Positions 1 to 64,000 of a stretch of 64,000 nt of DNA are shown here, piece after piece. The notes beneath the pieces were generated by a model. The model ran no database searches, had not been told where the DNA came from, and worked only from the letters and a program-made list of their open reading frames with translations. The DNA comes from a virus. A program made the translations under genes and the position numbers. Location: the IMG/VR virus record IMGVR_UViG_3300018080_000115, positions 62,001 to 126,000 of that record. One strand, 5' to 3'. Each line of letters opens with the position of its first letter. Position 1 is the first letter of the stretch.

Positions 1-209
1 AGATTCCTGCGTTCGGCACCTACTGCAAGGACTTCAAAGGACGTCTTCCGCGTCGAGCGCAATTCGTCATCTGCGTCAACAAGCTGAAGACGCGCGCCGA
101 AGTGCTGCGCTGGTACATCGAAATGAATGACGGCGGGGTTGTTCACAGCAGCGAAGAGATTGAGCGGGTTCGTAAACTGATGAAGAAGGCGGAAGGCGGC
201 AAGTTATGA
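1..209 (+). CDS. 3' end of an unrecognised protein
   Basis: An open frame enters from the left edge and stops at TGA 207-209; 68 residues are visible, ending in a Lys/Glu-rich helix-like tail. The stop overlaps the next start codon (ATG at 206), a spacing typical of coupled phage genes. The visible part carries no motif I recognise and the start lies outside the window. Confidence 0.6.
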   Translation, partial: IPAFGTYCKDFKGRLPRRAQFVICVNKLKTRAEVLRWYIEMNDGGVVHSSEEIERVRKLMKKAEGGKL

Positions 210-532
210 TGAAGTCAGAGAAAGTTCCCTGCAAACAGCAAGTGCTGTCGTATGACATAGTGGACGCAGAAAAGCTGATCAAGAAGCTTTGGCCTCACCT
301 CGAAAAGTACAATGCCGAAGCTGCGAAACGACTCAAAAGCGAATTGGAAAAACTGGAAGAAACAGAAGACTTCCGCCGTCTCATGATAGCCACATCATTG
401 TGTCCAAAAATCATAAATGCATTGAACAACGTCGCTCCTGACGGCATGCATTTCGGTTCGTCAGACATCGACAACACATGTTACGGTTTTTTCTACAACG
501 GCTTTAACAACAGCGGAAAGGCAGATCGATGA
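206..532 (+). CDS. hypothetical protein, 108 aa
   Basis: ATG start overlaps the stop of the upstream frame. The protein looks soluble, with a charged helical N-terminal half followed by a more mixed C-terminal half rich in Asn, Gly and Phe. I see no known motif. Its last four bases overlap the start of the next gene (ATGA), so the two are probably translated together. Confidence 0.65.
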   Translation: MMKSEKVPCKQQVLSYDIVDAEKLIKKLWPHLEKYNAEAAKRLKSELEKLEETEDFRRLMIATSLCPKIINALNNVAPDGMHFGSSDIDNTCYGFFYNGFNNSGKADR

Positions 533-1527
533 AACTGAACAGTCTGAGAGACAAGCTGAAGCAAGCCGGTTTGGTCAGTCAAGAAGATGCTGCCAAAGCC
601 GAACGAGCCGCAGAAGTCAGACAGCGCGTGCTTGAAGAGCGAGCCGAACAGGAGCACAAAGAGGAATCGCAAATCCGGCGCACCTTGGGCAGACGCGCAC
701 AGCGCAATGAAGATCTGATGGAGAACATGCGGCGTCAAGCGAAAGAAAACCCACTGAAGCCGCATTTGGTCAAGGGAGCGCGAAAACTCTCAACTTCCTC
801 AATCGCAGTCGATCGTTCGAAGACGACTGCGCCTGAACCGGAACCGACTTTGGAAAGAAATGTTCAGACGAGTCACACCAATATCGTCCAAAGCGAAGTT
901 CACAAACTGACTGGAAAAATCGACGAATTATGGAAGAAAGGCGGCAAAAGCAAAGGGTTCGTCATTCATCTGATCATGGCGTTCATGAATCCATTTGCCA
1001 TGCGCGGTTCTGTGTTCTCCTGGGAAAACCTGCCTTCCATCCCGTCAGACAAAAATCGCCGATGCGCTCTGAGCAACGTCTATCTTGTCACGGTGGACGA
1101 ATGCCTGAACAAGTCCAAAGCGTCTCATCGTCAGCTCATCAAAATGCTCAAGAGCGAAGGCAACCATTCATTTCTAGAACTGCTTCAGGAAATGGATAAC
1201 TCGCTTGTTGCATGGACCAAAAGCAAGGCTCTTGCCATCTACAGCGACGAATCCAAGCGTTTTCTCTCTCCGGTTTCCCTGATGGCATTGCGCAATTGGT
1301 ATCTGATAAATGTTACCGAAAACGTTTGGCTCATCCACAAGCTGAACGATGCCATCGAAGAAAAAAGAAAGACCGCTCACGCTTACCAAATGGCGGAAGC
1401 CGAAGCGGAAGGCGGAGCGGCGCAAGACGAAGCCATGAAGAAGCTGACAGCCATCTTTGACCGGCTCAAGCGGAATGACGTGAATCTGGCTCTTGAAGAA
1501 CAACGTGAACTCAGCCTTGAAAAGTGA
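529..1527 (+). CDS. hypothetical protein, 332 aa
   Basis: Starts at the ATGA overlap with the preceding gene. The first ~110 residues are strongly charged (Glu/Arg/Lys) and probably coiled coil. The middle contains a more hydrophobic region with Trp and Phe. The C-terminus is again charged, with an Ala/Glu stretch. The charge pattern suggests a nucleic-acid or protein scaffold role, but no family is recognised and function is open. Confidence 0.65.
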   Translation: MKLNSLRDKLKQAGLVSQEDAAKAERAAEVRQRVLEERAEQEHKEESQIRRTLGRRAQRNEDLMENMRRQAKENPLKPHLVKGARKLSTSSIAVDRSKTTAPEPEPTLERNVQTSHTNIVQSEVHKLTGKIDELWKKGGKSKGFVIHLIMAFMNPFAMRGSVFSWENLPSIPSDKNRRCALSNVYLVTVDECLNKSKASHRQLIKMLKSEGNHSFLELLQEMDNSLVAWTKSKALAIYSDESKRFLSPVSLMALRNWYLINVTENVWLIHKLNDAIEEKRKTAHAYQMAEAEAEGGAAQDEAMKKLTAIFDRLKRNDVNLALEEQRELSLEK

Positions 1528-1534
1528 TGATGCG

Positions 1535-1615
1535 ATGGCGGAAAACAATGAGTACAGCGGACTGCTGGTGTTTGCAGGAACGATTCTTTTGATGATCTCA
1601 CCATTCTTCTGTTGA
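1535..1615 (+). CDS. small membrane protein, 26 aa
   Basis: Short frame starting MAENNEY and continuing as one hydrophobic segment (about residues 9-26) ending in Cys. A hydrophilic head followed by a single membrane-spanning stretch is typical of phage membrane mini-proteins. It sits in the gap between two longer genes, next to a second membrane peptide. No strong Shine-Dalgarno is visible, so this call rests on composition and position. Confidence 0.4.
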   Translation: MAENNEYSGLLVFAGTILLMISPFFC

Positions 1616-1637
1616 AGCATCAAGAAAGGAAACAAAA

Positions 1638-1700
1638 ATGGGCTTGCTGATTCTGTTCATCATAATCATGATCATGATCAAAACTAGTGACGTGCCATGA
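1638..1700 (+). CDS. small membrane protein, 20 aa
   Basis: A purine-rich ribosome site (AAGAAAGGAAAC) lies just upstream of ATG 1638. The peptide is almost wholly hydrophobic (Ile/Leu/Met/Phe, residues 2-14), then Lys-Thr-Ser-Asp. Its TGA overlaps the ATG of the phosphatase gene (ATGA at 1697-1700), which supports real, coupled translation. It could act as a membrane peptide, or mainly as a translational coupler for the phosphatase. Confidence 0.5.
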   Translation: MGLLILFIIIMIMIKTSDVP

Positions 1701-2209
1701 AAATCAAATTCCTTCCGGCGACTCCGTTCATGGCTTTGATGCAAAAAGACTCCCGCATCGATGCCATGCGAAGCATTCTGGACAATGACGCCCAAACTCC
1801 ATGGTGGCTTGTCTCCATCACCGAAGGCACCGGAACCGTCATTTTTCCCATGGAATTCATGGCTGCGATGGGATGCAAAGCCGTATTGCCTCTTGCGTTC
1901 GACGATATCGACCCGAAGCGCGGGAAAGGCAACATGACGGACATCTATCGGATCTTCAACGAGCATCATGCGGATCGTATCATCAGCTTCTTCGATTGGA
2001 TTCATCAGAGCCACAGGGTCATTGTTCACTGTGCCGCTGGCATCTCTCGAAGCGCGGCTGTTGCAACGTTTGCCCACGAATACTTCGGCGTGGAACAGAG
2101 CCCTGAATTCATCAAGAAAGCGGGACGGGCAAACATGCATGTCTTGCAGGTTCTGAGGCGTCAAGCGGGCTTTCTGAACCCCAATCCTGAAAGGCAAGAA
2201 GATGAGTAA
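1697..2209 (+). CDS. dual-specificity / tyrosine-type protein phosphatase
   Basis: 170 residues. The signature HCAAGISRS (Cys112, Arg118) is the HCX5R phosphate-binding loop of the cysteine-dependent protein phosphatases. An Asp-rich stretch about 40 residues earlier could supply the general acid. The predicted reaction is removal of phosphate from phosphoproteins or small phosphorylated substrates in the host cytoplasm. The gene is coupled to the membrane peptide upstream and overlaps the next gene by 8 nt. Host target unknown; catalytic residues look intact. Confidence 0.8.
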   Translation: MKIKFLPATPFMALMQKDSRIDAMRSILDNDAQTPWWLVSITEGTGTVIFPMEFMAAMGCKAVLPLAFDDIDPKRGKGNMTDIYRIFNEHHADRIISFFDWIHQSHRVIVHCAAGISRSAAVATFAHEYFGVEQSPEFIKKAGRANMHVLQVLRRQAGFLNPNPERQEDE

Positions 2210-2528
2210 AACGAAGGAATCAGAGAAAACATTTCGGAGGATCAGTGCTAAGCTTTGGGATGCGTCGGATCTAAAAAAAGAAGTGGAACAGCGGTTCAGG
2301 ACGCCGAAAGGCGGCGGTCAAAACACTGATCCAACCATGAAGCTGAAACGACTCATCCGACTCAAACCAAAGACGCTTAAACGTCTGGCGCGCATCTCGG
2401 AACACCTAAGCAACATGCAGCCAAAACGCAAAATCACGCCAATGCAGGTTGCATCCATCCTCTTGGAAAGAGCGATTGACGAATTGGAAATTTCTCTTCC
2501 AGCCAAAACCACAAAACGAAAAAAATAG
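2202..2528 (+). CDS. basic hypothetical protein, 108 aa
   Basis: Overlaps the phosphatase end by 8 nt. Very Lys/Arg-rich, with a basic N-terminus, a helical centre and the C-terminal tail TTKRKK. It resembles small DNA-binding proteins in composition, but I cannot name a fold. It ends in TAG, one of few amber-terminated genes in a window that also encodes a CUA-anticodon tRNA. Confidence 0.6.
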   Translation: MSKTKESEKTFRRISAKLWDASDLKKEVEQRFRTPKGGGQNTDPTMKLKRLIRLKPKTLKRLARISEHLSNMQPKRKITPMQVASILLERAIDELEISLPAKTTKRKK

Positions 2529-2554
2529 CCTCACTTCCGCGCCCTTGACGTTGT

Positions 2555-2824
2555 ATGTCTGAATCAGAAAGGCGCATGATGGAAGAAGCATACCGAATCA
2601 TCGCGGAATTCGGGAACGTCCATTTGATCCAAACAAATGGCGAAAGCGTCATCTTGCGCGTTTTTCTGAAGGGAAAAGGAGACAAGTTCGTCAAACACAT
2701 TGACGTTACTACGGAAATGGACCAGTTGTTCGCAATTCATGAAACACTGACCTATTACAAAGCGCATGGACGACTGCCTGTCTCTCAAAAAGAACTGAAA
2801 CAAGATCAGAAAAGGAAACCATGA
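2555..2824 (+). CDS. hypothetical protein, 89 aa
   Basis: Starts 26 nt after the previous stop and overlaps the next ATG by 4 nt (ATGA at 2821). It has an acidic helical start, alternating hydrophobic residues in the middle that suggest a beta-sheet core, and a Lys/Gln-rich tail. No motif recognised. Confidence 0.6.
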   Translation: MSESERRMMEEAYRIIAEFGNVHLIQTNGESVILRVFLKGKGDKFVKHIDVTTEMDQLFAIHETLTYYKAHGRLPVSQKELKQDQKRKP

Positions 2825-3984
2825 TACCAAGCACAGACAGCAAGAATAACGGGAGTCAGAAGAACAGGTTCAAAATGATCGATCCTGAAATGGTGTTTGG
2901 TCCTGTTTGGATGCACATCATGGCTGAACACCCCAACGCTGCTGTTCTACTACGTGAAGGACTCAACAACCTTCCGCGCATTCGAAACATTCCGATCGCC
3001 CGCACCAGTGTTTTCGAAGCCATCAAGGAATGCCTGAATTCGTGTGACGATCCTACGCCGTCAAAGCACATGGGAATGATTGACGGCGGCAGAGCGGCAT
3101 CAATGAACGATGAAAAACAAAACAGTTATACTCTGATGAACTTTAATATTCGATTCAATTCAATCGGAGAAATCGATCAGCGCCATCATGGCGAAGACGT
3201 TCCGTGCTTTGTTCCACTCGTCTGCTTCTTCAAAGAAGGCAAAAAGGATAGTCAGCATACGCTGAATCTTCTTCAACGCTGTTCCAGCGGAAAAATGGAA
3301 ACCAGAACGTTTTTTTCGGAGATCAGCAAGATTCAGCCTTTGGAGCTGAGCACTTTTCTGCTTCAATACGAAAAAGACGAATTGGACACAAGCAAGGAGC
3401 AGCAGTCATTCATCACCGCATATAGCGAAAACGAATGTGAAATGATTGGTGATTTTGCATTGCTGAGCTGGCTGATGGAATTCGCTTCGAATGGAAACTT
3501 GACGACAGATGAAGGCATGAAGCGATGCCAAATCGTCATAATGCGGCTCTTCCTCTACCTGATGAAGACTTTTCATTTCACCAGCCTTGACCGTGAAATG
3601 TTGAGCGTCCTGTTTGACGCAAACAATCCTGTCTGCACAATGTACTCTCAAGAAAATTACAACAATAGTCGTATGTATATTATGCGAAACAGACACAATC
3701 AACGGTTTTCAATCATTCTCAATCATCAATGGGGCGATGTTCTCTATCCCTATGACAAGTCTTACAAGGACGAACGCGCAGCGGAAGTTCGTCACAAAAT
3801 CATGACGCTGCGGTCAACCCCGAATTATCCTTTCGAAATGATCCACTCCAACAACTGCAATACACTCATCAATGCCGCAAAACTGTTCTATCTGTTGGCA
3901 ACCAAAAAGATGCCTGATCGAATCGTGTTCAAAAATGATGTCGAATCCTTCGGAGACAAAACGTTCTTCAACCAAATCGACTAA
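2821..3984 (+). CDS. hypothetical protein, 387 aa
   Basis: Starts at the ATGA overlap with the preceding gene. The protein looks soluble and mixed alpha/beta, with no signal peptide or membrane segment. Local A+T content is higher than in its neighbours at several points. No catalytic motif is recognised. It is the last gene before a 140-nt gap and probably ends the first transcription unit. Confidence 0.6.
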   Translation: MIPSTDSKNNGSQKNRFKMIDPEMVFGPVWMHIMAEHPNAAVLLREGLNNLPRIRNIPIARTSVFEAIKECLNSCDDPTPSKHMGMIDGGRAASMNDEKQNSYTLMNFNIRFNSIGEIDQRHHGEDVPCFVPLVCFFKEGKKDSQHTLNLLQRCSSGKMETRTFFSEISKIQPLELSTFLLQYEKDELDTSKEQQSFITAYSENECEMIGDFALLSWLMEFASNGNLTTDEGMKRCQIVIMRLFLYLMKTFHFTSLDREMLSVLFDANNPVCTMYSQENYNNSRMYIMRNRHNQRFSIILNHQWGDVLYPYDKSYKDERAAEVRHKIMTLRSTPNYPFEMIHSNNCNTLINAAKLFYLLATKKMPDRIVFKNDVESFGDKTFFNQID

Positions 3985-4085
3985 AATTCCTATGGCACCA
4001 TAAACAATAAAACGGAAAGAATTGGAAAGACTCATTTTTTATAATTTAAATAATTGAAAAATACAAGCCTGCAACAGAAGATCTG

Positions 4086-4094
4086 TGCTATATT
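4086..4094 (+). promoter_or_regulatory. possible extended -10 promoter
   Basis: TGCTATATT matches an extended -10 element (TGn then TATATT). It stands in an A/T-rich gap about 30 nt upstream of the next start at 4126. No convincing -35 box is at the right distance, so the call rests on the -10 alone. Confidence 0.3.
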
Positions 4095-4125
4095 GAAACA
4101 GACTTCGCAATGACGGAAAAAGCCG

Positions 4126-4500
4126 ATGATAATTGACATTCTGCCAAAAGAAGTCAAGTTGATCAGAGACGGCGACTTGGTCTTGCTTTTTCCTGTCAAC
4201 GAATTTAATATAAAGAAAGATAAAGATGGTCAGTGCAAGGAAAAACAGGGAAAGCAGATGTTCTTTGAACGCATCATTCGAACAGGAGAACGTGCCTATC
4301 GTTTGATGCTTCGTGCGGTTGTATGCAGAAGAAAAGGACATGTCTTGGAAAATCCAGGATGGGAACTGAGAACCGGGAACATTCATTATCGCTGCCAGCG
4401 TTGCGGGAAACGGATCATTTTCCCCCCTAATGACGTCAGGAACATGCGCGCAAAAAAACAATTCATGCTGATATTCGACAAGAACGGTAAAAAGGATTAA
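4126..4500 (+). CDS. small zinc-ribbon-like protein, 124 aa
   Basis: The C-terminal half holds CRRKGH followed by a CQRCG pair, a spacing suggesting a Cys/His zinc site. The rest is basic and hydrophobic in alternation. A zinc-stabilised nucleic-acid-binding or adaptor role is plausible but not shown. It is the first gene after a 140-nt gap with an extended -10 element, so it probably heads a transcription unit. Confidence 0.6.
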   Translation: MIIDILPKEVKLIRDGDLVLLFPVNEFNIKKDKDGQCKEKQGKQMFFERIIRTGERAYRLMLRAVVCRRKGHVLENPGWELRTGNIHYRCQRCGKRIIFPPNDVRNMRAKKQFMLIFDKNGKKD

Positions 4501-4505
4501 GATTG

Positions 4506-4856
4506 ATGACTACGCAAATCAAGCCGATTCTGGATAATCATGAAATGGACAAGACCGTCAAGCTGTTCATGGGCGAATTCGTTGCTAAAAGCGGGAAACA
4601 AACCATCACACAAACAGATTTCGACGAATTCATACTGCTTGGCATGCACCTCTGGTACACTGAAAAGAACGCAGGCTGGCGAAGACTGTCCAGTGTTCCG
4701 GGATTTCGCCTGACCAACACTTCCGACTATGTAAGATCGATGCTGAATCGATTCTGCAAACGATTCCCTGATGCCTGGAAAAAATCCGCACTGAGAAGCG
4801 TTGAAGTATTCGATCAAGGCGAAAGAGTCAAAACACCAATCGATGAAAGGTGTTGA
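4506..4856 (+). CDS. hypothetical protein, 116 aa
   Basis: I take ATG 4506 rather than the TTG one codon earlier. The protein is mixed helical, with Trp and Arg near the middle, and has no known motif. It follows the zinc-ribbon gene by 5 nt and abuts the membrane-protein gene downstream, so it belongs to the same unit. Confidence 0.55.
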   Translation: MTTQIKPILDNHEMDKTVKLFMGEFVAKSGKQTITQTDFDEFILLGMHLWYTEKNAGWRRLSSVPGFRLTNTSDYVRSMLNRFCKRFPDAWKKSALRSVEVFDQGERVKTPIDERC

Positions 4857-4861
4857 CTGCC

Positions 4862-5233
4862 ATGTCTCAACAGGAATCAACCAAGCTTGGAACAGATCCG
4901 CTCTACTATGGCTGGCATATGACAGAAAGCATCTTTTCATTTGTCGGCTGCTTATTGTACGGCTTAACGATTTGGCTTGTGTTCGGATGGTCTGCCGGAA
5001 GAAACGGCGTCCCGGTTCCGAGCTATCCGCAGACTCTTCTCTTCATCCTTCTGCTCAAAATGCTGCGCAATCTGATCCACAAATCAAAGCCTTCAGATTA
5101 CGACAGCAATCTGACTCACAGACAAGCCGAATACATTGACCTGAAATTCATGATACAAGCCCTGTTCGGCAGACACGTCGTTGCGCCAATCACATTCTTG
5201 ATCGTGTCGCTTCTCATCCATCTTCTCGACTGA
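4862..5233 (+). CDS. integral membrane protein, 123 aa
   Basis: ATG 4862 is preferred over GTG 4850 because GAAAGG lies at a usable distance upstream. Three hydrophobic segments are visible: after residue 20 (SIFSFVGCLLYGLTIWLVF), around residue 60 (TLLFILLLKML) and at the C-terminus (PITFLIVSLLIHLL). No signal peptide or lysis motif is recognised. A membrane role, for example in superinfection exclusion or as a holin, is only a possibility. Confidence 0.6.
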   Translation: MSQQESTKLGTDPLYYGWHMTESIFSFVGCLLYGLTIWLVFGWSAGRNGVPVPSYPQTLLFILLLKMLRNLIHKSKPSDYDSNLTHRQAEYIDLKFMIQALFGRHVVAPITFLIVSLLIHLLD

Positions 5234-5245
5234 TTCAATTTTCCC

Positions 5246-5274
5246 TTGACAATCTGTAACGGGAGCGTTATGGT
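5246..5274 (+). promoter_or_regulatory. sigma70-like promoter with palindromic operator
   Basis: TTGACA (5246-5251), a 17-nt spacer and TATGGT (5269-5274). The spacer contains TGTAAC (5255-5260), N6, then GTTATG (5267-5272), a near copy of the inverted repeat TGTAAC-N6-GTTACA found at two other promoters in this window (47821-47849 and 49710-49738). The predicted transcript starts just ahead of the gene at 5299. Confidence 0.7.
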
Positions 5275-5298
5275 CTATCCAACAAATTGGATAAAGCC

Positions 5299-5682
5299 AT
5301 GACGACGTTCGAAAGCGAAAAAGACAGAAGACGAAGGCAAGAAGAACTTGCCGTACAGTATGCGACAAGTCAGATTGAAGCCAGACGAAACATGGCAGAC
5401 GAACTGACATTGAAAGTGAATCTGCAACGATACGGTTTTGAACGTCTTCGCAGGATCGTTAAGCTAGCTGCACAACAAGCAGAAAAAGCGTCGCCTTTCT
5501 TGTACCATTGGCTTCTTCACGATCCTTATGGAACATGGGCAAAAAAAGCCGCCGACGCACTCGAACATGCATTCAGTCATCCAAAATTCAAGACCATGAC
5601 AGAGGAAGAAGTTGACAAGGAATGTGCTACCTTTCTTGTTTTTCTAGGTGCGAAAACATTGATGCATGAAGACATCCCGTGA
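5299..5682 (+). CDS. hypothetical protein, 127 aa
   Basis: ATG 5299 is used rather than TTG 5287, which would lie almost at the predicted transcription start. The N-terminus is very charged (Arg/Lys/Glu). The rest is helical with several Ala and Lys, and the C-terminus is acidic. It is the first gene of a unit driven by a promoter carrying the shared palindromic operator. No family recognised. Confidence 0.6.
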   Translation: MTTFESEKDRRRRQEELAVQYATSQIEARRNMADELTLKVNLQRYGFERLRRIVKLAAQQAEKASPFLYHWLLHDPYGTWAKKAADALEHAFSHPKFKTMTEEEVDKECATFLVFLGAKTLMHEDIP

Positions 5683-5701
5683 AGAAGAAAAGAAGGCAAT
5701 A

Positions 5702-6160
5702 ATGCACACCGAACCCACAGACTACAGAAAATTGACTGTCGGCATGAAATTGGAGCTGAATCTGACTGTTGATCAACAGTTCGAATTTAAAGCCGGTCTG
5801 CCTGACTGCAAGTACGAAGAGAGCGAAGGGGTGTGGTTCGTTGCCGGTGAAGTCATGCTGGAAGACGGAAGCGTATGCCATGCAATTCTTGGCTTCCCGG
5901 AAGACGAATATCATCTGCCGCATTACGCCTACATCTTCACTCCGTCAGGACCCTGCGACATCTTCGAAACTTCCAACATCGATTTGAATGGTACGCCAAA
6001 ACTCAGCAATGCTCTGATGCAGATCAGAAGCGTTCTAGGCACAGTATACTTTCGCATTCCTCATCAGAATCGTTCCGCGCCTCATAACAAGCGCGTCTGG
6101 CATCATCTCTACGACGGGCACGTGTGTCCGACCGTCTCAACCCAATTCGATTGTCATTGA
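5702..6160 (+). CDS. hypothetical protein, 152 aa
   Basis: AGAAGG (5691-5696) sits 5 nt before ATG 5702; an upstream in-frame ATG at 5666 would overlap the previous gene. The protein has alternating beta-like segments, several Tyr/Phe/Pro and a C-terminus rich in His. No known motif. Likely soluble. Confidence 0.55.
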   Translation: MHTEPTDYRKLTVGMKLELNLTVDQQFEFKAGLPDCKYEESEGVWFVAGEVMLEDGSVCHAILGFPEDEYHLPHYAYIFTPSGPCDIFETSNIDLNGTPKLSNALMQIRSVLGTVYFRIPHQNRSAPHNKRVWHHLYDGHVCPTVSTQFDCH

Positions 6161-6305
6161 ATCATGGACAAGCCAAGCAAGCTGTATTACATTCAAACCA
6201 ACAAGGAGAGACGTCATGCCTTCTTAGCGACGCAACAAATCCCCGCCCGGTTTCCTTTCAGAGGTTCGCTTCACAAAGCATCAACCCGAACGAAAGGAAA
6301 TGACC

Positions 6306-6623
6306 ATGTCAGAAATGAAATTCCAAGCAGAATGGGATTGGGAGAATGCGACTCAGGCCGACATCGATTGGCTTCGAGAACGCGCCGCCGAACTGATCCA
6401 ACGTGCATCCGATGCGACAGGCATCCTGGCAAAAGACAAGAAATCAGACGTTTGTCGTCATCATGACATCGATGAATTCGACGTGGAAAGCCTGTTGAGA
6501 GATCAAGCCGAATTCAACTTCGAAGACGAGAAATACCTTGGATGCTCAGATTGGGAAACAGAATACATCAACAACAAAATCCCATGGAGCGAAATTTGCC
6601 GACTCTCTGAACAACTAGACTGA
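6306..6623 (+). CDS. acidic hypothetical protein, 105 aa
   Basis: AAGGA at 6294-6298 gives good spacing to ATG 6306 (the ATG at 6300 is too close). Strongly acidic, with many Glu/Asp and several Trp (WDWENA, SDWETEY). Small acidic phage proteins of this kind are often DNA mimics or host-enzyme inhibitors, but that is inference from composition only. Confidence 0.6.
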   Translation: MSEMKFQAEWDWENATQADIDWLRERAAELIQRASDATGILAKDKKSDVCRHHDIDEFDVESLLRDQAEFNFEDEKYLGCSDWETEYINNKIPWSEICRLSEQLD

Positions 6624-6660
6624 CATTGTTTCAATGACTCAAACCGAAAGGAACTAACCG

Positions 6661-7164
6661 ATGACCAAGTTCAAGCAATTCAAGGCAATCCAGAAGAAGC
6701 GTGCCGAGATCATCCGTCACAACAAGCGTCTGGTGCGCAGTTCCGACCAGATGCATGCCATGATCGATCAGGACAGCTTGCTGTCGCACCGAAACGATTC
6801 TCAAACCGATGATCACAGCGAAATGCACCACATGTTTTCCATGTGGAAGTTGCACAACAACCTGCGAGTCGCCAAAACCAATTATCGGCTGAATCACATC
6901 GCTTGGTCTTTGGCGAAGAAAAGGCTGACAAACGACCAGCAAGCGAAGGACTACTACAGCGAGCGCATCGAATCGAACTGCAAGCATCCATTGTCCGATG
7001 AACAGTGGAAGATCATCCTGATGATGCGTGACAGGATGTTCTGCGCCTATGATCAACACAAGCAGATGCAGTGCATCAAACGTAACGAAGAGCTGAAGAC
7101 AAAGATGCAGCCGTTGCGTACTGATGGAGAAGCCCGTATCATCGAAGTTCCCGATATGATCTGA
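6661..7164 (+). CDS. hypothetical protein, 167 aa
   Basis: Good Shine-Dalgarno (AAAGGAA) before ATG 6661. The protein is basic and helical, with many Gln, His, Met and Lys and a probable coiled-coil character. No known motif. It ends 10 nt before the first tRNA gene, so it is probably co-transcribed with both tRNAs. Confidence 0.6.
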   Translation: MTKFKQFKAIQKKRAEIIRHNKRLVRSSDQMHAMIDQDSLLSHRNDSQTDDHSEMHHMFSMWKLHNNLRVAKTNYRLNHIAWSLAKKRLTNDQQAKDYYSERIESNCKHPLSDEQWKIILMMRDRMFCAYDQHKQMQCIKRNEELKTKMQPLRTDGEARIIEVPDMI

Positions 7165-7174
7165 TCCGACAACC

Positions 7175-7250
7175 GAGCGTGTAGTTCAATGGTAGAACGA
7201 CAGACTCTAAATCTGTGTCAGTCTTGGTTCGAATCCAAGCACGCTCACCA
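7175..7250 (+). tRNA. tRNA with CUA anticodon (amber suppressor type)
   Basis: Full cloverleaf with encoded CCA. The acceptor stem GAGCGTG/CACGCTC is 7 bp and perfect. The D stem is GTTC/GAAC with GG in the loop. The anticodon stem ACAGA/TCTGT is perfect with loop CTCTAAA, so positions 34-36 read CUA. The T stem is CTTGG/CCAAG with loop TTCGAAT. Discriminator base A. The anticodon pairs with UAG stop codons. The amino acid cannot be assigned from sequence alone. The variable loop is about 6 nt; no other register gives a normal anticodon loop. Confidence 0.85.
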
Positions 7251-7259
7251 AGATTCGAC

Positions 7260-7279
7260 GGGGAAGGACATCCTTCCCC
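7260..7279 (+). other. hairpin between the two tRNAs
   Basis: GGGGAAGG and CCTTCCCC form a perfect 8-bp stem around ACAT. No U-tract follows, so it is more likely a processing or spacer hairpin within a tRNA precursor than a terminator. Confidence 0.6.
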
Positions 7280-7289
7280 ATTCCGAATT

Positions 7290-7365
7290 GGGCGCGTAGT
7301 TCCAATGGAAGAACGCTTGTTTTGCATGCAAGAGGTTGCGGGTTCAAATCCCGTCGCGTCCACCA
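7290..7365 (+). tRNA. tRNA-Ala (UGC)
   Basis: 76-nt cloverleaf with encoded CCA. Acceptor GGGCGCG/CGCGTCC (one G-U pair), D stem GTTC/GAAC, anticodon stem CTTGT/GCAAG with loop TTTGCAT giving anticodon UGC, T stem GCGGG/CCCGT with loop TTCAAAT. Discriminator A. It lies 39 nt after the CUA tRNA and is probably cut from the same precursor. Confidence 0.9.
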
Positions 7366-7386
7366 TTTTCTCCATGGAGCACAGTC

Positions 7387-7581
7387 ATGACGGTCAAAGA
7401 ACTTCGAGAACTGATCAAAGACATCCCGGACGATTGGGAAATCAAATCGGCTGACGACAACGGCGATTTGTTTGAAGTGGAAATGAAGCTGATGGCCAAG
7501 AAAGTCAAGGACGACGGCGATCCTGCCATCGATGACGATCCGCGCGCAAAGGTATCGATCGTTGTTGTTTTTGACGCTTAA
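7387..7581 (+). CDS. acidic hypothetical protein, 64 aa
   Basis: Starts 22 nt after the tRNA-Ala CCA end; GGAGC precedes ATG 7387. The N-terminus TVKELRELIKDIPDDWEI is a pattern seen in many small phage proteins. Then follow acidic turns and a C-terminal beta-like strand. Upstream in-frame ATGs fall inside the tRNA and were not used. Function unknown. Confidence 0.65.
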   Translation: MTVKELRELIKDIPDDWEIKSADDNGDLFEVEMKLMAKKVKDDGDPAIDDDPRAKVSIVVVFDA

Positions 7582-7598
7582 GGTTTGGAGCAAAAGCC

Positions 7599-7895
7599 AT
7601 GCACCAAGAAGCGGCCGAAGAAATCTTCGAAGATGTCAAAACGCACATCCTCGATCACATCAATGACAACGGCAAAACAGACGAAGACGGGCGCAAATCC
7701 ATGCGCGTCATGTCCCTCATCGTCAAGTTCCGCCGCGATCTTCCGCCGCATGCGCAAGGCTTCCAAGTCATTTCAAGCTACGTCGACATGCTCTTGATCG
7801 AAATGCAGCGTGAAGGCATGGTGAAGCTGATCCGCAATGAAAAGCGTAAATCAAACCTGCACAGCCAATTCGAACGGTGCATATTGACCATCTGA
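7599..7895 (+). CDS. hypothetical protein, 98 aa
   Basis: Separated by 17 nt from the previous gene. Helical, with a His/Gln/Glu-rich N-terminus and a basic C-terminus. No motif recognised. Part of the same plus-strand operon as the tRNAs. Confidence 0.6.
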   Translation: MHQEAAEEIFEDVKTHILDHINDNGKTDEDGRKSMRVMSLIVKFRRDLPPHAQGFQVISSYVDMLLIEMQREGMVKLIRNEKRKSNLHSQFERCILTI

Positions 7896-7911
7896 AAGGA
7901 ACGCGGCACTC

Positions 7912-8649
7912 ATGAAAAAAGCAAACCCCTACGACCAGATTTTTCATTCCGACATGACGAAAGGCGACATCGTATTGAAGAACTCCTTTCTGGTCTATGA
8001 GGGGCAAGAACTGGTCGGATTCGCCGTGCAGTCTCAGAACAAGCAAGATCATCTGACGTTCGTGCGCAGCGGACATTATGGCGGCAAGCCTGACGCATTG
8101 ATGCAACAGATCATCAGAGAGCACTGGTGCGTCTTCGAAGCCTTGCGCGCAAACCCTGCACTCAGACAGCAAGTCGAACAAGCCGCCCGCGATTTCCAAA
8201 GACGCAAGCAGCAAGCCGCTTCAAAACTGTCTCTGGCGCGCGCATATGGCGTTCAGAGCGCCGATCACAGCGAAGGATGGGTCTACTGTCCCATGTGCCT
8301 GAAACAGGCTCAAGAACGACTTTCCGCACTTCAATCGAACAACAGAGACTTGCAGCATCCCGAAGACAGACGACCGAACGAAGCGCGTCTATTGACGACG
8401 TTCGACAGCAACATGCCGGAAGAAACCGTCTGTTCCTGTTGCGGAGCGAAATGGCTTCAGCACAAAGGACTTTGGGAGAGCGAAATCTTCGGATGGAATC
8501 CAGACCAGCAACGGATTCAACAGCACGCTCTCTCATTGGCCAAAGGCAATGAACCACAGAATCCGCTTCACCGCATCACCCGCGCCAACAACAAGAATCC
8601 GCGCCGTCTCAATGCGCCGCCTCAGAGACTGCCTTACAGAAAAAAGTGA
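7912..8649 (+). CDS. zinc-finger-containing hypothetical protein, 245 aa
   Basis: AAGGAA precedes ATG 7912. Two CxxC pairs (CPMC near residue 126, CSCC near residue 178) suggest one zinc site. The C-terminal ~40 residues are basic and Pro/Asn/Arg-rich. The layout suggests a nucleic-acid-binding protein, but I cannot name the family. It is the last gene before a 314-nt gap. Confidence 0.6.
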   Translation: MKKANPYDQIFHSDMTKGDIVLKNSFLVYEGQELVGFAVQSQNKQDHLTFVRSGHYGGKPDALMQQIIREHWCVFEALRANPALRQQVEQAARDFQRRKQQAASKLSLARAYGVQSADHSEGWVYCPMCLKQAQERLSALQSNNRDLQHPEDRRPNEARLLTTFDSNMPEETVCSCCGAKWLQHKGLWESEIFGWNPDQQRIQQHALSLAKGNEPQNPLHRITRANNKNPRRLNAPPQRLPYRKK

Positions 8650-8668
8650 CAGGTTGACATTTTTCTTC

Positions 8669-8696
8669 TTGACATCTCTTCTTGATCGGATAGACT
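8669..8696 (+). promoter_or_regulatory. sigma70-like promoter
   Basis: TTGACA (8669-8674), 16-nt spacer, TAGACT (8691-8696). A second TTGACA stands at 8654-8659. The next start codon is 270 nt away and a terminator-like hairpin comes first, so this promoter probably makes a short untranslated RNA. Confidence 0.6.
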
Positions 8697-8702
8697 GGCA
8701 AG

Positions 8703-8870
8703 CAGATCAACAAAACAAAACGTTGGCAACTTGTTTTGGCAAACTCCCGCCTGATCTTTTCCATCCAAAGTCGCTCTGCAATTCCCTGCAAATTGCCCAC
8801 CAAACTCCTCCCTGGAACACAAAACAAACTCCCTGTCGCACGCAGAGCGCGATGGGGAGTTTGCCTTTTC
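8703..8870 (+). ncRNA. candidate small RNA, ~170 nt
   Basis: The stretch lies between a sigma70-like promoter and a terminator-like hairpin and has no convincing reading frame of its own. It contains CAAACTCCC twice (8740-8748, 8825-8833) and CAAACTCCTCCC once (8801-8812). The single 3' arm GGGAGTTTG (8855-8863) can pair with any of them. C-rich CUCC motifs can also pair with ribosome-binding sites. Expression is not shown by sequence; it could instead be a regulated leader of the TnpB gene. Confidence 0.4.
8825..8870 (+). terminator. rho-independent-like terminator
   Basis: CAAACTCCC (8825-8833) pairs perfectly over 9 bp with GGGAGTTTG (8855-8863), with a short inner CGC/GCG pairing. CCTTTTC follows. 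It would end transcripts from the left operon or the candidate small RNA. Confidence 0.65.
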
Positions 8871-8897
8871 AAGAAGTAAAAGAACAAGAATGTGTTC

Positions 8898-8926
8898 TTG
8901 ATTTTTTGATTGAAACACTTTATCAT
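8898..8926 (+). promoter_or_regulatory. sigma70-like promoter for tnpB
   Basis: TTGATT (8898-8903), exactly 17 nt, then TATCAT (8921-8926), about 38 nt upstream of the tnpB start. The surrounding sequence is A/T-rich. Confidence 0.55.
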
Positions 8927-8963
8927 ATTGATGAACGAATAACTCAAGTGATTCAATTAAACC

Positions 8964-10271
8964 ATGAAAATCCACAGATCCCACAAGATTGAATTGAAGC
9001 CAAACAATGTGCAGTGCGGCTATTTCAGGCGTGCTTGCGGCATTGCGAGGTTTGTCTTCAATTGGGGCCTTGCGGAATGGAAACAGCAGTACGAAGCAGA
9101 TGAGAAGCCAAGCAAATTCAAGCTGAAAAAAGAATTCAATGCGATCAAGCACGATGCGTTTCCATTTGTGACTGAAGTGACAAAGTGCGCTGCTGAGTGC
9201 GCTTTCGATCGTCTTGGAACAGCATTCAAGAACTTCTTTCGCAACATCAAAGCAGGAAACAAGCCTGGATATCCTCAGTTCAAGCGCAAAGGAAAGTGTA
9301 AGGATTCATTTTATCTAGCTAATAATCAATTTAGTATAAATAGAAACAAGATTAGAATTCCGTTGTTGGGTTGGGTTCGAATGAGAGAGTGTCTGCGTTA
9401 CAGCGGCAAGATTCTATCCGCAACCATTAGTCGAACCGCTGAGAAATGGTTCGTTTCCATAAGCGTTGAGATTGACATTGATGAACCAGCCAATCGTGAA
9501 ACCCAAGCGTTGGTCGGTATTGATGTTGGACTCAACAGTTTCGCAATCCTGAGCACTGGCGAATCATTCACTGCACCGAAGCCATTGAAACACGCTCTGA
9601 AAAAGTTGAGACAGTTGAACAAAAAGCTGTCTCGACAGATCAAAGGATCGAACAACAGAGAGAAGACCAAGCAAAAGCTTGCAAAGCTGTACTATCACAT
9701 CAGTTGTGTTCGAAACGATTTCACGCACAAGCTGAGCACTGTTTTGCTGAAGTGCTTCAGCGGAATTGCAATCGAGGATCTGAACATCAAAGGGATGATC
9801 CGCAACAGAAATTTGTCGAAATCGATCAGTGATGTTGCTTGGTCTGAATTCAGACGTCAACTCGAATATAAAGCAGAAGCGTTCGGTTCGAAAGTGATTG
9901 CAATCAATCAATGGTTTCCGAGTACGCAGCAGTGTTCACAGTGCTGTTCGCTCAAGGATGGCGACGAAAAATTGAAGCTTGGCAATGAAACCTATCGTTG
10001 TGATCATTGCGGTTCAGTGATGGATCGTGACTTGAATGCAGCGATCAACATTCGAAACGAAGGATTCAACCTCAGTCCGTATTCTTTCGCCGCTGGCTTG
10101 GCGGTTTCATTGGAATCATCATCTCAGCTAAACGATTCCAGTGATGAGCCTGTCGTCTTGGTTGTCACTGCCAAGGATGTTCATCCTTCGGATACATCCT
10201 TGATCAAACACCATTGGGCAGGAAGTTTTCATGAACCAAATGATACTATGATGGTTCAATCGATTCAGTAA
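8964..10271 (+). CDS. tnpB: TnpB RNA-guided nuclease (IS200/IS605 family)
   Basis: 435 residues. The RuvC catalytic residues are present: Asp in VGIDVGLNS (~186), Glu in IAIEDLNIKG (~269) and Asp in DRDLNAAINI (~354). A CxxC...CxxC zinc ribbon (CSQC near 325, CDHC near 346) lies between the last two, as expected for TnpB. Family members are omega-RNA-guided DNA endonucleases encoded with or without the TnpA transposase. No tnpA is in the window, so this is a stand-alone copy. The C-terminal ~70 residues extend past the last RuvC motif; in this family the guide RNA overlaps the 3' end of the gene. The frame is intact and probably functional. Confidence 0.9.
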   Translation: MKIHRSHKIELKPNNVQCGYFRRACGIARFVFNWGLAEWKQQYEADEKPSKFKLKKEFNAIKHDAFPFVTEVTKCAAECAFDRLGTAFKNFFRNIKAGNKPGYPQFKRKGKCKDSFYLANNQFSINRNKIRIPLLGWVRMRECLRYSGKILSATISRTAEKWFVSISVEIDIDEPANRETQALVGIDVGLNSFAILSTGESFTAPKPLKHALKKLRQLNKKLSRQIKGSNNREKTKQKLAKLYYHISCVRNDFTHKLSTVLLKCFSGIAIEDLNIKGMIRNRNLSKSISDVAWSEFRRQLEYKAEAFGSKVIAINQWFPSTQQCSQCCSLKDGDEKLKLGNETYRCDHCGSVMDRDLNAAINIRNEGFNLSPYSFAAGLAVSLESSSQLNDSSDEPVVLVVTAKDVHPSDTSLIKHHWAGSFHEPNDTMMVQSIQ

Positions 10272-10295
10272 GAAAAACAAAGCAGGAGTCGTCTT

Positions 10296-10964
10296 ATGTC
10301 ATGGCTTGGATTCAAGAAGCTGCTCTATCGATGGAGCGTCAAGCGAGGAAAACTGTACTCAGGCTGGTCGAAGCACATTCAGAAACTTGACAAACAATAC
10401 ATCGGCACTCGACCGAATTGGGGAGATCTGACTCCAAAGGTTGCTCAGGCGATCATGAACAAGATTCAATGGCGCGAAGACGATTGGAAGCGTCTAGGCG
10501 ACGCATTCCGACACCCTGACGTTGGAGACCACTTGTTCAACTGCATCATTCGCGGACACGGAGACAACCCGGATGATCTTGCCAATATGCCGCGCAGCAA
10601 GATTCCAGGCCGAATCATGCATTACAACAAAGGGCATGGACAGCCGCCCAACGAGCCGTTTGATTGCGATGAATTCAGCCTATGGTGCGCCACACGGCTT
10701 CAGGCTCGATACGACGTCCGCATTCTCAATGTAGTCTGGTCGACCGGGAAGAAACTGCAAGACATCTCCGGTCACAACCTGTGCCTGATCAAAATGGAGA
10801 ATGAACACGGCGTCCGACGCTACTATCACATGGGGAATTGGGGAACCTATGGCGGATTCCGCACCGTCAATGAAGCGGTTGCGGACGTCGTCAGAAAAGC
10901 CGGTTCAAACCGCCTGATCGGATGGCACATGTACAACCCCCGTGAGCTGTACCGCAAAAAGTAG
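10296..10964 (+). CDS. transglutaminase-like cysteine protein, 222 aa
   Basis: The stretch FDCDEFSLWCATRLQ resembles the Cys-containing helix of bacterial transglutaminase-like cysteine peptidases. SGHNLCLI and MGNWG downstream would supply His and the third polar residue. The N-terminus is basic. Possible roles are peptide cleavage or cross-linking in the virion or the host. It ends in TAG and meets the minus-strand operon tail to tail with only 9 nt between. Family assignment is tentative. Confidence 0.45.
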   Translation: MSWLGFKKLLYRWSVKRGKLYSGWSKHIQKLDKQYIGTRPNWGDLTPKVAQAIMNKIQWREDDWKRLGDAFRHPDVGDHLFNCIIRGHGDNPDDLANMPRSKIPGRIMHYNKGHGQPPNEPFDCDEFSLWCATRLQARYDVRILNVVWSTGKKLQDISGHNLCLIKMENEHGVRRYYHMGNWGTYGGFRTVNEAVADVVRKAGSNRLIGWHMYNPRELYRKK

Positions 10965-10973
10965 CAGTTCAGT

Positions 10974-11168
10974 TCAAAGCATGATGATCGGTTCTCCGTC
11001 CCACGGAACGTCATCAACATCCTGAGCCGCTTCGATCCGCACCATGCCTTCTTCGGCTCTCATCTCAAAATGAAAACCGCCATCATCGGGATGATGAACG
11101 GCGGTTTCTATTTCAGACAGAAGACGCAGCAGTTCGCTTTTGGAAGCCTTCCAATGATATGTAGGCAT
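10974..11168 (-). CDS. hypothetical protein, 64 aa
   Basis: ATG 11168 is preceded by AAAAAAGGACAGACC, a leader motif repeated before other genes here. Acidic, with several Glu/Asp/His and a PWDGE motif at the end. It has its own promoter (11226-11254). An open plus-strand frame covers the same stretch but lacks a start signal. Confidence 0.55.
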   Translation of the reverse strand: MPTYHWKASKSELLRLLSEIETAVHHPDDGGFHFEMRAEEGMVRIEAAQDVDDVPWDGEPIIML

Positions 11169-11225
11169 ATTGGTCTGTCCTTTTTTAGGTCCGCGTTGCA
11201 CGGATGTCCTGAATCGATGCCATCC

Positions 11226-11254
11226 ATTTTCCCCGCTTCCATGATGACTGTCAA
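11226..11254 (-). promoter_or_regulatory. sigma70-like promoter
   Basis: On the minus strand TTGACA (11254-11249), 17-nt spacer, GAAAAT (11231-11226). It lies in the 105-nt gap between the gp53-like gene and the 64-aa gene. Confidence 0.5.
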
Positions 11255-11273
11255 GACTTTGGCGCTTTTTTGA

Positions 11274-11606
11274 TCAAGCGATTACGCCCACAAGGCGAGA
11301 TAAATTTGGAATGCGCAGCGTCTTGCGCGTTGTCAGCTCTCGAACGTGCAACAGATTGTTGGCAAGCATGATGAGCCAGCCGTATTCATAGCGCCCGTCA
11401 TAGACCCGGTTGGCGATCAGTTCAGGCTTGAATTCTTCTCCATGCTGAACCGTTGTGAATGTGTCGGTCGGATCAGGATCGATAGTCGGACGCCGATACC
11501 AGATTTTTCTGGTGCGTTCGTAGGCATCCGTGTAAAGCGTACCGTTGCGAAGAAATCTGGAGCCCTGACTGAAAACCTTGCTTGGAAGATTTGGAGATGT
11601 CGGCAT
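11274..11606 (-). CDS. baseplate wedge protein, gp53/LysM-like
   Basis: 110 residues. The N-terminal Tyr/Arg-rich part and IDPDPTDTFTTVQHG lead into a LysM-like stretch (EEFKPELIANRVYDGRYEYG, then WLIMLANN). This is the arrangement of T4 gp53-type baseplate wedge proteins, where the LysM-like fold serves protein contact rather than sugar binding. It follows the tape measure and a gp48/54-like gene, consistent with a baseplate cluster. Family-level call by pattern; exact T4 equivalent not proven. Confidence 0.6.
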   Translation of the reverse strand: MPTSPNLPSKVFSQGSRFLRNGTLYTDAYERTRKIWYRRPTIDPDPTDTFTTVQHGEEFKPELIANRVYDGRYEYGWLIMLANNLLHVRELTTRKTLRIPNLSRLVGVIA

Positions 11607-11613
11607 TTTCGAA

Positions 11614-12468
11614 TCACCTCCGTGTGAACGTAATTTCGTTCAATTTGCGCGATCGTCTGTTTGGAGACAAGCCTTGATTGGCCGGATTGATTTCCAAGCT
11701 TCGATCCTTGACTTGCAGAACGCCTGCTTCTCTGAAGACTGGTCGCGGCGCTTCGCTTTCGTAGTTTTCAGGCTCGTTGATCGGCGACACAGCCTGCGGA
11801 ACCGCCGCGTCTCCGATCGCGCCGCTGAAGTCCGCATCGCTCCATTTCGCGGCAATGTCGTCATGACCGGGAGCGTATCCGAACGGATACGAAACCGTCA
11901 AACTCAATGAAACGTCAACGCGCAGCGGAAAATGCGTGTACATTTCAATCGGATAGGAAGCATTGTCATTGAAGCGTACATCGGTCACTTTGCAGGGAAC
12001 GTTGATGTATCGCTGTCCGTAGTTGAGCAGCACCATAGGCGGCGGTGAAAATGAACGAGCGGCAACGTTTCCCCGCTGATAGATCGGATAGGCCAGCGCC
12101 ATCAAACGAGCAAGCTGCTGCATGACCCATCGGAAATTGTAGTTTCGGCTGACAGCGGTATAGCTCAATTCTAATCCAAGCGAACGGCTTCCGCTGTTCG
12201 AATAGGTGAGGAACGGTTCGGACGATCCCAACGGCGATTGCGAATCGAAGCTTGCGCTCTTGCCGTCGCTGATCGTTACGGACTCCTGAAACACGATCGG
12301 CGCAATATTCCGTTGTTGAGACATGCGCCTGAACGACATGATCGGCAGAATATAGCCCTCAATATGCGGAGATTGGCTAGCGGGATACAACGGTGTGACT
12401 CCGCTGTTGTCGCCCTGAATGAACGCCCCGCTTTCGTCGAAGTGTCCAATCCGAATAATCGTCATCAA
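11614..12468 (-). CDS. baseplate / tail-tube junction protein (gp48/gp54-like)
   Basis: 284 residues. The central segment PPPMVLLNYGQRYINVPC, followed by VTDVRF and PLRVDVSLSLTVSYPFG, matches the pattern of tube-baseplate junction proteins (contractile-system tube-associated proteins). It directly follows the tape measure with a 4-nt overlap, as gp48 follows gp29 in T4. The C-terminal ~70 residues look disordered. Predicted to sit on the baseplate hub and start tube assembly. Confidence 0.5.
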   Translation of the reverse strand: MMTIIRIGHFDESGAFIQGDNSGVTPLYPASQSPHIEGYILPIMSFRRMSQQRNIAPIVFQESVTISDGKSASFDSQSPLGSSEPFLTYSNSGSRSLGLELSYTAVSRNYNFRWVMQQLARLMALAYPIYQRGNVAARSFSPPPMVLLNYGQRYINVPCKVTDVRFNDNASYPIEMYTHFPLRVDVSLSLTVSYPFGYAPGHDDIAAKWSDADFSGAIGDAAVPQAVSPINEPENYESEAPRPVFREAGVLQVKDRSLEINPANQGLSPNRRSRKLNEITFTRR

Positions 12469-15400
12469 ACGCCCTCATCGCTTGGCTTGAATGCGTTGTG
12501 CGCCTCATGAATTCGATTGTGCAGCCCTTGCCGCGCGGTTTCGTTCGCCAAGCTGTTATTCGACTGTTCAAGACGGTGCAGCACTCTGACCATGATGTTC
12601 AGCAGCCGATCCGCTTCAACGTCATGCACTTGCGTGACGCCGCCTGTGGTCATTGCCGCTGCCGCGCCCGCAGGAACGCCAGGATAAGCGGCCGGTCCCA
12701 TCAACGGCGGCATCCCGCCAGCAGCCGCGCCGACTGTCGGAGCGGTCGGAATAGGAACGGTCGGAGCGGTCGGATATGTAGGCGGTCTGACGCCCGCCAG
12801 CGAAGGAGCGGTTGGTTCAACGATCGGCAGTTCCGCACCGTACGTCGCACGAGCGCCGCCACGCACGCGCTCGAAGTGCCATGTTTCTCCGGTTGCCGTT
12901 CCGAAAGCGGCGTCCAATCTGACCTGACCGGGTCCGACTCCATGCTGAGCCAGGGTAGCCAAGAACAAATGCTGATCTTCCGGCGACAGGTTGCGCAAAC
13001 CGCCGATGTCCGTGGCAAGACCGACTTCGTGTCTGCTGCTTCCCGGTGGACCGGCTTTGTTTGGATTGAGCCTGTAAAGCTGCGCCTGTTCTTCCGGACT
13101 CCGGTACGCTGACGTGATGCTCAGTTTGTTGATGATATCCGGCCGGATCATCGAAACAGCCGCCAAACCCCTGATCAGATCGTCACCGAATGTCGGAATG
13201 AACAGCGGTTTCGTTCTGCCGCTGACGCCCATGCCAAGCTGTCTGAAGGCGTCTGAATAGTCGGCAAGTTCTTGTGTGCCGATTTCGCCAGCCGCCATCC
13301 TTCCAGCCATCCGCCGTCCGCGTCCAAACGTCTGATAAGCAGTCAGGTTCATTCCGCCGACAACGGTTGGTGCGGTTGTCGTGTAGATGCCGCCCGGTTT
13401 GAATCCGACTTGTGAAAGCGCCGCCGCGAATTCCGCGCTGCCGCCACCAGTCGTCTGAAGAGCGCGAATGTTGCCGATCACCGTCGACAACGCCCTTGAT
13501 TCCGCCACACCTCCGGTTGCGTATCCAGCCGCCATTTCACGTTTGGTTTCCTCAGCCAACTGTTCTTTGGCCATGGACATGAGAACGGCCCGATCCATGC
13601 CGCCCGTAGTAGACATGGTATTGATCAATTCTCTAAGTTCTTCACGCCTTGCGACTTGTCGTGTTCGCGCTGCTGCGGCTGCGCCCGCTTCTTGTGCTTT
13701 TCGTTCAGCAAGCGTCGTTCTTCCAAGTTCTTCCGTGGTCGGTCCAAGATCGATGCCGAATCTTCTTGCCTGTCGTGTTATCCAATCACTGATTGCCGAC
13801 CACATCCGTTCCAACAAGCCGAAGAAATGGTCTATTTGGTCATGTAGATCATCAAACCCTTCTTGAATCGATTTGGTGATATCGGTTCCGAAAATCCAGT
13901 CTATCAACTTCGTCGGAATGAACGTTACCCATTCAATCACTCCTTCGACAAAACCAAGTGCGGCATGAGAAAGTATCCTGAAGAAGTCTGTCCATTCCGC
14001 TCCCTTTGTAACGGCTTCCCAACCCCGTTTCATAGCTCCAAAAATGCCGCTGACAAGAAAGCCGACTACGCCAAGAGCCTTCCCGACAACGCCTTTAAAA
14101 AGTGCCGGCAAGCCTTTGGTAATCCCTCGAAGGAGGAGTTTCCCGCCGCGTTTAAACAACCATGCGAACCCTTTGCGCACCAATCCGAACGCGCCTGTAA
14201 TCCATGCAAGGAAGATGCCCGCCATGGTTGTTCCAGGACCGCCTACTTTATCAACGCCTTTTTGAACGCTTCCCAACGCGCCAGCGATCACATTCGCCGC
14301 TTCGAAGACTTTTTCCCCCATGTCTTTGAGGCTTACAAGAAATTCCGGACTAGTTAAATGAACAAGTGCCGCAAGCCCTTTATCTAACACATTAGGAATA
14401 TTTTGTACGACAAAAGCAAGGCTTCTTCCAATCGCAGGCATTACCTTGCTCAAATTTTCATTGAACCCTCTCATTGCTTGAGCAAATGGGCCTTCTCCAA
14501 TAAACAAATCATTCAGCAACACGATGATGCTTTTTCCGCCTGTAGGCGCTTCGAACAACGCTTCCCCGAAGGAACGGAACAAGGTTTGAATCTCAAATCG
14601 GACACGCCGCATGCCGCCCAACTGATTCGCCATCATTTCGTCATACTGCCGCTGCAATTGTATCCGCTCTTCCCCAACCGCTCTTTGCAGCTTCGTTTCG
14701 GTTCGGAAAATTTCACGCTGCTGTTCGTTCGCTGTCGACAAGCGCGAAACCACTTCCATCATTTCATCGCTCAAGCCCATGCGTCTCTTGAAAAGCATCT
14801 GCTCAAATCGAGTGCCTTGACGGAAAATATCTCCATACTGATCTGCGGCGCGAATCATGGCTTCCGCAGCCGCTTCAGGACCGCCTTCAAACACCTGGAA
14901 CAGCGCACGGCGTCCGCCGAACCTGAGCATGAACTGAGAGAAAGCGGAAGTCGGGTCAAAAATGTCAAGGCTTGACAAATCCGACATGATCGAACGAATG
15001 CTTGCGCCGGATACGCCAAGCGTGCGCAATCCGCGATCAAGCTTGGCAAATCCTGACGCCATGCGTCCGATCCATTGCGGTCCTTGCGTACCCATCAACT
15101 GAGCCTGAGCAACCAATTCCCGCATGGACTGATTGCGAAGACTGATGTTGCGGATTCCGGCAAGCGCGCCCATGAAGTCTTTGATGTCTTCAAGAGCCGT
15201 ATCAGATGCTTGTGCGATCGACGTCAAGCCCTCTGCCGTTGATTCGCCTGCTTCGGTCCCAATGTACGCGAGCTGACCTAGTTCGGTATTCAGTTCCCTG
15301 AACACTTCAACGCCACGCTGACCGGTTAATGCGAAATTAGCCGCAGCTTCCCGCGCATCGTCAAACGACATCGCCTGTTGAGCAAAACCGAGCATGTTTT

Positions 15401-16139
15401 GATAGAGAGCATGCGTCGAAGCATTCGCCTGCATCGCGGCGAGAGCAAGTTCTTGATGATCCCTAATGACGTCCATGACTCCGACACGCGCCATTTCATA
15501 AAGCGCGCCGATAGACAAAGCGGTTCCGACTCTGGAACGCATTGTTTCTCGAATATCGCTTCCCATTTTGCCGAACGAACGCATCATGCGCTTTCGCATC
15601 GAAACGTCTCGACGTTCAGCAAACTTCTCCGCTTCCTGCTCCATCTTCTCCGTTTGATCTTGCAAACGGCCGAATTGACGCATGGCATCAGAAACTTGTT
15701 TTCTATTGGCGCTTCCTCCGATCGCAACAATTTGCGCCGCGCCCTCTGTCGTACTCTCAAGTTGCTTTCTTACATAGCCACCTAGTTCATTAAGTTGGTT
15801 CCTTAATTCTCTCTTAAAAACGACAGGCTGACCTATCATTTGTTCCCGAACATGAGACATGCGTTCTTGTAGTCTTCCAACCTCTTTTACCACGCTTTTG
15901 ATTTCAACGGTAAATTCTTCTACATCATGTGCCTTCACATCCCCCTTGATGCCTTTTGAAATTTCTCCAAGAGTCGTTTTGAGTGCTTTTTTAGTGTTGG
16001 CACCAACCTTAACAAAAGCCTTATCTAAAGATTTAACTATACCTTCATCAAAAGTCTTCAGAAACTTTCCGCTCAACTCTCCCATCATATCATCGGCATC
16101 AGCTTTCAGCCGAAGTTTTAGTTTGAGTGGATCTGCCAT
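12465..16139 (-). CDS. tail tape measure protein with M15 peptidase domain
   Basis: 1224 residues. A long helical N-terminal part is followed by Ala/Gly-rich and hydrophobic segments (~600-760) typical of tape measures. Near residues 1003-1086 a D-Ala-D-Ala carboxypeptidase (M15) signature appears: SSRHEVGLATDIGG and GETWHFE, carrying the metal-binding His/Asp/His set. The C-terminus is Pro/Ala/Thr-rich. The protein should set tail length and, during injection, cut peptidoglycan peptides. It overlaps the upstream and downstream genes slightly. Confidence 0.9.
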   Translation of the reverse strand: MADPLKLKLRLKADADDMMGELSGKFLKTFDEGIVKSLDKAFVKVGANTKKALKTTLGEISKGIKGDVKAHDVEEFTVEIKSVVKEVGRLQERMSHVREQMIGQPVVFKRELRNQLNELGGYVRKQLESTTEGAAQIVAIGGSANRKQVSDAMRQFGRLQDQTEKMEQEAEKFAERRDVSMRKRMMRSFGKMGSDIRETMRSRVGTALSIGALYEMARVGVMDVIRDHQELALAAMQANASTHALYQNMLGFAQQAMSFDDAREAAANFALTGQRGVEVFRELNTELGQLAYIGTEAGESTAEGLTSIAQASDTALEDIKDFMGALAGIRNISLRNQSMRELVAQAQLMGTQGPQWIGRMASGFAKLDRGLRTLGVSGASIRSIMSDLSSLDIFDPTSAFSQFMLRFGGRRALFQVFEGGPEAAAEAMIRAADQYGDIFRQGTRFEQMLFKRRMGLSDEMMEVVSRLSTANEQQREIFRTETKLQRAVGEERIQLQRQYDEMMANQLGGMRRVRFEIQTLFRSFGEALFEAPTGGKSIIVLLNDLFIGEGPFAQAMRGFNENLSKVMPAIGRSLAFVVQNIPNVLDKGLAALVHLTSPEFLVSLKDMGEKVFEAANVIAGALGSVQKGVDKVGGPGTTMAGIFLAWITGAFGLVRKGFAWLFKRGGKLLLRGITKGLPALFKGVVGKALGVVGFLVSGIFGAMKRGWEAVTKGAEWTDFFRILSHAALGFVEGVIEWVTFIPTKLIDWIFGTDITKSIQEGFDDLHDQIDHFFGLLERMWSAISDWITRQARRFGIDLGPTTEELGRTTLAERKAQEAGAAAAARTRQVARREELRELINTMSTTGGMDRAVLMSMAKEQLAEETKREMAAGYATGGVAESRALSTVIGNIRALQTTGGGSAEFAAALSQVGFKPGGIYTTTAPTVVGGMNLTAYQTFGRGRRMAGRMAAGEIGTQELADYSDAFRQLGMGVSGRTKPLFIPTFGDDLIRGLAAVSMIRPDIINKLSITSAYRSPEEQAQLYRLNPNKAGPPGSSRHEVGLATDIGGLRNLSPEDQHLFLATLAQHGVGPGQVRLDAAFGTATGETWHFERVRGGARATYGAELPIVEPTAPSLAGVRPPTYPTAPTVPIPTAPTVGAAAGGMPPLMGPAAYPGVPAGAAAAMTTGGVTQVHDVEADRLLNIMVRVLHRLEQSNNSLANETARQGLHNRIHEAHNAFKPSDEGV

Positions 16140-16573
16140 GTATTCGATTCCGCCTTCATGATTGCAAGATCAATCGATTTCTTATTGGTCATCCAATTGA
16201 CCTTCATAAATGGAGTCTTATATTGTCTGATTAGTAACTCTGTGATTCTAGGCCAACGCGCCCGCAGATACGGATAGCGTGATTTCCAAGGCATTCTGCT
16301 GAATCGCGGCGATTCGATGAATGAAAAGAAGACGCGCAACGCCGGATGTCTCCTGTATCGTCCGAGCACAAGCAATGATTGGTTCAGATTCGTTGCACGA
16401 ATGACCCATTGCGACTGCCGTTGTCGTCCAAGGAAAAGCTTTCCGGCATAGTGAATGTTCAGCGCCATCGTGTCTTGGTTGTTCGACCAGATCACATAGA
16501 CAAGCGGAAACCTGTCGGTTTGCCACTTTCTGTACATGAGGTAATAAATGTTGGCTTTGTCGAGCCTGAGCAC
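16118..16573 (-). CDS. hypothetical tail protein, 151 aa
   Basis: Basic, Arg/Tyr/Trp-rich protein whose 3' end overlaps the tape measure start by 22 nt, so the two are translationally linked. A competing minus frame in the same region is less well supported. Its position before the tape measure suggests a tail or baseplate assembly role, but no family is recognised. Confidence 0.5.
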   Translation of the reverse strand: MLRLDKANIYYLMYRKWQTDRFPLVYVIWSNNQDTMALNIHYAGKLFLGRQRQSQWVIRATNLNQSLLVLGRYRRHPALRVFFSFIESPRFSRMPWKSRYPYLRARWPRITELLIRQYKTPFMKVNWMTNKKSIDLAIMKAESNTWQIHSN

Positions 16574-16593
16574 GATTGCATCCGTTCAACAGA

Positions 16594-17196
16594 TCAAGAG
16601 ACGATTTCGACCGTGACGGGCGGCGCGGTTTGATCGACGAATTCAAACTTGACGCTTCCGATAACCCCTTGACGTTTCGGGCGAAAGTCAGTCGTCATGC
16701 TTTTCACGCGATGCGGCCGGTCATCGTAATAGACCCGATCGCCCTTCTTGATCTGATCCAAGTGCTGATCGCGAATGAAGCCGCTGCTGAGATTCACGTC
16801 CTTGTGGATATCACCTCGCTCATCACCCTCAGTGACCCCGCTGTAGATTTCTCCTGGGACGCCGTCATAACCGCTTCTGATGCGCTGATAGGTGCGATCC
16901 GATGGACCGCCCTGCATCTGAGCCGGTTTGAAATCGGCAGGCATGTCGATCCAATCTTTGCGGTCGCCCACCTCGTTCGGATCGGCTTTTTGCTCGTCTT
17001 CCGCTTCGCCCAACTGCGGATCAACCAGACCGCCAGCCTGTCTACGCTGCCGCTCCTCTTCGTCCTGAGCAAGCGTTGTTCCAAGCGGCAACCGATGAAC
17101 GAACGGCGAAATATCTGCCGTAGTGGTCGCAGCAGCAGCCCCGCTGTCGTCATCAATCAGTTTTTTGCGCTTGATGTTGAGATCTTGAACCTGCAT
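16594..17196 (-). CDS. hypothetical protein, 200 aa
   Basis: The N-terminal half is acidic and low complexity (Asp/Glu/Gln/Pro). The C-terminal half looks folded, with a KKGDRVYYDDRPHRVKSM stretch like a small beta-barrel. GGAAGG precedes ATG 17196, and the leader can fold into a nested stem-loop. It probably belongs to the tail operon. Confidence 0.55.
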   Translation of the reverse strand: MQVQDLNIKRKKLIDDDSGAAAATTTADISPFVHRLPLGTTLAQDEEERQRRQAGGLVDPQLGEAEDEQKADPNEVGDRKDWIDMPADFKPAQMQGGPSDRTYQRIRSGYDGVPGEIYSGVTEGDERGDIHKDVNLSSGFIRDQHLDQIKKGDRVYYDDRPHRVKSMTTDFRPKRQGVIGSVKFEFVDQTAPPVTVEIVS

Positions 17197-17257
17197 TGAT
17201 CGTGCCCTTCCTGTGAAAGAGAATTCACTCTCACAGTTTATCTTAGGCCACGATCAA
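17196..17257 (-). promoter_or_regulatory. nested stem-loop in the leader, flanking the RBS
   Basis: TTGATCGTG (17196-17204) and CACGATCAA (17249-17257) form a 9-bp outer stem. CTGTGA/TCACAG (17211-17216/17231-17236) forms an inner hairpin. The outer stem includes bases adjoining the start codon of the 200-aa gene, with GGAAGG between the stems, so translation may depend on melting. Confidence 0.5.
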
Positions 17258-17258
17258 G

Positions 17259-17882
17259 TCAATCCAAACTATCTGATTCTTCTTGTGCTTCCGCAGGATC
17301 AGGCTTCCCAAGTACATATCGCTTTTCATGGCAGGCAAGAGCCGCTTCCACGACGTCACTCTTGAAGCAGCCCTCTGAAAACGCTTTCCATGACATGACC
17401 ACCATGTCCGCTTTTTGCAGCGACATGGACCATAGAGGAGAATGGTCATCGATGTAATAGATCTGTTCGATTTTGGCGCTTGCCGTTTTTCCCGTCAATA
17501 CCTTGAACAGCTCTTCGAGGAAGTATCGAGGGAATGCGATGAAGAATGATTTGCGGTCTTCCTTGAACATCAGCATTGGAATCTGCTTGAACCGCATCGC
17601 CTGCACTTTGGCTTGCTCCCAATGCGCCCACAAATCCGCCTTCGGATTCGTCATCAGAGAGTAGAGCGAAAGTTGAGCATACGCCTTCACTTCCACGCTG
17701 AATGGAAACTCTTCGTCATCACAATAGATATCGCCGGTCATCGCCCGCTGAAGATTCGGAGAAAGCGCATCCGCCATCACGGTCGCCATTGCTCCGGACG
17801 CCGGTGAACGATAGAACTTCACGCCCCACCATTCTGCCAACAGTTTTGCCGCGTCCCGCTCGCCTTTCTTCCATCCCTTCAT
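17259..17882 (-). CDS. Hjc-like Holliday junction resolvase / PD-(D/E)XK nuclease
   Basis: 207 residues. The nuclease pattern is visible in the N-terminal third: Glu8 in KKGERDAAK, Asp51 in TGDIY, and Glu64-x-Lys66 in VEVKAY. This E...D...ExK set is the metal-binding core of archaeal-type Holliday junction resolvases and related endonucleases. Next to a Cas4/RecB-like nuclease, UvsW and UvsX, the likely role is branch cleavage during recombination or before packaging. The C-terminal ~100 residues are not recognised. Confidence 0.7.
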   Translation of the reverse strand: MKGWKKGERDAAKLLAEWWGVKFYRSPASGAMATVMADALSPNLQRAMTGDIYCDDEEFPFSVEVKAYAQLSLYSLMTNPKADLWAHWEQAKVQAMRFKQIPMLMFKEDRKSFFIAFPRYFLEELFKVLTGKTASAKIEQIYYIDDHSPLWSMSLQKADMVVMSWKAFSEGCFKSDVVEAALACHEKRYVLGKPDPAEAQEESDSLD

Positions 17883-18181
17883 TTCTGCTTCCTCCGCTTG
17901 CCCTTCAGAAACGGATATTTCTTGTCTAAATTGCCAATAACGTCAGTCACTTCCGTCAGACCTTGCTTCAGACTTGCAATAACGTCGCTCAAGTTCGAAC
18001 CAAGATCCTCACGCAGTTTTGCCCGCTCGCTAGGACTCATGTCTTCCAAAGCTTCCTTCACCCCTTCTTCGGCAGACGTTTTGACTGTGGAAGAAATCCT
18101 GTCCAGTTCTTCAATGACTTGATCAACCGACAGCATCGGCTTTTTTCCCCCAACGCCTTGACGTTCTTCACTTTTTCCCAT
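17879..18181 (-). CDS. hypothetical protein, 100 aa
   Basis: ATG 18181 (MGKSEE) is preferred over an upstream start that would overlap the nuclease gene by 58 nt. Helical with heptad-like hydrophobic spacing and a basic tail (KGKRRKQK). It overlaps the next gene by 4 nt. Probably a small coiled-coil partner protein. Confidence 0.5.
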   Translation of the reverse strand: MGKSEERQGVGGKKPMLSVDQVIEELDRISSTVKTSAEEGVKEALEDMSPSERAKLREDLGSNLSDVIASLKQGLTEVTDVIGNLDKKYPFLKGKRRKQK

Positions 18182-18887
18182 ATCTGTAGTGCGGACAATG
18201 GTTGCTGTACGGACACGGGTTGCCATATGCGTAGCATGATTTCGTATTCGGACACAGCTTTTCAGGCCGCATCAGCTCAATCAGCTTTTCAACGTAATCC
18301 CAAGTCTCTTCAGGCTTCCAGACATTCAAGCGGATCTTCTTTTTGAGCCTGAGCAGACAAAGAGCAAAATGCGCCTGACGTCCAGGATTTAGCTGTTCAT
18401 AGACGGCTTTGTAGACCGAACCCTGAAACAAGTGATACTTGGCATTGAACTTCTTGTCCGTCTTGTAATCCCAAAGGATCGCCTCTTGATCTTGCTCGTC
18501 AACCAAATCGATGATGACCTTGAACGGCGTCTTGCTTTTCGGAGTTTCCCCCATCAAGACAAGTTCCGTCTTCTGTCCGTCCCGCCACAACGTTTCAGGA
18601 TGGAATGCAGGCAAGGTTTCGTCAATGACGGTTTGGATCATTGATTTGAAGGGAGATTTTGGAGAGATGATCTGTTGCGCTCTCTGAGCCAATTCAAGAC
18701 CGCTGTTGATGCCTTCCAAACGCCCTTCTTCCAACGCCTTGTGCACAATCGTTCCGGCTTCCATCGGCGCGGTCTGCGGCGCACGCTTCCCAGCCAAATA
18801 CTGAAAGCCGTACCGATACCCACACAGCAACAAGGTCTTGAGTCTCGATACTGAAACGTATCGGTACGGCTTGTCTTGGAATCTCAT
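18168..18887 (-). CDS. Cas4/RecB-family exonuclease
   Basis: 239 residues from ATG 18887, chosen because it avoids overlap with the upstream gene and has AAAGG just before it. Motifs: an N-terminal Cys (~22), GTIVHKALEE with the conserved His, DYKTDKK (~140) carrying the ExK/DxK nuclease core, and a C-terminal Cys cluster (CYAYGNPCPYSNHCP). The split Cys set is typical of Cas4/AddB-type Fe-S nucleases. The likely role is DNA end resection in phage recombination. No CRISPR array is present in the window. Confidence 0.8.
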   Translation of the reverse strand: MRFQDKPYRYVSVSRLKTLLLCGYRYGFQYLAGKRAPQTAPMEAGTIVHKALEEGRLEGINSGLELAQRAQQIISPKSPFKSMIQTVIDETLPAFHPETLWRDGQKTELVLMGETPKSKTPFKVIIDLVDEQDQEAILWDYKTDKKFNAKYHLFQGSVYKAVYEQLNPGRQAHFALCLLRLKKKIRLNVWKPEETWDYVEKLIELMRPEKLCPNTKSCYAYGNPCPYSNHCPHYRYGKK

Positions 18888-18933
18888 TTTGAACCTTTGA
18901 ACGCCCGCTTGAGGCGTGTCCAAACCATGAAAA

Positions 18934-19920
18934 TCACAGAATCGTGTTCGTGGTTTCTTCGACGCCGTTCCTTTCGGCGTCCTCTTCGACGTTTCCCGAT
19001 TCACCGCCCTTGAACGATTCCGCGATCTGCTGAATGCTCCCGATCTTTGATTCGATTGCGGAACGCATGCCCGCGCTGAGAGTGTCGGGAATGAGCAGTC
19101 GTCTGCGGTTCTTGTAGAACAGAGTCATGAGATTCGAATGCAGATGGAGAGCCCTGAGATGCGGAACCCCGAACTGTTCGATTTCCGCAATCATTCTCTG
19201 CACCGCCTGCATGATCTGCATGCGCTTGCCTGAATCGATCGTGTTCTCGCTGTTTTGATCGAAAGTTGAATTACGGTTGATCAGACCATCCACAACCTCT
19301 TCGAACATGATCTGATTTTCAACGTTCCGCCAAAGCGGATTTTCCAAATGGTGATACATAGTCCCGAACTGCTGCATCAACGCCGCTTCAGTTTGAGGAG
19401 CCGTGTATTGCGGATTGAACTTGCGCATCATCTCTTCCACAGAGTGAGGATTGGCTTGCTGCGGCTGAGCGGCGAGATTCGGGGAAGGCGGCGCGGTCTT
19501 GTTGACTTCCTGTGCTTCGACTTCGATCGTCTGAGGATATGTGCTCTGGACTTCCGGAACCTGTTCAAAGGCCGCTTGCGTCTCTTCGACGCGCAACGGC
19601 ACGCCCGCATCAAGCCCCACCTGAGTCACTGTGAACTGCGGAGTGATATAGCCTTGAGAAACCAAATGCGTCACGTACTCCTGCGGAACCTCTGCCTTCA
19701 GATTCTCGTCGGCTCCGGTCATCACGTCGCACACATACTGAGCGGCAGGCTTGCCGAGTACGCTACACCGCTCCAACAGTGCGCGCACTTTCTCGGTCGC
19801 TTCTTTCTTGTCTCTTGCCCCTTGCGTCAGGATTTCTCCCTGTGACGATTGCGCGGCACCGTTGACATTGCTCGACGGAATACCGATCGACACGGTTTCG
19901 GGTTGGTTGCTTCTATTCAT
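18934..19920 (-). CDS. hypothetical protein, 328 aa
   Basis: Composition changes along the length: helical N-terminus, a Pro/Gln/Ala-rich middle (~150-185) and a helical C-terminal half ending in Glu/Asn/Thr. No catalytic motif is seen. Lying inside the DNA metabolism operon, it may be a scaffold or accessory factor, but this is inference from position only. Confidence 0.55.
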   Translation of the reverse strand: MNRSNQPETVSIGIPSSNVNGAAQSSQGEILTQGARDKKEATEKVRALLERCSVLGKPAAQYVCDVMTGADENLKAEVPQEYVTHLVSQGYITPQFTVTQVGLDAGVPLRVEETQAAFEQVPEVQSTYPQTIEVEAQEVNKTAPPSPNLAAQPQQANPHSVEEMMRKFNPQYTAPQTEAALMQQFGTMYHHLENPLWRNVENQIMFEEVVDGLINRNSTFDQNSENTIDSGKRMQIMQAVQRMIAEIEQFGVPHLRALHLHSNLMTLFYKNRRRLLIPDTLSAGMRSAIESKIGSIQQIAESFKGGESGNVEEDAERNGVEETTNTIL

Positions 19921-19949
19921 GACATTTCCTCTCTTCTGTGTTTCCTATT

Positions 19950-20573
19950 TCAATTTTTCTGCGGCGGTCTTCCTGTCGGAACGGCTTGCGGCGGCTGACC
20001 CACGGATTGAGCGCCTTGCTGCTGCATTGCCCTCTTCCTCTGTTCCAATACCATCTTGCTTTCAATCGGATTCGAATTGAACCCCATGGCACCGAACGTA
20101 TCGAACGCTGCTTTCTTGAACTGATCTTGAGCCATCTCACACAAAACCGCCAACTCGGATGTCGGAGACGGAGAAGCGTGAAGGACGCCGCCCGGATGCA
20201 GAACGATCAGATGATTTGGAATCAGTTCCGCCAATTCCTGAAGAGCGGATTGCAGCCGCGCATTGCGATTCGCCACATACGTATCAAACTCGGCTTTGCT
20301 TTCAAACGGCTTCTGAGTAGTGGGATTGATCAAAGGGTTGCCTGACGGATCAACGACTTGGAATGGTTGTCCCGACTGTACCTGTTCCGAAAGACGTTGA
20401 ACTTCTTCTTGGTTTCTCGAAGCGTTCTCTTCGGACATGCTTCTACGGTCTTCGGCTTTGCTCCGAATCTCGACCACTTCAGATTGTTCAAACGCTTCGT
20501 TTGGACTCACGTTCACAGCTTCAATTTGTTTGACGAACGACTTTTCATTTCCGCCTTTGGGTTCATCCGACAT
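19950..20573 (-). CDS. hypothetical protein, 207 aa
   Basis: Charged N-terminal third (Glu/Lys/Asn), then a segment with Pro/Gly turns, then Gln/Pro-rich low complexity at the C-terminus. Overlaps the upstream gene by 11 nt. No recognised family. Confidence 0.55.
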   Translation of the reverse strand: MSDEPKGGNEKSFVKQIEAVNVSPNEAFEQSEVVEIRSKAEDRRSMSEENASRNQEEVQRLSEQVQSGQPFQVVDPSGNPLINPTTQKPFESKAEFDTYVANRNARLQSALQELAELIPNHLIVLHPGGVLHASPSPTSELAVLCEMAQDQFKKAAFDTFGAMGFNSNPIESKMVLEQRKRAMQQQGAQSVGQPPQAVPTGRPPQKN

Positions 20574-21303
20574 TCCACATGCTCCTGTTCATGATTTGTT
20601 GTGTTCCAGCAGCGGTCTGCAACTCTCCTGATGGTATTAAATTGATCATACGTTTATTGATGTTGTCAAGCTCAATTTCATCAACGTACTCGATTTTTAA
20701 GTCATGAGGAAGAGAATGATAAACCCTGTAAAATTCAAAAGATAATGCAATATATGCCCTAGTCAATGCGCCTTGATCGATCCAAGTCAGGCAAAGCGGC
20801 TGAAGAGCATTCGACTTTGAATAGCGCAAGACTTTTTCCAAGTCTCTTGGATACTCCCAATTTTGATTGATGCTCTTCATGACCCGTTGCAAAAAATGAC
20901 GCCCGACACGCACGGATTCAAGATATCCTTGCGCTTCACTTCGAGCCGTCTGTTGCTGCGGGATCACGCTGAACAGCGCCGCGTATCGATTGATCGCCCA
21001 CGCAGTCGTCAGCATCACGGGATAAACGCGCCAATCATGCCGATCGTCTTGCAGCCGATAGAACAGCACTTGAAAATAACGATAAACACTTGTGTTCATT
21101 TTATCGGAGTTTCTTACCGCGCCTTCGAAATGCTTCCAATTTTGGTGAACGCGCGGATCGGTACGGGCAGGCAAGAACATCCTGTTTTCGTCATAACAAA
21201 TCAAGTAGAAATGACTATACCAAATCGAAGCCAGATAAACGCGGACATCCCACGCACTCAATTCCCAATCCAAAGCAACACGGGAAATGGTAATTGCGCC
21301 CAT
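20563..21303 (-). CDS. hypothetical protein, 246 aa
   Basis: Trp/Tyr-rich N-terminal half (WELSAWDVRVYLASIWYSHF) and a helical C-terminal half. The start ATG overlaps the stop of the UvsW gene (TGATG at 21301-21305), so it is coupled to the helicase. No known motif; a helicase partner is possible. Confidence 0.55.
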   Translation of the reverse strand: MGAITISRVALDWELSAWDVRVYLASIWYSHFYLICYDENRMFLPARTDPRVHQNWKHFEGAVRNSDKMNTSVYRYFQVLFYRLQDDRHDWRVYPVMLTTAWAINRYAALFSVIPQQQTARSEAQGYLESVRVGRHFLQRVMKSINQNWEYPRDLEKVLRYSKSNALQPLCLTWIDQGALTRAYIALSFEFYRVYHSLPHDLKIEYVDEIELDNINKRMINLIPSGELQTAAGTQQIMNRSMWNVG

Positions 21304-22892
21304 CAGCTCACCTTCTGAATCATGACGACCTGCACATCATGTCCTTCCGCTACCCAAATCTCTTTCCGTGTGCCCGCGTGACGCTCCAAAATCTCATGGC
21401 TTTTATCAAAGAAATCGAACACATGAACCACCCCGCTGTTGTTCGGTCGAAGAGCCCTGCCTAAACGTTGAATCGTCTTGACATAGCTCTTCTCACCGCC
21501 AGCAATGATCAGGTTGTTCATGCCCGGAAGATCGATCGATTCGTCAAAAATCGGACTGGCCATCAAAATCGCATGGTTCTGCTTGTTGAACGATTTCAGA
21601 ACCCGCTCACGATTGCGCACGCTCCAATCTCCATCGAGATACCACAGCAACTGTTTCGGAACGTGCACTTGAGAATTGTCTTCTCGCTTATTGTAGATCT
21701 CAAACGGATTCGTGCGGTTCACTGCCGGTCTTCCGCCTAAACCGTATTTATGCATCAAAATGTCACCATGTTCGACACGCAGAAACAAAATGAGCGTCTT
21801 GCCTATCAGCCCGCGTGACAGACGAGTGATGAGGAAATTCCGCATGTCATAGTTGATGATGCCCGTTTGATAGATTTCACGATAGCCGTTCGCGGCAAAC
21901 ATGGCCGCATCACGTCGCCTGACCAGCATCATCTTGATGAACGGCTTCGACAAATATTCTTGCTCTACCAGATCCCGCGTCGGAATCTCGTAGATGATCG
22001 GGCCGAACAGACTCATGCGCCAGACATCCCGCTCATTGTCTCCCGTGTATGGCGTCCCCGAAAATCCGATCCGCACACGCGCACGCTTGGCGGCTTTCAA
22101 CAGACTGCGATTCTCTTTCGAACACGCATGGTGACACTCATCCATCAAGATGACATCGAACTTGTTCATGATTTTCTTGAGCGTCTTGAACATCTGCCTG
22201 ATTGCAATGATGATCGGACATCGATCCAAACGCTCTTCGTTCCACTTGTACGGATCATCTTTCGGAGACTTCGATTGTCCGACCACGCAGACAATGTCTT
22301 TGGGATCGATCCCATATCGGATGAACTGCTTGACCGTCTGTCTGGCCCCTCCCTTCTGATCCATCAACACCAAAACCTTGGCGGCTTTCCCGTTTTCCAG
22401 CTTCTTGTTGAACGCCATTGCCAATGCGGCAAGATCGATAGTTTTTCCCGATCCTGTCGGCTTCTTTACAATGCCGTTCTGAAAATTGACGCATATTTTG
22501 GTCGCGTCGACTTGATAAGGGCGAAGCTTATACTCCGTCCCAAACATGTCTGCAGTGATTTCATCGGCGGAAACCGGAAACTGAACACGCTTGTCGATCA
22601 AATTGTATTGCAGCCCCAATTCGTTCATGTATTGAAGAATCGATCCAAGCAGACCGATGCCGAACGTTCCTGTTTCGGCCGAAACGAAATTTCGATATGG
22701 ACTGATCTTTCGTCCAACTACTTGACGCTTCCAGTGTATGTTATCTATCATCATGCGATAACGATGGAACACCAAATCAGGAACGATCCCCATCACGATC
22801 AGATTTTGCTTGCCGCGCTCTTTCGGCTTGACTGGCGTTCCGTCTTTTTTGACGAAACGCCCAACCACATTGTCTGCAAGAATTGTGAACAT
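21303..22892 (-). CDS. uvsW: UvsW-like superfamily II helicase
   Basis: 529 residues. The helicase motifs are in order: Q-like LRPYQ (~124), Walker A PTGSGKT (145-151), DECH (~252-255), GFSGTP and, near the C-terminus, QRLGRALRPN (motif VI). The size and N-terminal extension fit T4 UvsW, a branch-migration helicase that unwinds R-loops and remodels stalled forks. Its position beside UvsX, a clamp and a resolvase fits recombination-dependent replication. Confidence 0.85.
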   Translation of the reverse strand: MFTILADNVVGRFVKKDGTPVKPKERGKQNLIVMGIVPDLVFHRYRMMIDNIHWKRQVVGRKISPYRNFVSAETGTFGIGLLGSILQYMNELGLQYNLIDKRVQFPVSADEITADMFGTEYKLRPYQVDATKICVNFQNGIVKKPTGSGKTIDLAALAMAFNKKLENGKAAKVLVLMDQKGGARQTVKQFIRYGIDPKDIVCVVGQSKSPKDDPYKWNEERLDRCPIIIAIRQMFKTLKKIMNKFDVILMDECHHACSKENRSLLKAAKRARVRIGFSGTPYTGDNERDVWRMSLFGPIIYEIPTRDLVEQEYLSKPFIKMMLVRRRDAAMFAANGYREIYQTGIINYDMRNFLITRLSRGLIGKTLILFLRVEHGDILMHKYGLGGRPAVNRTNPFEIYNKREDNSQVHVPKQLLWYLDGDWSVRNRERVLKSFNKQNHAILMASPIFDESIDLPGMNNLIIAGGEKSYVKTIQRLGRALRPNNSGVVHVFDFFDKSHEILERHAGTRKEIWVAEGHDVQVVMIQKVS

Positions 22893-22912
22893 GATGATAT
22901 GATAAAGAATGA

Positions 22913-24334
22913 TCAGAAGTTGATTTTGTCGTTTTCTCTCTCCACTTTCACTAGACTCGGCGATTCGTCTTCTTCGTCTTCTTCTGTTTCGTAATCATTG
23001 CTCTGCGGCACATACTGAGAAATGATGTACGAACGATGCCTGATTTCCTTTTCGTACGCTTCCTGTTGTTCTTCCTGCCCCTCTTCGTTTCCGCTTTCTT
23101 CCGTCTCTTCGTCAGCGGCATCATAGTAGAAAATCAACTGCATATTATTGTTGATTGTATACATTTTGACGCATACTGAAAGATCTTGGAACGACTCTGC
23201 TCCATCGCAATCGCCAAGATTTGCCATGGCTTCAAGACCCTTCAGAACATTGATGACAGTATCGATGTTGAACCACTGTTCGTCGACTTCATCGTCGCAG
23301 TCTTCAACCATCTCGATTCCGATCCATTCATTGAACTGATTGATCCTTGCCATATCGTGAGAAAACGCAAGCAGTCTTCCTTGACCAGAATCAAGCTTAA
23401 ACCCGATCTTGCCCCACATGTCGCTGACAAGCTTCGCACGGTTCGCAATCTTGAGCAGCGATTGAGCATTCAACCGAATAACATTGTATCCTTCCTCTTC
23501 AAAGATCTGAGTCAACTTGCCCAAGGAAGGAAACTCTTCTTGCAGGATGCGCGTCGTGAACTTGACTGAACTGTTCTCAAGTCCGAACGCCGCTTCAAAC
23601 AAGCCTTGGCCGCTGATCCCCATAGAAATGTTCTTGATTTCCGTCTGCTTCGTCATGTACTCGACGAAAGAGAACGGCATCAGGATTCCGTTTTCTTGAC
23701 CGGCTGCCAAAAAATTGCTTTGCTCCAACGCATCCTGATCCTCATCGATCAAGGATGCCGTATAGCAAGCAATGAAGGGACCGCCATCCATTGCGGCAAA
23801 GGAAAGCCTGTTGTCATCGTCGCAATAGATCAAAGCGCCTCTTGCACAGACTCGCTCCGAATTCGGACTGATCGCGTTTTTGATCGCGTGCAAGCCCTTG
23901 ACGAAGTCGCCGAACCTGTTCAAATTCAGCTTGCGCTGTTCAATCTTCAACGTAGGCGCATTCACTTCCATGTCGTCTTTTGGACGCAAAGTGAAAACGG
24001 TATTGCGGCATCTCAGCTCAACCTTGTCCGTGATGGTCATAACCAAAGTGCCGGAAGGCAAAGACTTGACGAACGACTCAAACGCCTTCGAATCAAGACC
24101 CACCGTCAACGGAACCTCAGAGTCATGTTTGATGGCGAAGTCTTCGCTTTCTCGAATGACGTGCAGCAAAGAACTTTCCGGCCCTTGCGCCCAAATCTTG
24201 ACGGCACCGTTCTGCACTTCGATAAACGTCATCTTGTACAGATCATAGACGGCGGACGCCTTGACCGCCGCCGAAATGTCCTTCAGGATGCTCTTCAAAA
24301 AAGCCTGCTTCATGGTGATCTTTGTTGCGGTCAT
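22913..24334 (-). CDS. DNA polymerase III beta-like sliding clamp
   Basis: 473 residues from ATG 24334 (GGAGAG upstream). Its pattern resembles DnaN: an N-terminal KQAFLKSILKDISAAVKAS, then strand-rich repeats with KVELRCRNTVFTLRP, repeated in three similar blocks of ~120 residues. It is longer than bacterial DnaN (about 370) because of an acidic C-terminal extension (~415-473). It probably encircles DNA and tethers the DnaE-type polymerase encoded at 38714-40978. Divergent, so family-level confidence only. Confidence 0.65.
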   Translation of the reverse strand: MTATKITMKQAFLKSILKDISAAVKASAVYDLYKMTFIEVQNGAVKIWAQGPESSLLHVIRESEDFAIKHDSEVPLTVGLDSKAFESFVKSLPSGTLVMTITDKVELRCRNTVFTLRPKDDMEVNAPTLKIEQRKLNLNRFGDFVKGLHAIKNAISPNSERVCARGALIYCDDDNRLSFAAMDGGPFIACYTASLIDEDQDALEQSNFLAAGQENGILMPFSFVEYMTKQTEIKNISMGISGQGLFEAAFGLENSSVKFTTRILQEEFPSLGKLTQIFEEEGYNVIRLNAQSLLKIANRAKLVSDMWGKIGFKLDSGQGRLLAFSHDMARINQFNEWIGIEMVEDCDDEVDEQWFNIDTVINVLKGLEAMANLGDCDGAESFQDLSVCVKMYTINNNMQLIFYYDAADEETEESGNEEGQEEQQEAYEKEIRHRSYIISQYVPQSNDYETEEDEEDESPSLVKVERENDKINF

Positions 24335-24366
24335 GGTGCTTCTCTCCATTTCTATCTCAAGTCGTT

Positions 24367-25713
24367 TCAAAAGGCGTCATCGCCGGTTGTCTCTTCATTT
24401 TCTTCAACAGCGACTTCCTCTTCACCGTCTTCGTCTTCCTCTTGAACGGAAACACTTTCCGATTCGTCATCGAAGGATGATTGATAAAATCCATGCAGCT
24501 CTGATCGTTCACGAAGCATGTCCATGAACGTCTTGCGCCCGAACGGAATCGGCTCTTCCAGCCTGTTGTCAGGCAGACCGTTATAAAGCCAATAGCCCGA
24601 CTTCGGCTTTCCTTCCTGAGACAATTCTTGAGTGAAGACGCCGTTGCTGTCACGGAACCAATCGGTCCAAGCGTCATAGACGCCCGAAAAAGCATCAAGC
24701 CCGCTGCGATAGAACAAGTTCGACAGAATCTCTCGGAACGGAGGAGTGAACCTTGTCTTCTCCACCTGCGTCCGCATCTGCACGCCCGAAATGTTCTTCA
24801 GCGTAGTGCTTGAACTTCCCGCATAATAGATGCGCTTGCCTTTCTTGAGATGAATCCTCAAATCGGCCGCGTACTTGATCGCTTCACCGCCGACAGACTC
24901 CTTGTCTGGACCGAACATCGCCATCGTGTGTCGAAGTTGATTGATGATGAACAGCAGCGAATTCGTCTTCTTGACGATTTCCCTGATTCGCCGCATGGCC
25001 GCGCTGTGACGCTGAGCGCGCTTTCCGTAATCGACAGCACGAACGCCTTTGGCCAACTCGTATGCCGTAGGAGTCTGCGCAAGAGAGTCCCAAACGATGA
25101 CGATCGGAACCTTCGGATGCTGAGCACGAACCGTCAACATGAATTTCTCAAGAATTTCATATACCGCCTCAACATATAGCGGCTCATTGCCGTCAGCGTC
25201 TTTCGGCACCTTCAGCTTCTTTTTCGATCCTTCTTCGCCTACTTCCGTCGAACCCTTCAGCGGCTTATGCCGATCGGCAACCATCAGCAATTCAGGATCA
25301 CCACCCAACTGAAAGAAGAACTCAGGGTTGAACGACAATTCGACATCCAAAAGCAGCCCGACACCGGGCATTGACGGCGTCCCGTCATGGAAATTGACCC
25401 ACCCTTTTTGAGCGGCGATCAAAGCCAACGAGCCCATCAAGCTTTTTCCGCTCGCATTGTCGCCATACACTTCAACAATGCGCCCTAACGGCCAACCACC
25501 CCCCACGATTCGATTGCTGATGATGTAATCAAATGCCGCGTTTCCAGTGCCAACGAAATCGATTTTGCTGAATTTCTGAGTTGAAATACCAGCATAATCC
25601 TTGTTGATCATCTGCTGAACTTCTCCCAAAAAATCGCCATAGTTGTCTATCGTAAGAATCTGATCTGGCGTACCGCTGCTTTTCTTGGCAGATGTCTTTT
25701 TCTTCACCTTCAT
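24367..25713 (-). CDS. uvsX: UvsX/RecA-like recombinase
   Basis: 448 residues. Walker A GDNASGKS (84-91) lies in a RecA core, with a Walker B-like hydrophobic strand ending in VWDSLAQTP near 210 and the L2-like region after it. A long acidic C-terminal tail (Glu/Asp/Val-rich, ~410-448) resembles the regulatory tails of RecA and UvsX. It should form filaments on single-stranded DNA and drive strand exchange. Confidence 0.9.
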   Translation of the reverse strand: MKVKKKTSAKKSSGTPDQILTIDNYGDFLGEVQQMINKDYAGISTQKFSKIDFVGTGNAAFDYIISNRIVGGGWPLGRIVEVYGDNASGKSLMGSLALIAAQKGWVNFHDGTPSMPGVGLLLDVELSFNPEFFFQLGGDPELLMVADRHKPLKGSTEVGEEGSKKKLKVPKDADGNEPLYVEAVYEILEKFMLTVRAQHPKVPIVIVWDSLAQTPTAYELAKGVRAVDYGKRAQRHSAAMRRIREIVKKTNSLLFIINQLRHTMAMFGPDKESVGGEAIKYAADLRIHLKKGKRIYYAGSSSTTLKNISGVQMRTQVEKTRFTPPFREILSNLFYRSGLDAFSGVYDAWTDWFRDSNGVFTQELSQEGKPKSGYWLYNGLPDNRLEEPIPFGRKTFMDMLRERSELHGFYQSSFDDESESVSVQEEDEDGEEEVAVEENEETTGDDAF

Positions 25714-26465
25714 CAGTCTTCCTGTTCTTCTTTATTGTCATCGAATCGAATCGGAGAAACCCCTTGAGCCGCTTCCGCCGCTTCTGCCGTTTGCGCCTCA
25801 TCATACCAACGCTGCACTTCAGTCATCTCGTCAACCGGAGTCTGTTCTACCGGAATCCCTTTGCGCACAGCCTTCTCTTTCTGTTCGCGCAGAACTCTCT
25901 TCGCCTGCCCTTTGATCCTGTTGACGGTTCTAGGAAGCGGCTCTCTTTTTCCCTCATAATGTCTTCGCAATGCGGGATCAAAGTATGGTTTATCCCAAGC
26001 CGTTATTTTTGCACGTTTCATTACCTTAAAACGTTTACAGTCTTCTTCCGATGGAAAACCATATCGACGAAACATCGTCGCTCGAAACACTCTTGAAGTA
26101 CTGAATGAGACTTCCCACGTCGACCAATAAGTGCCATGAAATAGATTTTTTACCAAACCAAGTTTTTTCGCTTCTTTTGAAATATTAACATTTTCTAAAT
26201 TATCGATATTGTCTTTTACTATTCTTTCTAATTGCTCATCAGTAAATACAGCAGAGTGAATCGCTGTAATGGCAAGCCTGCCGACATCATCAATGTACAC
26301 ATCAATCTTGTTCTGAAGAGCGAAGTAAATGAAGTCGGCCAACAATTCGCCCACATCGCGGCATTGCCCTCTATTCAGCCGAAATTCGTTTCCTCTCATA
26401 TCATAAAGGTGTCTTCCGAAATCGCGCCCCAACTTGATGAACGTTTTTGGTTTTTTTCGCGTCAT
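25713..26465 (-). CDS. hypothetical protein, 250 aa
   Basis: Its last base is shared with the UvsX start region, so the genes are coupled. Basic throughout, with an Ala/Glu-rich acidic C-terminus. Several Phe/Tyr/Trp occur in the first 110 residues. No motif recognised. It follows a terminator hairpin that separates it from the SSB gene upstream. Confidence 0.55.
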   Translation of the reverse strand: MTRKKPKTFIKLGRDFGRHLYDMRGNEFRLNRGQCRDVGELLADFIYFALQNKIDVYIDDVGRLAITAIHSAVFTDEQLERIVKDNIDNLENVNISKEAKKLGLVKNLFHGTYWSTWEVSFSTSRVFRATMFRRYGFPSEEDCKRFKVMKRAKITAWDKPYFDPALRRHYEGKREPLPRTVNRIKGQAKRVLREQKEKAVRKGIPVEQTPVDEMTEVQRWYDEAQTAEAAEAAQGVSPIRFDDNKEEQED

Positions 26466-26502
26466 CTGTTCATCAGATCTATCGTCATCTATACATAAAA
26501 AC

Positions 26503-26541
26503 TGGTGCGACAGGAAACAGCATTATTTTCCTGCCGCACCA
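26503..26541 (-). terminator. rho-independent terminator after the SSB gene
   Basis: TGGTGCGACAGGAAA (26503-26517) pairs with TTTCCTGCCGCACCA (26527-26541) in 14 of 15 positions around a 9-nt loop. On the minus strand the stem is followed by AGTTTTTATGT, a good U-tract. It lies just after the SSB stop and 38 nt before the next start. Confidence 0.8.
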
Positions 26542-26554
26542 ACTCCGCTTCAGC

Positions 26555-27946
26555 CTATCGATTCGTCTCTTGATCGATCTGTTTCAGAAGCGCCTCAGTC
26601 GATTCCACTTCCTGATACGATGCACCTTGCGGCTGCTGTGGTTCGGCAGGCATGACAGGCTGAGCGACTTCTGGCTGTGTTTGTTGTTGCGACGGCTGCT
26701 CCTGTTGAGGCGGCTGCACAACATCATTGACCAACGGCTGCATCTGCTTCGGATACTGAGCGGCAATCTGTTGCAGTCTCGCCAGATCCCTTCCGCCTTC
26801 GCTCTGCCATTGTCCGAGAGCGGCAATAGCTTCCTGGTTCTGCATATTGACGCGGCTCATGGTTTCCATGATTTGCGTATTAATATCAGGCTGCGGCTGT
26901 GCAGCAGGCGGCTGCCCCATAGGAGCGACGCCTTGCGGCTGTCCTTGAGGCTGAGCAATGTTCATTCCCGGAACGCCCGCCGTGTTCGCGACGCCTGGAA
27001 TCTGAGCGGCATTCGGAGCATTCGGCGCACTTTGCGGCGGCACACCAGCAACAGTCTGCGGCTGAACCGCAGGAGCATTTTGCGGCATTTCAGGGGGAGT
27101 CTGATTCTGCTGCTGCTGCGGCGGCTGCTGATTCACCTGAACAGTAGTCTGTTGTGTCTGTGGCTGCGGAGAGTGCATATGCGTATCGAGAATTTTCTTC
27201 ATCTCATCATACGACTTGAGCTGAGAGAACAAATGCGCGTGCAGATCAGGCATCTCGTTCCATAACGTCGTGACGAGATTCTGATCCCCGACAGGACTTG
27301 GATCTCTAGCGATTTCCGAATTGTCATAATTCGGATATCCGCCCTTATTGGTGTTTTTAACGATCAGAATATCCTTGCCGCTGTTCCAATCCAGAATGTT
27401 TCCGTGCATCGGCCTTCCGTTCTGATCAAGACTCTGAAGCCATCCCAAGATTTTTTCCAGCATCTTCTGACCGAAATTGTACCAAACGCTCAACAATTCC
27501 TGTTCGGAACGAATGAACGCAGGAACGGCATAGCGCCTCTTGATTCCCAACGCGCTGACCCACGCCTTTTCGTTTTCGTACATGGAGCTATAATCACGCC
27601 CCTGCAAACGAGCCTGTTGAAAGACTTCATTGAGTCCTTCACAGAACGGACAGCGGCGATCAATGCTCTGATCATCGGACATATCCCAAACTTCGCGCGG
27701 ACATTCGACGCGGATTCCGCCAAAGTCATGGAACCCACATCTCATAAAGAACTGTCCTTCACTCAGCTTTGGAAGCAGATCTGGACGTCCGGTCAACAGT
27801 CGAACCCATGTCTGGTTTTCCTTCGGAGTCCAAATCAACCGACGATCGACAGAGCCAGACGGTTTCAAGATATCACTGGCTTCCCGCTCCAAAAGTTTTC
27901 CGTAATTGAATCCGCCGCCAACCGGCATATCAGGAGATTGAGTCAT
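26555..27946 (-). CDS. gp32-like single-stranded DNA-binding protein
   Basis: 463 residues. The N-terminal core has candidate zinc ligands Cys70, His73, Cys82, Cys99 and Cys102 (CGFHDFGG, then CPFCEG) inside an OB-like region, as in T4 gp32. From about residue 265 the protein is a long Pro/Gln/Ala-rich linker, then a short acidic end. Such a tail usually binds replication partners. The gene ends in TAG just before a strong terminator. It is highly likely to coat replicating single strands. Confidence 0.7.
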   Translation of the reverse strand: MTQSPDMPVGGGFNYGKLLEREASDILKPSGSVDRRLIWTPKENQTWVRLLTGRPDLLPKLSEGQFFMRCGFHDFGGIRVECPREVWDMSDDQSIDRRCPFCEGLNEVFQQARLQGRDYSSMYENEKAWVSALGIKRRYAVPAFIRSEQELLSVWYNFGQKMLEKILGWLQSLDQNGRPMHGNILDWNSGKDILIVKNTNKGGYPNYDNSEIARDPSPVGDQNLVTTLWNEMPDLHAHLFSQLKSYDEMKKILDTHMHSPQPQTQQTTVQVNQQPPQQQQNQTPPEMPQNAPAVQPQTVAGVPPQSAPNAPNAAQIPGVANTAGVPGMNIAQPQGQPQGVAPMGQPPAAQPQPDINTQIMETMSRVNMQNQEAIAALGQWQSEGGRDLARLQQIAAQYPKQMQPLVNDVVQPPQQEQPSQQQTQPEVAQPVMPAEPQQPQGASYQEVESTEALLKQIDQETNR

Positions 27947-28038
27947 CTTTCTCTCACTTTCTTTGTTGTCACTTTCTTAAGCCGTTCAGGCTTTGCATTT
28001 TGTTCATACAACGGCGTCCCGTACAGAGAGACTTTTTC

Positions 28039-28632
28039 TCATTTTTCTTCTGTTTCCGATCCGTTGCCGCTATCGTTTTCTTTCGATGAAGAAGCGGGTT
28101 CAGTCTTTGGATTTTTCGGTTTGCGCGGCTTCGCAGCCGTTCTTCTGCCAGTCGTCTTCTTTGAAGGCGTCTTGATCACTTCATCTTTCTTCAAGACATA
28201 CAGCGCAGACTCGACCAAGGTAGTGATTCTGGCGTGCAACTGCGCTTCGCCGCCCATCACGTTGACCAACATCGTCCAATAGTCTTCGCCAATTGAAACA
28301 CGTACATTGGCAATCGTCCGATCCATCAACTGTTTGACGTCGTCAGGCTCCAACGATCCGCCGTTCTGAACAGCAAATTCACGCAATCTCTTTCCCAGCG
28401 TCTGTTCAGTGGACAGCACTGCTTGTTCAATCGTTCTCTTCAGCATCTCACCAAGTCCAAACATGCTGTCGTTCTTGATCGCTTGCACTTTGCTGACGAT
28501 ATACGCGCGAGCGGCGCGCAATACGAACAGTCCCACAGCACACAAAGCAGTGATTCCCAGATTGAGAAGAAGCTGAGTCCATTCCGCCCCGATACTCGGA
28601 ACTTCTGTTGCAGACAAAAGCAATTCAGTCAT
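28039..28632 (-). CDS. membrane-anchored protein, holin-like layout
   Basis: 197 residues from ATG 28632 (AAGGAAAGG upstream). One N-terminal membrane segment (WTQLLLNLGITALCAVGLF) is followed by a helical cytoplasmic part and a Lys/Pro/Ser-rich tail. The pattern, including VESALYVLK, recalls LL-H-type phage holin families, but the tail is longer and the match is weak. It could alternatively anchor a replication or packaging complex at the membrane. Confidence 0.4.
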   Translation of the reverse strand: MTELLLSATEVPSIGAEWTQLLLNLGITALCAVGLFVLRAARAYIVSKVQAIKNDSMFGLGEMLKRTIEQAVLSTEQTLGKRLREFAVQNGGSLEPDDVKQLMDRTIANVRVSIGEDYWTMLVNVMGGEAQLHARITTLVESALYVLKKDEVIKTPSKKTTGRRTAAKPRKPKNPKTEPASSSKENDSGNGSETEEK

Positions 28633-28679
28633 GACCTTTCCTTTCTTTCGTGTCATTTCCAGAACTATACGAACATGAA

Positions 28680-29720
28680 TCACCATGGCGGTTCATCAGG
28701 ATCATTTGTCGGCGGTCTGTTTTCATATGGAATCTTGCTCGAATCTTCAAGATTGACGTTCATGATCTTATTTGTTCCAGGCGGCGGCGCACTCACTCCA
28801 ATCGGAGAAGACGAGAATGAAGGAGGCAAACCAGAGCTGAATGCTGAAAGCACAGTCTGTTTTTCAATCACCGAATTTGAGGAAGGAGGTTTCATCGGAA
28901 CAGTTGGCTGAGCGGGAAGAGGTACGGATGATAATGGCGCGTTTTCTTGCTGAAGGCTTTGTTGAATTTGAGGATGACGGTATGTCTGGTCTTCCGCTCT
29001 CGGAAGTTCTTGACGTTGTTTGGAAATATTCGTTGAAGGAATGGATGGCGTAGGAACCGCTCCGACTGTCTTAGTAGCCCCCACCGTGTCATGAAACGAT
29101 TGAACGACGTCAGAATAGGCTTCTTCCGTGCCATGCTTGACGACATTGCTGAATGCGTCGCGTTCGGAACGCATGTTCGCGGACAGACTGATCAAAACGA
29201 ACCGCATCGTTTCAAGAGCCGTAACAGCAGCCTTCATGTACCGAACAACCTCTTCGGCCTGAAGATGCTTTCTAACGGCGTCCTGATACTCAGGATGCCT
29301 CTTGATGGCGTACTTGTACGTATCCATTGTCGGCTCTTTCGGCTTCGGTTCAGTCGTCTGAGCATTCTTGTCCAGACTGAAGTATTGCCGATGAGCGTCT
29401 TTGAATTCATCGTACAGACGTTTGCGCTCCTTTTCATAGACATCCGCTTCGACGAACTGCAAATGATGCTTCGCTGCCATCGCTGAAATTTCAGCGCGTC
29501 CGCACCATGCTCCCCAATACGCCATCTTTGCAGGATGCGCTTTGAGCCATTCGTTGATTCGATCTTCGGTTGTTTGCAAATCGTTGGTCAACGATCGAGT
29601 AAACCGAATGCCAGAAATGACCACAGTAATCGTCAGATCATCGTGACCAATTGATTCCAAGGCTGTTTCGTTCGACGTTTCCTTTTCATAATCAGAATGG
29701 CATTTGGGAGTTTGCGTCAT
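28680..29720 (-). CDS. hypothetical protein, 346 aa
   Basis: Folded N-terminal ~200 residues with a YWGAWCGRAEISAM segment and a helical stretch, then a long Pro/Ser/Gln-rich low-complexity tail ending in DEPPW. It overlaps the helicase gene by 29 nt. Position beside a DnaB-like helicase suggests a replication accessory protein such as a loader, without direct evidence. Confidence 0.5.
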   Translation of the reverse strand: MTQTPKCHSDYEKETSNETALESIGHDDLTITVVISGIRFTRSLTNDLQTTEDRINEWLKAHPAKMAYWGAWCGRAEISAMAAKHHLQFVEADVYEKERKRLYDEFKDAHRQYFSLDKNAQTTEPKPKEPTMDTYKYAIKRHPEYQDAVRKHLQAEEVVRYMKAAVTALETMRFVLISLSANMRSERDAFSNVVKHGTEEAYSDVVQSFHDTVGATKTVGAVPTPSIPSTNISKQRQELPRAEDQTYRHPQIQQSLQQENAPLSSVPLPAQPTVPMKPPSSNSVIEKQTVLSAFSSGLPPSFSSSPIGVSAPPPGTNKIMNVNLEDSSKIPYENRPPTNDPDEPPW

Positions 29721-31290
29721 TTTCGTTCACCATCTCCATTCCAGGCATCGCGGGCGGTCCACCAGTGTTCACCAAAGACGATTCATCATAGATCTGGTTC
29801 ATGTCCTGAATGCTCATCGTTTCTTTTATCACCTGAAACACTGCGAACATGTTGCTGCGTGAGTTTCGAGACTTGGCAAAGAACAGACGTTGGACGCCGT
29901 GAATTCGGTCCTGCGTACTCTCGTTGATAGTGAACATACCATCCAAGGTTCTCGGCTTCGCGAAAGAATCGGCTGTATTTTCCATTCGAACGGTTCTAGT
30001 GTCGTCAAGCATCCGATGCGTTTGAGTCGCCGTTATGCCGGATTTCTTGGCATCAACCATCCAACCCCTGAAATCCACGAAGCTTCTCGCCTGATTTTCG
30101 TACTCGTCTTTTCCGGGCACTTCAGGACGGGCAAGGTCGAGATAGTCATCAATGATGATGTCAGGTTCGAATCCGTAACGGTCACGCAGATCTTCACAAT
30201 AAACCCGCGACTCTCCGACAGTCGCCGCTCCTGTCGGATACTCTTTGATCATCAGCATCTTCTCGGATTCTTGGATGCCGTGACTGTCGAACAGATTCCT
30301 CCGCAACGTTTCCAAACGCTGAATGCTGACGTCCGACTGTTCGATGATCGAATCCGTTGTCGACTGAAGAAAATGACTGTCGTAACGCAATGCGACAATT
30401 TCTTCCGACACTTCCCGCGTGATGTGCAGCACGCGAAAACCGGCCTTGATGAACTGTGCGCCAAGCACTACCAACCAGATCGTTTTGCCGACACCCGGTT
30501 TGCCCATCCAGGCATACAGCTCTTTTTTCCCGAATCCGCCCCCTGGCAATAGAGAATCCAGACTTGGAAACCCGGATGGTATGCGGTCCATCCAAAACCG
30601 CTTGACCTTCTCAAATCGCTCTTGAAGACTGAAATAATCGACTCCCTGAGACGATTCCGGTTTCAAGTATGTGACGTCTTTCAGTTTTTTTAACAGTTCG
30701 TCATAATCCGGGACGCCGCCAGCCTGTTCCAGAAACAGAAACTGCATGAATTCCTGAAATCGCTGAGCACGCACCACCTGAATGACGCGCTCTTTGATGT
30801 AATCCGCCGACTGCTCGTCAACCGCTGGAACCTCATAATTGAATTGGCTCTGTGAAAACCAGTGATTGATGACGGATGCCGATGGGATCTGCTGAAATTT
30901 CTTGAAGTAGGACGTGATGAACATCCACGCCACCGCGTTCTGCTGAAACTCGAAATGTTCAGCCTTCAAGACACGCCTGAAGTACATGAACATTTCTCGA
31001 TTCTGAAGAGCAATAGCAGGAATCTGCATCTCGAAAACCGGACCCAACGAAAAATGCGACGGTCCTTGAGGGAAGATCCTCGCAATCGTATTCTGCACTT
31101 CGTTCATGCCGTCAGAAGACGATTTCTTCTTTCTGGTTCCCGAAATTTGCTGTGTCGAGAAAGACACTGACGACTGTTGAGCGGTCTGTGTCACAGATGG
31201 CGGCGGCGGTCTATCGACCGGTATGCCAATCGCAGAATGCCCTTGGTTTTTCGTTTCGTCTTGCTGCTGTATCAGGCTATGCAACGGCAT
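29692..31290 (-). CDS. DnaB-like replicative helicase
   Basis: 532 residues. A Pro/Ser/Gln-rich N-terminal extension is followed by a helical domain and a RecA-fold ATPase: Walker A GKPGVGKT (263-270), Walker B IIIDDYLDL (~372) and downstream TQTHR like the DnaB sensor region. The role is unwinding the fork 5'-3' together with the Toprim primase encoded upstream in the same operon. Confidence 0.85.
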   Translation of the reverse strand: MPLHSLIQQQDETKNQGHSAIGIPVDRPPPPSVTQTAQQSSVSFSTQQISGTRKKKSSSDGMNEVQNTIARIFPQGPSHFSLGPVFEMQIPAIALQNREMFMYFRRVLKAEHFEFQQNAVAWMFITSYFKKFQQIPSASVINHWFSQSQFNYEVPAVDEQSADYIKERVIQVVRAQRFQEFMQFLFLEQAGGVPDYDELLKKLKDVTYLKPESSQGVDYFSLQERFEKVKRFWMDRIPSGFPSLDSLLPGGGFGKKELYAWMGKPGVGKTIWLVVLGAQFIKAGFRVLHITREVSEEIVALRYDSHFLQSTTDSIIEQSDVSIQRLETLRRNLFDSHGIQESEKMLMIKEYPTGAATVGESRVYCEDLRDRYGFEPDIIIDDYLDLARPEVPGKDEYENQARSFVDFRGWMVDAKKSGITATQTHRMLDDTRTVRMENTADSFAKPRTLDGMFTINESTQDRIHGVQRLFFAKSRNSRSNMFAVFQVIKETMSIQDMNQIYDESSLVNTGGPPAMPGMEMVNENDANSQMPF

Positions 31291-31711
31291 TGGCTACCAA
31301 TACGGCAATGACGAATCCAAAGCCCCATACGGCAACCCAAACACCAGAATGGAACGCCTTCATCAATGCGTCCAAAACCTCTTGACTCCCTTTGTTGATT
31401 TCGTCAGCGTTCAATTCCGGTTCGGTCACAGGCAGTTCGTGAAGAGGCGGCGGAATCACGTCCGACTCGGCTCGAAACGACTTGATCATGACATCGTAGA
31501 AATGACCTTCCATTGCCGTAGTGCGGTTCTGGATTCGATGAGACATGATCAGAAAACACCCTGTGAAGTATTCAACCATCGAAACCATCACCAGATTGGA
31601 GAACTGCATTCGAATCTGGAAATAGCTCTTTGCGTCCCTAAAGGCTTTGAGGATCAGGAACGCGCCCGCCAGCACCATGAACGTGAAGAATATCCCTATG
31701 AGTATTCCCAT
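31277..31711 (-). CDS. membrane protein, 144 aa
   Basis: Membrane segments at residues ~4-22 and ~40-55 and at the C-terminus (VWGFGFVIAVLVANAV). The middle is polar. It overlaps the helicase start by 14 nt and ends in TAG. No signal peptide. Function unknown. Confidence 0.6.
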   Translation of the reverse strand: MGILIGIFFTFMVLAGAFLILKAFRDAKSYFQIRMQFSNLVMVSMVEYFTGCFLIMSHRIQNRTTAMEGHFYDVMIKSFRAESDVIPPPLHELPVTEPELNADEINKGSQEVLDALMKAFHSGVWVAVWGFGFVIAVLVANAVA

Positions 31712-31712
31712 C

Positions 31713-32174
31713 TCAAACCCTCTTGTATTTCATCAATTCGGATTTCAGCTTCATCACTTCTTGACAAAGTTTTCGCTTCTGTTCTTCGCTATCTTTGAGC
31801 AGTTTTTCCAGTTCTCCGAAAAACACTTCTGGAAGCTTATCGTCAAAATCAAAAGGCGCATCGTGACCTTTGACAATAGCAACAATTCTTCCCAACTGCT
31901 GTCTCAGCTCTTCCTTTTCAACTTCTAACTGTCCAAACACCTCATCTCTAAAATCTTCGTATTCTAATGCATTCTTAAAGTGAGGACATTTAGACATCTC
32001 CTGAAAGCACGGCAATCCATCTTCATAAAACTCAGGACAGCAATGATCGACGAAGCAGATTCGCTGTTCTTGACGAAGCATGGCAGGCCGCATCCGCAAC
32101 TCTTTTGCAGGGTCAAATTGACAGCCCGAAAGTACAGCTTCTTTTTTTTCTTCTGTTTCTATCGCTGCATTCAT
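31713..32174 (-). CDS. Cys-rich protein with coiled-coil tail, 153 aa
   Basis: ATG 32174 is used; the upstream GTG 32183 would overlap the previous gene. The N-terminal ~65 residues carry a Cys pattern (SGC..DP..EL...LRQ..RIC...CCP..DG.PCF) shared with the adjacent gene at 32177. The rest is coiled coil (EEKEELRQQLGRI). A metal-binding or disulphide module with a coiled-coil extension is likely. Confidence 0.6.
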   Translation of the reverse strand: MNAAIETEEKKEAVLSGCQFDPAKELRMRPAMLRQEQRICFVDHCCPEFYEDGLPCFQEMSKCPHFKNALEYEDFRDEVFGQLEVEKEELRQQLGRIVAIVKGHDAPFDFDDKLPEVFFGELEKLLKDSEEQKRKLCQEVMKLKSELMKYKRV

Positions 32175-32176
32175 GA

Positions 32177-32407
32177 TTACCACTCTTGTCCATCGTCTTT
32201 GTCATACATTTGAAGAGCAACGCATCGCTCAAAGCTTTCAAAGCAAGGATCTCCATCCTTCGCATAATACGGACATACATAGCGTGCCGAACAGATTCGA
32301 GAATCTTGCCGCAAAATCGTCTCACGAAGCTTCAGCTCCTGTTTCGGATCAAGCCGACATCCCGAAAAAGCCGAGTCATTCGCAACAGCTTCAGGCATTC
32401 TGCTCAT
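32177..32407 (-). CDS. Cys-rich small protein, paralogue of the next gene
   Basis: 76 residues from ATG 32407. It shares the ordered pattern SGCxxDPxxEL, LRQxxRIC, CPxxxxDGxPCF with the N-terminus of the 153-aa protein, so the pair is a tandem duplication in which one copy gained or lost a coiled-coil tail. Six Cys suggest a metal site. Function unknown. Confidence 0.65.
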   Translation of the reverse strand: MSRMPEAVANDSAFSGCRLDPKQELKLRETILRQDSRICSARYVCPYYAKDGDPCFESFERCVALQMYDKDDGQEW

Positions 32408-32418
32408 GACGCCGTCTC

Positions 32419-33324
32419 CTAGCGTACAACGCGCAAAGTATAGATCTTGGAACCATTCAAAGTGCCTGAAACCAACTTCAAGCCAAGCAGTTCCGCTGTT
32501 CTTCGAATCTTTCTTGGCGTGCGCAATGGAGCACAAACGTAACCAGTGCAAAACACCGTACGCCAACGCTTCCGCGTCTCCGTCCCTGACAACAATGGTT
32601 CAATCTTTTTTGGAGCACGCCGATCCCGAACGAGATTCCACAACATTTCACTGCGCCGCTGCTTCTCCTCATGATTCACCGAAGGATAACCGATTTTCGC
32701 GGCATCAATCAACGCCAGCTCTTGATCAATGCCGTCACAGAAATTCAGGATCAGCTTCAGCTCTGCATAGCTGCCGCCCGCATACTGAAAATCCTGCATG
32801 GCGTCGAAGACCAACTGATTGCGCTGATCGCCTTGCTCGCACGACCAAGACAAGATCTGTTGCAGCGCAACACCGCCCGCAAGCCTCAATTCGTCAGGAT
32901 CAATGACGTCAAGCGTCTCATCGAAAAAATCCAACGATATGCATTCGTCGCATTGGTCCGAAGATTCAGCCAACTGATCCGCCAGAAAGATTCTATTGTA
33001 TCGTGCCGAAAACTTCCGGCCGCGAAGGCTATACATGAATTTTCGCAGATTGATAAAAAAGAACACATATGAACTATCCATTCTATTTGGATCATAAAGG
33101 TTGTTATACAGCATTCGAAACGCTCTCGCCAACGCTGCTCCCTCAATTTCCACCTTGATTTCTTCAGGATCGTTATAATTAAGCAGGTTACGCACCAATA
33201 ACGCTATCTGCTTGCCGATCGCGTTCTGCTTGATGATAGCGTTTGGATCTTTCTGCCATTCAAGAAACGCTTGATCAAAGGCAAACTTTTTCGAATCGTC
33301 TGTTGTTTCACGAGTGGTCGTCAT
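32419..33324 (-). CDS. gp55-like late sigma factor
   Basis: 301 residues. The first ~120 residues follow the T4 gp55 pattern: a LEWQKDP start, IIKQNAIGKQIALLV, then EIEGAALARAFRMLYNNLYD, SSYVFFFINLRKFM and basic residues, which is the core-binding and -10-recognition part of sigma region 2. The C-terminus is longer than gp55 and contains a basic helical segment. If correct, it redirects host RNA polymerase to late promoters. The gene ends in TAG. Match by eye, so moderate confidence. Confidence 0.55.
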   Translation of the reverse strand: MTTTRETTDDSKKFAFDQAFLEWQKDPNAIIKQNAIGKQIALLVRNLLNYNDPEEIKVEIEGAALARAFRMLYNNLYDPNRMDSSYVFFFINLRKFMYSLRGRKFSARYNRIFLADQLAESSDQCDECISLDFFDETLDVIDPDELRLAGGVALQQILSWSCEQGDQRNQLVFDAMQDFQYAGGSYAELKLILNFCDGIDQELALIDAAKIGYPSVNHEEKQRRSEMLWNLVRDRRAPKKIEPLLSGTETRKRWRTVFCTGYVCAPLRTPRKIRRTAELLGLKLVSGTLNGSKIYTLRVVR

Positions 33325-33869
33325 GTGGTCTGTCCTTTTGGTCTTCGTTTCAAGTGAGGATTTTTGAGTTTGAAATGCAGCTTTTTGGGAAACAAGCTGA
33401 TCAACTCCTCAATGAAAGCGTTCTCAAAACCTAAATCGCGCAAAACCAGAAACTGTTTGGTCGCCAACGCCCTAAGCCGATTAACGTTCTGCTTGAACCG
33501 TTCGGCAATCGCTTGCAGATGATGTCGAATCTTGCTCTGCAAGCCTATCGGCTTCCCGACTCTGAACAATCTGAAATATTCCTCATCTATATCAACAGCA
33601 GCATAATCTATTAAAGATTTTTCGCGAATAAATATCAGAATCAAATCGCCTGTTTTTTCATCAATGAAAGGTGCGCACAACATTTCAACATACAATGTTT
33701 CCATGCCGTCGATCGAATCCATGGCGTACAATTCGTTCGCCTTGATGTCTGCCAAAACATACGGATTCGGGTCATCCAAGATTTCTCTCAGGCTGTTCTT
33801 CTGCACCTGTGCTTCACCTGTTTGGTCGCAATTTTCTTCCGGCTTCTTCAAGTCGTTTTTTCTGTTCAT
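33321..33869 (-). CDS. hypothetical protein, 182 aa
   Basis: Overlaps the sigma-like gene by 4 nt at its 3' end. Charged N-terminus, a mixed core and a basic helical C-terminus ending HLKRRPKGQTT. No motif. It may be a partner of the sigma-like factor, given the tight linkage. Confidence 0.55.
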   Translation of the reverse strand: MNRKNDLKKPEENCDQTGEAQVQKNSLREILDDPNPYVLADIKANELYAMDSIDGMETLYVEMLCAPFIDEKTGDLILIFIREKSLIDYAAVDIDEEYFRLFRVGKPIGLQSKIRHHLQAIAERFKQNVNRLRALATKQFLVLRDLGFENAFIEELISLFPKKLHFKLKNPHLKRRPKGQTT

Positions 33870-34389
33870 CGTCCAATTTAAGTGCTATTCCGCCCTGGCA
33901 TCCTGGACAACCATGGCGAATATCATAAGCAATATCATGCTCCGAACAAAAGTCCACCAGATTGACGCCGTTCATCTTCATCCCGTTGTGCGTCATGATA
34001 CGGTCCATTTTGTTCTGAGCAGCATACTCGAATATTTTATCATCTCGACGCTTGCGTTCTTCAATGCTTTGCCGAATGACGTTCAAGAAAGCGTCCATGT
34101 TCAACTCGTCAACCACGGTTCCATCCCATCTGCGGACTGATTGACTATCAATCACAATGGCAACACCTGTGGTCTTTTCTATATGCATATTGTCTTCAGG
34201 GCTCACCTCATCATGACGAATCGGATAGATCGTCCGTCGAAACGACGCAGGGTTGCCTTTGTTGTCCTTGTAGGTTTCAGTGCCAAGCCGAATGAACCAT
34301 TTATCGACCGGCATGGACGCGCCTTGCAGCAGCCGCGCAATCTTCAAGAACAGACTTGAATGGAATTGAATCGGAGATCTTGAAAGCAT
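33814..34389 (-). CDS. hypothetical protein with CPGC motif, 191 aa
   Basis: ATG 34389 is preceded by GGAAGG and chosen over a much longer upstream frame. A CPGCQGG pair near the C-terminus and Cys in DFCSEHD suggest a metal site. The middle is a beta-rich region with RWDG and MNGVNLVDF. It overlaps the next gene by 56 nt. No family recognised. Confidence 0.5.
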   Translation of the reverse strand: MLSRSPIQFHSSLFLKIARLLQGASMPVDKWFIRLGTETYKDNKGNPASFRRTIYPIRHDEVSPEDNMHIEKTTGVAIVIDSQSVRRWDGTVVDELNMDAFLNVIRQSIEERKRRDDKIFEYAAQNKMDRIMTHNGMKMNGVNLVDFCSEHDIAYDIRHGCPGCQGGIALKLDDEQKKRLEEAGRKLRPNR

Positions 34390-34462
34390 TTGGCCTTCCT
34401 TGTGTCCCGTGGCTTTATTGTCAAGATGAAAAATGCCACACCCCCGCTGAAATGTCAATGTT

Positions 34463-34693
34463 TTATTTGTGCATCCGAGCGAATCTGAGAACAAGAGCCT
34501 TTTCCAAATCATTCAACGGTCTAGTCTCAGAATCTGATCCATCAAGATTCGTCCAAATCTGAAGAAACAGTTCCCCTGAATCCACCGCGATCAAAGACGC
34601 ACGTGGTTTCTGTTTCTGCTGTACTTCTTGAGAAGAAAACGAAACAGAAGCAAGTGCGGAAAGAGCAAGATTCAGTTCGGCAAGGTCTTCCAT
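34463..34693 (-). CDS. hypothetical protein, start uncertain
   Basis: An open minus frame ends at TAA 34463. The first ATG free of overlap with the neighbouring gene is 34693 (76 residues). The frame is also open upstream to 34969, overlapping the 105-aa gene by 187 nt. A GTG start or a frameshift from that gene are alternatives. The C-terminal part looks protein-like (IWTNLDGSDSETRPLNDLEK). Confidence 0.35.
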   Translation of the reverse strand: MEDLAELNLALSALASVSFSSQEVQQKQKPRASLIAVDSGELFLQIWTNLDGSDSETRPLNDLEKALVLRFARMHK

Positions 34694-34782
34694 GCTTCCG
34701 GCTTCGGACACCTTGTCAAACACTCGCTTACGAAGTTTATGAGCGGCTTGCGGATCACCGGCAATCGTAGCTCTGATGAGAT

Positions 34783-35100
34783 TCAGACTGACGCCGTTTT
34801 CATCTCTTGTTCCATTTGATGTTGCACCTGAAGGCTGACAAATACCAAGTTCTTCGTCCCTGTCAGATGAACCTGCACCGTCTCCGGAATTGGGCTTTCC
34901 CCCAACGCATTCAGGAATTGTTTGGCCTTCTGTTCTAGATCCTGCGGATTCGTCACGCCGTTTACCCATTTCAGAACTCTCGTCTTCCGCGTCAACTCGA
35001 ATCCGTACTTGTTCGCGTCCTGTTCGTTCAAGAGCTGAAACTCAACGGAACGAATTGAAGATGATGGAAAGGATCGATCCACTGTCTGTTGAGTAGACAT
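34783..35100 (-). CDS. hypothetical protein, 105 aa
   Basis: ATG 35100 lies just after the primase stop. Mixed alpha/beta, Gln-rich, with a helical C-terminus (LQVQHQMEQEMK). Its end sits inside the open frame of the next gene. No known motif. Confidence 0.5.
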   Translation of the reverse strand: MSTQQTVDRSFPSSSIRSVEFQLLNEQDANKYGFELTRKTRVLKWVNGVTNPQDLEQKAKQFLNALGESPIPETVQVHLTGTKNLVFVSLQVQHQMEQEMKTASV

Positions 35101-35104
35101 CCTA

Positions 35105-36364
35105 TCAGCCTTTCATGTTCAGAGAAAGAAAATTGTTGATTCTGCTTATATCATCATCGCGTTGTTCGACGGTTCGTTTTCTGCGATCAACGAAACCGCC
35201 GTTGGATGTCAAGTCTGTCACAACCTTGCTGCGAAAACTCTTCATTTCGCGCTGAGTCGCGGATGCCATCAAAGCAGACTTGATCCAAGCAGATGTATTC
35301 GGAAGCCATGGTACAGCGCCTTCAATCAGCTTTTCCGCTTCTTCTGCGTCCATCTCTCCAAAATCGTTCACATCGGACGGAAAAACAACCACCTTGAAAT
35401 CCAAATTGTAATCGTTCAACAGCTTCGCGGCTTTCAGCGTTCCCTCAACACCTGGAAGATCGTTGTCCAAGGCAAGAATCAACTCGCCCTGATGAATCTC
35501 CTCTTGACCATTGACGCGCCTGCGAAGCGTAAGACGCTCACGAATCTTGGACAATTGAATCAGCGAAATCGTCTTGCCGAAAACAGAGCAGCCGCCCCTC
35601 ACCTTCTTTGCATCAAAGATGCCCTCGCAAATCACAACCCTCTCTCCATGATGTACCTTGTGAAGCCCGGACACGATCTGGCTTTTGAAGTCTCCGACCG
35701 GATTGAGATATTTCGGATCGGTTCCAATGAACGTCCTTCCCTGAAACCAGACGAACCGCCCGTATTCGTCACGAACTGGAATGATGATCCTGCCATGATA
35801 CTTTCCGCTCGCACAGCATCTCAACTGCTCACGATCCACGTCGACTTGACTGAACCCGTAATGCTTCCGCAAATGAGATGCCGCTTTTGCGCTCCAAGAA
35901 TTATCTTCGTTTTCCATTGAGATAGGAATGCTCCCTGTAGGATAGTCGATTTCAGGAAGCATCACAGGCTGCGAAACAGGTTGTTGCGGCATAGACCGAA
36001 CCGCATTCGAAGCGGCATTTTGGAACGGCATTCTGTCTGTGGGAATGATGGATTGAACCATCATTTCAGGCGTAAACAGAGAATGCTCCAAGGCAAATCC
36101 GATCAAGAACCTGATTGTCTCAGGCCAACTGTCGATGCCAAAATATTCCTTGACGAAATGAGGGAACGACCACGTCTCGCCCACGAAAAAATCATGAACC
36201 CAGCCTTCCATATTGAAGCCGAGACACAAGCGTCTGTCGCGTCTGCGCCATGGAGATTCGACTTCAATCCATTCTCCATAGTCGTTCGTCCGCTCATCAT
36301 ACTCGCCAAAGTATTCAAGCACGAACGAACGGATGAAATCGGGAGTCGGATTGAATTTAGCCAT
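35105..36364 (-). CDS. DnaG-like Toprim primase
   Basis: 419 residues from ATG 36364. The Toprim core is clear: VVICEGIFDAKKV with the catalytic Glu, then ILALDNDLPGVEG carrying the DxD motif. The N-terminal ~100 residues have the primase-like layout (DRRLCLGFNMEGWVHDFF) but lack the usual zinc Cys set, so zinc binding seems lost. It should make RNA primers for the DnaB-like helicase and the DnaE polymerase. It overlaps the upstream gene by 8 nt. Confidence 0.75.
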   Translation of the reverse strand: MAKFNPTPDFIRSFVLEYFGEYDERTNDYGEWIEVESPWRRRDRRLCLGFNMEGWVHDFFVGETWSFPHFVKEYFGIDSWPETIRFLIGFALEHSLFTPEMMVQSIIPTDRMPFQNAASNAVRSMPQQPVSQPVMLPEIDYPTGSIPISMENEDNSWSAKAASHLRKHYGFSQVDVDREQLRCCASGKYHGRIIIPVRDEYGRFVWFQGRTFIGTDPKYLNPVGDFKSQIVSGLHKVHHGERVVICEGIFDAKKVRGGCSVFGKTISLIQLSKIRERLTLRRRVNGQEEIHQGELILALDNDLPGVEGTLKAAKLLNDYNLDFKVVVFPSDVNDFGEMDAEEAEKLIEGAVPWLPNTSAWIKSALMASATQREMKSFRSKVVTDLTSNGGFVDRRKRTVEQRDDDISRINNFLSLNMKG

Positions 36365-36935
36365 CGATCCGACTCCAACCAAGTTCTTCGCGTATGCGTT
36401 CCTTCAGCCGAAAATCGATGACGTGAGTATAGTTCAGAACAGCGTCCCTGATGTTGCGCGGCAATGACCGAAACACCTTCTGCTTTCTGATCAGAGTCAG
36501 GACATGACGCGCTGAATCCCTGTTTTTCACCAACCTTGTCACCAACAGAACAAGGATTTCGTTGCTCAGTTCGTACTCAAGGAATCGATAGAACAGACCG
36601 GCATGATCAAGCGCGCCATCCTCGCTTACGACCCGCGCAGCACAAATGTTGATGACAAGATTTTCCATGTTTGATCGCGTCGGAAACTTGGTGTCGAGAA
36701 GCATCCCGCCGACACTTGGACAAAGGTTCAGAATAGCGGTAAAATCGCTTGCCGAAAGCAAAGGATGCACCGCCAATTCATAGAACGTGTTCGGCACTTC
36801 CTCAACCATCATCTCATCATCAACCCATTCCATCACCTGTTGAAAAATTGAATGCAGTTCCGATGACTCCGAACACTTTCGAATCTGCTTGATGGCTTCC
36901 CCCGCGATTCCTTCAGCCAATGGGTCCGCGCTCAT
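36357..36935 (-). CDS. hypothetical protein, 192 aa
   Basis: Helical, Leu/Glu-rich protein with a DDEMMVEEVP acidic segment. It overlaps the primase and the release-factor-like gene by a few nt. Position suggests a replication accessory factor; no motif supports a specific role. Confidence 0.55.
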   Translation of the reverse strand: MSADPLAEGIAGEAIKQIRKCSESSELHSIFQQVMEWVDDEMMVEEVPNTFYELAVHPLLSASDFTAILNLCPSVGGMLLDTKFPTRSNMENLVINICAARVVSEDGALDHAGLFYRFLEYELSNEILVLLVTRLVKNRDSARHVLTLIRKQKVFRSLPRNIRDAVLNYTHVIDFRLKERIREELGWSRIDG

Positions 36936-37309
36936 TCTTCAGCCCACTTTCCATCTTCAACCACTTCGACCTTCAAATTGTGCGGCAACATCTGCCTTTC
37001 GACAGCCGCCTCAACAGCCTGTTTGTTGACCAAGGCTTCGCCGCATCGAAGACGATGCCACGCCTTGAACTTTTTCGATTCGATCAACCGTCGAAACGCT
37101 TGGCGTTTATTCTGCCCCTGGCTTCTTCTTTCCTGAGCCTCACCAACTGCGCCAGACGCTTCATGAACAATTCGGACGCCGCTATCCGTCTTGTTTCGAT
37201 GCTGCCCGCCCGGTCCACTGCCCCTGAACGTCGTAACGGTCAAATCTTTCTTTGTGACCGAAAACAACAGCTCACGATTCGCTTCTGTTTTCTTTTGTCG
37301 TTTTCGCAT
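36932..37309 (-). CDS. GGQ release-factor-like protein
   Basis: 125 residues. FRGSGPGGQHRNKTDSGVRI is the RF-1 domain signature with the catalytic GGQ at 34-36, which triggers peptidyl-tRNA hydrolysis on the ribosome. The codon-reading domains of full RF1/RF2 are missing, so it may act like ArfB, rescuing stalled ribosomes, or as a release helper. There is no long Lys-rich tail as in ArfB. The same genome encodes a CUA-anticodon tRNA. Tightly packed in the replication operon. Confidence 0.8.
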   Translation of the reverse strand: MRKRQKKTEANRELLFSVTKKDLTVTTFRGSGPGGQHRNKTDSGVRIVHEASGAVGEAQERRSQGQNKRQAFRRLIESKKFKAWHRLRCGEALVNKQAVEAAVERQMLPHNLKVEVVEDGKWAEE

Positions 37310-37315
37310 CGCGTC

Positions 37316-37831
37316 CTATCCCAACAATGCCCTGGCAAGTTTACTGCCCTTGGCATAGAGCAGTTTGAAAGCAGGCACCTGCGTCCAATCGAGCTGAACG
37401 ATTTCCTGCCAATACTTCACAACCGGCCAAATCTTGTCTTCCACATCATTCCTGATGTTGTTCGACTTCACATCACGCGGCACCAATCTCCTCAATCGAA
37501 ACATCGATGGCACAATCAGCAAGTCATGTGTCTTGATGATAGTGCCTTCAACAGTGCCATAGAAAGCGCCTGCCGCTGTAATATGCAATTCATACGCCAG
37601 CATTCTGCCGTTTCTGCGATCAGCCAAATAAACCGTGACGAATCCCTTGAACCCCTTGTCGTCCGAAACGCCCCACTTCGCATTGACGTCGATTCTCTTG
37701 CGCGCCCGCTCTGCAAGCCGCCTGTGTTTGCGCTCAAGAACATCCGCAACGGCCGACGCGAAATAGCGCATGTGCTCTTTGCGCTGATCGGTCGGTTCCA
37801 CAATTTCAGGAAAATTCCTGCCAAGCATCAA
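37316..37831 (-). CDS. hypothetical protein, 171 aa
   Basis: Mixed alpha/beta with an Arg-rich N-terminal helix (ERKHRRLAERARKR) and a beta-rich middle (FKGFVTVYLADRRNGRM). No motif recognised. It ends in TAG and overlaps the methyltransferase gene by 4 nt. Confidence 0.55.
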   Translation of the reverse strand: MMLGRNFPEIVEPTDQRKEHMRYFASAVADVLERKHRRLAERARKRIDVNAKWGVSDDKGFKGFVTVYLADRRNGRMLAYELHITAAGAFYGTVEGTIIKTHDLLIVPSMFRLRRLVPRDVKSNNIRNDVEDKIWPVVKYWQEIVQLDWTQVPAFKLLYAKGSKLARALLG

Positions 37832-38697
37832 AGCAGCTCCTTCATCATCGTGCCTAGGGCTTCGGTTTGGATACGTTCTTCCGCCATCTGAATGTATCTT
37901 GGATTGATCTCACATCCCAGAAAACGCCTTCCCTGTTGAATCGCGACAACACCTGTGGTTCCAGTGCCGCAGAACGGGTCCATGACGACGTCTCCCGGTC
38001 TGGAAGAAGCTAAAATACACGTCAATGCCATCTCTTTCGGCATTGGAGCAAAGTGCGCGCCCTTGCAGCGAGTCACAGGGATTTCCCAAACAGAACGCTT
38101 GTTGCGTCCGTTCGGATGATACGCCTGTTCGCTGCAAAGCGTTTCCGCTGGCAGACCCGTCTTTCCGCTTCTGTGCCCGTCTCCCGTTGTCCGTCCGCGC
38201 CCGCTCAGATGCTTGCGCCGTTCGAACCCGCCATGTTCTTCTCGAATGGCGTCCTGATCATAGTAGTACCGCTTGTTCTTGCTGAGAAAAAACAGGGTCT
38301 CATGCGTGCGTGTCGGCCTGTCCTTGACGCTTTCGCATTTGCCGTTCGGCTTCGACCAAATGATTTCTTGCCTGATGACCCATCCGCTTGCGCGCAACCA
38401 TTCGACAACCTTCCACGGGATGCCGCACAAACTCTTGTCAACGCTGCGATCACCTAGATTGAGCCACAACGTTCCATCATCCTTCAGCAAGGGCAGGAGA
38501 TTATTCATGGCAAGAGCGATCCGTTCAACATACGCTTCGAGAAATTTTTCCAATCCAAGCTGACCCTCCGCATGATAATCCCTCATGCGCCAGTAAGGCG
38601 GCGACGTTACAACGGATTGAACAGTTCCATTCAATCTTTCGTCATAGGAACCCAAGACGGAATCTTGTTCCAAGATCGTGTGCCATCCGTCAAACAT
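37828..38697 (-). CDS. DNA methyltransferase (N4-cytosine or N6-adenine type)
   Basis: 289 residues from ATG 38697 (AAAAGG upstream). Catalytic motif TSPPY at 31-35 is the SPPY form common in N4-cytosine enzymes. Motif I MDPFCGTGTTG lies near the C-terminus, giving the permuted beta-class order. No restriction gene is next to it. It probably protects phage DNA from host restriction or marks it for packaging. Confidence 0.85.
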   Translation of the reverse strand: MFDGWHTILEQDSVLGSYDERLNGTVQSVVTSPPYWRMRDYHAEGQLGLEKFLEAYVERIALAMNNLLPLLKDDGTLWLNLGDRSVDKSLCGIPWKVVEWLRASGWVIRQEIIWSKPNGKCESVKDRPTRTHETLFFLSKNKRYYYDQDAIREEHGGFERRKHLSGRGRTTGDGHRSGKTGLPAETLCSEQAYHPNGRNKRSVWEIPVTRCKGAHFAPMPKEMALTCILASSRPGDVVMDPFCGTGTTGVVAIQQGRRFLGCEINPRYIQMAEERIQTEALGTMMKELL

Positions 38698-38713
38698 GTT
38701 CAGCCTTTTCTGT

Positions 38714-40978
38714 TCAAAACGGTGCACCATCAACAACGTGATGGATCGCAAGCAAATGATACCGCCCATCTCCCTTTTTGGCCAGCGAGATCAAAATTCG
38801 ACACCCTTCCGTCAAATGCATCATCTTGTTGTTCGTTTGATCCTTCACCGCTTCATCGAAACGTTCAAGCTCCTTCGACCACATATATGCAACTATATTA
38901 TCTATTCGGAAATTATGCATTTTAACCCACATAAAATATTTGCCTTCATTGCGGCCTGACTTGATCTTCTTCTCTCCGAACGCTTCAACGAACACCACGG
39001 TATAAACGCTGTCGAAAGCCGGAAGAGCGACGAGTTCTTCAAGCGGATAGATGCCGTTCGGCCTGTCTTCAATCAGACCAGAAATGCTAAAGGCGTATCC
39101 CGCGTAATCCCGTTCGCTCTCCAAAAAGCCCATCGTATCGAGACGAATCCGGTTCTCATGCTTGGTTCTCTTCGACTCATAGAACCTGTCCAACAAGGCT
39201 TGACGCATTTCCGCTTCTTCAACGCCTTCAATTGCGTCAAAAGCACCGGACAAGATCAAGGCTTCCATAACCCGTTTGTGTCCCGCAGGACTTTTGAGCG
39301 TCTTTTGAATGTAGTCGTCAAGACTCTTGTACGGCTGACGTTCAACGATCACCGGACCAGCGGCACCGGACACATACTTCAATTTATCGAATCCCAACCG
39401 TACGTTCTGGCCCTCTAATTTCACCGTCACCAGCGACTGATTCACGTCTGGCGGAAGAACCTCAACGCCCATTCTTCGCGCCGCGCTGATATACGCCAAC
39501 AACTTGCTGTCCTTCAGATTCTCTGCAACCTGAATCAACGCACCGAAAAATTCCGTCGTGTATTTCGCCTTGATGTACAACTCTCTAAACGAAATGAGAC
39601 TATACTCAAGGCAATGGGCGAAATTGAATGAATACCCAGCCTGCCCAACCACGGTCTCCCACCATTTCGTTGCCAAATCTTCCGGCATCCCGATCGACGC
39701 ACAGTTCTTCATGTACTTCGCCTGAGCGTCTTCCAGGATCTGGGTATGCTTCTCGGTTCGCTTTTCGGGCGGCTTCGTGATGACTTTGCGAACCTTGTTT
39801 GTCCCTGGCAGATCAATGCCGCCCACATAGTGCAGGAAGAGCATGATCTGTTCTTGGTACGCAACCACGCCATAAGTACGACGCATGATCCTCAAAAACT
39901 TGTCGGACACCCCGTATTGAGCAAGCTGTTCGACGTCTGGATAGTCCGCATCCTTCTGCCCGTTGGCATGCTTGTGATAGACTTCAGGAGCGCCAGCGGC
40001 AGACGCGCCCGGACGCATCCCCGCATTGATGAACGTCAGATCATCGAAACTCTTCGGCTGAACCTTGGCGACGCATTGACGACCGGCTGGACCCTCAAGC
40101 TGAAACACGCCTTCCAACTCTCCCCGACACGCCAATTGATAGATGTCAGGATGGTCAAAGCCAAGATCGAACCAGAACTTTTCGTCCATCTCAATGCCGT
40201 GACGTTCCTTGATGAACCGCATCGCCCACGCCAGAATGTCTATATTCGTCAACCCAAGAAAATCATACTTAATCGCTCCCTGCGGCTGCAACTCCTCTTT
40301 GTTCAAAGCGATCATATGCGCGTTGTTCTTCGAGCGCATGACCGGCAAATATTCGGTTATCGGATCGCTCGACACGACCAGCGCAGCCGCGTGCTGACCC
40401 ACACTGCGGATCAGCTCTCCGTATTTGACGACCCATTCCTTGTACATTGGAGATTCGGCAAACAGTTCGGCCGCATGATCCGACTCTTCCTGAAGCCAGT
40501 CCAGTTCTTCCGAAGTCTCATCCAATTCTTTGTCTGGCGGAACATTGTCGAACGCCTTGCACACCTGAACTATTTCTCTTCGATCGTATCCAAGCCCCTC
40601 TCCTATATCCTGCATTCCGCCGCGCACATTCGCATTGCTGAACGTCGCCACGCTCATGATGCGCCCTTTGCCGTACACCGCTTCAAGATACGCCCTGATT
40701 GCCTCACGCCCACGCGGAGAAAAATCGGCATCGATGTCTGGATAGTCGCCTTCGATCCATGAATGATGCAGCGTATCAGGAACAGGAGCAACGCCCCTCA
40801 AGTAGTGATAGAGCACATTGAAAGGATTCTCATCGTCCGCTTCCACGCTGTCCAAATCGAACCCTTGCGTCTGCGCCTGTTCGATTTCATCCGTCAGATA
40901 CGACTTCAATTCTAGAAGACTGCCGAGTCGCTGAAGGTCAGGATCTAATGAATATCTTTGTTCAAGAACGTCAAGCAT
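38714..40978 (-). CDS. DnaE-type DNA polymerase III alpha without PHP domain
   Basis: 754 residues. The palm signature YPDIDADF (Asp81, Asp83) and the third catalytic Asp in KYDFLGLTN (Asp239) match bacterial PolC/DnaE, not T4-type family B polymerases. The usual N-terminal PHP domain (~270 residues) is absent; the protein starts just before the palm. The fingers segment SFNFAHCLEYSLISF and a C-terminal helix-hairpin and OB-like part are present. No proofreading exonuclease is seen in the window. It should be the phage replicative polymerase, working with the clamp-like protein. Confidence 0.9.
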   Translation of the reverse strand: MLDVLEQRYSLDPDLQRLGSLLELKSYLTDEIEQAQTQGFDLDSVEADDENPFNVLYHYLRGVAPVPDTLHHSWIEGDYPDIDADFSPRGREAIRAYLEAVYGKGRIMSVATFSNANVRGGMQDIGEGLGYDRREIVQVCKAFDNVPPDKELDETSEELDWLQEESDHAAELFAESPMYKEWVVKYGELIRSVGQHAAALVVSSDPITEYLPVMRSKNNAHMIALNKEELQPQGAIKYDFLGLTNIDILAWAMRFIKERHGIEMDEKFWFDLGFDHPDIYQLACRGELEGVFQLEGPAGRQCVAKVQPKSFDDLTFINAGMRPGASAAGAPEVYHKHANGQKDADYPDVEQLAQYGVSDKFLRIMRRTYGVVAYQEQIMLFLHYVGGIDLPGTNKVRKVITKPPEKRTEKHTQILEDAQAKYMKNCASIGMPEDLATKWWETVVGQAGYSFNFAHCLEYSLISFRELYIKAKYTTEFFGALIQVAENLKDSKLLAYISAARRMGVEVLPPDVNQSLVTVKLEGQNVRLGFDKLKYVSGAAGPVIVERQPYKSLDDYIQKTLKSPAGHKRVMEALILSGAFDAIEGVEEAEMRQALLDRFYESKRTKHENRIRLDTMGFLESERDYAGYAFSISGLIEDRPNGIYPLEELVALPAFDSVYTVVFVEAFGEKKIKSGRNEGKYFMWVKMHNFRIDNIVAYMWSKELERFDEAVKDQTNNKMMHLTEGCRILISLAKKGDGRYHLLAIHHVVDGAPF

Positions 40979-41228
40979 TTTTCCGTTCTTCGCGTTCCAT
41001 CATGATCCCTTCAAGAACACCAACCGGTTCATGAAGCTGTTCATCAGGAATCGGATGACCACTCAATGACCCGATCAGATCTTCATCGGGATTGAACGGA
41101 ACCACCAAAACCAGATAATCACGACTGGTGTTTCTGTTCCATTGACTGAGAGTCCGGTTCAATTCCTTCAGCTTCTCAGAAACTTCCGCGCTCATATGCT
41201 GCTGCGACTGTTTTCTCATGTTTTCCAT
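40971..41228 (-). CDS. hypothetical protein, 85 aa
   Basis: ATG 41228 is chosen for length and spacing. Its end overlaps the polymerase start by 8 nt. Helical charged N-terminus, then a beta-like LVLVVPFNPDEDLIG stretch. Possibly a polymerase accessory protein by position only. Confidence 0.5.
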   Translation of the reverse strand: MENMRKQSQQHMSAEVSEKLKELNRTLSQWNRNTSRDYLVLVVPFNPDEDLIGSLSGHPIPDEQLHEPVGVLEGIMMEREERKNA

Positions 41229-41297
41229 GACGATCGTTCTCCTCTTTCGTCTCACCATGAGAAACATACAACAGCCGCAGCAATTCAGCGCATAATT

Positions 41298-41477
41298 TCA
41301 CGCCACATCGCACGAAACTTTTTCATTCGCGCGAAAACGTTTCAATTCTTGAAGCCACTCTACCAACTGTTGATGATCTTCTGCACATTGCTGTTCTGAA
41401 GACGTCCCGCCTTTGCATGCTTCTGCAACTTCTTGCGCATGCTGAATAGCTTGATCAAGCGTCATTCTATTGTTCAT
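41298..41477 (-). CDS. small conserved phage protein, 59 aa
   Basis: ATG 41477 overlaps the endolysin stop as TGATG. Pattern MTLDQAIQHAQEVAEAC, then CAEDHQQLVEWLQELKRF, is a common small phage protein family with paired Cys and a helical hairpin. Function in the family is not established. Confidence 0.7.
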   Translation of the reverse strand: MNNRMTLDQAIQHAQEVAEACKGGTSSEQQCAEDHQQLVEWLQELKRFRANEKVSCDVA

Positions 41478-42463
41478 CAGAAAATCACATCTTTTCTGAT
41501 GACCACATTGGAAGTGAAAACGCGCAACGTCCTGATCGTCAAAGCATTCGGTTGCTTGGAACGATCAATAGCATAATCGTCTTGGAATTGATTCATCGCC
41601 CTCTTCGTCTTCTTTCCCCACTTGCCGTCAACAGGAAAGACACTGTATCCCATCATCTGCAACAGACTCTGGAATTCTTTCAAAGACATCTCTTTGCTGA
41701 CGTCCTTCAGAATATTCGCTTTGACCCACGCCTCAACCGTCTTGCTCCGTCCAATGTGATTGAAATGCCATTCCTCAACCGCGCGCCGCGCGCCGTCACG
41801 GAACTTCTGACGCACCGATGAAAGAGGCTTCCAACCGAATCGAGCAAAATAGTTCTGCATTTCCAGAATGCGCGTAGCCCTCTTGACTTTGCGGTCGCTG
41901 ATGATTCCTTGATCCCTCAGCGTCTCCAAAGCATACTCGACATCGATGTCAAAGGACACTCCGTAATTGTGCCCTGAGAAGCCTGGACGCGCAGCGATTC
42001 GACCTTTACGCCTGCGTACGTTCAGCGAACGTGAAAAGGACCGGTAGATGTCCGTGAACCGAAGCTTGTGCTCAGTCGCCTGCATCAGCGCGCCGAAGTC
42101 TTCTGCGGCAGATTCTTCCATCATCATCATATGATTTGGCAGGAGTCCTTGCGAAGTGTTGTACACGCTTGGAACCCAGCCGACAAGCCTGACCAATTCA
42201 ATGTTCAGACGTTGAGCAACATGTCCTTTTTTGACGACTTTCCAGATGTCGTCTAGATCAATCAGCTCAACACGTCGTTGACCGCTCCGAACTATATACG
42301 TCACAATTTCTGTTTCAACCTCGCTTGAAACAAACGGATCAGTCAGCACCAAACACCATCCCCCCACCCCATTTGAAAGAACGACAATATCCCCTCTGCG
42401 AACATCATTCCTTCCAACCTGATGTTTCTTGACCATGACGTCGGTTTCAACTTTCTCTTTCAT
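41477..42463 (-). CDS. endolysin: M15 peptidase with peptidoglycan-binding domain
   Basis: 328 residues from ATG 42463 (ATGA overlap with the ThyX stop). Around residue 168 FSGHNYGVSFDIDV is the SxHxxGxxxD metal site of M15 peptidases, completed by EWHFNH near 232. The C-terminus (~265-325) holds a PG_binding_1 repeat (LQMMGYSVFPVDGKWGKKTK). It should cut peptide bonds of peptidoglycan at lysis. Its place inside the replication operon is unusual for a lysis gene. Confidence 0.8.
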   Translation of the reverse strand: MKEKVETDVMVKKHQVGRNDVRRGDIVVLSNGVGGWCLVLTDPFVSSEVETEIVTYIVRSGQRRVELIDLDDIWKVVKKGHVAQRLNIELVRLVGWVPSVYNTSQGLLPNHMMMMEESAAEDFGALMQATEHKLRFTDIYRSFSRSLNVRRRKGRIAARPGFSGHNYGVSFDIDVEYALETLRDQGIISDRKVKRATRILEMQNYFARFGWKPLSSVRQKFRDGARRAVEEWHFNHIGRSKTVEAWVKANILKDVSKEMSLKEFQSLLQMMGYSVFPVDGKWGKKTKRAMNQFQDDYAIDRSKQPNALTIRTLRVFTSNVVIRKDVIF

Positions 42464-43950
42464 CAGTATGACCTTTCCATCTCCATGATTTCCTCGAAAT
42501 CGTATCTCCAAAGCTGAACGCCGCAATAACGATCGCCTTCCAAACACGGTGGATCTTCGCCGCGCATCGCGCGTAACTTGCACGTCGGATACAAGTCAAA
42601 CGCATCCCCCAAGACATCACGGTGAACATGAGCGACTTGTTGAATCTCTTCGATCACCGAACGCCAAATTTCTTCTTGTGCATTGAAACAGATTCGAGTC
42701 TTGGCCTTGTGTCGGAATCCGTTGAGAGACGCCACCTCCATCAGCCTGATGTTGACTCCGTTCGGAATCACATACAGAGCCTTTTCCGGCGCGACTCCCA
42801 TTTCAATCAGATCGCGAAAGCCTTTCATCATAGTGCCCATCGCTTCCTGATATCTTTCACTGCCGACCAACAGACTCGGAACGTAAAAATCGTCAGACGT
42901 TCCAATCTGATTCAAGAGATGCGGGACGTTGCGGTCAATGACGCGATGACGCTGCTGTTGCGCGTCACAACTCAGAGAATGCTTCTTGGCGAAAGCGTAG
43001 CGAAAATAATTCCCTACCATGCCCGCGTCTTTGGAGACAGGATCAATATTCAACGCATGTTGATCAGATGGAATCGGAAACGTTGGAGACAAACCAATCC
43101 GATCAAGATAACGAAGCCAGGGATCTTGCAGTGCAAATGTAACATCTGTCGGGAAGTAACCAATCATCTTCGAATACTGGTGTTTCGGACCAAGAACCTC
43201 TTGATCAAAAATCAGATTCGCCTCTTCGGTCTCTTCGGGATCGTAGACGCCGGAAAACTCCATGCTGTCTTCTTGAACAGCATCAAACTGCTGTTGCAGA
43301 CCAGCATCTTTCTTCAACACAGCGCCGATCATCGCCTGAACCAACGGTAATGCCTCTTCCTCGAAACTTGGCGTTCGACAAACGGATTTCAGGCGCAAAA
43401 GCGTAATGACGTCAATGGTATAGTACATATGACAAAGCACTGCCAGCGGCAGAACATATCGTGCGTTCTCTTGAGCGATTTGAACAGGCACGCGCTGCCA
43501 TTTCGGATCATCCGTGCTTCGATGTTCGAATCGCTTGAAGTAAGCCCGCGACGCATTCTTTTGCAGATCATCCGCCAATGCACGATACGTTTTGAAAGAA
43601 AACGCCATCAGCTCTTTGTAACGTGTCTCTTGCTCTTGTGTCATGCCGCTTGGAATGAAAATCCCGGAAGGGTCCATTCGAACATATCGTTGACTGACTT
43701 GACTGGTATTATAGAACCTCTGATCGTGCAAAAACGCCCAAACGAGATAACGGCTCACACCATTGAACAAAAAGGTGTATGGTTTATGCTGAAAGGTCGT
43801 GTGATGACCGGAACGGAACAAGTCCTTAAGCAGTTTCGGATTCTCATCTTTTGACGGCTTGACCGGCTTCTCTCCGTAGCATGAACGGGCAGATGCGACA
43901 GTCATCGCGGAACAAGGCTTGTTGTCAATGATCGAAACTTTCAAGGGCAT
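42463..43950 (-). CDS. thyX: tandem-domain flavin-dependent thymidylate synthase ThyX
   Basis: 495 residues from ATG 43950, twice the length of a typical ThyX (~220-250). The N-terminal half has a ThyX-like DQRFYNTSQVSQRY (~76-89). The C-terminal half has a second QQQRHRVIDRNVP (~330) and an AQEEIW tail near 450, so the protein looks like two fused ThyX modules. The first copy lacks the exact RHR and may be the degenerate one. The reaction is dUMP to dTMP using FAD, methylene-THF and NADPH. It heads a long minus-strand operon. Confidence 0.8.
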   Translation of the reverse strand: MPLKVSIIDNKPCSAMTVASARSCYGEKPVKPSKDENPKLLKDLFRSGHHTTFQHKPYTFLFNGVSRYLVWAFLHDQRFYNTSQVSQRYVRMDPSGIFIPSGMTQEQETRYKELMAFSFKTYRALADDLQKNASRAYFKRFEHRSTDDPKWQRVPVQIAQENARYVLPLAVLCHMYYTIDVITLLRLKSVCRTPSFEEEALPLVQAMIGAVLKKDAGLQQQFDAVQEDSMEFSGVYDPEETEEANLIFDQEVLGPKHQYSKMIGYFPTDVTFALQDPWLRYLDRIGLSPTFPIPSDQHALNIDPVSKDAGMVGNYFRYAFAKKHSLSCDAQQQRHRVIDRNVPHLLNQIGTSDDFYVPSLLVGSERYQEAMGTMMKGFRDLIEMGVAPEKALYVIPNGVNIRLMEVASLNGFRHKAKTRICFNAQEEIWRSVIEEIQQVAHVHRDVLGDAFDLYPTCKLRAMRGEDPPCLEGDRYCGVQLWRYDFEEIMEMERSY

Positions 43951-44010
43951 GATCGGCGTCCTTTCTCTCATCGTTTGGCATCCTGAAAAACTTCTTGGAA
44001 AAAACCTACC

Positions 44011-44382
44011 ATGAAAAATTCTGAAAAGGAAGCTTTTCTGCTTGAAAAATTAAATTCAATGAACCAACTCGCAAGAAAAGCTATAAACACTCAAGCAATC
44101 AAGAAGAGTCATCCTCTCATCCCCGCAAACCGTCTGTCCATGATCCAAATGCGGATCAATCTGCTCAACAGCATCATGGATCGCATCACATTCAGCACGC
44201 CGTTTCTGTTCAAAGAGAGTATGGACAATCGCTTCGAACGCGGACTTGAATGGCTTTCTGAACGATTCAACAGAATACTACAAAACGAAGTCACAGAAAC
44301 GACAGATGACGACCCCGAATGCAAAAATCTTCAACAAATTATTGAACTGGTCATGAAAGTGGTGATGAACGAAATAAAATAA
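44011..44382 (+). CDS. hypothetical protein, 123 aa
   Basis: Divergent from ThyX, first of two plus-strand genes. Helical and charged, with Lys/Asn/Glu at both ends and a basic middle (RFERGLEWLSERFNRIL). No motif. Locally A-rich. Confidence 0.55.
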   Translation: MKNSEKEAFLLEKLNSMNQLARKAINTQAIKKSHPLIPANRLSMIQMRINLLNSIMDRITFSTPFLFKESMDNRFERGLEWLSERFNRILQNEVTETTDDDPECKNLQQIIELVMKVVMNEIK

Positions 44383-44401
44383 TAAACATCAGAGATAAAT
44401 A

Positions 44402-45100
44402 ATGAAACGATACAAAAAAATAGAGGAAAGGATTCGCAAGGAGATCCCTTCATCTGACGGATGGACCGTGAGCCACAATCTGAATTCAGAAAAGGACGCC
44501 GTGCTGTTCAGTATTTGCGCACCCTTCGCAATGAATGAAGATGGAAACAAGGAAGCTATCAGAATCGTCCTGAAAGTGCATGCAGATTCGTATACGATCA
44601 GCTACGGAACACATTCCCATCCGAATGTCAGCCGTTGGAAGACGATTCAAACGATTTTGAAACACGTCGTTCTTCACGCAGAGTCCGAACGACAAAACCT
44701 TTCGAACTACCGAAAGCAGCACTCAAAGAACAAGATCAAAGGATCAACCATCCAAGTCGACGGAATCGACATAGAAACAATCCGCTCGCTTACCACGTCG
44801 CCGGAAGAGCGTTCAAGCCGAGTCGGTCAAGATGAACGCAACGCCCGTTTGGCGACAATCATCCTCTTCCGAGACTTCCTGAACAACATCTTCCTCACAA
44901 GAGTGCGCAACGCGCCAGATGAACTGATCACCCTATCGGAATTGCTCTTGGACTGGACGCGCGAAGCCTACGTCCCGAATCTGGACCAAATCAACGCTGT
45001 CCGAAACATCCTCATCAACCTACAAGACAGCGTGACGGAATTGAATGAAACGATGCTGTGGGAAGCGATCCTCAAGCGGTCTTTCATGCAATCCTGGTAG
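44402..45100 (+). CDS. hypothetical protein, 232 aa
   Basis: Starts 19 nt after the previous gene. Charged N-terminus, a beta-rich middle (DSYTISYGTHSHPNVSRWK) and a helical C-terminus. It ends in TAG and overlaps the 3' end of the DHH gene by 17 nt, a tail-to-tail overlap. No motif recognised. Confidence 0.55.
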   Translation: MKRYKKIEERIRKEIPSSDGWTVSHNLNSEKDAVLFSICAPFAMNEDGNKEAIRIVLKVHADSYTISYGTHSHPNVSRWKTIQTILKHVVLHAESERQNLSNYRKQHSKNKIKGSTIQVDGIDIETIRSLTTSPEERSSRVGQDERNARLATIILFRDFLNNIFLTRVRNAPDELITLSELLLDWTREAYVPNLDQINAVRNILINLQDSVTELNETMLWEAILKRSFMQSW

Positions 45101-46061
45101 CCGCCGTCTTGTGCTCGAAAAAGAATTCAGGGGGATCTGTGGTCGAAAATCCAGCGGCCTGCGGATGACCACCGCCGCCCAATGACATGGCGACATCGGC
45201 AACATTTCGAGTTTCAGAATACAAAGAATATACCCAAGTATTCTTTGAACTGAGCCCAAACACAACCATTGCGTCATGACGTTGCTTGTCGTAAAAACCG
45301 TCGAACGTCATGCTTGTGCGCAAACTGCCGTTGATTGCGATCACGTTCCAATCGTTCGGAAGAAAACGCGCCTCAAAGCCGTTCGACTTCATGAACGCTT
45401 CATTGGTGCCCTTCACATACGACAAAACCTTCATTCCGTCGTTCACGATTTCCTGACACAGCCTGCCATTTGCTGTTTCGTGATATGTATCAAACAACAT
45501 CTTCCACAGATCCATGCCCTCATCGGTCGCAGGATCGTAGTTGCGCAGCTTCATGCCGTATTGGAACGGCAAAATCTCCTCATCCCATCGATAGACATCC
45601 CCGGAATGATCCCAGACATCGTAACGACCGAGAAGAGCAACAGCAGTCGGCATCCGTGAACCAGGATAGATATGACGCCACGTCAATTCGATCGCCGCAT
45701 AATCGAGCATCACGATTCCATGCACACCGATCAGCTCCGTACTCGATTCCTTCGCTTGTCTTGCGCTCACATGATGGTCGATCCAAAGCAGATTGCCGTT
45801 GTCTTTCAGAAGTCTGCTCAAACGCTCCATTCGCTTGACAGGCTGAAGCATGAAGTCAACCATGTAGACCGCATCCTCTGGACCCATAACGTCGTCAAAA
45901 TCCAACGAGCCGTCATAGCGCATGCAATGCATTCTGATGCGTTCTTTCGGTATCACCTCTTCATCCATCAGATGCATCTTGATGATCGCTGCCGATCCGA
46001 ACCCGTCAAGATCGTTGTGATAGACGATGTGATGAATAGGATGAGTCTTGATTTTATTCAT
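45084..46061 (-). CDS. DHH-family phosphoesterase
   Basis: 325 residues from ATG 46061. Motifs in order: HNDLDGFGS (Asp17, Asp19), a D-rich YMVDFML, IDHH (95-97) and the C-terminal DHHA1 signature GGGGHPQAAGF. Family members include RecJ, NrnA and cyclic-dinucleotide or short-RNA hydrolases. The N-terminal layout resembles small NrnA/DhhP-type enzymes rather than long RecJ. A role in degrading signalling nucleotides of host defence is possible but inferred. Leader carries an attenuator-like structure. Confidence 0.85.
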   Translation of the reverse strand: MNKIKTHPIHHIVYHNDLDGFGSAAIIKMHLMDEEVIPKERIRMHCMRYDGSLDFDDVMGPEDAVYMVDFMLQPVKRMERLSRLLKDNGNLLWIDHHVSARQAKESSTELIGVHGIVMLDYAAIELTWRHIYPGSRMPTAVALLGRYDVWDHSGDVYRWDEEILPFQYGMKLRNYDPATDEGMDLWKMLFDTYHETANGRLCQEIVNDGMKVLSYVKGTNEAFMKSNGFEARFLPNDWNVIAINGSLRTSMTFDGFYDKQRHDAMVVFGLSSKNTWVYSLYSETRNVADVAMSLGGGGHPQAAGFSTTDPPEFFFEHKTAATRIA

Positions 46062-46074
46062 TTCCCTGTTCCCC

Positions 46075-46138
46075 AAAAAGCGAAGCGCGTCGACGACCAA
46101 ATCGACGCGCTCCTTGACCGTTGACTCCCGCTGGGAGT
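46075..46138 (-). promoter_or_regulatory. attenuator-like double hairpin in the DHH leader
   Basis: Reading on the minus strand from the promoter at 46158-46186: first ACTCCC-AGC-GGGAGT (46138-46124), then GCGCGTCGA/TCGACGCGC (46110-46085, 9 bp), followed by TTCGCTTTTT (T-run at 46079-46075) before the start codon at 46061. The second hairpin looks like an intrinsic terminator inside the leader. Confidence 0.6.
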
Positions 46139-46157
46139 AACAGACAGACCATCTTCA

Positions 46158-46186
46158 GTTTATTTTCAACTCGCATCGATTGTCAA
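46158..46186 (-). promoter_or_regulatory. sigma70-like promoter for the DHH gene
   Basis: TTGACA on the minus strand (46186-46181) with a 16-nt spacer and AATAAA. It lies 90-120 nt upstream of the DHH start and borders the inverted-repeat element at 46193. Confidence 0.5.
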
Positions 46187-46192
46187 CAAAAA

Positions 46193-46436
46193 AACGGATT
46201 GTGTGTGCCCGCCTGAAAACAGTTATTGGAATCGATGAGCCATGATGTAGGTAGGAACCATCAGAAAGGAGACTTTCTCATCATGGCAAGCAAAGCGTCG
46301 TGTCACAAATGAGAATCAGATTGCAGGCCGATGTCATCTGAGGCAATGAAACGCTATGCACAACGAAACCGCATCACTCCTTTTCAAGTTTGAAGTTTCA
46401 GCCGCTGCGCCGCATCCACTTCACACACAATCCGTT
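46193..46436. repeat. inverted-repeat-bounded structured region
   Basis: AACGGATTGTGTGTG (46193-46207) and CACACACAATCCGTT (46422-46436) are a perfect 15-bp inverted pair. Inside lie CCATGATG/CATCATGG (46240-46247/46279-46286) around an AGAAAG-GAGA-CTTTCT hairpin with GGAGA in the loop, and TGAAAC/GTTTCA (46347-46352/46395-46400). Plus-strand frames are short and broken by TGA. A structured RNA or small mobile element are both possible. Confidence 0.5.
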
Positions 46437-46652
46437 CTTATCAAAGACATACCGCATCAGACCAAACGCTTCAAGCTTTTTTTCAACAAAAAGCGTCAAG
46501 GCAGGAGCCTGTTTCGACAGTGCCTCCTGCCCTGACTGCGTGCAAGGAAGACGATCCGATTCAATTGATTGAAAACGCCCGGTAGCTAATCGTGACGTTC
46601 GCTGTCGTGCACGATTGCGTCGAACCGAATCCAAGCACGCTTTCAAAATCAA
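46398..46652 (-). CDS. possible small protein, 84 aa
   Basis: A minus frame running from TTG 46652, overlapping the upstream stop, to TGA 46398. The second half looks coding-like (LMRYVFDKNGLCVKWMRRSG), while the N-terminus is basic and may not be translated. Its 3' end overlaps the right arm of the inverted-repeat region and it contains a strong hairpin (46500-46531). Uncertain. Confidence 0.35.
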   Translation of the reverse strand: MILKACLDSVRRNRARQRTSRLATGRFQSIESDRLPCTQSGQEALSKQAPALTLFVEKKLEAFGLMRYVFDKNGLCVKWMRRSG

Positions 46653-47761
46653 AAGGCTTCATCTTTGACAGATGCCTTGACCTCCGATTTGGGTTGTGCA
46701 TTTCGAAATGCTTCAAAATACTGCTTCGAAATACGTTCCATGCCATCAGCAAAGTCAAGAAACTCTTGAAGTTCGCACATGACGTCTGGACAATTCTTGA
46801 CGATCCCGTTCGGATTTTCTTCAATCAGCTCTCGAATCGCAACGGCTGCCGCATGGATATGGCCCCCTGCGATCATCCCAGGAACCCGCTCCATCTTTTC
46901 GTTCGAAACATTCATGATGGCACGAAATTCCGTTGCAATGCTTTCGGAATATTTGATGAACTGAGGAAAGAGCCCTTCCGAGTAAGGCAATTCAGACTGA
47001 ATCCCCCCCGAATCAAGATAGATCTGAAGAGCCCGGTCAAGATCGATTCCCCACATCAGAGATGCGCAGTACGCATCATAGACGATCTGAGACAAAGCCC
47101 AAGAAGCCTGAGCGACGTTGTTGCTCTCAAGAACCATTTGATACGCATGAAATGCTTCTCTGATTTCATGCGCTCTACGACTGTTCTCAGGTGCCCTTCG
47201 GTCGTCTAAATTACATGAGACAGGATGAGACGGGAACGGAATCGGTTCGAATTCGGATTTGGAAATCAGACGATCGAACCGCTTCAAGCCGAACGTGTCG
47301 GACGGCAAAGAACCGGAACGGAGAGCGCGCCAAGCAGTGAACGGCAACGACCTTTCACGAATCGAAGCGCGCAGCATTGCATCACTCATGTTAAGATTCG
47401 ACCACCATCCATCAGACAAAGAATTCACTTGTCCGACAAAGCCTTCCTCGCCTTCTTCCATGTTGCCGAACTTGAACAGATAGGTTCCGTCAATCACAGG
47501 CAGTCCAACCACCTCCCCATTCTCGACTTCGATGGAATGCCAAACAGTCTTTTTCGACACCATGGAATCGTCCTGATGGGAATCGACAACATAATGGCAT
47601 TTGGCCAGCAACTTCCTTTTCAATCGATTCATGGCCTTGTCCACTTCACGAATGTCAGCCTTGTCCGCACAGTCACGAATACGCTCTTCCCATTCATCAC
47701 GAAACTTGCCTACAGCTTCGTCCAGCTCTTTCATCAGCTCATCGATTTGGATCATCAACAT
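46649..47761 (-). CDS. hypothetical protein, 370 aa
   Basis: Starts after AAAGGAACAGACAGACC (shared leader motif). Helical N-terminus, a beta-rich middle and a helical C-terminal half. A WALSQIVYDAYCASLMWGID segment vaguely recalls MazG-type cores but lacks the acidic metal ligands, so that reading is weak. Driven by a promoter with the shared palindromic operator. Confidence 0.5.
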   Translation of the reverse strand: MLMIQIDELMKELDEAVGKFRDEWEERIRDCADKADIREVDKAMNRLKRKLLAKCHYVVDSHQDDSMVSKKTVWHSIEVENGEVVGLPVIDGTYLFKFGNMEEGEEGFVGQVNSLSDGWWSNLNMSDAMLRASIRERSLPFTAWRALRSGSLPSDTFGLKRFDRLISKSEFEPIPFPSHPVSCNLDDRRAPENSRRAHEIREAFHAYQMVLESNNVAQASWALSQIVYDAYCASLMWGIDLDRALQIYLDSGGIQSELPYSEGLFPQFIKYSESIATEFRAIMNVSNEKMERVPGMIAGGHIHAAAVAIRELIEENPNGIVKNCPDVMCELQEFLDFADGMERISKQYFEAFRNAQPKSEVKASVKDEAF

Positions 47762-47820
47762 GGTCTGTCTGTTCCTTTCAAATCTGCCGCTTGGTGATTG
47801 AGAATACAGATCAGAAAATC

Positions 47821-47849
47821 AGCGTAGCGTATCCGTTACAATCTGTCAA
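47821..47849 (-). promoter_or_regulatory. sigma70-like promoter with palindromic operator
   Basis: Minus strand: TTGACA (47849-47844), 17-nt spacer, TACGCT (47826-47821). The spacer holds TGTAAC (47840-47835), N6, GCTACG, a degenerate copy of TGTAAC-N6-GTTACA. Confidence 0.6.
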
Positions 47850-48006
47850 GAGAATACCTGGATTGCCCGATTGCTGCTGCAAGAACACAAGAACGCTGTT
47901 CTGTTAGGCATTGCCGTTATGAGGCTTGTTCGAATGGCTGCACAGAACCGCCGCAACGCGGCTGCGCATCCCATGGGTTAGCGGGTATTTTTTCGGCAGA
48001 TCTAAT

Positions 48007-49581
48007 TCAATTAAAAATTCGTGACAAATTAGCAGATGGACTATTGCTTTTTGTAATCAATGGTGATAGGTTCGGTTCAGCAAGTTCACGGAAGTCCGTG
48101 CTTTGAAAAACCAGATTGTGCGTTCTCCGTTTGACAGTCGGAAAGCGGCTTGCGTAAAGCATGTTGCCCTTCGACCACTTCCGTTCATGAAATCGCATTC
48201 GACGGATTATCGGCTTGTCCATCGGCCCGCACTGAGTGTCTGATAACCGGAGAGCCATGCGGCTTGCACAGATGTGTAGAGGCCGCGCCCCTGAATCTCC
48301 TGAAGAAGACGCAGTTGTCAGATCCTCAGCTTCCCATGGTATAGACGGGTTGGCATCAAGTCTGTAGCCGTCGACGATTCGAGTCTGGACGTTGGAGCCG
48401 TAAACGTTCGGGATGTCTCTTTTCAAGGTCATCACCGACACAGTTCCTTTTCGGCACATTCCCAACGTCCAGATTTTCATCCATTCCCTTGTTCGATTCG
48501 GAATGAACGGAACCCCGAATTCATACTCGACATTCTCAAGGGAAACTATCCCCATTTGCAGAGCATCTTCATCCAAAACAACTGTGTGCGCTTGTTCGCG
48601 GATGAAGAAGGTTGCACGGTGCCCTCTCGATTCTTGAAACAGTTCTGCTTCAGGAACCGAGCGGGGCACCACTACCATCGTCTTGATCACTCTTCCTAGT
48701 CTGTCTCTTTTGTAGCCTTCTGTTGTTTCTGTCTGTTGTGTTCTTTGCTGTTCTGCTTGTTCGTTTGTTCGCTTTTTGTCGTCTTGTCCGTTTTGTTCTT
48801 CTTGCTCAGCTTTGAATTCTTGCCATGTCTTCACTTCTACTTTGAACTCTGTTTCGCTGCTTCTGAATACAATGGCTTTCAATTGCTTTTTGCGTTTGAT
48901 CTTCAGCGTTTTTCGTTCCGACAAATGCCGAATGACAGCCGCTCGTGTCAAGTCCAATTCTTCACCAATGGTGCGGTACGAACGACCACAGGGGTATTCG
49001 TCGATTGTCTGTTTCTCTTCTTGTTTTCTGAATTCGTGCAATTTTTCTGTTTTAGCTACTCTTTTCTTTGTTATCTCGCCGTTTTTGTTGATCGTTTCGA
49101 CTTGCCTTGTTTCTCCTTCATCTTGTGCTTTCCCTGATGGTCTGATTGCAATCAGTTCGGTATACAGTTGTTTGAACTGAACGAGTCTGAATTCTCCTCT
49201 TTGCAGCTCATCGGAAATGTCATGCTCGACGATGTAGAGGTTGCGCTGATTCGCGGTCCAATCATCGAAAGAAACGGCGTCCGCCGCTCGTTCCGCAAGC
49301 AGCTTCAACGCCTGCGGCATTCCGACGAAATAGACCCGATCGCTCTGCGTGGCGTGATTGAAGAATCCGATGGGATTGCGGCGCACGTTTATCAAGATCT
49401 GATCAGGCTGCACATAACCCATTTCGATCATGATGCGCCGCAGTTCGCGCAGACGAAAAAAAGACCCGTGATGGAATCGCTTCGCAGCTTCTCTTGCAAG
49501 CGACAAGAGATAGACGTGCTTCAAGTCCCTCTGTTTGATGTTGGCTATGACTGGAACCTTGATTCTCATCTGTTGCCTCAA
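48007..49581 (-). CDS. large helix-turn-helix protein, 524 aa
   Basis: N-terminal ~150 residues form a winged-helix-like region. A second HTH is clear near residues 212-240 (YRTIGEELDLTRAAVIRHLS). A Gln/Glu/Lys-rich linker and a beta-rich C-terminal domain follow. The gene sits divergently from the amidotransferase, next to palindromic operators, so it may be the regulator that binds them or a replication initiator. Exact family not recognised. Confidence 0.6.
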   Translation of the reverse strand: MRQQMRIKVPVIANIKQRDLKHVYLLSLAREAAKRFHHGSFFRLRELRRIMIEMGYVQPDQILINVRRNPIGFFNHATQSDRVYFVGMPQALKLLAERAADAVSFDDWTANQRNLYIVEHDISDELQRGEFRLVQFKQLYTELIAIRPSGKAQDEGETRQVETINKNGEITKKRVAKTEKLHEFRKQEEKQTIDEYPCGRSYRTIGEELDLTRAAVIRHLSERKTLKIKRKKQLKAIVFRSSETEFKVEVKTWQEFKAEQEEQNGQDDKKRTNEQAEQQRTQQTETTEGYKRDRLGRVIKTMVVVPRSVPEAELFQESRGHRATFFIREQAHTVVLDEDALQMGIVSLENVEYEFGVPFIPNRTREWMKIWTLGMCRKGTVSVMTLKRDIPNVYGSNVQTRIVDGYRLDANPSIPWEAEDLTTASSSGDSGARPLHICASRMALRLSDTQCGPMDKPIIRRMRFHERKWSKGNMLYASRFPTVKRRTHNLVFQSTDFRELAEPNLSPLITKSNSPSANLSRIFN

Positions 49582-49607
49582 TGACAGCCTGCAATATGTT
49601 GTGCTTC

Positions 49608-49636
49608 ATCATTCGAAAAAAACCGCTTACTGTCAA
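49608..49636 (-). promoter_or_regulatory. sigma70-like promoter for the HTH gene
   Basis: Minus strand: TTGACA (49636-49631), 17 nt, AATGAT (49613-49608), just upstream of the HTH gene start at 49581. It stands divergent from the palindrome promoter 75 nt away, so the two may interact. Confidence 0.6.
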
Positions 49637-49709
49637 GAGATTTTGTCGATCCCAAAAGAGACGGACAAGAAAAAATCACAACTTGTTGAAATCACTAAAA
49701 TAAAAAATC

Positions 49710-49738
49710 TTGACATTCTGTAACCAAAGCGTTACAAT
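49710..49738 (+). promoter_or_regulatory. sigma70-like promoter with perfect palindromic operator
   Basis: TTGACA (49710-49715), 17-nt spacer, TACAAT (49733-49738). TGTAAC (49719-49724), N6, GTTACA (49731-49736) is a perfect inverted repeat that covers the spacer and part of the -10, a classic repressor layout. The downstream gene starts at 49796. Confidence 0.75.
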
Positions 49739-49795
49739 CTGCGTAAAGGTTGAACGAAGACTGAAGGACAGACCAAGACCAAAGGATCAAAAAAA

Positions 49796-51166
49796 ATGTG
49801 CGGCATCTACGGAATCATCAGTACCAAGAAAGACAAGAGACTTCCTCACGAAGCGGTTATTCTCTTCCAGCACTTGATTGTGGAGACTGTTCCGCGCGGA
49901 ACTCATTCATTCGGCTACACAACGGCTGATCACAAGGAAGGATCGATTCAGACGTTCAAGCGTGTCGGACATCCGGTTTCGATCGGACGCGCCATTCAAG
50001 ACGAGATGTCGGAAGACATTCTTGCGTCGCATGCCGTGATGGGACATAACCGATATGCTTCGCGCGGCAAGATCACCAAGAATAACGCTCATCCGTTCCA
50101 GGATCAACAACATGTTTTCAGCCTGATTCACAACGGCACCATGACCAAGAAAACCCTCAAAGAAATCGGGAACAAGGTCAAGACGCGCATGCCGCTGCCG
50201 AAGTCGGACACCAAGGCGTTCGCCAAGATCATTGGAACGTCCATTTCCAACGCGCTGAAGCGCAGAAATCTCGAATATGCGGACAGCAATCTGATCGCAG
50301 AAATCGCCCGCAAGTGGATGAGCCAGCTCTACTCGTACGACCTTTATTCCATGGCCATTCTGACGCCTGACAGCATCATTTGGGCTCGCAACATCGGAAA
50401 GCCGGTCTGCATCGCTCATCTGGTGGAGCAAGGTTTGATCGTGTTTGCGTCAACCAGAGAAATTCTGGTCAATGCGATCAATAATGTGTTCGGCAAGGTT
50501 CCGAAAAAACTGATCTACTTCTCCACTCCTCCGAACAAGATGACCATGTTCAACTTCAGCCGTAAGGGAAAGGTCAGTTCGCGGCTTCAGTGGTGGACCT
50601 GGGATTCGCCGCCTTTCAATTTTCAGGATGCGCCATTGTCCTATCGAATGAAGGAGATGGAGAAGCTAGATCCGAAAAAACAAAAGGCGGTATTTGACGA
50701 GCGAGGAAGGTTTCGCGGTTTCAATGATGGTTCCGACCCCTACGATACCGAAACAATCTATCTTGACGCGGAAGGCTTCCCGATCAAAAAACTGCGCAAG
50801 GGAAAGAAAAAGAAGAAGAAGCATCAAAAGCAAAAGCGTCGCAACCGCAATCACGAATACTTCGATGGATTCGAAGACGATTCGCTGCAAGCCGACATGT
50901 TTGACCAAGATGAGCAATGCGAGTCTGAAATCGAGGTTGATATCGAAACCATTGATGAAGTCACGCCGATTGATGTAGAAACCGAACGGATGCAGCGGGA
51001 AAGCGGTATGAGTCGCCTGGAAGAACATCTGCTTGAACAACGCATGCAGAGAGCAGACTACAACAGCAAGGAATATTTCGAACTGTATCAAAAGCGGTTC
51101 GGCATGTTCCATCCCAATGATCCGGACTTCAATTGTATTTCTAGCTCCAACAAGAAACTCAACTAA
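49796..51166 (+). CDS. class II glutamine amidotransferase
   Basis: 456 residues. The protein begins MCGIYGIIS, so Cys2 is the Ntn nucleophile after Met removal, as in class II (GATase_2) domains. Further motifs include MGHNRYASRG and HNGTM. The GAT domain takes about the first 220 residues and hydrolyses glutamine to supply ammonia. Past residue ~300 there is a Lys-rich run then an acidic stretch, and no synthetase domain is recognised, so the ammonia acceptor is unknown. AAAGG lies just before the start. The promoter carries the palindromic operator. Confidence 0.8.
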   Translation: MCGIYGIISTKKDKRLPHEAVILFQHLIVETVPRGTHSFGYTTADHKEGSIQTFKRVGHPVSIGRAIQDEMSEDILASHAVMGHNRYASRGKITKNNAHPFQDQQHVFSLIHNGTMTKKTLKEIGNKVKTRMPLPKSDTKAFAKIIGTSISNALKRRNLEYADSNLIAEIARKWMSQLYSYDLYSMAILTPDSIIWARNIGKPVCIAHLVEQGLIVFASTREILVNAINNVFGKVPKKLIYFSTPPNKMTMFNFSRKGKVSSRLQWWTWDSPPFNFQDAPLSYRMKEMEKLDPKKQKAVFDERGRFRGFNDGSDPYDTETIYLDAEGFPIKKLRKGKKKKKKHQKQKRRNRNHEYFDGFEDDSLQADMFDQDEQCESEIEVDIETIDEVTPIDVETERMQRESGMSRLEEHLLEQRMQRADYNSKEYFELYQKRFGMFHPNDPDFNCISSSNKKLN

Positions 51167-51168
51167 TC

Positions 51169-51630
51169 ATGCCAAAACATGTCTCAAAAGAAGAAAATGA
51201 ACGTTGGAACACAGTAACGGTACAGGAAGCGCGTCAATGGCTGCGCCAGAATTTCGATGAAGGCGCAGCCGTTCCTTGTCCATGCTGTGGAAAGACGGTG
51301 CGGCCTAATCGCGTGCGCTTGAGCGGCAAAATGATCCGGCTGTTGAAGAATCTGGCGCGTCTGACAGCCAACAAGCCCGAAAAAGGAGGTTACTTCCATC
51401 TCAAAGAAATCGGCACCGATCACAGCGGCACATTCTCAAAACTGAAGCACTGGAATCTGATTTATCCTCATCCATCTGATCGTGGGAAATGGATGATCAC
51501 CGAAGAAGGCTATGATTTCCTTGAAGGCAGATCAGCTCTTCAAGAATTTGCGATCACCTACAACCGCCAAATGATCAAATTCGAAGGCTCCCTGTTGCGC
51601 GTGAACGAACTTGCGCCTTCTGAACGATGA
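51169..51630 (+). CDS. zinc-ribbon / winged-helix protein, 153 aa
   Basis: CPCCG near residue 37 gives a zinc site. It is followed by a winged-helix-like part (FSKLKHWNLIYPHPSDRGKW, then MITEEGYDFL). The combination is common in small phage regulators. It follows the amidotransferase by 2 nt and is probably co-transcribed. Confidence 0.6.
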   Translation: MPKHVSKEENERWNTVTVQEARQWLRQNFDEGAAVPCPCCGKTVRPNRVRLSGKMIRLLKNLARLTANKPEKGGYFHLKEIGTDHSGTFSKLKHWNLIYPHPSDRGKWMITEEGYDFLEGRSALQEFAITYNRQMIKFEGSLLRVNELAPSER

Positions 51631-51716
51631 CGGGAAAAGGCGCACAAGAGAACAGCTGTCCAAAAGCGATTTGACGGCGTCCTTATCAACGTTTCCAAAG
51701 CCGAGAGAATGAAAAA

Positions 51717-52109
51717 ATGAATTGGAAACCGGCGAAAAAAGAACATTGGTTGGGAGATGATTTTATTCGTCCGTCAAAGAAATTGGCATTGGGCAAGTTT
51801 AAGAGTCCGTTCGAAAGATTTGGAGAAACAGAGTATCCAAGCAAAGTAAAACAATTAATTTGTTACCTGATAGTCGAAAAAGGGAACAAGCCTTTTATGC
51901 TAAGTGATATTTTTTGCATCAGTGCATCATATATTTATGATTTTTGCAAAATGAAAGATATGTATGCTAAAAAAAATTTGTTACCTTATTGGTATGCAGA
52001 TGATGAAATCGTTCGACAGACATGGCTTGCCAAACCGCGCAAAGAAATCATGCAGCTCATCAAACGTTATGCTGTTCGCTCGAAAAAAATCCCCTTGCTG
52101 CGCCTGTGA
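51717..52109 (+). CDS. hypothetical protein, 130 aa
   Basis: Basic, Lys/Tyr/Phe-rich, and noticeably A/T-richer than its neighbours, suggesting a different recent history. No motif. It lies directly before the gp47-like gene. Confidence 0.5.
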   Translation: MNWKPAKKEHWLGDDFIRPSKKLALGKFKSPFERFGETEYPSKVKQLICYLIVEKGNKPFMLSDIFCISASYIYDFCKMKDMYAKKNLLPYWYADDEIVRQTWLAKPRKEIMQLIKRYAVRSKKIPLLRL

Positions 52110-52149
52110 AGGTATGATCCTGACAGAACAGAACGGAAGGGAACGCAAA

Positions 52150-53232
52150 ATGGAATTGGGAGCACCAACTTTTCGCGGGATGGTTTTTTCCGACCTTCAC
52201 ATTCACCCTCACAGCGGAAGCCACGAACGCATTGAACAGTCAATGCAGGCTCTTGATTGGATATTGGAACAATACATGAGTCATCAATGTGATTCACTGT
52301 TCTTCCTAGGCGATTGGTCGCACGTTCCGCTGCACACTCACAATCTGGTCATTTCCCGCACGAATGAATGGCTCCAAAAAGTCGAAAAATTAGGGATTCC
52401 ACTCTATGTAATCGTCGGCAATCATGACGCGCCGTGCGGATCACATCCTGAGCACGGACTGCCGTACATGAATAACCATGCTCATGTCATCGATCAAAAA
52501 GACCAAGCCGTGTCGATCAAGGCTGGCAATACAAATGCAATCATTCACATGATTGGATGGCATAATGATCTGAAAGAAATCAACGTATATGATCAAGGCA
52601 ACGGTTGTCATATTCTTCTGGCTCATGCTTCGATTGTCGGAGCAAGCATGTACACGGAAAACGTTTCAGAAGGATTGGGCACTGATTATTTGACCAGCAA
52701 ATTCAGTTTGACTTTGTGCGGTCACATCCACAAGCATCAAGAAGTTGCCGACAAAGTGTTCCATGTCGGATCATTGACAACCACGAAATTCGGAGAAGAC
52801 GGGCCGCACGGAGCGATGATTTTTGAAGTGACTCAGGATGCCGTGCAAGGAACATCCGTTTCATGCTGCTTCATTGAAAACGATGTCAGTCCGCGCCATA
52901 TCACGGTTGTACCAAGTCAGCTTGAAGATCCTGAAACGGAACTGCCCGAATTGGCGGCTGGTCAATATGTGCGTCTGCTGGTCGTTCCGGGCGATGAAGT
53001 GGCCAAGTATCGCAGACTCGCCTCATCGGCCGATCCGCTTCAGTTGGTCGTCAAGCCGTTCAAGCCGGAAGAAGGCGACGAAAAGACGATTGCGATTGAA
53101 AACGATGTCGTCAGCCTGAGCAAGGAATCGATCTTTCGACAGTTCATGAAAGATGTCGACGTTCCTGAACATCTTGACCGTGAAGAGCTGACCAATACCG
53201 GAATCGCATACATCGAAAGGGCATCGAAATGA
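52150..53232 (+). CDS. gp47/SbcD-like exonuclease subunit
   Basis: 360 residues. ATG 52150 with GGAAGG 8 nt upstream is used; a longer frame from 51964 is not needed. Metallophosphoesterase motifs are in order: SDLHIH (Asp15, His17), GDWSH (Asp55), GNHD (91-93) and GHIHKHQ (~191-197). It pairs with the SbcC-like gene, overlapping it as ATGA. The complex resects or processes DNA ends for recombination and packaging. Confidence 0.85.
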   Translation: MELGAPTFRGMVFSDLHIHPHSGSHERIEQSMQALDWILEQYMSHQCDSLFFLGDWSHVPLHTHNLVISRTNEWLQKVEKLGIPLYVIVGNHDAPCGSHPEHGLPYMNNHAHVIDQKDQAVSIKAGNTNAIIHMIGWHNDLKEINVYDQGNGCHILLAHASIVGASMYTENVSEGLGTDYLTSKFSLTLCGHIHKHQEVADKVFHVGSLTTTKFGEDGPHGAMIFEVTQDAVQGTSVSCCFIENDVSPRHITVVPSQLEDPETELPELAAGQYVRLLVVPGDEVAKYRRLASSADPLQLVVKPFKPEEGDEKTIAIENDVVSLSKESIFRQFMKDVDVPEHLDREELTNTGIAYIERASK

Positions 53233-55346
53233 TTCGTTTCGATAAAATAATTATCAAGGGATATAAGTCGTACCAAACAGAAACGACATTTGAGTTTGCA
53301 AACAGCGGTATGTGGTTTTTTCATGGTGAAAACGGAGTCGGCAAAACAAATCTAATTGAAGCATTGGGTTGGTGCCTGACGGGAAAGACCTTCAAGGGAC
53401 TGCTCGTTGATCAAGTCATCAATTGGACTCAGCCGAAGAACGGCGTCAGCGTCATCCTGTATTTTTCCGTCGTTTCATCATCGGACGACAGTGCCTCTCA
53501 ATATCGCATCACAAGAGCGCGCAAAGGACGCAGACCGACCCTTGAAATCGCGCAAAAACGATCCAAGCAGTTCCGCAAAATCGGCACGGAAGATCCGCAA
53601 GCGGTCATTGATGAACTGATCGGCCTGACATGGGAAGAACTGCTTGCATCCGTGATCTATCACGCCGAAGACTTTCAGTCCTTCATTGAGTCGGGAGCGG
53701 AAGAACGTCAGCGTTTTCTGGAACACATCTTTCAGCTTGATCGATTCGACGATGCCCAAAAGATTGCAATCGATAAGCGTCGCGAAGCGAAGCGCGTCAG
53801 AGATGATGTCAAGATCGGACTCTTATCCGTCCAATCGACTTTGACGGATGCGGAAGGCAGAGTCGAAGTGCAAAAGAACAAGCATGATGAATATGAACAT
53901 AATCGTTCAAACCGTCTTTCTGAAATAAACAATGTGTTGCAGCAGCTTCACCGGTTGTCTGCGGACCATGAAAACGTCCGGTCGGCATGGAAAAAGAAAG
54001 AAGAATCGGAAGCAAAAATCGAGGAAGCGCAGAAAAGCCTGAGTGCCGCGATTGCCAACAAGCACGAGACTGAGAAAAAACGCAACGAAGCGATTGTAGA
54101 AAAGAATTCCCAAATTTCCGATCTTCAAAACGAATGTCATGAAGCATTGCAGAAAAAACAGAATGCACAGTCGTCATATCAAATGCAGCGTCAAGCACTT
54201 GAGTCCGCACTGACGCTCAAAAAGTCTGAAAAAGACCATTGCGAAACGAATGTGCGCAACGCTTTTGACGTCTTCAAACGCGCTAAGCAAAACTACCAAA
54301 AGATCAACAGTGAAGATGCGACGTGTCCTCAATGCGGCCAAACGCTTCCAATGCATCAGCAATCCGATCTGCTTCAGAACGCTGGTCATGAAATGATGGA
54401 AGCAGAAGAACGAATGAAGACCTTGGCGCATTCTCTCCGTACAGCGGCCAGCGAATCAGACCAAGCCCAAGCAACGCTTGATGCGCTTCTGATGCAACAG
54501 CCTGACGTTGACGTTTTCGATGCTCAGATCCAAGCGGTCAATGAAAAAATTTCAACTTTATACGAACAAGTTAAAAATATAAAAAAAGAATATGGTTCAA
54601 AAATAGAAGGGATCAATGAATCAATCGACGATCTATATAGAATCATAAACGAAATACAGAATTCTATCGTAACCCCATCGATTACGCTTGAAGAATTGGA
54701 GCAGACCGCCGACAAGATCAAGCATCAAGAAACACTGCACGAAAGCGTCTCGGCAGAAACCAACCCGTTTGCCGAGTCCCATAAAGCGGCAGTTGAATTC
54801 GTCGAACATCAAAGAACGATCGTGCGGGAACATGAACAGAAGTCCGTCAAGGCCGAACATGACCTTGAAGTCGCTTCGTTCCTGGCAGATGTCTTCAAGT
54901 CCAAAATCAAGGCTTCCGTGATCCAAAGCATCATTCCCGTGTTGAACTTCCACGTTTCGACTATCCTCAACTCTCTGCTTCCTGATTTTGAAATCAGCTT
55001 CGATGAGCACATGAGCGTAAAGATCATCAAGGACGGCTCCATTGAAATCGAAAATCCGAAATCCCTCTCCACCGGTCAACGTGCATCGGTGAACTTCACC
55101 GTCTGTCTTGCCGTCTATCATACGCTTCGTCAAGTGCGCGGAATGGCGTTCAACGTGACGTTCTTTGATGAACTGCTTGACATCGGGCTGGACTCGCAGA
55201 GACAACAAATCGCCTTTGAACTGCTTCGCGGAATGGGACAAGCCGTCTACATCGTCAGCCATCGCGACGAAAGTGATTTCGTCGACTTCGATGGTTCCGT
55301 GAAAGTGGAAATGAAGAACGGAACGACAACCCTGGAAACATTCTGA
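53229..55346 (+). CDS. gp46/SbcC/Rad50-like ATPase subunit
   Basis: 705 residues. Walker A GENGVGKT (33-40), long coiled coils, a zinc-hook CPQCGQ (~366-369) at the apex, the ABC signature LSTGQR (~612) and Walker B FFDELLDIGL (~645). This is the Rad50/SbcC arrangement, somewhat shorter than SbcC. It works with the gp47-like partner to open and degrade DNA ends. Confidence 0.9.
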   Translation: MIRFDKIIIKGYKSYQTETTFEFANSGMWFFHGENGVGKTNLIEALGWCLTGKTFKGLLVDQVINWTQPKNGVSVILYFSVVSSSDDSASQYRITRARKGRRPTLEIAQKRSKQFRKIGTEDPQAVIDELIGLTWEELLASVIYHAEDFQSFIESGAEERQRFLEHIFQLDRFDDAQKIAIDKRREAKRVRDDVKIGLLSVQSTLTDAEGRVEVQKNKHDEYEHNRSNRLSEINNVLQQLHRLSADHENVRSAWKKKEESEAKIEEAQKSLSAAIANKHETEKKRNEAIVEKNSQISDLQNECHEALQKKQNAQSSYQMQRQALESALTLKKSEKDHCETNVRNAFDVFKRAKQNYQKINSEDATCPQCGQTLPMHQQSDLLQNAGHEMMEAEERMKTLAHSLRTAASESDQAQATLDALLMQQPDVDVFDAQIQAVNEKISTLYEQVKNIKKEYGSKIEGINESIDDLYRIINEIQNSIVTPSITLEELEQTADKIKHQETLHESVSAETNPFAESHKAAVEFVEHQRTIVREHEQKSVKAEHDLEVASFLADVFKSKIKASVIQSIIPVLNFHVSTILNSLLPDFEISFDEHMSVKIIKDGSIEIENPKSLSTGQRASVNFTVCLAVYHTLRQVRGMAFNVTFFDELLDIGLDSQRQQIAFELLRGMGQAVYIVSHRDESDFVDFDGSVKVEMKNGTTTLETF

Positions 55347-55374
55347 CGACTGCGGGGAAGGAAGGAGGCACGTA

Positions 55375-55401
55375 ATGAATAAACAAGACTTGAACCTCTA
55401 A
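55375..55401 (+). other. very short ORF with a perfect Shine-Dalgarno
   Basis: AAGGAGG precedes ATG 55375 and the frame codes for MNKQDLNL before TAA. It lies after the SbcC-like gene in a 190-nt intergenic stretch that holds no other gene. Could be a leader peptide or a remnant; translation is not shown. Confidence 0.3.
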
Positions 55402-55536
55402 ACGTCAAAAAGGAAACAGAATACCCAAATAATTTCAAAGGTTTACAACAATCATTTTAGTCGTAACAATAGTAAGACTTCTCTTGACCTTCCTAGAATT
55501 TCCTATTCCATCGTCATCGTTTCCCTTCTGTTCCGC

Positions 55537-55872
55537 TTATTCAGTGAAGTTGGAAAACGAAGGCGGCTCCGCCATGGATGTTCGACGGCGTCCATCAGGA
55601 GATGCATTCCTGATCTTCTCCATCTCCCTTTCCTGCCTCTTCTTGATCTCTTCGTTTTCTTGAATCCAGCTCTCAAAGAATGTCTCAAGCCAATAGAGTG
55701 GAATATCCATCAGCCAGTCTGGCGGAAAGTGGCAATGCCGCACCAATACATACATGCGTTGCAAGTGGTACTTTTGCCACTTCTCATTTTCTTCAACCCA
55801 CCTATTGATTTCTTGGTAATACTCTGATTCGCTGAGATCAGTCGTCCAACGCGGCTGCGGGTAATGTTGCCC
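55537..55872 (-). CDS. downstream frame of tail chaperone, probably joined by frameshift
   Basis: A minus frame continues the chaperone message in another reading frame. It is open from about 55945 without an ATG until 55755, yet the upstream part looks protein-like (EYYQEINRWVEENEKWQKYH, then FPPDWLMDIPLYWL). Expression from the main frame by a +1 (or -2) shift near the T-run at 55874-55879 would add about 111 residues. Phage tail chaperones are often made this way. Independent initiation at the later ATG is the alternative. Confidence 0.6.
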   Translation of the reverse strand, partial: GQHYPQPRWTTDLSESEYYQEINRWVEENEKWQKYHLQRMYVLVRHCHFPPDWLMDIPLYWLETFFESWIQENEEIKKRQEREMEKIRNASPDGRRRTSMAEPPSFSNFTE

Positions 55873-56854
55873 GAAAAAAGGCGGGCGTGATCCTGACGAT
55901 GCTTTGGAACTTCGAGCCGCATGAGGGGCATGGCTTCGGACTGAATTGCAAGTTCATGCCGAATTGGTATTTTCCAGCCATCTGTTGAATGATTGAAATA
56001 TCATGAGCGGTTATTCCCATCAGCCATTGATGGATGGTCGCCTTTTCCTCTCCGATTCCTTCTACGTACTGAACACAGGTTTCCAGTTCATCCATGACCC
56101 TTTGATTCAGATTCGAATTCGGAGCGGGCGGTATTTTCTTGCCGCGCTGTGCATTCTGTGCACGCTGCTGCTTGCGATAGTCTTCCTTCAGATCCAATTC
56201 AATCGCCTGACGCCACGTCGCAGGCATGATATGGACTTCCTTGCCTTCTTGCAGCCATTCCCTCTGAATGACGATCGGAAGCTTCGGATCATTCTCCAAA
56301 TATTCAGTGGGAAGATCGGCTTCCAGATCCACCGAATCGCTGAAGACTTCATCGCATTTCGGACACTCAAGTTCCATCTCGTAATTGCGCCCATAAGACA
56401 CGATGCGAAGAGCCATGATCAAAGCATAGCTATCCTCTTCGAGCAAATCAATGACATCCATCCCTGCAGGGAGCCCGCTGACGCATTCGCGCAAAATCGT
56501 AGGCTGCGCCTGTTGAGAAACCCACAACGCAGGAGTGCTCAACTGCATCAACTGCCGCATGCCCATGGCTCGCACATTCAGGCTGTCGGGCATATTTGGT
56601 TGATTCGGATACATCTTGCCCAAGGATGGGAGTTTAACCGAGATTGACGGCAATGGTTGATTGAGCGAAATCTCCTCTCCGCTCTTCAGGTTGCGCGTTT
56701 GTTCGACCAAGGACGCCGTTGGTTTCGACGAAACAGGGACATCAAGGGGAGACGACGGCTGCTGTTGATTGATGTCATTGGAAAACACGTCAACCAGTTC
56801 GCCTGTAGTCTTCTGTTTATTCGAATCAGGCGGAATATCCTTTTTCCCGGTCAT
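55838..56854 (-). CDS. T4 gp26-like baseplate/tail assembly chaperone
   Basis: 338 residues. After a disordered N-terminus, SVKLPSLGKMYP and MRQLMQLS, then ILRECVSGLPAGMDVIDLL and ALRIVSYG, with two CxxC pairs (CPKC, CPSC), match the T4_baseplate/gp26 family pattern. The start follows GGAG. The 3' part overlaps the other-frame product. Expected to help baseplate hub or tape measure assembly. Confidence 0.65.
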   Translation of the reverse strand: MTGKKDIPPDSNKQKTTGELVDVFSNDINQQQPSSPLDVPVSSKPTASLVEQTRNLKSGEEISLNQPLPSISVKLPSLGKMYPNQPNMPDSLNVRAMGMRQLMQLSTPALWVSQQAQPTILRECVSGLPAGMDVIDLLEEDSYALIMALRIVSYGRNYEMELECPKCDEVFSDSVDLEADLPTEYLENDPKLPIVIQREWLQEGKEVHIMPATWRQAIELDLKEDYRKQQRAQNAQRGKKIPPAPNSNLNQRVMDELETCVQYVEGIGEEKATIHQWLMGITAHDISIIQQMAGKYQFGMNLQFSPKPCPSCGSKFQSIVRITPAFFRATLPAAALDD

Positions 56855-56917
56855 CTTTTCTTCTCCTGAAAATTGGGAACGCTTTCAATACCAACCTTCA
56901 TGCATTAATAACACAAA

Positions 56918-56950
56918 CGCGCCGAAGAAAGCAAGCGTTTCTTCGGCGCG
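56918..56950 (-). terminator. rho-independent terminator after the tube gene
   Basis: CGCGCCGAAGAAA (56918-56930), loop GCAAGCG, TTTCTTCGGCGCG (56938-56950): a perfect 13-bp stem. On the minus strand it is followed by TTTGTGTTATT. It separates the tube from the chaperone gene. Confidence 0.85.
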
Positions 56951-57021
56951 AAAACAAGGAAGAAGACGGTGATGATGAAAAAGTCCAAACCCAACCGCCG
57001 TCTGTGTGAAGGAACAGACGC

Positions 57022-57708
57022 TTAGTTCGGACTGAAGAATCCAGGCTCAGGCTGCAACTGCTCGGAAGCGTCGACAGGTTCGGTCTTGGTGTCGGGAGCG
57101 ATCCGATAGACCTTGCTGAACTGGAACGTGACGTCGACAGTCAAACCGGATGCTTCATCCGACCAATCCAGATCGCCCATTCCGATGGAAGTCGGGAAAA
57201 TTCCCAAATACATCCATCGTTCAATTGGCGTCTCATTGTTGGCAAACAGCGTAATGAACGCATCGGTTTGGTACTCGGATGCCAAGCCCACGTTGCCGGT
57301 CGACGGGTTGTACATCAACAGGAACCAATTGTACATCAACTGACCCGCACTGATTTGACCGCCGTTTCCATCAGGGTGCGGAGACTCGACGCCGTCACGC
57401 TGGAAGTCGTAGTTGACGCCGATTGTCGGAAGAGCATCGTACATTTTGCAGCTCAAACTTGTCTCAACCGACTGCTTGCCCGCGACATACCACTTTTCCG
57501 ATCCGTGGTGCATTTCGACGGTTCCAACGCCTAGCGTCGGTCGCGAAGCTGTGCTCAATGCGATGGACAGGCTATGTCTGAACTGATCCGTGCCGAACGT
57601 GGACGCAAACTGCATGATCCAATAGGATGCACGCTTGACGTCATAGCGCCCGAAATCAGAAAACTGATTGCCGGTCTTCGCATTTCCTGTGATACCGAGA
57701 ACGCCCAT
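57022..57708 (-). CDS. tail tube protein (gp19-like)
   Basis: 228 residues. Pattern RPTLGVGTVEMHHGSEKWYV and VETSLSCKMYD is typical of T4 gp19-type tube proteins. Its place after the sheath gene matches the T4 order 18-19. Its terminator and its own leader suggest high expression. It forms the inner DNA channel. Confidence 0.75.
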   Translation of the reverse strand: MGVLGITGNAKTGNQFSDFGRYDVKRASYWIMQFASTFGTDQFRHSLSIALSTASRPTLGVGTVEMHHGSEKWYVAGKQSVETSLSCKMYDALPTIGVNYDFQRDGVESPHPDGNGGQISAGQLMYNWFLLMYNPSTGNVGLASEYQTDAFITLFANNETPIERWMYLGIFPTSIGMGDLDWSDEASGLTVDVTFQFSKVYRIAPDTKTEPVDASEQLQPEPGFFSPN

Positions 57709-57748
57709 TTTTTTGCTGCCTTACTTTTCTTACTGAACCAACACGAAT

Positions 57749-57774
57749 CTACTACATTATTGTAGTAGTATCAT
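57749..57774 (-). promoter_or_regulatory. 5' hairpin and possible late promoter of the tube gene
   Basis: CTACTACA (57749-57756), TTAT loop, TGTAGTAG (57761-57768): an 8-bp hairpin in the tube leader. Adjacent ATGATAC (minus, 57774-57768) also occurs 31 nt upstream of the sheath start (62800-62794), so it may be part of a late promoter. Weak evidence. Confidence 0.35.
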
Positions 57775-57928
57775 ATTAGATTCATGAAAGTTTCCTGCCC
57801 AACGCGACTTGATTTCAGTTGTTTCAACTGCAATCAGCGGTCTACGAGACGACAGGCTGTCACCGATAAGCCATCGGCCATTGAGGTGATGAATGGTTCC
57901 CCAACATCACTCTCTAAAGATTATCTTA

Positions 57929-57961
57929 GATCCAAGACAGGCAATCAACCTGTCTTGGATC
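57929..57961 (-). terminator. terminator hairpin after the sheath gene
   Basis: GATCCAAGACAGG (57929-57941), loop CAATCAA, CCTGTCTTGGATC (57949-57961): a perfect 13-bp stem about 20 nt after the sheath stop. The U-tract on the minus strand is weak (TAAGATAATCTTT). The rest of the 270-nt gap before the tube gene shows a short CAGTTG/CAACTG repeat but no gene. Confidence 0.65.
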
Positions 57962-57978
57962 AATTTTCAATCACGCTA

Positions 57979-60900
57979 TCAGATGCCGGTTTCGCTGAAA
58001 GCTTGACCGGCCTGTGCAATGATGAACGGCACTTCGATGATTTCCGTAGCCGTCTGCGGCTCAAGGAAAATCAGAATGCGCATGCGCTTGTTCTGGATAT
58101 GGAAATTGGTAGTTGCATCTTTGACCTTGAACCTCACTACGCCGCGCCTCTTCATGACGTCGCTCATGATGTTCTCAAGTCCGTCCACCAATTCATCACG
58201 CGCCACCTTGTCGTTCGGATCGAACAAGTACACCATCGAACCCAGCTCGACGACGCGGTTGAGGTAGCACATGAGTCTGCGAACGTGGATGCGGTTCGTC
58301 ATGACGTTCAGACGTTCGAACGTCTTTTCTCCGAACAACAGAATTCCGGCCGAATCCATGTCGACGATCGGATTGACGCTTTGACCTTCGGCATACAGAA
58401 GATCCCGCGTGCCCATGTCGGGACTGTACTGCACATCATCCGCCAATTCGAACACACCGCGTTTCAAGCCCGCTGGCGCAAACCATTGTTCGCTTGTTGC
58501 ATCGCTCGCCGCAAACAAGCCAGGAGTGAACGCGCCCGGAGGAAGCCAAATGTCCTGCTTGTTGTAGGTATCACGGTAGCGCATCCATGTCGAACCGGGC
58601 AGGTAGCCGTAGGAACTGGTGAGCGCCTTGGTATTGCCATATCCGCCGCGTCCGTTGTGCCAATCGAGAATCTGAAGCGGCTGCAAGCCGAACGGCGGGT
58701 CAAACGCGAAGATGGCGTCTTTGCGATCGGTTGCGATAGAGACAAGCGCATTGTACAGTGAAGTGTCGCTCAAGCCAGGAACGGACAGATGGTTCACGAA
58801 GTAGGCGTTCTTGTCGCTGAAGACTTGCAGTCCTGTCGGACCATCATAGGTCGAATCGTAGCCGACTCCGATATAGTCGTCCACGCTCAAACCGTCGATT
58901 CCGTTCGCGCCGCCCGACAGAGAATAAGTCGCTTCCTTGAACTTGCCGCCCGTGTACTCCTGTTCCGTTGTCGCAAGATCTTCGTCGAATTCGAAAACGA
59001 TCCACGGATTCGGATTGGTTCCATCGTCCGCATCCGTTTCCGTTCCAAGAACGTCTTCGATGAACGTACCTTCCCCGGTTGGACCGGTCGTCCCATCAGC
59101 ATCCGGATCGGGAGAAACTTCATTGTAAGAAGCAACCGCTTCACCGTTCACATAGATCGTGATTTTCGAGGTATTCGGTGCAAAGAAGAGCGGATCGGTG
59201 TCTTCGAACTGAATCTTGACATTGCCTTCCGCAGCATTCGCCCACGTGCCAGGAGAAACAGCATATGCTGTGCCGCATTCCGCGTCCGTCTCGGTGCCGT
59301 TGTAGGTCGCCGCAAGGCCGAAGTCACCACCAAGATCAATGTTCGGAGTCGTTACCACGATTGCGGCCGACGCGCCGGTCTGAGAGCTGACAATCTTGAC
59401 TTGCGAAGCCGCGCCCGTACCCACCACGCTGATCAACGAACCAAGACCGGTTTCGCGCTGCAAAGCATCCACTACTTCAGCGGCCGTTGCCGCGCTCTGA
59501 TCGATGATCGCGGTTCCTGCGTAGTCGCTGAAGTTGATGCTGTAAGCGTCTCCGTCGACCGTGAAGGCGAAGAGCGGAGAACCGGAACCCGTCTGAGCAG
59601 CGCCGGTATACAAACTGAAGTCGAGAGCCACGTTGTCAACAATTGTGCGAAGCTTGGAAGAACTTCCCTTCGTCGCGCTGGTGATTCGCAGCATGCCCGT
59701 GCTTGCGGAAGCGATCCCATCAAGACTGGCATCAACTGCCCGCGCCTTCGCATTGACGGCGTCCACCACTTCTGCAATCGTCGCCGCGCTTTGACTGGTG
59801 AACGCATAATCGTTGAAGTCTATGTCGACCGTCCAAAGATCGTCGACCGTGAACGTGAACTTGGCCCAACCTTCGCCCCAATCGTCCTTGGACAGCATGC
59901 TGCGAGCGGAATCGTAGAAAGTCGCGGTATTCGGGTTGTATGAACGCCGGTAATTGGCGTTTGCCGTTGCAACGCCGGTTGACCATGGACCATAAGCGGC
60001 TCCAGGCATTTGGGTTGCCGCCGTCATGGCGTAGTTGATGGAATCGTGTCCAATGACTTCGCCGTGCACCACTTCGGTAGCAGGATTGCCACTGACCGTC
60101 AGCGTTGTCAGACTCAATTCGAGACGATAAACGCCGCCGCCCGGATTGGTGTCAAGGTACGCCCACGAACCAGCGCCTGCAACAACATTGACTCCGTTCG
60201 CTTGGACCAGAGTGATGATGTCCACCGGGCATTCCAATGGTCCGAGAGAATCGCTGACCAACAACGACGTGCCCAACCATGACGTGCCTGTCGGGACCAC
60301 TCCGATGATCGCATAGTGCGTAACAGCGCCGATCAGGAATCCGACCTTCATCCAACAGATCCAATTGTTGGAACCCGCAGGAACATCGATATTGACCGGC
60401 GCACCAGCCGTTGCGATGGTGCCCGCCGCAATGGTGAACGTGTCTGTCGGACCACCGCCCGCCACCGCATATAGATCGGCATGACGGCTGTTTCTGCGGA
60501 CCCATCCGACCGAAGACGAAGTGTCCACAATGTTCGTCACGTTGTGCACCGTTGCGCCGACATCCGTGATTTGCAATGGACCGCTGTTGTCAATGTACAG
60601 AATCAGATCGCCATGATTGTAGACCCGCGTGACCGTGAGTTGTACTGCTGGAACCGCAGCGTCTTGCAGAGTATCGCCCGCTTGTACTGTCGTGACGTTA
60701 TTGAGGTATTGGAACGAGACAACGTCATCTTCCGGTGTCGGATTCGGAGGAGTCGGAACGCCTGCAATCGTCGCACCAGCAAAGACAAGATCGACATCGC
60801 CGCCAGTATCGACCGCAGCGCGATAGATATCGAGTTTCAGACCAGCCGTGAAGCCGCCAATTGCGCCAACGGTCACTTGTCCCACAGCCAGACCGCTGCC

Positions 60901-62763
60901 AGGAGCATCCAAGACACACCCGACCAAGACCGCCGCCAAGGCGGCTTCGAAGGCGGTCTTTCCAGCGACGTCTACATCAAGCGAGGTCGAAATCAAATCG
61001 ATGTCGCCTGGAACAATTGGCGCGGGAGCGTTCAGCGAAGCAACATTTTTGACCCGCACGATTCCATAATCGTTGCCGGTGCCGAAGTTGAACCGCAGAT
61101 AGACTTCGTTATTGTTGACGGCGTCCAATTCCATGCCGTCGAGATTGTTCGGAGTCGTATCCGGTCTGAACCAATTCGCAGCGGTATAGGTGTAGTTGCC
61201 CGACATCGATTCACGATCGGAGTTGTAGTCTTCCGCCCTCACAAACGCATCAAGTCCGTTGTAGTCGCCGGTAAGCTTGATCCGCAAGCCGGAATCAATT
61301 GCTGCGATCGTCGAACCCCACTCCTGATTGAGCACGTTGACCACTTGAGCGGCAGTCATTGCGGAAGGATGATAGCCGTACGTCGCCAGAGTCGCGGCAT
61401 CAAACGAAATGGTATCGGATGCGCTGTCGGTCGTGATTTGGAACTGATTCTGAACCTTCACGTCCCACATCTTGAATCCAAGCATCCACATGGCCAGCGA
61501 AGCGGACGCGCTGTTTCCAGTTGGAGAATCGACCTGTGGGAATGGGAACTTGATATAGGTGTATCCAATCGACTTGCCAGGAGACTGGATTGTGACGCTG
61601 TTGTCTGTCGGATCGACGAACATGAAGTTGCCAAGCCCGGTCGGTGCGGCTGCGTTTGCAGCGTCCACGAAGTCCTGGATGTTTGCTGCCGTAATGGCAC
61701 CTGCTATCCACGACGTCAACGGAATCGAAAACGTGACTTCGTAGCCGTCAATATAGAGCGTTACGTTCGGATCAATCCCGTATGGCGCGGCTTGAAGGTT
61801 TGCCAGGAAGAGACTCGACAGCGTGTTGATCTCCAAAAGCGTATTTCCTTTGACGCCTGCAACAAAGCTGTAGGTTGTCGGATTATACGCCACTCCACTG
61901 TTTTCAGAATTATTGAGCAATGCTTCGGCTGGTTCACCAAGATTGAACGGCCCGGTATTTGCGCCGGTCATGACCGCTGCCGTGCCGAGATCATATCCCG
62001 CACCCTGAACCGCACTCAGGATTTGAGCGGCTGTCAGACTTTGCACCAGCACGATGTTGCGGCTCCCGTTCACCACCGTCACGCCGGAAGTCCAACCGAA
62101 GTCGGAAGCAGCATCGGTTCCTGCGGCAGGAGTCAGCACTTCAATGCGGGACAAACCGCTCTTCAATTCCGACCAGAACTTCAGCTTTTGCTTGCCGCCC
62201 GTGATTTCCACGACCGTCGTATAGCCGTAGCGAGGTTCAAGCGTATAGTTCGCGGACAGAACGCTGTTGATCCATTCAGACAAAGCGTTCATCGTCTCCG
62301 TCAGCGTTGAACGCACGAGAGACGCGATGACCGCCGCAGAAAAGATGATGGTGATGTCCTTGGATGATTCGCTGTCGAATCTCAAGCGCAGTCTCTTGTC
62401 CGCAAGAACCTGAATATCAGTCGGCACGGTAAACGCGGTTGCATCCGTCTGTTCCAGTGCCGCTCGATCATCCGTGTTTGCCGTTGCGACAGGGTCATTG
62501 CCGCGCAGTGATCCGATTCGGCTGAACCAAGCTTTGTCGGCGTCCTGATGGAAAATCGTCAAGGCTTGCAATCCATAGTCTTCCAGCAATGGACTGCCCC
62601 ACGCTTCGACCATCGAATCCGGCGAAGACGAAAATCCAGGCTTGTTCAGACGTCCTTTGCGCGCCGCGCCGACAATACCAGCGATTGTCCCTGAGATTCG
62701 CGGCGCGATGGTCGCCAGAGCGATTTCATCCGTCACAACTTTTGGGCTGTCAAAGCTCGTCAT
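57979..62763 (-). CDS. giant tail sheath protein, 1594 aa
   Basis: The N-terminus (residues 1-120) and the C-terminus (~1330-1594: LLYAEGQSVNPIVDMDSAGI, VRRLMCYLNRVVELGSMVYL, LFDPNDKVARDEL) match the T4 gp18-type sheath ends. Ordinary sheaths have 450-700 residues; here some 1100-1200 residues are inserted, made of repeated beta-rich modules with pattern SAATxAEVVDAxN (clear copies near ~341, ~454, ~967, ~1068). They may decorate the tail surface, bind host polysaccharide or stabilise the sheath. It should drive contraction. Terminator downstream. Confidence 0.85.
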   Translation of the reverse strand: MTSFDSPKVVTDEIALATIAPRISGTIAGIVGAARKGRLNKPGFSSSPDSMVEAWGSPLLEDYGLQALTIFHQDADKAWFSRIGSLRGNDPVATANTDDRAALEQTDATAFTVPTDIQVLADKRLRLRFDSESSKDITIIFSAAVIASLVRSTLTETMNALSEWINSVLSANYTLEPRYGYTTVVEITGGKQKLKFWSELKSGLSRIEVLTPAAGTDAASDFGWTSGVTVVNGSRNIVLVQSLTAAQILSAVQGAGYDLGTAAVMTGANTGPFNLGEPAEALLNNSENSGVAYNPTTYSFVAGVKGNTLLEINTLSSLFLANLQAAPYGIDPNVTLYIDGYEVTFSIPLTSWIAGAITAANIQDFVDAANAAAPTGLGNFMFVDPTDNSVTIQSPGKSIGYTYIKFPFPQVDSPTGNSASASLAMWMLGFKMWDVKVQNQFQITTDSASDTISFDAATLATYGYHPSAMTAAQVVNVLNQEWGSTIAAIDSGLRIKLTGDYNGLDAFVRAEDYNSDRESMSGNYTYTAANWFRPDTTPNNLDGMELDAVNNNEVYLRFNFGTGNDYGIVRVKNVASLNAPAPIVPGDIDLISTSLDVDVAGKTAFEAALAAVLVGCVLDAPGSGLAVGQVTVGAIGGFTAGLKLDIYRAAVDTGGDVDLVFAGATIAGVPTPPNPTPEDDVVSFQYLNNVTTVQAGDTLQDAAVPAVQLTVTRVYNHGDLILYIDNSGPLQITDVGATVHNVTNIVDTSSSVGWVRRNSRHADLYAVAGGGPTDTFTIAAGTIATAGAPVNIDVPAGSNNWICWMKVGFLIGAVTHYAIIGVVPTGTSWLGTSLLVSDSLGPLECPVDIITLVQANGVNVVAGAGSWAYLDTNPGGGVYRLELSLTTLTVSGNPATEVVHGEVIGHDSINYAMTAATQMPGAAYGPWSTGVATANANYRRSYNPNTATFYDSARSMLSKDDWGEGWAKFTFTVDDLWTVDIDFNDYAFTSQSAATIAEVVDAVNAKARAVDASLDGIASASTGMLRITSATKGSSSKLRTIVDNVALDFSLYTGAAQTGSGSPLFAFTVDGDAYSINFSDYAGTAIIDQSAATAAEVVDALQRETGLGSLISVVGTGAASQVKIVSSQTGASAAIVVTTPNIDLGGDFGLAATYNGTETDAECGTAYAVSPGTWANAAEGNVKIQFEDTDPLFFAPNTSKITIYVNGEAVASYNEVSPDPDADGTTGPTGEGTFIEDVLGTETDADDGTNPNPWIVFEFDEDLATTEQEYTGGKFKEATYSLSGGANGIDGLSVDDYIGVGYDSTYDGPTGLQVFSDKNAYFVNHLSVPGLSDTSLYNALVSIATDRKDAIFAFDPPFGLQPLQILDWHNGRGGYGNTKALTSSYGYLPGSTWMRYRDTYNKQDIWLPPGAFTPGLFAASDATSEQWFAPAGLKRGVFELADDVQYSPDMGTRDLLYAEGQSVNPIVDMDSAGILLFGEKTFERLNVMTNRIHVRRLMCYLNRVVELGSMVYLFDPNDKVARDELVDGLENIMSDVMKRRGVVRFKVKDATTNFHIQNKRMRILIFLEPQTATEIIEVPFIIAQAGQAFSETGI

Positions 62764-62824
62764 GCCATGTCTCCATGCGTCTTTTTGAATTCTGTATCAT
62801 CAAAGAGTGATGTCTGTAATCTCG

Positions 62825-63010
62825 CTATGCGCTTGCACGCCTATAAGGAGTGATCTTCTTCAGAACTTTTTTTGCGATCAAGTTCTGCATCTGTGGAGTC
62901 AACTCCCTGACGGTGATTTGACAACGCGGCTTCAAGAGAACCGAATTCTCTTGAGCAGCGCGCATCACAAGAGGAATGGTCTGACGTGATCTATTTTTCA
63001 GCGTGTACAT
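62825..63010 (-). CDS. small tail-cluster protein, 61 aa
   Basis: GAGGGAAACGCA precedes ATG 63010. Basic, with NRSRQTIPLVMRA, then PRCQITVRELTPQM, a beta-rich small domain. It lies between the sheath and the stabiliser genes, and ends in TAG. Function unknown, probably a structural accessory. Confidence 0.55.
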   Translation of the reverse strand: MYTLKNRSRQTIPLVMRAAQENSVLLKPRCQITVRELTPQMQNLIAKKVLKKITPYRRASA

Positions 63011-63052
63011 TGCGTTTCCCTCGAAGTGAAATTGTCACCGGTTTGCAACAAT

Positions 63053-63919
63053 TCAAAGTTTCATCGCACCACCAAGACTTATATTCGATTCGTGATTTTT
63101 ATGGTGTTCGTGCGTCTTTACCTTCGGTGATCCAAACAATGGAAAGTCTTGGATTGCCATGGCGGTTTCGACTGTTGCGCCTTCTTCACTTTGCCAGATG
63201 ACGTCATGCAGGTATTGCGTGTTGGGATCGTCAAAGACGCCTTCCGGATCTCCAATCACCTCATCCAAGTTGCTGCCCGGATCAATATCAGTGAACGTCG
63301 TGTTAATCGATTCCACCGAAGGAACCTGCGTGTACGGCAACGGCAACCAACCCTCAACTCGAATCGAATAGGTGCGGCGCAAAACCCTGTCCGCATTCAC
63401 TCCCGGTTCCAGATCGCTTGCATCCACCACCGATTCGAGATGAACGGGATTGTTGGTCCCGTTCGCCATAACGTAACTGATCGGCCGAAAGCGTGACAGC
63501 AGCTCCCAATCAACGTAGTTGGCTTCAAAAACCTTCTTGTGCCAGAAGTTGATTGTGTATGCCAGATCGAACGGCATCGCCTTCAAGTGACGCTGCCATT
63601 CTTCCCCGACCCTCCGTTTGTACCAATACGCTTCCGGGATAGACGGAACCGCTTGACGATCGCGATCGGGAGACACCGAATTGAGCGAAAACGAGAATTT
63701 CGGAATGTCGATTCTGCCTTCTACAGGCGGCGAAACTTGACGCGCAAAAGCCCGTTCGGGAGTCGCATAAACAACTCCGATTTCACCTTCCGCTCGACCT
63801 TCGCGCCACTTGGGAATATGACTCAGCCATTTGTAGATAGCATCATTATATTCTTTCCAAGCTTCAAATCCGATCCCGAATGTACGGTTGTCGAACGGAT
63901 CATAGCGCGTCTGACTCAT
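63053..63919 (-). CDS. tail sheath stabiliser / tail completion protein (gp15-like)
   Basis: 288 residues. The pattern FGIGFEAWKEYNDAIYKWLSH, IGVVYATPERAFAR, RIDIPKFSFSLNSV, then AMPFDLAYTINFWHKKV and RFRPISY follows T4 gp15. Upstream of the sheath in transcription order, as in T4 (15-18-19). It should cap the sheath at the head-proximal end. An upstream gene enters from the window edge, but its frame cannot be decided. Confidence 0.65.
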   Translation of the reverse strand: MSQTRYDPFDNRTFGIGFEAWKEYNDAIYKWLSHIPKWREGRAEGEIGVVYATPERAFARQVSPPVEGRIDIPKFSFSLNSVSPDRDRQAVPSIPEAYWYKRRVGEEWQRHLKAMPFDLAYTINFWHKKVFEANYVDWELLSRFRPISYVMANGTNNPVHLESVVDASDLEPGVNADRVLRRTYSIRVEGWLPLPYTQVPSVESINTTFTDIDPGSNLDEVIGDPEGVFDDPNTQYLHDVIWQSEEGATVETAMAIQDFPLFGSPKVKTHEHHKNHESNISLGGAMKL

Positions 63920-64000
63920 TGCGTCACGCTGCCTTCATCTTCGACGCATCCCCGTTGATCAAGAATCATTTCCGATCGCCATAGATGCGTTCTTCGGCTT

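Follow-up and report, generated by a model that had tools for sequence, protein, structure and literature searches.

A tRNA gene with a CUA anticodon in a T4-related phage that uses UAG as a stop codon

Transfer RNA genes with a CUA anticodon are already known from phages that keep the standard genetic code, as in phage Summit and the zeta crAss-like phages. Stenotrophomonas phage Summit (MZ326862) carries such a tRNA with a ACTCTAAAT loop, together with 12 amber-ended genes, no fusion target and no synthetase, and its authors left the purpose of the tRNA unexplained (PMC9022506). In the zeta crAss-like phages, which have many tRNAs, CTA suppressor tRNAs that are apparently inactive persist across diverged phages without stop-codon recoding; the stop is there said to be missing or to have a TAA close behind it (PMC12386605). 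A phage-encoded CUA tRNA is likewise present in code-15 phages (TAG to Gln), among them phAss-1 and some crAss-like and jumbo phages, where TAG occurs within essential genes. Su7 and su3, the classical E. coli amber suppressors derived from tRNA-Trp and tRNA-Tyr respectively, are laboratory mutants, and classical amber suppressors of the strong kind have the CUCUAAA loop with A31-U39. What CUA tRNAs do in standard-code phages is a recognised problem, to which the phage described here adds a further example and a clean case: one CUA tRNA, a record with 19 genes terminated by UAG, and no recoding. New to our analysis are a Lys-like score for the tRNA body, a matched control built on Trp tRNAs, and a count of backup stops.

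The window, that is, the whole stretch of 64,000 nucleotides that we analysed, spans positions 62001-126000 of a virus record of 138,362 bases (IMGVR_UViG_3300018080_000115). The phage is T4-related and has a GC content of 49%; its genes include a T4-type major head protein (phrog_138), tail sheath, baseplate hub, gp32-type single-strand DNA-binding protein (SSB), UvsX, a DnaB-type helicase, a polymerase related to the DnaE-like phage polymerases, and SbcC/SbcD-type genes. Phage Summit, in contrast, is a siphophage from another phage group, with 58.5% GC and five tRNAs, and the two CUA tRNAs are just generally similar in sequence. A megablast search of GenBank phages found no related genome, and no close relative was found in GenBank. 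IMG/VR has one contig that is 99.99% identical and two relatives whose capsid protein is 67-77% identical. The first of these (IMGVR_UViG_3300017991_000100) terminates at window position 7337, within the tRNA-Ala gene, and gives no information on tRNA-CUA; its end may reflect variation between strains or a break in the assembly at the tRNA cassette. The tRNA-CUA region is outside the coverage of the other two. No close relative with tRNA-CUA was found among these IMG/VR relatives, which do not span the region, and a search of IMG/VR for exact matches to the D-arm plus anticodon arm of this tRNA found none. Features of the window are collected in Table 1.

Table 1. Location and basis of the features discussed in the text (window positions).
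Feature	Position	Strand	Basis
Hypothetical gene, 167 aa, directly 5' of tRNA-CUA	6661..7164	+	Gene call
tRNA with CUA anticodon (amber-suppressor type)	7175..7247	+	ARAGORN, RF00005, sequence
Anticodon CUA	7207-7209, in loop CTCTAAA (7205-7211)	+	Sequence
Encoded CCA end	7248..7250	+	Sequence
Inter-tRNA spacer with strong hairpin, no T-run	7251..7289	+	Fold z = -3.9, 0/200 shuffles equal
tRNA-Ala(UGC), G3-U70, encoded CCA	7290..7365	+	ARAGORN (tgc), RF00005 60.9 bits; G3-U70 by sequence reading
TnpB-type RNA-guided endonuclease gene	8964-10271	+	NF040570, 299 bits
gp32-type single-strand DNA-binding protein, TAG end	26555..27946	-	PHROG E 1.4e-14, gene call
RF-1 (GGQ) domain protein, 125 aa	36932..37309	-	PF00472 E 1.1e-19; phrog_3122 E 2e-39
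170-aa gene with TAG end; readthrough would enter RF-1-domain gene in frame	37316..37828	-	Gene call
Tail sheath gene, 1594 aa	57979-62763	-	Residues 1124-1592 alone match known sheath families

The initial annotation had described a complete cloverleaf with the anticodon CUA, a description with which ARAGORN, Rfam RF00005 and direct reading all agree. The covariance model matches 7175-7247 over its full length (69.6 bits, E 4e-13), a higher score than that of the adjoining tRNA-Ala (60.9 bits), and ARAGORN calls a tRNA at 7175-7250 with anticodon cta. Direct reading gives a fully paired acceptor stem (GAGCGTG/CACGCTC, 7/7), a D-stem GTTC/GAAC, an anticodon arm ACAGA-CTCTAAA-TCTGT, a T-arm CTTGG-TTCGAAT-CCAAG, and the discriminator base A73 with G1-C72. 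Because positions 34-36 are fixed by the cloverleaf register, they are CUA, and the gene joins two features of an amber-suppressor-type tRNA, a canonical fold and the CUA anticodon (RF00005, ARAGORN, sequence). Free folding of the tRNA is better than 199/200 shuffles; its single-sequence minimum fold is without the anticodon arm. With its conserved features all present and an encoded CCA, the tRNA is intact and not decaying. The label tRNA-Pyl printed by ARAGORN arises merely from the CUA anticodon: a tRNA-Pyl body has a very short D-loop and variable loop, whereas this one is canonical (4-bp D-stem, 7-nt D-loop, 6 nt from anticodon stem to T-stem). No synthetase gene, pyrrolysyl-tRNA synthetase included, was matched in the proteins scanned, a subset of the phage genes.

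Beyond tRNA-CUA and tRNA-Ala, the 138,362-base record yielded no tRNAs. The spacer between them holds an 8-bp GGGGAAGG/CCTTCCCC pairing within a longer stem, and is a possible candidate for a processing element. Between window positions 6500 and 8000 neither a sigma-70-like promoter nor a plus-strand terminator-like site was found. No relatives of the 167-aa gene upstream were found in IMG/VR, and no named anti-defence gene was seen next to tRNA-CUA.

A codon-model gene call placed 179 genes on 86% of the record, ending in TGA (124), TAA (36) and TAG (19). UAG is the rarest stop of the phage (10.6%), while TGA makes up 69% of stops over the whole record, 47 of the 124 overlapping the start of the next gene. 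The eight TAG-ending genes listed for the window in the initial annotation are the identical eight in our independent call; among them the SSB is confirmed by its gp32-type PHROG match. The "sigma-like factor" also named there found no support: genes 32419-33324, 31277-31711 and 10296-10964 had no match in Pfam or PHROG, gene 44402-45100 none in PHROG, and gene 32419-33324 none in PDB. That UAG is not fully reassigned stands, since it terminates 19 of the 179 genes, including the SSB, and no gene is split by an internal TAG. Recoding of TAG (code 15) is rejected on these same grounds; the code-15 phages, unlike this one, have TAG within essential genes.

We also scanned for coding stretches that flank an in-frame stop on both sides, and compared them across stop types. 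In-frame downstream coding followed 3 of 19 TAG, 14 of 124 TGA and 8 of 36 TAA stops, in proportion to the stop numbers, and in all three TAG cases a start codon is present past the stop; therefore UAG ends translation normally, and no gene is visibly dependent on a suppressor. Backup stops within five codons showed no clear enrichment after TAG (6/19, against 31/124 for TGA and 8/36 for TAA), and this phage, unlike the zeta crAss-like phages, ends 19 genes in TAG mostly without a close backup stop. The base after TAG is T in none of the 19 cases over the whole record (against a background of 23%; chance about 0.007, judged post hoc), a pattern absent from other CUA-tRNA loci (T in 19/48). The regulated readthrough proposed in the initial annotation finds no counterpart in these counts, where neither in-frame extensions nor backup stops are in excess, nor in the arrangement at 37316, which is not generally conserved. 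We thus observe a tRNA with a CUA anticodon, no recoding, and no recognisable programmed targets.

The body of the tRNA offers several pointers to its isotype. A naive-Bayes classifier on Sprinzl-like positions, with the anticodon masked, was built from some 2,150 tRNAs of phages and bacteria (leave-one-out accuracy 79%). It placed Lys best for tRNA-CUA, 4.7 log units over Trp and at least 9.5 over the remaining isotypes at that accuracy, and correctly assigned the adjoining tRNA-Ala to Ala with a wide margin. In a comparison with 708 tRNAs, again with the anticodon masked, the closest single one was a Sinorhizobium phage tRNA-Gln(CUG), at 51 identities. The D-arm GTAGTTCAATGGTAGAACG combined with a CTNYAAA loop, a loop pattern open to Trp, Tyr, Cys and CUA alike, was found in bacterial genomes in tRNA-Trp(CCA) in 19 of 19 cases. 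The loop CUCUAAA with A31-U39 is common to tRNA-CUA and to su7 and su3, and the Trp anticodon CCA is one base away. Despite the Trp-only match of D-arm and loop, the tRNA lacks the G73 and the acceptor end of a Trp isotype: G73 occurs in 129 of 152 Trp tRNAs, and tRNA-CUA has A73 and a different acceptor stem; from tRNA-Tyr it differs in having no long variable arm. Its A73 and G1-C72 are unlike the acceptor ends usual in bacterial Gln and Trp tRNAs, and are the most frequent end in other phage CUA tRNAs (31/94 among the matches listed). Because the D-arm and loop match points to Trp only and the nearest single tRNA is a tRNA-Gln(CUG), the isotype as read from the sequence is not firm; lysine is our best, and tentative, guess for the amino acid that the tRNA may carry.

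It is common for a phage to carry a UAG-reading tRNA while its genetic code is unchanged. The pattern CTCTAAA-N12-15-GGTTCGAATCC matched at least 120 stretches in IMG/VR, and among the matches listed ARAGORN confirmed at least 107 CUA tRNA genes in at least 98 loci. Many of these loci, among the matches listed, have ordinary TAG-ended ORFs, and in many the ORF length grows little when TAG is read as sense. A first comparison of TAG share gave a seemingly strong difference, 12.6% in CUA-tRNA loci vs 24.8% in loci with RF-1 hits. As a matched control we took IMG/VR loci with Trp-CCA tRNAs, found with the same pattern with one base altered. The CUA-tRNA loci have somewhat fewer TAG stops than these, a difference that is not significant (GC-stratified permutation p 0.13-0.25, four settings), so that this control demonstrates no footprint of suppression on stop usage. 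The result fits weak or conditional suppression.

We consider it about an even call that tRNA-CUA is a genuine UAG suppressor of weak, non-programmed action, which a host synthetase charges and which gives low, unspecific readthrough. In the outline that follows we infer the expression and charging of the tRNA, its amino acid, its efficiency and its benefit. It may have originated from a sense tRNA whose anticodon was altered to CUA, the body being nearest to Lys-type and Trp-type tRNAs. The phage would make it, probably by co-transcription with tRNA-Ala as a cassette of two tRNAs, and a host synthetase would most likely charge it, with LysRS the first choice (A73, G1-C72 and U35 are present). 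Once charged, it would compete weakly with host RF1 at every UAG codon, and the outcome would be a low level of unspecific readthrough of UAG genes in both phage and host, which the phage would tolerate because UAG is its rarest stop.

Of the rival explanations, a neutral relic ranks first, followed by a host-directed effect, a recoding stage and a programmed target. A captured sense tRNA with an anticodon mutation, poorly charged or expressed and functionless, is unlikely but deserves to be taken seriously: CUA is one base from CCA and CUG, and CUU is likewise one base off; no target genes were found; and related IMG/VR records are without any tRNA, but with this region outside their coverage. 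Against it, the tRNA is fully canonical and outscores the adjoining tRNA-Ala, and CUA tRNAs recur in so many unrelated phages that relics alone hardly explain them. Rather improbable, in our judgement, is an action on the host, whose defence or physiology would be weakened by UAG readthrough of host genes or by a decoy for anticodon nucleases. Such an effect has been proposed for zeta crAss-like phages with suppressor tRNAs and no recoding (PMC12386605), but nothing in the anatomy of our locus points to it, none of the genes seen beside the tRNA is a named anti-defence gene, and sense-codon decoding after tRNA cleavage is not restorable by a CUA tRNA. Established decoding rules do not allow a CUA tRNA to substitute for a cleaved sense tRNA, and counter-defence could therefore act only as a decoy or through disturbance of the proteome.

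That the tRNA marks a first step to, or a remnant of, a TAG-recoded genome like those of the code-15 phages is quite improbable, even though recoded phages carry CUA tRNAs (PMC13037316, PMC10607447) and UAG is the rarest stop here (19/179). The SSB and other genes still end in UAG, internal TAG is absent from the genes, no full-length phage RF1 or RF2 was present in the proteins scanned, and TAG use is comparable to that of GC-matched controls. In the relative with the 77%-identical capsid protein, moreover, two of the TAG-ended genes have homologues that stop at TAA, and therefore this phage has not purged TAG.

Least probable of all, to the point that we give it hardly any weight, is programmed readthrough directed at one particular phage gene, such as at TAG 37316, where a 170-aa protein would be fused to the RF-1/GGQ protein. 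The RF-1-domain gene lies in frame, its own ATG two codons past the TAG, and in two other contigs (L169 and L170) a run of 108 open codons likewise ends in a TAG shortly 5' of the RF-1 gene. That ATG is, however, accompanied by a plausible ribosome-binding site, in-frame neighbours are no more frequent after TAG than after TGA or TAA, a long in-frame ORF 5' of the RF-1 gene is absent from 17 of 20 other phage loci, and the CUA-tRNA pattern had no match in the record behind L169. Because of these last two observations the in-frame arrangement is probably due to chance, and we reject a programmed fusion. The RF-1-domain protein is 53-57% identical to mycobacteriophage proteins, and its family, phrog_3122, occurs in many mycobacteriophages and others and is widespread in IMG/VR phages. 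It has no codon-recognition domain and therefore resembles rescue factors rather than RF1/RF2. A general link between RF-1-domain genes and CUA tRNAs is likewise rejected, the CUA-tRNA pattern occurring in just 2 of 21 phage records with RF-1. We would give little credence to a combined reading, in which the tRNA is a selected tool, raising UAG readthrough host-wide or serving as nuclease bait, with the GGQ/RF-1-domain protein as a phage rescue factor; were it true, that factor would free ribosomes stalled or mis-extended through the action of the CUA tRNA.

Three further observations concern other genes. The N-terminal part of the tail sheath protein, about 1,100 residues, has no family match. 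The phage amidoligase family phrog_2443 is represented by three separate genes (L003:12327-13412, plus strand; L004:7911-10322 and L004:11539-12702, both minus strand). A second TnpB-type gene is located at record positions about 16992-18245 (window -45009 to -43756), the DNA of the two being about 75% identical over 680 bases, and one TnpB-type gene is also present in a relative contig (L347).
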